From positions 1 to 21,851 of IMG/VR virus record IMGVR_UViG_3300037119_002814: a stretch of 21,851 nucleotides of DNA. One strand, written 5' to 3'. The DNA is from a virus. The notes below the pieces were generated by a model. It did not search any database. It worked only from the letters and a program-made list of their open reading frames with translations, and was not told where the DNA came from. Shown here one piece after another: positions 1-21,851 of this stretch. Made by a program: the position numbers and the translations under genes. Each line of letters begins with the position of its first letter. Positions within the stretch are counted from its first letter, which is position 1.

Positions 1-361
1 GATCCCGGTCCGGTTCATCCACCTTGGGGCGTTTGACGGCCTTATGGTGGCCGTGACCGATGGGTGAGGGGGTGAACTCACAATCGGGCGAGTATTCGCA
101 CCAGTTGAAGAAGGCCATTAGCGCACGGTAGGAACCTTCAACAGTCAGCGATGACAGGCCGCGCTGCTGTTCATGGACAAGGTATTCGGCTATGTCGATG
201 GGCTTTACGGATGTGAGCAGCAGGGGCTTTGTGGATCCTGCGTGGATCCAGGTACGGAACTGGTTGAGGGCGATTGCATACCAGGCGAGGGTATGCGAGG
301 TAATCGCTTCAGCTTCCTTGAATAGTAGGAAGGTATCAATAGCATGGGCAAGCGTGGGCAT
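1..361 (-). CDS. int: Tyrosine recombinase/integrase, N-terminal part (runs off left edge)
   Basis: Translating the minus strand from the ATG at 361-359 gives about 120 residues with no stop. This looks like the N-terminal SAM-like core-binding domain of phage integrases: an opening helix (IDTFLLFKEAEAITSHTLAWY), then residues reading NQFRTWI, a helix reading YLVHEQQRGLSSLTVEGSYRALMAFFNWC, and the usual basic Pro-rich link (KRPKVDEPDR) toward the catalytic domain. The catalytic R-H-R-Y residues would lie beyond the left edge and cannot be checked. An in-frame TGA lies about 15 codons upstream of the chosen ATG and no other ATG sits between them. The SD is weak. The gene points away from the rest of the phage, as integrases of temperate phages often do. 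Known of the family: site-specific integration and excision of phage DNA. Confidence 0.8.
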   Translation of the reverse strand, partial: MPTLAHAIDTFLLFKEAEAITSHTLAWYAIALNQFRTWIHAGSTKPLLLTSVKPIDIAEYLVHEQQRGLSSLTVEGSYRALMAFFNWCEYSPDCEFTPSPIGHGHHKAVKRPKVDEPDRD

Positions 362-433
362 GTCTATTCCGAGCGGGCAATGAAGGATTGAATGTCATTA
401 GGTATGTAGACGTAGGAATTTGATAAAAACTAC

Positions 434-467
434 GCCCCGGCGCCGTTATGAGGACGGCGGCCAGGGC
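434..467. other. Strong GC-rich inverted repeat between integrase and first plus-strand gene
   Basis: Left arm GCCCCGGCGCCGT (434-446) and right arm ACGGCGGCCAGGGC (454-467) pair with one mismatch and one bulge around a 7-nt loop. On the minus strand the stem is followed by GTAG and then five T, so it might act as a weak terminator for anything transcribed toward the integrase. On the plus strand no T-run follows, and the hairpin sits 20 nt before the SD of the GIY-YIG gene. The rest of the interval 362-503 holds no recognisable gene and no convincing promoter. Confidence 0.45.
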
Positions 468-503
468 ATCATGCATAGAACAACGGTAAGGAGATTATAC
501 ATC

Positions 504-1097
504 ATGGCAACACCGACGCCAACACAAAATCGGGCAGATGAGGAAGTCAGTCGCCGTAGAGAGGCGACTTTGGATATGGGAGTGTTTCCGATTCTTGTCT
601 GCAAAAATGAGAGATATTGGATACTCGATCACTTTGATCGCAGAATCCTGACGCGTGCTGAGTGGTTGGAAATTCGCGAAAGGGTCGATGCCTTCTATGA
701 CACCTATAGCGATGAAGCGATTGAGGAATATAACGACCCGGTTCGGGAGATGAGAGCTAGAGAGGCGATCCAAAATCGCCAGGAGGCAAAAACAGTCAAG
801 CCACCTAAAGCGGGATATATCTATCTCATCTGCGGCGAGGAAACATCTTGGTACAAAATCGGCCAATCTAAATCTCCCAAGATTAGATTGAAGCAATTGG
901 GTACACAAGGGCCATTTCATTGCCGGCTCATCCATTCCTTCGGTGTTGCGGATATGGATGGCGTTGAGAGTTTTTTGCACGAGCACTTTAGGAGCAAGCG
1001 CGCACAGGGCGAATGGTTCAATCTGGACGCGGGCGATGTTGAATGGTTTGCCACGTTTGCCAATGAGCAGCAGGAGGCGAATGATGGCGACGAGTAG
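504..1097 (+). CDS. GIY-YIG / T5orf172-type (MUG113-like) nuclease-fold protein
   Basis: A 197-aa protein. The C-terminal half carries a GIY-YIG-like fold of the T5orf172/MUG113 type: GYIYLI (residues 104-109), WYKIG (116-120), a conserved R128 in RLKQL, E155 in the helix VESFLHEHF, and the closing GEWFNL. The N-terminal 100 residues are charged, with no domain I can name. Known of the family: GIY-YIG proteins cut DNA as homing, repair or restriction nucleases, but T5orf172 members are mostly uncharacterised. The start is the ATG at 504 because AAGGAG (488-493) lies 10 nt ahead. A longer reading from TTG 420 has no SD and runs through the hairpin at 434-467. The gene ends inside the start region of the replication initiator, so the two are coupled. 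An early phage gene is the likely context. Confidence 0.75.
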   Translation: MATPTPTQNRADEEVSRRREATLDMGVFPILVCKNERYWILDHFDRRILTRAEWLEIRERVDAFYDTYSDEAIEEYNDPVREMRAREAIQNRQEAKTVKPPKAGYIYLICGEETSWYKIGQSKSPKIRLKQLGTQGPFHCRLIHSFGVADMDGVESFLHEHFRSKRAQGEWFNLDAGDVEWFATFANEQQEANDGDE

Positions 1098-2331
1098 GGG
1101 GGGAGACGAGGGTGAAATGGCTAGAAAGAGGAAAGATGAGGGTACTCTAAAGGATGGACGTACACCGCCGATCTTCATTCATAGCATCATCGACGACATG
1201 ATCGGCCTTACACCCAACACAATGCGCGTCTATATGCACCTAGCGCGCCGTGCGGATAAGTCGGGCGCGGCCTGGCCCAGCTACCAAAGCATCGGCGATC
1301 ATTGCTTTGGTAGCGTCTATAAGAACGCTGAGAGCCGGCGGCGACATGCAATGGAGTCCATTGATGAGTTGATCAATGCTCAATTGGTTCGCAAAGAAAT
1401 GAGGTTCAATGAGCTTGGATTTCAAAGCAATCATTATGTTTTGCTCGATCCACCAACGACAACCCTAGTGATCCCAGGATCACTACCTAGTGATCCACCA
1501 ATCACTACCCTAGTGATCGAGGACGCCCTACCTAGTGATCCTGGGATCACTACCCTAGTGATCCCAGGATCACTTAAAGATTCTCCAGTTGAAGATCTTC
1601 CAATAGAAGATACTCCATTGGAAGAGGGGATTGTCGGCGCAACGCCGACGCCCCCTGTTGCTGCGGAATGGCTGGCATATTTGGCTGCGCTTTGTTGGGT
1701 CTGTTACGGCCATCAAAAAACAGAGGCTTTAACGGTAGAGCAAATGGGCGCGTTGACGGCAGAGGCAAAGAAGATCCGCGACCTCGGTTACAGCAAAGAG
1801 GATTTGCGCGAATGGTGGAAGCAAGTCTGGCGCAATGATTGGCGCTGGGACAAGGGTCGGCAGCGCCCGCGCCCGGATGAGGTGCGGTCAAGCATCCCCA
1901 TCTTGCGCGCCGCTCACGAAGTGGATGACGCCGCCAACGGCAGCTATTTGCCGGCAAATTATGAGCCGCTCCAAATGGGCTCCCGCCTGCAAGAGATGGC
2001 CGCGGAGCGTGAGCACGCGCAACTGGCGCGGCGGCAACTGGTTGAGCAACTCCATGCGCCGAACGCGCAGCTACTAGCCTTTTGGCAGATGGTGCAGACC
2101 GATGTACGCCTTACGATGACCCCCGACCACTACCGCCTCATCGCTGACGCCTCGGTTTTGTGGATGGATGAGGCTACGGTAGCCGTCGCCATTTGGGATC
2201 GGGAGATCTATCGGGATCTGCTGCACCCAAACGCTACGCTGCCTTTGGCCCGCGCCATGAGTTCGCTGGCTAAGCGCAAACTGAATTTGCAAGTCGAATT
2301 TCTGGATAGCGAGACGGAGGAGGCCCAATGA
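1084..2331 (+). CDS. Phage replication initiator-like winged-helix protein carrying internal iterons
   Basis: A 415-aa protein. Residues about 35-124 form a winged helix-turn-helix of the HTH_36/lambda O N-terminal type (GLTPNTMRVYMHLARRAD, then WPSYQSIGDHCF, then a wing region ending in NHYVLLDPP). Residues about 125-164 are repetitive (ITTLVIPGSLPSDP-like units) because the DNA there is an iteron array. An acidic linker follows (PVEDLPIEDTPLEE), then a roughly 235-residue C-terminal region of unknown fold rich in Trp and Arg, where phage initiators usually contact helicase or its loader. AGGAGG (1072-1077) lies 6 nt before ATG 1084, which also overlaps the end of the GIY-YIG gene. ATG 1117, with GAGG 5 nt upstream, is the alternative start. 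The stop overlaps the next gene as ATGA. The role as origin-binding initiator is inferred from the winged helix and the internal repeats. Confidence 0.75.
   Translation: MATSRGGDEGEMARKRKDEGTLKDGRTPPIFIHSIIDDMIGLTPNTMRVYMHLARRADKSGAAWPSYQSIGDHCFGSVYKNAESRRRHAMESIDELINAQLVRKEMRFNELGFQSNHYVLLDPPTTTLVIPGSLPSDPPITTLVIEDALPSDPGITTLVIPGSLKDSPVEDLPIEDTPLEEGIVGATPTPPVAAEWLAYLAALCWVCYGHQKTEALTVEQMGALTAEAKKIRDLGYSKEDLREWWKQVWRNDWRWDKGRQRPRPDEVRSSIPILRAAHEVDDAANGSYLPANYEPLQMGSRLQEMAAEREHAQLARRQLVEQLHAPNAQLLAFWQMVQTDVRLTMTPDHYRLIADASVLWMDEATVAVAIWDREIYRDLLHPNATLPLARAMSSLAKRKLNLQVEFLDSETEEAQ
1464..1575. repeat. Iteron array: five 22/23-bp palindromic units inside the initiator gene (putative replication origin)
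   Basis: CCTAGTGATC occurs at 1464, 1486, 1509, 1531 and 1554, so the spacing is 22, 23, 22, 23 bp. Each copy is the left half of a unit TAGTGATCC-NN-GGATCACTA. The inverted halves are perfect at 1466-1485 and 1533-1552, one base off at 1556-1575, and decayed in units 2 (1488-1507) and 3 (1511-1530). Because two units make 45 bp, the array keeps the reading frame and is translated as a 15-residue repeat. The spacing is close to two helical turns, as expected for protein bound on one face of DNA. The lambda origin has the same design: imperfect palindromic iterons inside gene O. Confidence 0.8.
1584..1628. repeat. Three 15-bp direct repeats beside the iterons (possible DNA-unwinding region)
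   Basis: Three tandem 15-bp units begin at 1584, 1599 and 1614. They share TCCA, then 2-3 variable bases, then GAAGA. Units 1 and 2 both contain GAAGAT; unit 3 ends GAAGAGGG. They are richer in A and T than the flanking coding sequence and start 8 bp after the last iteron. By analogy with lambda this is where duplex opening would occur. The role is inferred. Confidence 0.5.
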
Positions 2332-2498
2332 CCCTGTACTCCATAACGCCTGACGAAAAAATCAGGGAGCTACGGCAGGAGATAGATGCGCTTAAGGCGG
2401 AGCTTGCCACGGCGCGGGCGCAGCTGGCGGAAATCGCCAGACGGGATGCTGCGGCCAAACTAGCAAAGGAGGAGGCCCAGCCATGCCTGTCCCGATGA
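2328..2498 (+). CDS. Small coiled-coil protein, unknown function
   Basis: A 56-aa protein starting at the ATG that overlaps the initiator stop (ATGA), with GGAGGAGG just upstream. Residues 10-50 are one charged heptad-rich helix (EKIRELRQEIDALKAELA, then TARAQLAEIARRDAAAK), so a coiled-coil dimer is likely. No domain is recognised. The tight coupling to the initiator suggests a replication accessory role, but nothing in the sequence shows it. The end overlaps the next gene by 16 nt. Confidence 0.65.
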   Translation: MTLYSITPDEKIRELRQEIDALKAELATARAQLAEIARRDAAAKLAKEEAQPCLSR

Positions 2499-2710
2499 AA
2501 GAGGGAACCGCACCCGCCAGGATTGAAACACTTATCGCCAAGCTCGATAGCGCCGAGCAGCTTTGGATTTTGCAGATGCGTGGGGCCATCAGGTCAACCA
2601 TCGCCGGGCGTAGGCGACAGGAGGAACGGATCCTGGCGTTGCGGCGCAAGCTGGCCGAGCTGATGGCCGCTCACGAAGTGGTCTACGACCGGCAGGAGCA
2701 TACGCCATGA
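2483..2710 (+). CDS. Small basic helical protein, unknown function
   Basis: A 75-aa protein. GGAGGAGG (2468-2475) lies 7 nt before ATG 2483; an in-frame ATG at 2495 is an alternative start. The sequence is almost all helix-forming, with a basic run GRRRQEERILALRRKLAEL near residues 42-60. The stop overlaps the next ATG (ATGA). I do not recognise a family. It belongs to the same coupled early operon as the initiator. Confidence 0.65.
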   Translation: MPVPMKEGTAPARIETLIAKLDSAEQLWILQMRGAIRSTIAGRRRQEERILALRRKLAELMAAHEVVYDRQEHTP

Positions 2711-2985
2711 CGCACTTCAACCGCGTTACCCATGCCCTCACCCCGACCCATGCCGCCATCGCTGCGTACCGCGCCTGGTCTGCAGACCCGCTCTTTGTGC
2801 CGCCGCCCACCGTGGCCCAGGTACGCTTAGTGGCAGAATACTGCCAGGATTATATTGCTGAGTACACGTATCCTGTGGACGCCATTGCCTACTTACGGCG
2901 ACGTGTGGTCTACATTCGCACGCTTGATGACTTAGCAGATTGGCTATGGGATTGCCGGCACTGGGCAAGATTGGAGCCGTTGTGA
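2707..2985 (+). CDS. Small protein ending in ARLEPL, unknown function
   Basis: A 92-aa protein starting at an ATGA overlap. It is rich in aromatic residues (AYRAWSADPLF, YCQDYIAEYTYPVDAIAYL, LADWLWDCRHWARLEPL) and looks like a compact helical soluble domain. No family is recognised. Its last six residues, ARLEPL, and the DNA coding for them recur at the ends of two other coding sequences (4114 and 4379). It is the last plus-strand gene before the minus-strand cassette. Confidence 0.65.
   Translation: MTHFNRVTHALTPTHAAIAAYRAWSADPLFVPPPTVAQVRLVAEYCQDYIAEYTYPVDAIAYLRRRVVYIRTLDDLADWLWDCRHWARLEPL
2971..2985 (+). repeat. Gene-end repeat, copy A (LEPL-stop with embedded SD and overlapping GTG)
   Basis: TTGGAGCCGTTGTGA closes the 92-aa gene. 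It contains GGAG 5 nt before a GTG that overlaps the stop. Related copies: B at 4094-4114 and C at 4359-4379, which share a 17-nt identical core (GCGCGGCTGGAGCCGTT). Copies A and B bracket the minus-strand cassette. Confidence 0.6.
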
Positions 2986-3011
2986 GGGATGCCATTGTGG
3001 ATAGGCGGGAC

Positions 3012-3039
3012 AAAAAAACCTCGCCTTACAAGCGAGGTT
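3012..3039 (-). terminator. Rho-independent terminator for the minus-strand cassette
   Basis: On the minus strand AACCTCGC pairs perfectly with GCGAGGTT (8 bp, 7-nt loop) and is followed by a run of T (3018 down to 3012). It lies 8 nt after the stop of the ribbon-helix-helix gene. On the plus strand the stem has no T-run after it, so it would not be expected to stop plus-strand transcription well. Confidence 0.85.
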
Positions 3040-3046
3040 GGAGTGA

Positions 3047-3256
3047 TTACAGCCGGGGTATTGCTTTGTCGGATGGCTTCTCTTTGGCCCATTCCTGATT
3101 GATGAGCAATCTAGGTTCCAGTATTTCCAGTCGATAGGTACGGTCAATAATGACAGTTAGAGTTTCTGTTAGACTCGTCCCCCATCGCTCGCTAAGTTCT
3201 TCGAGTTGGCGGCGAGTCAAGTCGCTTACGCGTGCATTGAGTTGTGATTTTGCCAT
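3047..3256 (-). CDS. Ribbon-helix-helix (CopG/Arc-like) DNA-binding protein
   Basis: A 69-aa protein. Residues 3-45 fit the ribbon-helix-helix pattern: a short strand (QLNARVS), a first helix (DLTRRQLEELSERWG) and a second helix after TSLTETLTVIIDRTY. The rest is a basic tail. Proteins of this family dimerise and bind short palindromic operators, often repressing their own operon. AGGAAGG lies 8 nt before the ATG, which is 4 nt after the stop of the preceding gene, so the two are co-transcribed. A longer upstream reading in the same frame would overlap the 113-aa gene and lacks support. It is the obvious candidate to bind the palindrome at 3992-4010. Confidence 0.8.
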   Translation of the reverse strand: MAKSQLNARVSDLTRRQLEELSERWGTSLTETLTVIIDRTYRLEILEPRLLINQEWAKEKPSDKAIPRL

Positions 3257-3260
3257 GTGT

Positions 3261-3602
3261 CTATTCCTTCCTGAGATATTCCCAATTGATTGCCATGCTG
3301 TGACTGTCGGGTTTAGCCCAACAGAGGGGCCATTCAATGACTTTAGCCCTGTCCCAAACCCAATTGTGCTTGGTCTTTTTGCGCTGCCGATTGATGGCCG
3401 CTTGCGCCATCTTGGGGCTGCTGAATCTGTGACTACCAATGAGCGGCGTCGGTTCGGCATCGGTGACTTTGCGCCAACCATAATGACCGTGCCATACCCA
3501 TAGATTGTCCTCGGTTACTGGCGCATCGTCTGGTTCTGAGCATTGCAGCGCTTTATAGGCGACAATGATCCACTCTTTTTGTATGTTCGCTAATTCATCC
3601 AT
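3261..3602 (-). CDS. Trp-rich small protein of minus-strand cassette, unknown function
   Basis: A 113-aa protein with nine Trp residues spread along its length (NLWVWHGHYGWRKV, KHNWVWDRAKVIEWPLCW, AINWEYLRKE) and a basic centre (NRQRKKTKHN). It has no signal peptide or membrane segment. I recognise no family. The start ATG at 3602 has only a weak purine stretch upstream. It lies 46 nt downstream of the 98-aa gene and 4 nt upstream of the ribbon-helix-helix gene. Confidence 0.65.
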   Translation of the reverse strand: MDELANIQKEWIIVAYKALQCSEPDDAPVTEDNLWVWHGHYGWRKVTDAEPTPLIGSHRFSSPKMAQAAINRQRKKTKHNWVWDRAKVIEWPLCWAKPDSHSMAINWEYLRKE

Positions 3603-3648
3603 TTTCGTTTTCTTTGGGCCTTTTAGCGTCTTGCCCAGGACGTTTCGT

Positions 3649-3945
3649 TTAGAACATGCTCACGTTGATGTCGTCGGTGATGGTATTGAAGGATTCGCCG
3701 CCTATCTCGAAGAAGCTCTCCATCTCGCTTAGAAGTACGTCGTAGCACTTGTGTCCATTGTGGCGAATCACAATCGGGTGTGCCCAGTCTACCGATTCGC
3801 CGCTCTCGTCTACGATGGCGATGCAACCAAGTTCGTTACGTGTGGTGTAGCCGTAACCGCTCATGTATTCGTCAAATGCCTTGCGGTCAAATCCGTTTGC
3901 TTCGATGGTCTTTAGTGTGGATTTCTTGGCTACTAAGTTGCTCAT
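3649..3945 (-). CDS. Small acidic protein, first gene of minus-strand cassette
   Basis: A 98-aa acidic protein (KAFDEYMSGYGY, then GCIAIVDESGESVDWAHPIVIRH, then LLSEMESFFEIGGESFNTITDDI). It alternates short strands and helices and has no recognised domain. AAGGAAC sits 7 nt before the ATG at 3945. A longer in-frame reading would extend through the promoter and is rejected. It is transcribed from the promoter at 4019-3991 and leads the cassette. Small acidic phage proteins of this size are often inhibitors of host enzymes or DNA mimics; nothing here proves that. Confidence 0.7.
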   Translation of the reverse strand: MSNLVAKKSTLKTIEANGFDRKAFDEYMSGYGYTTRNELGCIAIVDESGESVDWAHPIVIRHNGHKCYDVLLSEMESFFEIGGESFNTITDDINVSMF

Positions 3946-3990
3946 TGTTCGTTCCTTTTTGTCTAGTGCTTCGTTTGCTTCCGTGTCTAT

Positions 3991-4019
3991 AGTATAGCAC
4001 ATTGCTATACGTTTGTCAA
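3991..4019 (-). promoter_or_regulatory. Consensus-like sigma70 promoter of the minus-strand cassette
   Basis: Minus strand TTGACA (4019-4014), 17-nt spacer, TATACT (3996-3991). The start of the 98-aa gene lies about 46 nt downstream. The -35 is perfect and the -10 has five of six consensus bases, so the basal promoter should be strong. Confidence 0.85.
3992..4010. promoter_or_regulatory. 19-bp palindromic operator between -35 and -10
   Basis: GTATAGCA (3992-3999) and TGCTATAC (4003-4010) are perfect inverted 8-bp arms separated by CAT. The site fills most of the spacer and overlaps the -10, so a bound dimer would block RNA polymerase. The ribbon-helix-helix protein of the same operon is the likely ligand; this is inference. 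Confidence 0.75.
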
Positions 4020-4027
4020 GGGGCAAT

Positions 4028-4114
4028 ATGACCAATTTTGAAAACTCGTGGTTGGGGATAGGAGTCGATTGCATGGACAACGAGCCGCAAAGTGCGCGGC
4101 TGGAGCCGTTATGA
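4028..4114 (+). CDS. 28-aa peptide ending in ARLEPL; possible gene remnant
   Basis: The reading frame from ATG 4028 (AAGGGG 4 nt upstream) codes for 28 residues ending NEPQSARLEPL. Only the tail resembles the ends of the 92-aa and 83-aa proteins. It may be a real short peptide, or the leftover 3' end of a gene whose front was replaced by the minus-strand cassette. An ATG overlaps its stop but opens only a 10-codon frame before the next stop. No plus-strand promoter is evident here. Confidence 0.3.
   Translation: MTNFENSWLGIGVDCMDNEPQSARLEPL
4094..4114 (+). repeat. Gene-end repeat, copy B
   Basis: GCGCGGCTGGAGCCGTT followed by ATGA. The first 17 nt are identical to copy C (4359-4375). It encodes ARLEPL, a stop, and an SD (GGAG) 5 nt before an overlapping ATG. 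Confidence 0.7.
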
Positions 4115-4127
4115 ATGGGAGGATGAA

Positions 4128-4379
4128 ATGCATCACCGAATGACTGACGAAGAAATGAAGGACGCCGCTCGCCGCGTAAGCTATCCAGGCGAGAACGGTG
4201 TACAGATGGATTTCGTGATGATGGCCTACCGGCTACGCATCGAAACGTATGACGGTACGGTAAAGCCTTTGCTCTACTTGGACTATGACGAGTGGCGGGC
4301 CTTGGCGAAGTGGATTGATGAGATGTGGGCTGAGAGAGACTATCCGCGGAGCCCAGATGCGCGGCTGGAGCCGTTGTGA
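4128..4379 (+). CDS. Small protein ending in ARLEPL, unknown function
   Basis: An 83-aa protein. GGGAGG (4117-4122) is 5 nt before ATG 4128. A GTG at 4092 in the same frame is rejected because it lies inside the preceding repeat. The fold appears to be a strand-rich front (MAYRLRIETYDGTVKPLLYL) and a helix (DEWRALAKWIDEMWAERD). No family is recognised. The C-terminus PDARLEPL matches the end of the 92-aa protein at 2985. Confidence 0.65.
   Translation: MHHRMTDEEMKDAARRVSYPGENGVQMDFVMMAYRLRIETYDGTVKPLLYLDYDEWRALAKWIDEMWAERDYPRSPDARLEPL
4359..4379 (+). repeat. Gene-end repeat, copy C
   Basis: GCGCGGCTGGAGCCGTT followed by GTGA. GGAG (4367-4370) serves as SD for the GTG start at 4376, which overlaps the stop. 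Here the repeat clearly works as a stop/start coupling element between two genes. Confidence 0.7.
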
Positions 4380-4585
4380 AGAGAAAGAGAGATACCTTGA
4401 CCATCGAAGTACAGCGCCAGGGCGGTACGTTCCTCTACCGGCAGCGTGCGGATACGCCCACCATCCTAGAGAGCCGCGCCTATCGTAAAGGCTCCAGGTG
4501 GTCTTTCCTGGCCCGCTATGACACGGCGGAGGAGGCACGGGCAGCCTTGCTTGAGCTTGGCAAGGAAGGGGAGAAAGAGGAGTGA
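4376..4585 (+). CDS. Small basic strand-rich protein, unknown function
   Basis: A 69-aa protein starting at GTG 4376 within the GTGA overlap, with GGAG 5 nt upstream. The pattern is beta strands (TLTIEVQRQGGTFLYRQRA, RWSFLARYD) then one helix (TAEEARAALLELGKEG). This resembles small AP2-like or YcfA-like strand-helix folds only in outline, so no family is assigned. The stop overlaps the next ATG by one base. Confidence 0.6.
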   Translation: MKRKRDTLTIEVQRQGGTFLYRQRADTPTILESRAYRKGSRWSFLARYDTAEEARAALLELGKEGEKEE

Positions 4586-4797
4586 TGGAACCATCTTACC
4601 GAATTTGGCGAGATACGGTTATCGAGCTGGAACTAGATTGCCTCTTTGCGGATGGCCCGCCGAGCCGCGAGGATGTCGCAGAAACGTTGTTGCGCGCCCA
4701 ATGGGCTCCCGGCGCTGACTATGAGCGGCGTCTGGAGCAGCTTGGCAAGGGGGAGGAGAATGCGAACCTACGTGACGCCCAAAGAAACCCGCCTTAG
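4585..4797 (+). CDS. Small acidic protein, unknown function
   Basis: A 70-aa protein. ATG 4585 follows GAGGAG (4576-4581); GTG 4582 directly before it is an alternative. The sequence starts MEPSYRIWRDTVIELELDCLF, and the middle is a helical stretch (SREDVAETLLRAQWAPGADYERRLEQLGKG). No domain is recognised. The 3' end overlaps the next gene by 38 nt in another frame. Confidence 0.55.
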   Translation: MEPSYRIWRDTVIELELDCLFADGPPSREDVAETLLRAQWAPGADYERRLEQLGKGEENANLRDAQRNPP

Positions 4798-4999
4798 GTG
4801 GCACTTCCTCACGCCTGAGTACTGGGACGCTGGTTCATACGAGCGTAGCGGCATTTGCTATACCCGCTATCGGAATTTGCATGACCAGAATCGCTATGTC
4901 ATTTTCTTGCCGTGCGGCAAGCTCAAGACGATTCAGAAGCCTGACTTTGAGCCGCACGGGTATGGGAGTAGGGTAAGGATGGTAAGACGATACCGATGA
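4760..4999 (+). CDS. Small basic protein, unknown function
   Basis: A 79-aa protein. The SD GGGGGAGGAG ends 1-2 nt before ATG 4760, with its GGGGG core about 6 nt away. The protein is basic and aromatic (RWHFLTPEYWDAGSYERSGICYTRYRNLHDQNRYVIFLPCGKLKTI) and ends in a run of Arg. A longer upstream reading of this frame is rejected because it overlaps the 70-aa gene along most of its length. No family is recognised. Confidence 0.55.
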   Translation: MRTYVTPKETRLRWHFLTPEYWDAGSYERSGICYTRYRNLHDQNRYVIFLPCGKLKTIQKPDFEPHGYGSRVRMVRRYR

Positions 5000-5002
5000 T
5001 GC

Positions 5003-5038
5003 TATCCAATTGGACGATCCATCTCATCCAATTGGATG
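5003..5038. promoter_or_regulatory. Twin palindromes 22 bp apart, upstream of a promoter
   Basis: CATCCAATTGGATG (5025-5038) is a perfect 14-bp palindrome. TATCCAATTGGACG (5003-5016) is a near copy sharing the ATCCAATTGGA core. Starts are 22 bp apart, about two helical turns, and the nearer one ends 28 bp before the -35 at 5067. This fits a pair of sites for a dimeric regulator binding cooperatively. The ligand is unknown. Confidence 0.6.
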
Positions 5039-5066
5039 AAGCTATATCCCTTCCTGTATCGCCCCG

Positions 5067-5095
5067 TTGACATATCTTGCGGACGGACTTATCAT
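5067..5095 (+). promoter_or_regulatory. Sigma70-like promoter for the 74-aa gene
   Basis: TTGACA (5067-5072), 17-nt spacer, TATCAT (5090-5095). The SD AGGAGC of the next gene follows at 5107. A perfect -35 and good spacing make this one of the two clearest promoters in the window. Confidence 0.8.
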
Positions 5096-5117
5096 AGTTT
5101 AATTCTAGGAGCGTCCC

Positions 5118-5342
5118 ATGGGCAATGCCTCTCCGCCCACGCTCAACGCCGAAATCATCGCTATCTATCAAGAATCTTTGGCTATCTTTGTCCAGGCGCA
5201 CCAGATGGTCGCTAAGTATGGCGGTCAAATTACCTTTGACGTTGCACCGGGCGGTAAGTTGACGGTCAGTACCCGCAGGAATATGGGCAAAGTAGAAGTA
5301 GACAATTGGCAGAGCGTCCAAGGGCAAGATGAAGTAGGGTAG
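5118..5342 (+). CDS. Small protein from its own promoter, unknown function
   Basis: A 74-aa protein. AGGAGC is 5 nt before ATG 5118. It has a front helix (NAEIIAIYQESLAIFVQAHQMVAKYG) and a strand pair (GQITFDVAPGGKLTVSTRR). No family is recognised. It is a single-gene unit: promoter at 5067, twin palindromes upstream and an intrinsic terminator 38 nt after the stop. That isolation from the long operons suggests independent, probably strong and regulated expression. Confidence 0.7.
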   Translation: MGNASPPTLNAEIIAIYQESLAIFVQAHQMVAKYGGQITFDVAPGGKLTVSTRRNMGKVEVDNWQSVQGQDEVG

Positions 5343-5379
5343 GGTAGTACAAAACTTTATACCGGCAACCCAGACACGG

Positions 5380-5420
5380 AGCCACTGATCAAGCGCATTT
5401 GCGCTGACAGTGGCTTTTTT
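5380..5420 (+). terminator. Rho-independent terminator
   Basis: AGCCACTG (5380-5387) pairs with CAGTGGCT (5408-5415), followed by TTTTT. The 20-nt loop contains a second hairpin (AGCGCATTTGCGCT), which makes the stem compact. It closes the transcript of the 74-aa gene. Confidence 0.9.
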
Positions 5421-5448
5421 GTTGGCTAGGTTATCCCAGGAGGAAACC

Positions 5449-5544
5449 ATGACCGAAACACTCGAATGGTTGGCACTCTGTCTATGCGGCTGCATCCTCG
5501 CAGTCACCTGTATGAGAGGCGGTTATAGCTATGGCCGCCAATAG
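5449..5544 (+). CDS. 31-aa hydrophobic peptide
   Basis: A very strong SD (AGGAGG, 5438-5443) lies 5 nt before ATG 5449. The 31-residue product has one hydrophobic segment (WLALCLCGCILAVTC) with four Cys and a basic tail, so a single-pass membrane peptide is likely. It overlaps the start of the next gene by 14 nt. The SD quality is the main reason to believe it; function is unknown. Confidence 0.5.
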   Translation: MTETLEWLALCLCGCILAVTCMRGGYSYGRQ

Positions 5545-5776
5545 TGAATACCCTGAACTCGCCTTGGAACTGGACAAAGAATCGTGGGAATGGCTCTTAG
5601 ACAACCATCCCCAGATTGCCGATGCGCTTGAGCTACAGGTGACGCGTGGCGCTACGCCTGACGGCATCAGGGGCTTTGTACAGCGTAGGTGTGGCGTCAA
5701 CCGTGTGGAGTTTGCCCGACGCTGTGAGGCGGCCAGTCGCCACCTCATCGCTTTGGGAAAAACGGGGTCAAGGTGA
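5531..5776 (+). CDS. Small helical protein, unknown function
   Basis: An 81-aa protein, helical and acidic at the front (YPELALELDKESWEWLLDNH) and basic at the back (GFVQRRCGVNRVEFARRCEAASRH). It begins inside the end of the 31-aa peptide gene, so translation is probably coupled. No family is recognised. Its stop is followed at once by the promoter of the methyltransferase gene. Confidence 0.6.
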   Translation: MAANSEYPELALELDKESWEWLLDNHPQIADALELQVTRGATPDGIRGFVQRRCGVNRVEFARRCEAASRHLIALGKTGSR

Positions 5777-5784
5777 TTGGTTTG

Positions 5785-5793
5785 TGGTATAAT
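5785..5793 (+). promoter_or_regulatory. Extended -10 promoter (TGGTATAAT) for the methyltransferase operon
   Basis: TATAAT (5788-5793) is preceded by TGG, which fits the TGn extended -10. No good -35 is seen at 16-18 nt, as is usual for extended -10 promoters. TGTGGT (5783-5788) and ACCACA (5804-5809) form an inverted repeat around the start region and might be an operator. Confidence 0.7.
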
Positions 5794-5815
5794 ACAGGTC
5801 TAAACCACATAAAAA

Positions 5816-5844
5816 GTAGCGGGCTGTTGGCACAGCACCGCTAC
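5816..5844 (+). other. Leader RNA hairpin before the methyltransferase gene
   Basis: GTAGCGG (5816-5822) pairs with CCGCTAC (5838-5844), and inside it GCTGT pairs with ACAGC around TGGC, with one bulged A. That makes a 12-bp stem between promoter and start codon. Only CCTTTC follows, so it is not a good terminator. It may set mRNA stability or bind a protein. Confidence 0.55.
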
Positions 5845-5873
5845 CCTTTCACACCAGAAAGCGAGAGTTTCTG

Positions 5874-7295
5874 ATGCAACCTCATCTTACCTTCAACGCG
5901 CCTGTCGCACAAGAAGAACCAAAACTTATTCCCCAACCGCAAGGCATGAAATACCAGGTATGCCGACCGTTAACGCCTATCGAATTCGCCGCGCTCAAGG
6001 CGGATATAGCCGATCATGGTGTCCTGATTCCGATTGACGTAGATGAGAATGGCGCTATTCTTGACGGCCATCATCGCGTACAGGCATGGCAGGAATTGCG
6101 CGCCGAAGGCATCGACATTCCGCAATATGCCCGGCTGATCCGCAAAGGACTGAGTGAGGAACAAAAGCGCAACCACGCCCGCAAGCTCAACTTGTTGCGA
6201 CGGCAGATGACCAAAGATGAGCGCGAGCAACTTATGGTAGATATGCGCCAGGATGGGGAGAGCTACCGCAAGATTGCCGAAGTCGTTGGCGTGAGTGCGC
6301 CTACTGTGATGTCTACTGTTAAGAATTTAACAGTAGAGCAGCCGCGACAAATTGTCGGTAAAGACGGCAAACGGCGAGATGCCAAGAAGTCGCGTAAGCC
6401 AAAGACCAAGACTCTTTTTGACCCCGGCAACAGCGCCGCCATTGACGCCACCGCTATCAAGAAGGACAAGGCAGATCGCCGCGCTGCGAACCTGGCTACC
6501 TATCGTCAGAATGGGCACGCGCCATTTGAGCCAGTTCACGGAGACGTGACTATCCACAACGTAGACGCGCGTTACCTGGCCGACCATTGCAAGAACGTTC
6601 ACCTCGCCATCATGTCGCCGCCCTACAACGTCGGCATTGAATACGACGTTTATCCCGACAACCTCATTGACTATTGGCAGACCTTGATAGAGCCCATTTT
6701 TCGACAGTGCATCGACGTCATGGTCGAAGGCGCTCGTATTTGCGTCGTTGCGCCCTTTGGTGTCGGACGTAAGCCCTGGGTGCCGCTCGCCACAGGCATG
6801 TTGGAGACACTTGACCATGTCGGCTTTGTCGCGCGCGGCCAAATCATTTGGGACAAAGGCACGTCGGGCAATAGTACCGCCTGGGGTAGTTATCGTATGC
6901 CTAGCGCGCCCTCCTTACGTGACACCTGCGAATGTATTGTTGTCGCCCAAAAAGGCAAGGGCGGGTTGGAGATTCCGCGCGAACTCATCCAACACGACGA
7001 CGCGGGATCGTATACCCCTTGGCTCAAAGACGGCGACTACTTTATGGAGTTGGCGCAAGACCATTGGCAGGTAGCGCCCGAAAGCGCCCAACGCGTCGGC
7101 CATCCTGCACCTTTCCCCACTGAGCTTGTGCGCCGCCTCATCCACTTCTATGGCTTTCCTGGTTGCCATGTGCTTGACCCGTTTGGCGGTAGCGGTACGG
7201 TGGGCGTCGTTGCCAAAGAGCTTGGCTGTCAAGCAACCCTCTTTGAGATCAGCCCCGACTATTGCCGCATGGCAGAGGAGCGCATTTATGCGTAA
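5874..7295 (+). CDS. ParB-like domain fused to beta-class DNA methyltransferase (probably N4-cytosine)
   Basis: A 473-aa protein. Residues about 28-105 form a ParB/Srx-type domain (RPLTPIEFAALKADIADHG, then AILDGHHRVQAW). Residues about 122-152 hold a helix-turn-helix (DGESYRKIAEVVGVSAPTV). The methyltransferase domain follows: catalytic motif IV SPPY at 248-251, and the AdoMet-binding motif DPFGGSG at 435-441. Motif IV before motif I marks the beta class, and SPPY favours N4-methylcytosine over N6-methyladenine. Such proteins methylate phage DNA, either as part of a restriction-modification system or as an orphan shield against host restriction. The gene has its own promoter and leader hairpin. 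It overlaps the nuclease-like gene by 8 nt. Target sequence cannot be read from the protein. Confidence 0.9.
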   Translation: MQPHLTFNAPVAQEEPKLIPQPQGMKYQVCRPLTPIEFAALKADIADHGVLIPIDVDENGAILDGHHRVQAWQELRAEGIDIPQYARLIRKGLSEEQKRNHARKLNLLRRQMTKDEREQLMVDMRQDGESYRKIAEVVGVSAPTVMSTVKNLTVEQPRQIVGKDGKRRDAKKSRKPKTKTLFDPGNSAAIDATAIKKDKADRRAANLATYRQNGHAPFEPVHGDVTIHNVDARYLADHCKNVHLAIMSPPYNVGIEYDVYPDNLIDYWQTLIEPIFRQCIDVMVEGARICVVAPFGVGRKPWVPLATGMLETLDHVGFVARGQIIWDKGTSGNSTAWGSYRMPSAPSLRDTCECIVVAQKGKGGLEIPRELIQHDDAGSYTPWLKDGDYFMELAQDHWQVAPESAQRVGHPAPFPTELVRRLIHFYGFPGCHVLDPFGGSGTVGVVAKELGCQATLFEISPDYCRMAEERIYA

Positions 7296-7899
7296 CTTTC
7301 AACGTATGGCGGTCAAGCAGGGGGAAGCCTTTGAGTGTGAATCGCTTTTAGCTCTGGAATGCGCCGGCTTTGAAGAAATCCGAGGGCATGAATACCTCGC
7401 AGACCTTGGCATACAACTTGACGCAATTGCTACCAATCAGTGTGGTATCTCGCTACCGTGGGAGTTTAAAGGATCACTAACCTCAAAGCGTGCGGGGCTA
7501 CTGCGTACCGATACTGTCAAGAAAGCACTCTATAATGCCCATGCACTCCATGCTTCCGAATATCGACTAATATTTCCACCACTTTGTCTGATGACTAGCC
7601 ATCTGCCTACAAAAAACGACTCCTTTGTAATGCTTGATAATGCATTGCGTCAAGCTGTGATCACCGATGTTGTAGACACTCGCAATGGCGAATTCTTGCA
7701 ATGGCTTGCACAGGCGACGGAGGAAGATATTCAAGGTTTGCTTGCCGAGCACGCGCAATTCGGCATGACCTGTCACCCGCATATGGTAGGTATGGTCAAC
7801 GGGCCACGCAAGCGTAAGATGGCGACTCAACTACAAGCCAAAGCGAGAGCGAAAAAGGAGTCGAGCTTAATACAAGGGCTTTTGGTGAGACCGCCATGA
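7288..7899 (+). CDS. PD-(D/E)XK-like nuclease, possible partner of the methyltransferase
   Basis: A 203-aa protein. A motif of the PD-(D/E)XK nuclease type is visible: D45 in GIQLDAIA, then a strand ending in E59-F-K61 (SLPWEFKGS), with an acidic helix before it (GEAFECESLLALE, E13-E24). Downstream are KKALYNAHAL and a basic C-terminus (GPRKRKMATQLQAKARAKKES). AGAGGAG is 7 nt before ATG 7288. The 8-nt overlap with the methyltransferase and the fold together suggest a restriction endonuclease. A Holliday-junction or other phage recombination nuclease is the alternative. Longer upstream readings run inside the methyltransferase and are rejected. Confidence 0.6.
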   Translation: MRNFQRMAVKQGEAFECESLLALECAGFEEIRGHEYLADLGIQLDAIATNQCGISLPWEFKGSLTSKRAGLLRTDTVKKALYNAHALHASEYRLIFPPLCLMTSHLPTKNDSFVMLDNALRQAVITDVVDTRNGEFLQWLAQATEEDIQGLLAEHAQFGMTCHPHMVGMVNGPRKRKMATQLQAKARAKKESSLIQGLLVRPP

Positions 7900-8084
7900 A
7901 TAAGACCCCGCCACCCAAAGAGACACGCCCCAACGTGGCAGGCTCAGGCCATCACTGCCAGGGCAAGACGCCGTGCGGACGCAAGTGTGTGATGAACAGC
8001 CGCCATCGCCATTGGTTCCATAGCTGCTCATCGCCAACGTGTCCCCATTGCCACAGTCAAGCACGCTTTAAGGTGGCGGCATGA
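7896..8084 (+). CDS. Cys/His-rich small protein, possible zinc finger
   Basis: A 62-aa protein starting at an ATGA overlap with the nuclease gene and ending in an ATGA overlap with the lysin gene. Cys at 21, 27, 31, 44, 49 and 52, plus many His (HRHWFHSCSSPTCPHCH), suggest one or two zinc sites. The CPHC knuckle near the C-terminus is typical. The front is basic and Pro-rich. It may bind DNA or assist the modification genes; its exact role is unknown. Confidence 0.6.
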   Translation: MNKTPPPKETRPNVAGSGHHCQGKTPCGRKCVMNSRHRHWFHSCSSPTCPHCHSQARFKVAA

Positions 8085-10003
8085 ATATCTATGGCGTACA
8101 TGATGCCAACCGTGATTGGGCCGGAATCATACGTGATTTTGCTATGAGCGGCTGGGCCGTGATTAGCGAGTCGATTGGCGATGACCCCACCAACCACAGC
8201 GGCGGCGACTATAGCTATCTTGCCGCCTACGGTGTGACGCCGATTGTGCGCTTGAACTACTCCCACCACGGCGAAGGAACCATCCCGCTCTCCACTCGCT
8301 ACAACGCCTTTGCGGAACGCTGTGCCAACTTCGTGACAGCCTCTAGCGGTTGCCGCCATTGGGTGATTGGCAATGAGCCGAACCTTCGTGCCGAACGCTA
8401 CGCCGATGTGCCGATTACGCCGCGCCAGTATGCCGAGTGCTTTGACAAATGCCGCACACAGATTAAGCATCGCAGCGTACAGCATGTAGTCATGCCGGCC
8501 GCCATTGCGCCCTACAACGCTGACACCGGCTGGTGCATGGACTATTGGCGGGAAATGCTCTCGGAAATCGTCATGAATGATGGTGGCGCTGACGGCCTTG
8601 CCATTCACTGCTATTCAAGAGGCCCGATTCCAAACTCCGTGCGCTCAGATGACAAGATGGATGCGCCTTACCAGGCATACAGCAATGGTTTCCGCGCGTA
8701 CAGGGATTTCCTTGCGCTTGTACCGGCTATCATGCGCGCCTTGCCGGTCTACATTACCGAGACGGATCAGCTTGAGCCTTGGGCCGATACGAATAGCGGT
8801 TGGGTGCGCGCCGCCTATGATGAGATTGACCAATGGAACAAGGGACAGGGCAACCAGGGCATCCATTGTCTTGCGCTATACCGTTGGGAGAACTTTGACC
8901 AGTGGGGCTTTTGCCGCAAAAACGGCGTCATAGACGACTTTCGGGCAGCGCTCACCTTGGACTACCAAGCGCCCTCGCAAACGCCTATCACGCCCTCACC
9001 AGAGCCGCCACAGCCCACGCCCGCACCGGAACCAGCGCGTGACATTGACCCGCGCCTGCTTGCCCGCGGCGTCCATTTCGACTATGTGCATGTGCCGGCA
9101 GGGACAGGCTATTGGCGTATCGTCAAGGCGTTTTGGCTAGATGAGGATGAGGCGGACGCCGTGGGGCCGGATCATCATATCCTGGGGACGACTGTGCGTG
9201 ATGGCGCTGAGATGGCCGGCGTAGCCTTGGAGGTGACGTGGCCTAGTGGCATCGCCAACGTGGTTAGTAAGGCTGACCAGCAAGGCGCTACGTATAACTA
9301 CGACTTCCCCATGTCAAGCAGCCTTAATGAGTTTGCTATCACGGTAGATGACTTCGTTGGCAACCCATCTGACAAGGCGAGCGGTATCGGCATGGGGGCG
9401 GGTGGCAATCCGAGTATCCACACGTCAACCTGGATTGATTTTGAATGGACTATATCCGAGGGCAGCGGGCCTGGTACTGGGGAGCCTGACCCGCCACCTA
9501 TCCTTCCTCCTTTGCAGCCAGGGACAGGTCACTTAATCTGGCCTGTCTCTGGGCCTATCACGCAAAGGTGGGGTGAGAATCCCGACTTTTACCAGCAGGC
9601 GCTCGGCATTCCTTACCACAATGGGACGGATATTGGCGTGCCCATCGGCACCGAGGTTGTCGCATCTGGCGACGGCATTATCAAGTGGGTGGACGATGAC
9701 CCGCAAGGCTATGGCGTCTATTGCCGGCTATACGTTCCCGCCGTTCGGCAGCATGTTGTGACGGCGCATCTGGACAGGTGCGTGGTCCAAGTGGGTGATG
9801 AGGTTAGGCAGGGGCAAGTGATTGCCTACAGTGGCAACAGCGGCCTGTCAAGCGGTCCACACTGCCACGTCGAAACGAGGGCAGGGACGGAGCATACGTA
9901 CGCGCAAGGAACCTTTGGCAATAGCAACGGACGCGCTGATCCGCAAGCGGTTTTCTGGGCGCTTGGCGGCACGCAGGAACCTATCGCCGGCCCTGGCCGG
10001 TAA
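8081..10003 (+). CDS. Two-enzyme lysin: glycoside-hydrolase-like barrel plus M23 peptidase
   Basis: A 640-aa protein. Residues 1-300 look like a (beta/alpha)8 barrel of the clan A glycoside hydrolases: N98-E99-P100 at one strand end is the typical acid/base position and E227 in ITETD the likely nucleophile. A Pro-rich linker (TPSPEPPQPTPAPEP) leads to a strand-rich middle domain (about 330-465) that may bind sugar. A second Pro/Gly linker leads to an M23/LytM peptidase: H513-x3-D517 (HNGTD) and H594-C-H596 are the zinc ligands, and all are present. There is no signal peptide. The holin-like and spanin-like genes follow, so this is probably the endolysin, cutting both glycan and peptide. A virion-associated wall enzyme is the alternative. 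Confidence 0.85.
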   Translation: MNIYGVHDANRDWAGIIRDFAMSGWAVISESIGDDPTNHSGGDYSYLAAYGVTPIVRLNYSHHGEGTIPLSTRYNAFAERCANFVTASSGCRHWVIGNEPNLRAERYADVPITPRQYAECFDKCRTQIKHRSVQHVVMPAAIAPYNADTGWCMDYWREMLSEIVMNDGGADGLAIHCYSRGPIPNSVRSDDKMDAPYQAYSNGFRAYRDFLALVPAIMRALPVYITETDQLEPWADTNSGWVRAAYDEIDQWNKGQGNQGIHCLALYRWENFDQWGFCRKNGVIDDFRAALTLDYQAPSQTPITPSPEPPQPTPAPEPARDIDPRLLARGVHFDYVHVPAGTGYWRIVKAFWLDEDEADAVGPDHHILGTTVRDGAEMAGVALEVTWPSGIANVVSKADQQGATYNYDFPMSSSLNEFAITVDDFVGNPSDKASGIGMGAGGNPSIHTSTWIDFEWTISEGSGPGTGEPDPPPILPPLQPGTGHLIWPVSGPITQRWGENPDFYQQALGIPYHNGTDIGVPIGTEVVASGDGIIKWVDDDPQGYGVYCRLYVPAVRQHVVTAHLDRCVVQVGDEVRQGQVIAYSGNSGLSSGPHCHVETRAGTEHTYAQGTFGNSNGRADPQAVFWALGGTQEPIAGPGR

Positions 10004-10015
10004 GGAGCATTTACG

Positions 10016-10198
10016 ATGGCTGGTCTGGCGGGCTTACTGATTGCGATCATCATCCTGTGCTTGGTGGCATATTTGCTGTTCTACATTTTGGCTCGCCTTG
10101 ATTTGCCTGAGCCCGTTAGGACTGTTTTAACTGTCTTGATCGCCCTCATACTTTTGATTTTTATCATTCAGCGCTTCGGGCTATTGGCGGGCCTGTGA
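10016..10198 (+). CDS. Small two-helix membrane protein, holin candidate
   Basis: A 60-aa protein, almost all hydrophobic, with two membrane segments: residues 3-26 (GLAGLLIAIIILCLVAYLLF) and 36-53 (TVLTVLIALILLIFIIQ), separated by a short polar loop (ARLDLPEPVR). AAGGAG is 8 nt before the ATG and the lysin stop is 13 nt upstream. Size, topology and position after the lysin fit a holin; no specific family is recognised. Confidence 0.7.
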   Translation: MAGLAGLLIAIIILCLVAYLLFYILARLDLPEPVRTVLTVLIALILLIFIIQRFGLLAGL

Positions 10199-10201
10199 GC
10201 T

Positions 10202-10369
10202 ATGGACTTACCAAAAGGCAACCTGCTCGCTTTCTTGGTTGTGTGCCTGGCAGCCGTCTTTTTTGCGGAACTCCAAGTGAGACAGACGGCCTCACTCAGA
10301 TGGGTTTGCCTTGCCCTTGTATATCTTACGGTCTGTGCAATGACAATCTGGCTCTATAGCGGGGCGTAA
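10202..10369 (+). CDS. Second small membrane protein, holin/antiholin candidate
   Basis: A 55-aa protein. Segment 1 is residues 8-22 (LLAFLVVCLAAVFFA); segment 2 is 33-51 (RWVCLALVYLTVCAMTIWLY). The start ATG lies 3 nt after the previous stop and the stop overlaps the next ATG (TAATG), so it is well embedded in the lysis operon. Paired small membrane genes behind a lysin often serve as holin and antiholin. This assignment is inference. Confidence 0.6.
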   Translation: MDLPKGNLLAFLVVCLAAVFFAELQVRQTASLRWVCLALVYLTVCAMTIWLYSGA

Positions 10370-10659
10370 TGTCAACAGATTATTGGTTCACAGTCATTCT
10401 CTTTATTGGCGTTTGGCTCTGCGCGCTCATCCTACTTGACGGCGCGCACAAAGCCCACATCGCCGCGCTCAAGCAGGTACACGCCGCCGAATTAGCGGGA
10501 CTACGCGGCTATATCCGCACGTTGAATCGGGAGCGCAAATATCTTGAGGCGGAACTAGCGAAGTACAAGGCCAGGGTAGCTCTACGGCAGGAAGTAGGCT
10601 ATGACCCTGTTCATATCCAGTACTTGCCGCCATCTGAGGAATATGATGGGGACGGCTAG
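10369..10659 (+). CDS. Membrane-anchored coiled-coil protein, spanin (Rz)-like candidate
   Basis: A 96-aa protein. One N-terminal membrane segment (residues 6-23, WFTVILFIGVWLCALILL) is followed by a long charged helix (HIAALKQVHAAELAGLRGYI, then RTLNRERKYLEAELAKYKARVAL). This is the layout of an inner-membrane spanin, which links inner to outer membrane during lysis. If the host lacks an outer membrane it may instead be a lysis-timing or phage membrane protein. No nested Rz1 lipoprotein was seen. Confidence 0.55.
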   Translation: MSTDYWFTVILFIGVWLCALILLDGAHKAHIAALKQVHAAELAGLRGYIRTLNRERKYLEAELAKYKARVALRQEVGYDPVHIQYLPPSEEYDGDG

Positions 10660-10892
10660 GCCAGCTCCGGTGTTCTCTTGGCTAGCTTGGCTTTATGTAC
10701 GGGGCTTATCACGACCAGCTTACCGTCGCCAATGTCTTCCATGACGCGGCGCCAGGAATAGGTATTGACGGCAGGGCCACGGGTGGCAACTGAGTTTAGA
10801 TGGACGGCCAAGGCTTCCCACGCCGCCCACTGTGCGGGAGTCATAGAGAGTAAACGTTGTTCGTAAAGCTGCATATCCTGATTATATAGCAT
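10656..10892 (-). CDS. Small minus-strand gene between lysis and terminase genes, unknown
   Basis: A 78-aa protein with an amphipathic helix (YEQRLLSMTPAQWAAWEALAVHL) followed by a strand-rich basic part (NTYSWRRVMEDIGDGKLVVISPVHKAKLAKR). The first ATG at 10892 has no SD; the ATG at 10874 (AGGA nearby) is an alternative. A possible minus-strand promoter, TTGATA (about 10911) with TATATA 18 nt on, would overlap the upstream start and favour the shorter form. It converges with the spanin-like gene, overlapping by 4 nt, and diverges from the terminase operon. No family is recognised. Confidence 0.55.
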   Translation of the reverse strand: MLYNQDMQLYEQRLLSMTPAQWAAWEALAVHLNSVATRGPAVNTYSWRRVMEDIGDGKLVVISPVHKAKLAKRTPELA

Positions 10893-10929
10893 GTTTGTTA
10901 ACGGTTTATCAAGTGGACGAGGTTACGTT

Positions 10930-11316
10930 TTGACACGAGAGTATACGCCTGAAGTCAAGGCCGCGGTGATGGCTTCGCTGATGGAAGGCCAAAGCATCCG
11001 CGGCGTTTCCCGTTCCACAGGCATCCCCAAGACGACGATCCAGCATTGGAATGATGAATTGCGGGCGATGGTGGGCCGCGGCCCAAGCGTACCGACCGCG
11101 AAAAAAGAACAGATTCATGAGCTATTGGTTGACCTGATGATCGCCAAGCTCGAAAGCCTGATTGCGCTATCGGAACATGCTGGGGATAAGAAATGGCTAA
11201 GTAGTCAAGATGCTAGCGCCGTGGCGATGTTACTCGGTGTCAGCGATGACAAAGTGATGCGGATGTTGGAGAAATTTGAAGGCAATGAATCTGAATCTCC
11301 AACTGCCCAAAGTTAA
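10930..11316 (+). CDS. Terminase small subunit-like protein
   Basis: A 128-aa protein from TTG 10930, chosen because GAGG (10919-10922) is 7 nt upstream. ATG 10891 in the same frame adds 13 residues but lacks an SD and overlaps the divergent start codon. The N-terminal helix-turn-helix (VMASLMEGQSIRGVSRSTG, then IPKTTIQHWNDEL) would bind the packaging site; the C-terminal helices (IHELLVDLMIAKLESLIALSE, VAMLLGVSDDKVMRMLEKF) fit the oligomerising part. The overlap with the large subunit supports the assignment. Small subunits choose the DNA for packaging. Confidence 0.7.
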   Translation: MTREYTPEVKAAVMASLMEGQSIRGVSRSTGIPKTTIQHWNDELRAMVGRGPSVPTAKKEQIHELLVDLMIAKLESLIALSEHAGDKKWLSSQDASAVAMLLGVSDDKVMRMLEKFEGNESESPTAQS

Positions 11317-12673
11317 TACTGGGCCGTTCACTTTTGGTACGCGTACCAACAAGGGCGACCTTGCGCCTTTTGACAAGTGGCTGCATCAGACTACGCCAAC
11401 TTATTCGTGGCAATGGCCGCACCTGCGCCACATCCGTACGGCGCTTGAGCAGGTGACGAGCGGGACGCTCAACCGCCTGATGATCTTTTGCCCGCCGCAG
11501 CATGGCAAAAGTCAAATGACCACGATTCGCTATCCCGTTTGGCGGCTAGAGCATAACCCGGAGCTACGTGTCATCATCGGCTGCTATAACCAAACGCTTG
11601 CCAACCGCTTCAGCCGTCAAGCGCGGCGCATTGCTGAGGGACGTATCGCTTTAGACCGTGAGCGCCGCGCCGTGGAAGAATGGCAGACGAAGGCAGGCGG
11701 CATCTTCCGCGCGGTGGGCGTGGGGGCGGGCATTACGGGCCAGGGCGGTGACCTGATCCTGATTGATGATCCTGTCAAGAGCCGTGAAGAAGCCGAGAGT
11801 CAAAGCTATCGTGACCGCGTGTGGGATTGGTACAGTCAGGATTTATTTACGCGGCAAGGGCCGGGCGCCGCCATCATCCTGATCATGACCCGCTGGCATG
11901 AAAGTGACCTAGCCGGACGCATCCTGGCCTCTGACGATGGCCCCAACTGGACAGTCATTAATCTACCCGCCATAGCGGAAGCAGGCGACCCGCTGGGCAG
12001 AGAGCTGGGGCAGGCTCTTTGCCCAGCACGCTATGATGAGGCGGCTTTAGCACAGCGGCGCATGGTGCTGGGCAGCTATGCCTTCTCTGCGCTCTACCAG
12101 GGCCACCCAACGCCACCCGGCGGCGGCATGTTCCAGCGTGAGTGGTTCGCTATCGTGGGCAATGCGCCCGCAGATGCTGCCCGCTGCCGCTATTGGGACA
12201 AGGCGGGTACGGAAGGGGCGGGCGACTGGTCATGCGGCGTCAAGATTGCGCGTGATGGCGACGGCGTGTTCTACATTGAGGATGTGGTGAGGGGCCAATG
12301 GTCGGCCCTGGCGCGTGAACGCATCATGCGCCAAACGGCGGAGATGGACGGCGGCAATACAAGCGTGGGCATTGAGCAGGAACCGGGTAGCGGCGGCAAA
12401 GAGAGCGCCGAGAGCAGCGTGCGTAACCTGGCCGGCTTCCCTGTCTATGCTGAGAAGGTGACAGGCGAGAAGCAGGTTCGGGCCATGCCGTTTGCGGCGC
12501 AGTGTGAGGCGCGCAACGTCAAGCTGGTACGGGGCAGTTGGAATAGCGCATACCTGGATGAGCTATGCAGCTTTCCCTATGGGGCGCATGATGACATGGT
12601 AGATGGTAGCAGCGGCGCATTTGCCAAGCTGGCGACGACGGGCAGCCTCCTGCTCTTTGGCGGCGGCGAATGA
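11285..12673 (+). CDS. terL: Terminase large subunit (ATPase and nuclease)
   Basis: A 462-aa protein. The ATPase half has Walker A CPPQHGKS (residues 69-76), Walker B DLILIDDP (156-163) and a coupling motif near IMTRWHESD (200-208). The nuclease half has D305 in RYWDKAGT, the GIEQEPGSGGK stretch (362-372) and D436/D437/D440 in HDDMVDG. It cuts concatemeric DNA and pumps it through the portal. Length is normal for the family. ATG 11285 follows GAAGG closely; TTG 11276 with GGAG 4 nt upstream is an alternative start. It overlaps the small subunit by 32 nt and the next gene by 4 nt. Confidence 0.95.
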   Translation: MNLNLQLPKVNTGPFTFGTRTNKGDLAPFDKWLHQTTPTYSWQWPHLRHIRTALEQVTSGTLNRLMIFCPPQHGKSQMTTIRYPVWRLEHNPELRVIIGCYNQTLANRFSRQARRIAEGRIALDRERRAVEEWQTKAGGIFRAVGVGAGITGQGGDLILIDDPVKSREEAESQSYRDRVWDWYSQDLFTRQGPGAAIILIMTRWHESDLAGRILASDDGPNWTVINLPAIAEAGDPLGRELGQALCPARYDEAALAQRRMVLGSYAFSALYQGHPTPPGGGMFQREWFAIVGNAPADAARCRYWDKAGTEGAGDWSCGVKIARDGDGVFYIEDVVRGQWSALARERIMRQTAEMDGGNTSVGIEQEPGSGGKESAESSVRNLAGFPVYAEKVTGEKQVRAMPFAAQCEARNVKLVRGSWNSAYLDELCSFPYGAHDDMVDGSSGAFAKLATTGSLLLFGGGE

Positions 12674-12936
12674 GCTTTGATGCGCCAACCCGCTTATGGA
12701 AAATAGAGATTCACGAACCAGGATCAACCTTGCCATTTGATTGTACGCTTTGGATTATCGCCCCTGATCTCCCTGCCGCTTATGCAGTTGCCCGGACATG
12801 GATGGACGATACGGGATTTACCGGCGATTCGCCGACAGCAACCGTCGTTGCCGCAGAACTCATTTCGAATTTTGTTCTCGCAAGTGCAGGGGTCGTATTA
12901 GACAACAAGTATCTCGAATGGAAGGGCGACGAGTGA
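12670..12936 (+). CDS. Small protein after terminase, unknown function
   Basis: An 88-aa protein with ATGA overlap at the start and GTGA at the end. It is strand-rich (LWKIEIHEPGSTLPFDCTLWII), with a middle helix (LPAAYAVARTWMDDTG) and a hydrophobic strand-helix (TATVVAAELISNFVLASAGV). No signal peptide. I do not recognise it. It is locked between the terminase and the next small gene. Confidence 0.6.
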   Translation: MSFDAPTRLWKIEIHEPGSTLPFDCTLWIIAPDLPAAYAVARTWMDDTGFTGDSPTATVVAAELISNFVLASAGVVLDNKYLEWKGDE

Positions 12937-13136
12937 AGAAATATCAGGCCACGCCCGCCGCTAAGGATGACTGGCAGGATTTGCGGGACAAGCGCGGGAA
13001 GCTATGCGCGCGCATTGATACCAAGCGGCTTTTGTTGGAGATTAAGCGCAGCGATAGGGGCATTGTCGCCACGTTTGATTTACGTGAGTATGTGATTGAG
13101 TTACGTAGGCTTGAAAACAAAACAGATATAGAGTAG
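12933..13136 (+). CDS. Small basic protein, unknown function
   Basis: A 67-aa protein from GTG 12933, which overlaps the preceding stop (GTGA). The sequence is basic, with strands (RLLLEIKRSDRGIVATFDL) and a closing helix (REYVIELRRLENK). A longer in-frame reading from inside the preceding gene is rejected because the GTGA junction follows the coupling pattern of this operon. Function is unknown. Confidence 0.55.
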   Translation: MKKYQATPAAKDDWQDLRDKRGKLCARIDTKRLLLEIKRSDRGIVATFDLREYVIELRRLENKTDIE

Positions 13137-13171
13137 GATATACATAACGCAATATCACCAGAGGCGCTAAG

Positions 13172-13209
13172 ACGCCCGTTTAGGGAGCAATCCCGGACGG
13201 GCGTTTTTT
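13172..13209 (+). terminator. Rho-independent terminator directly before the portal gene
   Basis: ACGCCCGT (13172-13179) pairs with ACGGGCGT (13197-13204). Inside, GGGA pairs with TCCC around a GCAA tetraloop. A run of six T (13204-13209) follows. The portal start codon begins 2 nt later. A competing small stem, GGCG (13163-13166) with CGCC (13173-13176), would break the left arm. Confidence 0.85.
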
Positions 13210-13210
13210 A

Positions 13211-14680
13211 TTGCCACGGCTAACCCTTTTTGACGGCGCATCCATCAAAAGCAAAGACCTCTCCGGCTGGTCGGCTGACGAATGGTCAACCGTCTTTGGC
13301 TCCTATTTCGGCCATGATGACGTATCGCCGCGCAGCCTCTATAGCGTGGTGGGCTGGCTTTATGCCTGCGTCAACCTCAGAGCTGACCGTGTATCAGCGA
13401 TGCCGTGGGCCATCTTCAAGGGTGAAACCAAGGTACTTAGCGACGAAGATGACCTGACGGATTACCCCTTCCTCGACAATCTCACCGACCTCTTGGAGCT
13501 AACTGAATCCGCCTTATGCATCCTCGGCTATGCCTATTGGTTTAAGCAGCGCAACTTACGTAATCAGCCCTTGGGCCTGAGATGGTTTGCGCCGGATACG
13601 ATGCAAGTGATCTATGACCGCAATCAGGGCATAACCGGCTTCAGGCGTCTACTTGACCCTACGCGTACGATGCAAGCCGGTATCGATTTTACCCCTGACG
13701 ATATTGTCTATTTCCGCCTATCCAATGCCATGTCAGAGCTTGAGCCGGGTACGCCACCGGCACAGGCAGCGATGGCCGATGCCTCTGTACTGCACAATAT
13801 GAGCGCCTTTAAGTCTGCCTACTTTGAGCGCGGCGCTATCAAAGCAACTATCCTCACGATTGACGGCAACCCGGCAGAGGCTGAGGTTAAGAAGCTAGAA
13901 CAGTGGTGGAAACGTTTCTTTAGCGGCGTACGCTCAGCCTGGGCGACAGCAGCCGTCCGCGCGGGGGTAACGCCCGTCGTCGTCGGTGAAGGATTAGAGT
14001 CACTCTCCAATAGTGAACTGACCATCGAATCCCGCCAAGCCATTGCTACGGCCCTCGGCGTACCGGATAGCATCATCTCTGCCAATGCCGCCAACTTTGC
14101 CACGGCGCAACAGGACGAGATTAATTTCCTGAGCAACTGCATCATCCCCGAATCCCGCCTGATTGAGCGCACGCTTAACCGTCAACTCTTTGCAGCCACC
14201 GGCCTACGCTTTAAGTTTGAGCCGGAACGTCTTAGCGCCATGCAGGAGGATGAGGAGCAGCGCGCATCTAGCTACGCCACCTACGTCAATGCCAAGATAC
14301 GCCCCTCCATCGCCGCGCAGTTAGTGGGGCTGAATCTACCTGACGGCATCACCTTTGAGATGTTAGATGCTGACCTAGCCGCTGAACAGGAGCTACAGCG
14401 CCAACAAACGGAGGCGCAGATCGCACGGCTGAACGCGGGGCCACAGGCACAGTTGCCTGAACGCTCTAGCGCCAGGGATGACGAGGTACGGCGCTTGAAA
14501 CGCTGGGCGAAGGGCAAGAAAGCGCCGGACGTTGATGCCTTCCACAGTCACATTCTTGAGCGTGACGAGAAGATGCTTGCACTGGGCATACAGGCTTGTC
14601 CCGATGCAAGAGGGGAGGACGCGGGCGCGGAGGATGCGCCCTTTCCGGCTAGTGATACCCAGTGGAGCCATTACCCATGA
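13211..14680 (+). CDS. Portal protein (HK97 family)
   Basis: A 489-aa protein, a normal size for the phage_portal family. Recognisable parts: SLYSVVGWLYACVNLRAD near residue 44, WFAPDTMQVIYD, the YFRLSNAMSELEPGTPP segment, ADASVLHNMSAFKSAYFERG (about 190-210), and the conserved core ELTIESRQAIATALGVP with an NFATAQQDEINFL segment. Twelve copies form the ring through which DNA enters and leaves. The start is odd: TTG 13211 sits 2 nt after a terminator with no free SD. The only GGGAG is 24-28 nt upstream, inside the hairpin. No better in-frame start exists before the conserved region. Confidence 0.9.
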   Translation: MPRLTLFDGASIKSKDLSGWSADEWSTVFGSYFGHDDVSPRSLYSVVGWLYACVNLRADRVSAMPWAIFKGETKVLSDEDDLTDYPFLDNLTDLLELTESALCILGYAYWFKQRNLRNQPLGLRWFAPDTMQVIYDRNQGITGFRRLLDPTRTMQAGIDFTPDDIVYFRLSNAMSELEPGTPPAQAAMADASVLHNMSAFKSAYFERGAIKATILTIDGNPAEAEVKKLEQWWKRFFSGVRSAWATAAVRAGVTPVVVGEGLESLSNSELTIESRQAIATALGVPDSIISANAANFATAQQDEINFLSNCIIPESRLIERTLNRQLFAATGLRFKFEPERLSAMQEDEEQRASSYATYVNAKIRPSIAAQLVGLNLPDGITFEMLDADLAAEQELQRQQTEAQIARLNAGPQAQLPERSSARDDEVRRLKRWAKGKKAPDVDAFHSHILERDEKMLALGIQACPDARGEDAGAEDAPFPASDTQWSHYP

Positions 14681-14693
14681 AGCGTATAAGGCG

Positions 14694-15404
14694 ATGGTGC
14701 TTCAGTTGGACGATGGCAGCGACGACGCTGAACAGCAAATCAGGATGGAGCTTGAGCGCAAGTTTGGGCGTGAGTTGGGCAAAGCCTTTGATGACCAGTT
14801 ACAGGCGCTATTGCCCGACAACGCTACGGAGGAACAGGTGAGAGCCGCCGTCCACCAAGTGACAGCCACTAGCGATGGCGTACGCGCTGTCTTGCGCCAG
14901 TCACTTGAGCAATCTAGCAGCCTGGGCGTAAGCGTAGCCTTAGATACGTTAGAGCAAATCGGTATGGGCTTTGACTGGATGTTGGCGCATAGCAAGGCGG
15001 CGAGGTGGGCTAGTACCTATACCTATGAGCTAATCCAGGGCATCAACCAGACGACACAGGCGCGTATGCAAACGGCAGTTGATGACTGGTTTCGTGAACC
15101 GACGACCATCCGTGATTTGCAGCGAGAACTAGAGCCGACCTTTGGCAAACGTAGAGCCAAGCTCATTGCACAGACGGAAACGACCAGGGCAGCGGCGCAA
15201 GGCTCTATTGAGGGCTACGAGGAATCAGGCGTTGTCAGTGAACAGGAATGGGTGACGGTCAATGATGAACGCGTATGTCCCACCTGTGGGCCGCTCAATG
15301 GCAAGCGTGCGTCGCTTAGGGGGACATTTCCAGGTGGGGTAAGTGTACCGGCGCATCCTGGCTGTAGATGCTTTGTGCGGCCTGTAATTGAGGAACCGTC
15401 CTAA
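14694..15404 (+). CDS. MuF-type phage head morphogenesis (minor head) protein
   Basis: A 236-aa protein from ATG 14694 (AAGG 3 nt upstream). ATG 14634, which overlaps the portal end, would add 20 residues (RLVIPSGAITHEAYKAM) and is possible. The long helical front (EQQIRMELERKFGRELGKAF, then DDQLQALLPDNATEEQVRAA) leads to the MuF/SPP1 gp7 region (RRAKLIAQTETTRAAAQGSI) and a C-terminal metal-binding-like motif: CPTC, then HPGCRC. These minor head proteins sit inside or near the portal and aid head assembly. Position after the portal is standard. Confidence 0.85.
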   Translation: MVLQLDDGSDDAEQQIRMELERKFGRELGKAFDDQLQALLPDNATEEQVRAAVHQVTATSDGVRAVLRQSLEQSSSLGVSVALDTLEQIGMGFDWMLAHSKAARWASTYTYELIQGINQTTQARMQTAVDDWFREPTTIRDLQRELEPTFGKRRAKLIAQTETTRAAAQGSIEGYEESGVVSEQEWVTVNDERVCPTCGPLNGKRASLRGTFPGGVSVPAHPGCRCFVRPVIEEPS

Positions 15405-15793
15405 TGCCTGTAACCATTACCGGCCTTGAGCCGCTCTTTCGCAAGCTAGGCAATGCCGCAGCCATCCATACGCTTGAGCCGCCCATGCACAGGGGCGTGC
15501 TGCGATTGCAATCCTATATGCAAGTCTATCCACCACCACCGGCAGGAAGCAAGTATGTACGGAGCGGTACCTTGGGCAAACGCTGGACAGCCAAAGTAGA
15601 TACCTCAGCCAATGGCCTAGTCGGGCGCGTGGGCAACCGTACCGCCTATGGGCCATTTGTACAGTCAAACATGTTTCAAACGCCGTGGCATAGGCGCACA
15701 GGCTGGCATACCGATTCAGATGCCGTACGCGCCAACGAGGATGTGATCCTAGCCGACTTCCAGAGCGCAGTTGATAGGGCGTTGGCGGGATAG
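15404..15793 (+). CDS. HK97 gp10-like protein (minor head/neck or tail component)
   Basis: A 129-aa protein beginning in a TAATG overlap with the MuF gene. The shape fits the HK97 gp10 family: a front helix, then SGTLGKRWTAKV, GRVGNRTAYGPFVQ and a W-rich basic end. This family usually lies after the connector genes; here it comes before the capsid gene, so a minor capsid role is also possible. Confidence 0.7.
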   Translation: MPVTITGLEPLFRKLGNAAAIHTLEPPMHRGVLRLQSYMQVYPPPPAGSKYVRSGTLGKRWTAKVDTSANGLVGRVGNRTAYGPFVQSNMFQTPWHRRTGWHTDSDAVRANEDVILADFQSAVDRALAG

Positions 15794-15806
15794 ATGGAGG
15801 TAGATG

Positions 15807-17468
15807 ATGGAACGCAAGAAGCAGATGACGGTCTATGTCAAGGCTGTAACGGACGATGCCGCAACCGTAGCCGGCTACGGCGTTATCTTTGGCGGCGCCG
15901 ATTTGGAGGGCGAATCGTTTACGCCCGATACGGATTATATGCTGGACTTGGCGCCTACCAAGCTGGTTTTTTACGACCATACCTTAGGCGATGTTAAGCA
16001 TGTTATCGGCAAGACGCTGAGCATGGAAGCCGATGAAAACGGGCTATGGGTAGAAGCCGAACTCAACCGCCATGCCGCCTATGTCGATTACGTCTTGCAG
16101 CTCGTAGAGAAGGGCGCCCTGGGCTGGTCTAGTGGTAGTGTCGGCCATCTAACCAGGCGTGACGGCAAGACGATTAAAACATGGCCCATTGTCGAAATGT
16201 CACTCACTCCAACACCTGCCGAGCCTAGAACGCTTGGCGTTGAACTCATCAAGTCTTTATCCGCAACTGACCCTGCCTTTGCCATGCTCCTCCCGGAGAC
16301 CGCCCGATCAGCGGTAGTGGATGACACGAAAAGCGAGGACGTTGCGCCGCAACATATATCTAGCAACGAGGAGCATGAAATGTCTGAAGAAATTGAAACA
16401 GAGGTTGTCGAAACTGTGGACGTTTCGACATTGGTCAACGATGCCGTTAGCAAAGCCTTTGCGCCGATGCAGACCTGGCTTGACCAGCAGCCTATCAAAA
16501 CGGCAACGATCCAAATCCCGATGACCAACACCAAGACACGCCTAGGCGAGGATGGCGAAGGCATTAAAGCCTTTGCCCACTATATCCGCAGCGGCGATGA
16601 TGGCGGCATCCGCAACCTCAAAGCCTCCAGCAATAACCCGATGGTCGAAGGTACGCCGGCACAGGGCGGCTATGCCGTGCCGACCGGCATGTACAACCAG
16701 ATCATCGCCAAGCTCAGAGAGGATGCGCTCTATCCGAAAGTGGGCGTACGCCAGATTCCTGGCAAGGGGCTGACTGTCAATGTGCCGATTGAAGGCGCGC
16801 GTGACGGCGCATTTGTGGCGACCACGGAAGGCAATACGACCGACCGTGACGCGCCCATCTTGGGACAAGCGCCGATGACGCTGGTTAAGTACACCAAACG
16901 TATCGAACTGTCATGGGAGCTGATGGAGGATGAGGACGCGCAGTTAATGAGCTTCCTTGCTATCTTCGTCGGGCAGGGCATGGCGAAAACGCATAACACG
17001 TTACTCGTCACCGAGGCCAGTACTAACGGTACGTTGGGCACAGCCTGGGGCAACCCGATTGTGGCCGCCAACATCCCGGCGCTGGTCTATGCCTTGCCGA
17101 CCGGCTATGAGGATAACGCCGTCTGGATCATGAAAAAAGCGGCGGAAGGCATTATCCGCGGCTTTACCGGCAACTTCTTCCAGTTTACGCCAACGCCCGT
17201 CGATGGACAGGGCGCCTTGACACGCCGTGAGCTATGGGGCTTCCCCTTCTATAACAGTGAGGCAGTAGCAGCATCCGGCGCCTCGGCTAAGGTGGCATTG
17301 TTCGGCAACTTTAGCTATATGGGGATGCGCTTAGCGCCGGATATTACCTTTATCCGTGACCCCTATAGCGCCGCCAATACGGGGCAATTGCGCCTACATT
17401 ACTACTTCCGCACCGTATACAAAATCCTACAGGCTGAGGCCATTTTGTACGCCCAAATGGGGACGTAG
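15807..17468 (+). CDS. Prohead protease fused to HK97-fold major capsid protein
   Basis: A 553-aa protein. GGAGG (15796-15800) is 6 nt before ATG 15807; ATG 15804 just before is an alternative. Residues 1-160 are an HK97-type prohead protease: AGYGVIFGGADLEGE, H58 in FYDHT, a Ser cluster GWSSGSVGH near 107-115, then VEMSLTPTPAEP. Residues about 192-230 resemble a scaffold (delta) segment, acidic and helical (MSEEIETEVVETVDVSTLVNDA). Residues 250-553 are the capsid: NPMVEGTPAQGGYAVP, ELSWELMEDEDAQLMSF, and a C-terminal strand run ending LRLHYYFRTVYKILQAEAIL. Most HK97-like phages keep the protease and capsid genes apart; in this one they share a frame, with an internal start at 16380. Confidence 0.9.
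   Translation: MERKKQMTVYVKAVTDDAATVAGYGVIFGGADLEGESFTPDTDYMLDLAPTKLVFYDHTLGDVKHVIGKTLSMEADENGLWVEAELNRHAAYVDYVLQLVEKGALGWSSGSVGHLTRRDGKTIKTWPIVEMSLTPTPAEPRTLGVELIKSLSATDPAFAMLLPETARSAVVDDTKSEDVAPQHISSNEEHEMSEEIETEVVETVDVSTLVNDAVSKAFAPMQTWLDQQPIKTATIQIPMTNTKTRLGEDGEGIKAFAHYIRSGDDGGIRNLKASSNNPMVEGTPAQGGYAVPTGMYNQIIAKLREDALYPKVGVRQIPGKGLTVNVPIEGARDGAFVATTEGNTTDRDAPILGQAPMTLVKYTKRIELSWELMEDEDAQLMSFLAIFVGQGMAKTHNTLLVTEASTNGTLGTAWGNPIVAANIPALVYALPTGYEDNAVWIMKKAAEGIIRGFTGNFFQFTPTPVDGQGALTRRELWGFPFYNSEAVAASGASAKVALFGNFSYMGMRLAPDITFIRDPYSAANTGQLRLHYYFRTVYKILQAEAILYAQMGT
16368..16382 (+). promoter_or_regulatory. Internal ribosome-binding site and ATG for stand-alone capsid protein
   Basis: GAGGAG (16368-16373), a 6-nt gap and ATG 16380, in frame within the protease-capsid fusion at residue 192. 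Initiation here gives a 362-aa product (16380-17468) consisting of delta-like segment plus capsid fold, close to the size of HK97 capsid protein. The site sits exactly in the interdomain linker. Confidence 0.7.
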
Positions 17469-17475
17469 CAGACAG

Positions 17476-18357
17476 ATGATTGAGCGGGCCAGCGTCCTAA
17501 TTTTTACGCCAACCTATGCTGGGGGCTTGCGCCATGAGACGGTGGCAAGCATCGTCGGGCAGCAAACCCATCATTGGTTGACCTATGAAATAGGACGCTG
17601 CAACCCGTATCCGGGGCGTGACATGCGTAACGTCCTGGCCCAGTACAGCTATGCAAGGGAGATGTGTTTACGCGGCCCATACGATGCGCTCTTAACAGTT
17701 GAACACGATATGACGCTGCCGCCGCACGCCGTTAGAGCGCTCTGTGACACGCCGGCTCCTGTCGTCTATGGCACCTACATGCTGCGCCACGGTGAGCCGG
17801 TTCTCAATGCTTGGCAGTACATCGGTACGATGGGCCTGGGTATGAGCCTGGGGCGTGATGAGTACAAGGCAGAGTTAGGGCGCTATACGCGGGACGGTAT
17901 CGGACGTGTCAGCGGTTGCGGCTTTGGCTGTACCCTGATTCGCCGTAGCGTGCTGGAGACAGTCCCGTTCCGGCAAGACGGCTCAGACCATGCGCCCGAC
18001 ATGCCGTTTGCGCTTGACTGTGTACGCAAAGAGATTCTGCAACTAGCCCGCTTTGATGTGCGCTGCGGGCATATAGACAGGGGGACTACCTTGGAAATTG
18101 AAAGCAAAAGCAATGGCGATACCGTCACTGTCACCTGTTTGCAATCGGTCAACGTGATTGCAGAGGGCGGCGGTATGAGCCTGATTGAGGGTGAGACCTA
18201 CGAGATGGCGCCTGACAAAGCTAAAGAGTTGGAAAGCTTGGGCTATGTCAAGATTGGCGGGGCAGCGCCGCGTAGCGAGGGTACATTTGGCGAGGAACCA
18301 GGCCCAGAGGGATCGCCTTTGCCTGGCGCGCCCAGAGTGCCGCGCAAGCCGGTCTAA
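17476..18357 (+). CDS. Glycosyltransferase-like protein with extra C-terminal domain
   Basis: A 293-aa protein. Residues 1-210 have a GT-A-like layout: SVLIFTPTYAGGLRHETVAS at the front, an acidic metal-site candidate E76-H77-D78 in LLTVEHDMTLPPHA, VVYGTYMLRHG, GRVSGCGFGCTLIRRSVLE, and a late acidic/His end (RFDVRCGHID). This pattern occurs in phage and cell GT2-related enzymes. Residues about 217-261 form a small strand-rich unit (TVTVTCLQSVNVIAE, then YEMAPDKAKELESLGYVKI) like short domains found in phage head-associated proteins, followed by a Pro/Gly tail. It begins 7 nt after the capsid stop; the SD is weak. It likely transfers sugar to a phage or host component; the target is unknown. 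Confidence 0.7.
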   Translation: MIERASVLIFTPTYAGGLRHETVASIVGQQTHHWLTYEIGRCNPYPGRDMRNVLAQYSYAREMCLRGPYDALLTVEHDMTLPPHAVRALCDTPAPVVYGTYMLRHGEPVLNAWQYIGTMGLGMSLGRDEYKAELGRYTRDGIGRVSGCGFGCTLIRRSVLETVPFRQDGSDHAPDMPFALDCVRKEILQLARFDVRCGHIDRGTTLEIESKSNGDTVTVTCLQSVNVIAEGGGMSLIEGETYEMAPDKAKELESLGYVKIGGAAPRSEGTFGEEPGPEGSPLPGAPRVPRKPV

Positions 18358-18902
18358 TGGCCTTTCTTCAAGTCCTGACCCGCTGCTATCGTCGCCCACG
18401 CATGTTGTGGAGCAATATCCGTAGCTTAGAAGCGCAGACCGACCCGGACTGGCAGCAATCCTTTCTGGTGGATGGTGAGGGCCGCGGCGTGGAGGCAGCA
18501 CAAGCGGCCCTTGCCAACTTTGCGCCCTATGTGACAGGTGAATACATCTGGCTTTTGGATGATGACGACAAGTGTATCCGCCCGCGGCTGGTGCAGGAGG
18601 TTAAGGCAATCGTGTCGGAACATCGCCCCAACGTGATTATGGTACGCATGGATCATCGCAATGGGCGGGTCTTACCGGACGATGACCATTGGCAAAAGGA
18701 GCCGCAGCTATCTTATATCGGCTGCTCTGCCTACATCGTCAAGCGCCAGTTATGGCAGAGGTACGCGCCGGTCTTTGGCGGCGCACAGTATACAAGCGAC
18801 TTTGATTTTATCAACGCTATTTTCTCGGCTGACCCGGACATTTATTGGCATGACGTAGTGGCCTCACAGGTGCAGAGAACAAGCATGGGATTGCCAGAGT
18901 AG
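18357..18902 (+). CDS. Glycosyltransferase family 2-like (GT-A) protein
   Basis: A 181-aa protein starting in a TAATG overlap with the previous gene. Front FLQVLTRCYRRPRMLWSNIRSL and SFLVDGEGRGVEAAQ match the nucleotide-sugar-binding half of GT2 enzymes. GEYIWLLDDDDKC (residues 61-73) is a clear DxD metal site. FVGG-like FGGAQYTSDFDF near residue 139 may hold the catalytic acid. It is shorter than full GT2 enzymes (about 220-250 aa) but has the core. Two adjacent transferases in the capsid operon suggest a two-step glycosylation of virion protein. Confidence 0.8.
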   Translation: MAFLQVLTRCYRRPRMLWSNIRSLEAQTDPDWQQSFLVDGEGRGVEAAQAALANFAPYVTGEYIWLLDDDDKCIRPRLVQEVKAIVSEHRPNVIMVRMDHRNGRVLPDDDHWQKEPQLSYIGCSAYIVKRQLWQRYAPVFGGAQYTSDFDFINAIFSADPDIYWHDVVASQVQRTSMGLPE

Positions 18903-18906
18903 AGCC

Positions 18907-19485
18907 ATGACCCAATACGCCACGATTGACCAACTGCAAACCCGCCTTGGTATGCCCGGAACCCTCGCCGCCGATATTACGGCCAACATGAATCTGGCCC
19001 TGACCAATGCTAGCGCCATCATTGATGAGCAGACGCATCGCCACTTTGAGGCGATGACGGATAGCACGCGCTTGCATGATTACGCCACCTTTGTCGAAGG
19101 GCGTCGTCTGTGGCTTCAGGGTGATTTGGCGCAGGTGACGAGCGTGACCAATGGTGACGGGCAAGCCATCCAGTTGACGAGTATCAAGACTGACCCGCTC
19201 TACAACACGCCCTATTTCGGGCTGACGCTCAAGACCAATAGTAGCCAGTATTGGAGCAATGGCAATGCGGATATTGCCGTAACAGGACGCTGGGCCTATA
19301 GCGTGACGGCTCCTGATGCGATTGTCCAGGCAACCTTACGCCTTGCAGAGTGGTTCTATCGCCAACCGAGCAATGCGCTTGACCTAGATAGGGCTGTCAT
19401 TGTCGGCAACACGACGATTGCGCCATCCGCTATACCGGCTGACGTTTTTGTCATATTGCGCCCTTATATGCGGGTCGTGCCATGA
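18907..19485 (+). CDS. Head-tail connector (gp6-like adaptor) protein
   Basis: A 192-aa protein. It opens TQYATIDQLQTRLG, continues with a helix pair (ANMNLALTNASAIIDEQTHRHF), then a strand part with ITSV-like LAQVTSVTNGDG and a closing helix (DAIVQATLRLAEWFYRQP). This is the layout of HK97 gp6-type and SPP1 gp15-type adaptors, which form a ring under the portal. It begins 4 nt after the glycosyltransferase stop and overlaps the next gene as ATGA. Confidence 0.75.
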   Translation: MTQYATIDQLQTRLGMPGTLAADITANMNLALTNASAIIDEQTHRHFEAMTDSTRLHDYATFVEGRRLWLQGDLAQVTSVTNGDGQAIQLTSIKTDPLYNTPYFGLTLKTNSSQYWSNGNADIAVTGRWAYSVTAPDAIVQATLRLAEWFYRQPSNALDLDRAVIVGNTTIAPSAIPADVFVILRPYMRVVP

Positions 19486-19892
19486 GTTTTACCAGCTTGG
19501 GCGCATTGGTAGCAACGGCTTCCGCTCTGCCTATTCCTGGCATCAAAAAGGCCGTGGCCTACCGTCCCACGCATGTCAATGCCGGTGATCTACCGCTGCT
19601 CTTTACACGGCTACCGAGTAGCACGCGGGCCATTTCGACCTTGACCTATGGGCAGGGACTACGGGCGGCGACTTTGGAGATTGTGATCTTTGTCGAGTTT
19701 TTGAATCTCAATACCGTACCGGCCAATGATGCGCTGACCGTACAGTTGCTTGACGACCTAGCGATGACGCTGGAAAGCAATGCCGAGTACCTCGGGATGG
19801 ATAGCTACAGCATGACGACCGATGAGGACACGATAGGCGAGGGCGCCGCGCCGCTTCAGGCGATTATAGCAACGGTGGAGGTGTCAGGATGA
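19482..19892 (+). CDS. Tail terminator / neck-like protein
   Basis: A 136-aa protein. Its strand-rich core (TLTYGQGLRAATLEIVIFVEFLNL), a helix (NDALTVQLLDDLAMTLESNAEYLG) and final strands (PLQAIIATVEVSG) resemble lambda gpU/HK97 gp9-like tail terminators, which cap the tail tube. Placement between connector and tail tube genes agrees. Sequence match is weak, so a head-closure protein is the alternative. ATGA overlaps occur at both ends. Confidence 0.55.
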   Translation: MSFTSLGALVATASALPIPGIKKAVAYRPTHVNAGDLPLLFTRLPSSTRAISTLTYGQGLRAATLEIVIFVEFLNLNTVPANDALTVQLLDDLAMTLESNAEYLGMDSYSMTTDEDTIGEGAAPLQAIIATVEVSG

Positions 19893-20623
19893 TGGCTGTT
19901 AGGGGAACGCTTGCGCGGCTCTTGGTTGACCAATGGGATTTTAGCTGTGAGACATCGGCTATTGACCTTTCGCTTTCAATTAGCGAGGAGGACATCACGA
20001 GCCTATGCGATACGGCAGCGGCCTATGCGCCTACGCTAGCCGCCTTCACGATTGAGCATAACGGCTATATGGTAGCGCCGCTCGGCATTGCCGGCAGTAT
20101 TGAGCAGGAAATGAACGCCAGGATGGGGGTCCAGAATAGCTATGTGGCGGCGCTCTTTAGCACGGATTTGCCCTTCTGTCCTGCCTATGTCCTCGATACG
20201 ACCTTTGGCGCTACGATGACGATTGAAGCGCCGGCAACGGGCATTCTTACGCTCAATGGCAGTTGGGGACAGGGCAACGGCGGGCATCGGGGCTACCGCG
20301 CCTTTGACGGCAATGCTACGGCGACAGGCAATCAGACAGCAGCCGATTGGGGCGCTGTCGGGTCGCAGGGCGGTGAAGCCTATTTGTTCCTACAGGGCGT
20401 GACGGGGACGCTCGGTAGCGCCACGGTGACGGTCAGCCATAGTACAAGCTCTGGCGGTACCTATACAGTACTCGGCACATTCACGCTAACTGCCTTGGGC
20501 GCTTATGAAATCAACTTTACGGGAACGGTCAACCGCTGGCTGCGCGTGGGCATTACCAGCATGGGCGGCACAACGGGATTGGATATGGTCGTGATCATTT
20601 GCGTGCGGGGCGTTACTGAATAG
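19889..20623 (+). CDS. Tail tube-like protein with C-terminal beta-sandwich
   Basis: A 244-aa protein. Residues 1-120 look like a tail tube fold: RGTLARLLVDQWDFSCETSAIDLSLS near the front, FTIEHNGYMVAPLG, then strands to about 120. Residues 120-244 are strand-rich (TLGSATVTVSHSTSSGGTYT, FTGTVNRWLRVGITSMG), like the Ig-like domains decorating siphovirus tails. The start is the ATGATG at 19889 or 19892. It is followed, after an HNH insert, by another tail-tube-like gene, so which one is the main tube is open. Confidence 0.6.
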   Translation: MMAVRGTLARLLVDQWDFSCETSAIDLSLSISEEDITSLCDTAAAYAPTLAAFTIEHNGYMVAPLGIAGSIEQEMNARMGVQNSYVAALFSTDLPFCPAYVLDTTFGATMTIEAPATGILTLNGSWGQGNGGHRGYRAFDGNATATGNQTAADWGAVGSQGGEAYLFLQGVTGTLGSATVTVSHSTSSGGTYTVLGTFTLTALGAYEINFTGTVNRWLRVGITSMGGTTGLDMVVIICVRGVTE

Positions 20624-20624
20624 C

Positions 20625-21320
20625 TTACGGAAAGTTGATCTTGCGATCCAGCCCATGCGCCGTGATGTAGGCATCGTAAGCATGAGCGGCTTCTACATCC
20701 GTGGCAAAGCTGCCGACATAAGTCTTTGAGCGATTGACCATGATTTCGACAACCCAATGATTGCGCCGCTTGTCTTTGTAGATGCCACGGTACTGTGATT
20801 CCAGACCGCGCTTTGGCTGAAGGGGAACATCTTGTTCATCTGTGAGAATCGACAAGTCATTCAAACAGGCGAATTCGCCGTGAAGTTGGATCGCCGCCTC
20901 ATTGTAGGCATGAGCGGCTTCGCGTTGCGTCAAAAAGTAGCCGAGATGGATGGGTGCGCCATCAACCTGTATCCTTGCGGCCCAACGGCTACTACGATTA
21001 CGCACCACACCCTTGAAGACCGACAAATTATTCTTGCGCGCACGCGTGTTACGGATGCTTTCGCCAGGAGTGGCAATGCGAAGATTGCAGCGCCGGTTGT
21101 CCAGCGTGTCATGGTTGATATGGTCAGCATAGACGCCTTCACCCGCACCGGCAATCAGGCGGTGCATGTAGATGTATTCGCCAATAGTGCGAGTGATATT
21201 AATGCGCCGCATGGCATAGCCACCAGCCGTAGCGCACCACTTCCATTGGTTCAGCCAATCAAAATCAGCATCATCTACCAGGGCAACCATGCCACGCGTA
21301 AGTGGGATTTCTTTAGTCAT
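20625..21320 (-). CDS. HNH homing-type endonuclease with two AP2-like domains
   Basis: A 231-aa protein. The HNH site is DHINHDTLDNRRCNLR (residues 66-81), with the metal-binding His and Asn in place. Two AP2/ERF-like DNA-binding domains follow, at about 102-152 (FKGVVRNRSSRWAARIQVDG) and 176-229 (YRGIYKDKRRNHWVVEI). This architecture is typical of freestanding homing endonucleases in phages. AGGAGG (minus strand, 21334-21329) is 8 nt before ATG 21320. It is opposite in direction to the tail genes on both sides, and its stop lies 1 nt beyond the stop of the tail gene. No broken gene is visible around it, so it occupies an intergenic site. Confidence 0.9.
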   Translation of the reverse strand: MTKEIPLTRGMVALVDDADFDWLNQWKWCATAGGYAMRRINITRTIGEYIYMHRLIAGAGEGVYADHINHDTLDNRRCNLRIATPGESIRNTRARKNNLSVFKGVVRNRSSRWAARIQVDGAPIHLGYFLTQREAAHAYNEAAIQLHGEFACLNDLSILTDEQDVPLQPKRGLESQYRGIYKDKRRNHWVVEIMVNRSKTYVGSFATDVEAAHAYDAYITAHGLDRKINFP

Positions 21321-21354
21321 AAAAATGGCCTCCTATTGAGTCAGTCGTTGCGTT

Positions 21355-21440
21355 TGTTGAGGACGCGCCACTGGCAATAGAAGGCCAAAAAGAACTATAT
21401 CAGTTAAGCACAACAACTAACAAATGACACGTCCTCAACA
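21355..21440. repeat. 11-bp inverted repeat in the leader of the HNH gene
   Basis: TGTTGAGGACG (21355-21365) and CGTCCTCAACA (21430-21440) are perfect inverted copies 64 bp apart. In the HNH mRNA they would pair the extreme 5' end with a segment about 20 nt before the SD. The 64-bp interior is AT-rich with no gene. Apart from this and the promoter, the 169-bp interval 21321-21489 holds only the SD of the next tail gene. Confidence 0.65.
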
Positions 21441-21446
21441 GGTGTG

Positions 21447-21455
21447 ATTATAGCA
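21447..21455 (-). promoter_or_regulatory. Extended -10 promoter for the HNH gene
   Basis: Minus strand TGC-TATAAT (21455-21447) is a perfect -10 with the TGn extension; the -35 region is poor. The predicted transcript begins about 21440, right at the first arm of the inverted repeat. Confidence 0.65.
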
Positions 21456-21489
21456 TAGATGGGCTGATTAGCCTAGAAGGGATAGACAA

Positions 21490-21851
21490 ATGGCAGCCAT
21501 AAAAGGAGCCGGAAATTGTGTCGTCCAATATAACGCCGTGGATATATCGGGCTATATCAACAGCGCCGATATGACCAACACGATTGCAGAACTAGAGGCA
21601 ACGGTACTGACCAGTACGGCAGAGCAAACGATTGCTGGACTCGGTAGCTATGAGATGCAGTTGGATGGCGATTGGGCTAAGACATTGGATGATGCCCTGG
21701 GGCCGGATAGCGTGAGCGGCACCTTACGGACGGCGAGTATCAAGTATGGTAGCGGGGCAGGAGCAATGGTCACGTATACGTGGACGACCAATGCCTTTAT
21801 TACGAGCTACAACATTACGACAGCCGCCAATGAAAAGATTGGCTTTAGCGT
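21490..21851 (+). CDS. Second tail tube-like protein, N-terminal part (runs off right edge)
   Basis: The 120 residues seen from ATG 21490 have no stop. AAGG (21477-21480) is 9 nt upstream. The sequence (DISGYINSADMTNTIAELEA, GLGSYEMQLDGDWAKTLDD, then TYTWTTNAFITSYNITTAA) fits siphovirus major tail (tube) proteins, with strands, a helix near TLDDALGP, and a late Thr-rich strand region. Hexameric rings of such proteins stack to form the tail tube. It lies just downstream of the HNH gene's promoter, in the opposite direction. Confidence 0.75.
   Translation, partial: MAAIKGAGNCVVQYNAVDISGYINSADMTNTIAELEATVLTSTAEQTIAGLGSYEMQLDGDWAKTLDDALGPDSVSGTLRTASIKYGSGAGAMVTYTWTTNAFITSYNITTAANEKIGFS

Follow-up and report, generated by a model that had tools for sequence, protein, structure and literature searches.

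Does the array of repeats embedded in a predicted initiator gene of an uncultivated phage constitute its replication origin, and to which kind of origin would it belong? The window, that is, the whole stretch of DNA analyzed here, was a virus record of 21,851 bp, classed as linear and probably a fragment. A first-pass annotation had proposed a lambda-like origin written inside the initiator gene. The repeats were examined in the window itself, against the coding constraints of the gene, and in related phages and plasmids.

The initiator gene and its internal repeats

The features of the locus are given below by their coordinates in the window and their strand (a dot where none is assigned).

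1117-2331, +: replication initiator gene, 404 aa, HTH_36 winged-helix type (Pfam HTH_36, PHROG families)
1213-1443, +: winged-helix DNA-binding domain, residues 33-109, recognition helix at about 71-87 (AlphaFold2)
1453-1659, +: disordered linker, residues 113-181, holding the entire proposed origin (pLDDT <50)
1447-1463, +: probable (weak) vestigial sixth iteron unit (identity of 1447-1491 with 1492-1536)
1464-1575,.: iteron array, five CCTAGTGATC copies, proposed initiator-binding sites (repeat, shuffle and null tests)
1466-1485,.: iteron 1, perfect palindrome TAGTGATCCCAGGATCACTA, two central bases free
1488-1507,.: iteron 2, two mismatches
1511-1530,.: iteron 3, left half exact, right half decayed
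1533-1552,.: iteron 4, perfect palindrome TAGTGATCCTGGGATCACTA, two central bases free
1556-1575,.: iteron 5, one mismatch
1576-1626,.: AT-rich tandem repeat AAGATnnTCCAnTnG, three 15-mers, proposed DNA unwinding element (GC null, counterparts)
1663-2331, +: helical C-terminal part, presumed helicase or replisome contact (helices from residue 183)

The predicted protein matched Pfam HTH_36 (PF13730) at 2.5e-6 with 27.6 bits, above the cut-off of 25. This was its sole Pfam match, RepA_N giving none, and the PHROG replication initiation families 270 (4.8e-9), 8540 (7.6e-7), 391 (2.4e-4) and also 4617 were matched as well. AlphaFold2 predicted helices at residues 33-49, 56-64 and 71-87 and strands at 91-97 and 103-109, and this domain, when folded alone, reached a pLDDT of 80. 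Structure comparison retrieved winged helices broadly, including the N-terminal domain of DnaD, with no E-value below 0.001, and viral models carrying the names 'replication protein O' and 'GpO N-terminal' were matched as well. The stretch predicted to be disordered followed the winged helix and lay exactly over the array, and the proposed origin would therefore sit in a disordered linker. The C-terminal part matched no Pfam family; its resemblance to DnaA domain I, noticed by eye, found no Pfam or PDB sequence match and is not claimed.

The five exact copies of CCTAGTGATC started at positions 1464, 1486, 1509, 1531 and 1554, with spacings of 22, 23, 22 and 23 bp, and represented halves of 20-bp palindromic units TAGTGATCCNNGGATCACTA. 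This confirmed with exact positions the five half-palindromic direct copies that the first-pass annotation had described within the coding sequence, and its two perfect units and decayed third were likewise found (1466-1485 and 1533-1552 perfect, 1511-1530 with its right half gone). Outside the array, CCTAGTGATC was absent from the rest of the 21,851-bp window with one mismatch allowed, and none of the dinucleotide shuffles reached five copies. In a 240-bp scan of the whole window, the array was the maximum both for direct 8-mer pairs (D8 of 71, elsewhere at most 5) and for inverted 8-mer pairs (I8 of 24, elsewhere at most 10). The strongest inverted repeat outside the array was an isolated one at 5004-5037 (ATCCAATTGGACGA/TCATCCAATTGGAT). 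A 45-bp duplication reached upstream to 1447, with 1447-1491 and 1492-1536 being 78% identical in register, and therefore weakly suggests a decayed sixth unit upstream of the array.

The GC-skew change that the first-pass annotation had proposed as a check did not appear, given that the skew dropped at the array without changing sign and the cumulative skew was still rising. An Rfam search gave no match. GATC sites were concentrated at 1441-1575, with nine in 135 bp versus 63 in the whole window, because every intact palindrome contains GATC twice; methylation control of the array is conceivable, and GATC was missing from the iterons of most homologues.

Repetition of the DNA and of the encoded peptide

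As the first-pass annotation had noted, the two-unit period of 45 bp appeared in the protein as a repeat of 15 residues (TTLVIPGSLPSDPPI / TTLVIEDALPSDPGI / TTLVIPGSL). The DNA repeats could merely reflect selection for a repeated peptide within a low-complexity linker, a reading in line with this 15-aa repeat and with a linker that is predicted to be disordered and is repetitive in the homologues. We consider it very improbable, since successive copies were found in different reading frames (phases 2, 0, 2, 0, 2, with TLVI and PSD produced from the same DNA) and since synonymous recoding in silico destroyed the repeats. Moreover, homologues that keep the peptide repeat and not the DNA repeat had been named beforehand as evidence against an origin, and the opposite was observed: the linkers of the homologues were equally repeated at the DNA level while their peptides differed.

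The excess of repeats was quantified against the coding constraints of the gene. In codon shuffles of the initiator gene no 10-mer occurred more than twice, and under a synonymous-codon null with the gene's own usage the 71 direct 8-mer pairs observed compared with 3.7 expected and the 24 inverted pairs with 0.46, both at p=0.002, which is the floor of 400 draws. Control stretches from other genes of the window reached p<=0.05 in 3 of 76 cases in the same null. The alternating frames, together with the excess over the synonymous-codon null, therefore indicate that it is the DNA, rather than a peptide repeat, that is under selection.

The tandem repeat that follows the array is a second element, which the first-pass annotation had missed. 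Its 15-mer units lie at 1577-1591, 1592-1606 and 1607-1621 (AAGATTCTCCAGTTG, AAGATCTTCCAATAG and AAGATACTCCATTGG, respectively), and the corresponding 54-nt stretch (ORF 463-516) had a GC content of 41% versus 56% expected from synonymous codons (p=0.0005). Codon choice in this tail was unusual in that proline was always encoded by CCA (7/25 elsewhere in the gene) and glutamate by GAA in three of four cases (5/26 elsewhere). The bias was milder than in lambda (41% versus 26% GC), with 9% of the in-gene windows being as low. A significantly low GC content (p<=0.01) was found in the tails of the window, Thermaerobacter, two Deinococcus plasmids, L058, L059, L048, ZF40 and lambda, and in about half of the relatives it was explained by the amino acids or fell short of significance. 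By its position, 1576-1626 would occupy the place of the AT-rich opening region of lambda.

A layout shared by phages and plasmids

The full-length window protein retrieved no relatives from viral or genome contigs, and these were found with an alignment of the winged helix instead. The domain was detected by tblastn in plasmids of Nostoc, Deinococcus and Thermaerobacter and in lambdoid, Vibrio, Aeromonas, Salmonella, Klebsiella, Stenotrophomonas and Pectobacterium phages, and profile scans yielded further homologues in viral contigs and Nostoc genomes. In-gene direct repeats exceeded the synonymous-codon null in all 29 initiator genes (p 0.002-0.025), i.e. that of the window and 28 others, lambda O included. 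The common layout consisted of a winged helix, an in-gene array with a mean spacing of ~22.4-22.5 bp and then an AT-rich tandem repeat, and it was seen in the Nostoc, Deinococcus and Thermaerobacter plasmids and in enterobacterial, Vibrio, Aeromonas and Stenotrophomonas phages. The search for related winged-helix initiators with in-gene repeats, which the first-pass annotation had called for, thus recovered the layout across several phyla.

In the homologues, between three and eight phased sites occupied the corresponding place, with typical spacings of 23/22/23/22 in Nostoc, 24/21/21/24 in enterobacterial phages and 20/24/23 in lambda. In a curated set, 42 of 61 adjacent spacing pairs summed to 45 bp versus 14.6 with shuffled spacings, a count in which arrays with irregular gaps in the automatic detection (L058, L059, L062, L076, L081 and L084) were left out, the weak upstream match of the window array was dropped, and related sequences were counted separately, so that the associated p-value does not amount to a formal probability. 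The tail began within a few bp of the array and read AAAGATTATCCAATTGAAGATTATCC in Nostoc, AAAGTTACTTCAACTGAAG in Deinococcus and AGAACCAGTCACTCTTTTGAACCAGTCAA in enterobacterial phages, the Vibrio phages differing from the latter by one change. A blind scan of viral contigs with the tail motif found a further initiator, L076, with in-gene 21-bp repeats; the second match, L077, was an unrelated Glu-rich protein. The palindromes were not clean everywhere, L076 presenting plain 21-bp direct repeats and L058 and L059 irregular arrays. Cyanobacterial homologues fetched later (L092, L094, and L091, which is nearly identical to L049) fitted the layout, and several homologues adjoined DnaB or lambda P genes. 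The cyanobacterial CyRep paper (PMC10899382) makes no mention of iterons, repeats or helix-turn-helix proteins.

A cyanobacterial protein of 136 aa (L093) was a stand-alone winged helix without linker and without repeats. In plasmid pNe_5 of Nostoc edaphicum (L080:1471-3039), the initiator gene ended early beside an IS630-type transposase, and the replicon gene therefore seems to be interrupted. The phage L015, whose terminase was 89% identical to that of the window, carried a different, DnaD-like initiator (L015:1554-2489) upstream of the same neighboring ORF; its in-gene repeats measured 24 bp, and a 12-bp tandem ACAGAGACTTCT came after them. This reads as an exchanged replication module relative to the window.

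The sequence of the iterons varied along with the initiator. The winged helices of L058 and L059 were ~62% identical to that of the window, yet their repeats were others, and in Vibrio phage D67 two copies of CCTAGTGATC and one of CCTAGTGAC occupied the same place in the gene. The motif, which the first-pass annotation had not recognized, is therefore not unique to this phage. Phages with the helix EISKRSV shared TAGTGCAGGAGATTCACTA, and those with ECSKSAV had TGCC-type sites. Iteron similarity correlated with winged-helix identity (Mantel p=0.01, with hand-picked iteron consensus strings), as would be expected if the N-terminal domain binds the iterons and recognition is replicon-specific.

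These comparisons also bear on other functions that the array might have. Since palindromes are bound by winged-helix proteins, and since autoregulation is often a second role of iterons, the array could be an operator by which the initiator blocks its own transcription, and not, or not mainly, an origin. This reading is improbable: the sites lie ~350 nt inside the gene, and the scan for promoters and terminators around the initiator gene found no more than in shuffles; the AT-rich tandem repeat downstream would have no role in an operator, and the three to eight phased sites of the homologues exceed what an operator needs. A mobile palindromic repeat of the REP or MITE type, or a functionless local expansion by slippage within the gene, is considered less probable still. 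Tandem palindromes are indeed prone to slippage, and the 45-bp duplication is visible; however, no copies were present elsewhere in the window, the exact palindrome occurred in the viral collection at four loci as single sites without arrays (treated as chance), and the homologues carried unrelated repeat sequences at the same place and with similar spacing. Finally, the window encodes a protein with a ParB-like/HTH N-terminal part fused to an N6/N4 DNA methyltransferase (5874-7295), for whose ParB-like domain the array could be a centromere-like partition site. This was deemed the least probable of the alternatives, as every homologue examined had its array within the initiator gene and the array sequence co-varied with the winged helix of the initiator.

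The proposed origin and its relation to lambda

The lambda origin lies within gene O, where O dimers occupy inverted-repeat iterons and opening takes place in a 40-bp A+T-rich region (PMC5043065, PMC7466680). The window resembles it in that the origin would likewise be inside the initiator gene, with several inverted-repeat iterons that start at nt 348 of the ORF (348-349 in lambda O) and are directly adjoined downstream by an AT-rich region, which are the attributes of a lambda-type origin. On the other hand, the iteron sequence is unlike that of lambda, the window has a strict 22/23 alternation with in-frame 45-bp pairs where lambda has 20/24/23, and its tail is a 15-bp tandem versus an A-rich tract. 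No P gene is recognizable next door, and no helicase, loader or P gene was recognized in the 21.8-kb record, which is probably a fragment, or beside the initiator gene.

The likeness to lambda concerned the layout and not the protein family. The window protein did not match Phage_rep_O (PF04492/TIGR01610), which lambda O itself matched; the window profile compared with lambda O gave a 1% probability and no convincing alignment, and the PDB search returned no lambda O structure. By sequence, the protein is thus outside the lambda O family, with only a fold-level likeness to the viral models named GpO or replication protein O, and it was therefore filed under the HTH_36 initiators with a presumed lambda O/ori-like way of working. 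Initiators of this type from Vibrio phage D67, E. coli phage cdtI and Nostoc plasmids share the N-terminal family, the in-gene repeats and the tail, and differ from the window in their C-terminal domains and iteron sequences. The Rep of staphylococcal pPR9, which supports autonomous replication, has an N-terminal domain of the same family (pfam13730) (PMC5703833). RepA_N plasmids carry Rep boxes centrally in their own rep gene, in a dispensable linker, and those of the pSK41 type are similar in that a winged-helix N-terminal domain binds repeats within the own rep gene (PMC5703833), although this domain belongs to another family than that of the window protein.

Taken together, the initiator profiles, the winged helix followed by a disordered linker, the repetition at the DNA level, the homologues and the AT-rich flank indicate that the array is very probably a phage replication origin inside the initiator gene, of the lambda intragenic type. 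How it operates, from initiator binding through unwinding to origin activity, is inferred here as follows. The N-terminal winged helix would bind each ~20-bp palindrome (1464-1575), probably as a dimer, and adjacent dimers, 22-23 bp (~2.1 turns) apart, would stack into an O-some-like complex that may strain and open the AT-rich 15-bp tandem repeat at 1576-1626, where the replicative helicase could be loaded with the aid of the C-terminal region. Two circumstances would make such DNA tolerable within the gene: the linker it encodes is predicted to be disordered, and a pair of 22/23-bp units spans 45 bp, or 15 codons, so that adding or losing copies two at a time may leave the frame intact.

The lambda-type intragenic origin is a kind already known, and what was not expected is how widely the 45-bp geometry and the tandem tail are shared. 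It is possible, at somewhat less than an even chance, that these loci form a cross-phylum superfamily of one-gene replicon cassettes that has not been described before. These would combine a winged helix, a selected 45-bp (22+23 or 21+24) two-dimer array and a conserved 12-15-bp tail acting as a sequence-specific opening or helicase-loading signal, with iterons that diverge with the recognition helix as a readable specificity (incompatibility) code. An uncultivated phage gains a very probable replication origin, placed to the base, and the lambda layout is not confined to the lambda protein family, since its geometry was also found in Cyanobacteria, Deinococcota, Bacillota and Pseudomonadota, on plasmids and in phages. 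If the 45-bp spacing and the tail are functional constants while the iterons diverge with the recognition helix, many phage and plasmid origins could be predictable from sequence alone, and initiator specificity would be directly testable.

Two further genes of the window were recorded. A MUG113/T5orf172 (GIY-YIG-like) protein is encoded directly upstream of the initiator (486-1097), and an ORF at 20625-21320 on the minus strand, opposite to the structural genes, resembles by eye an HNH/AP2-type homing endonuclease.
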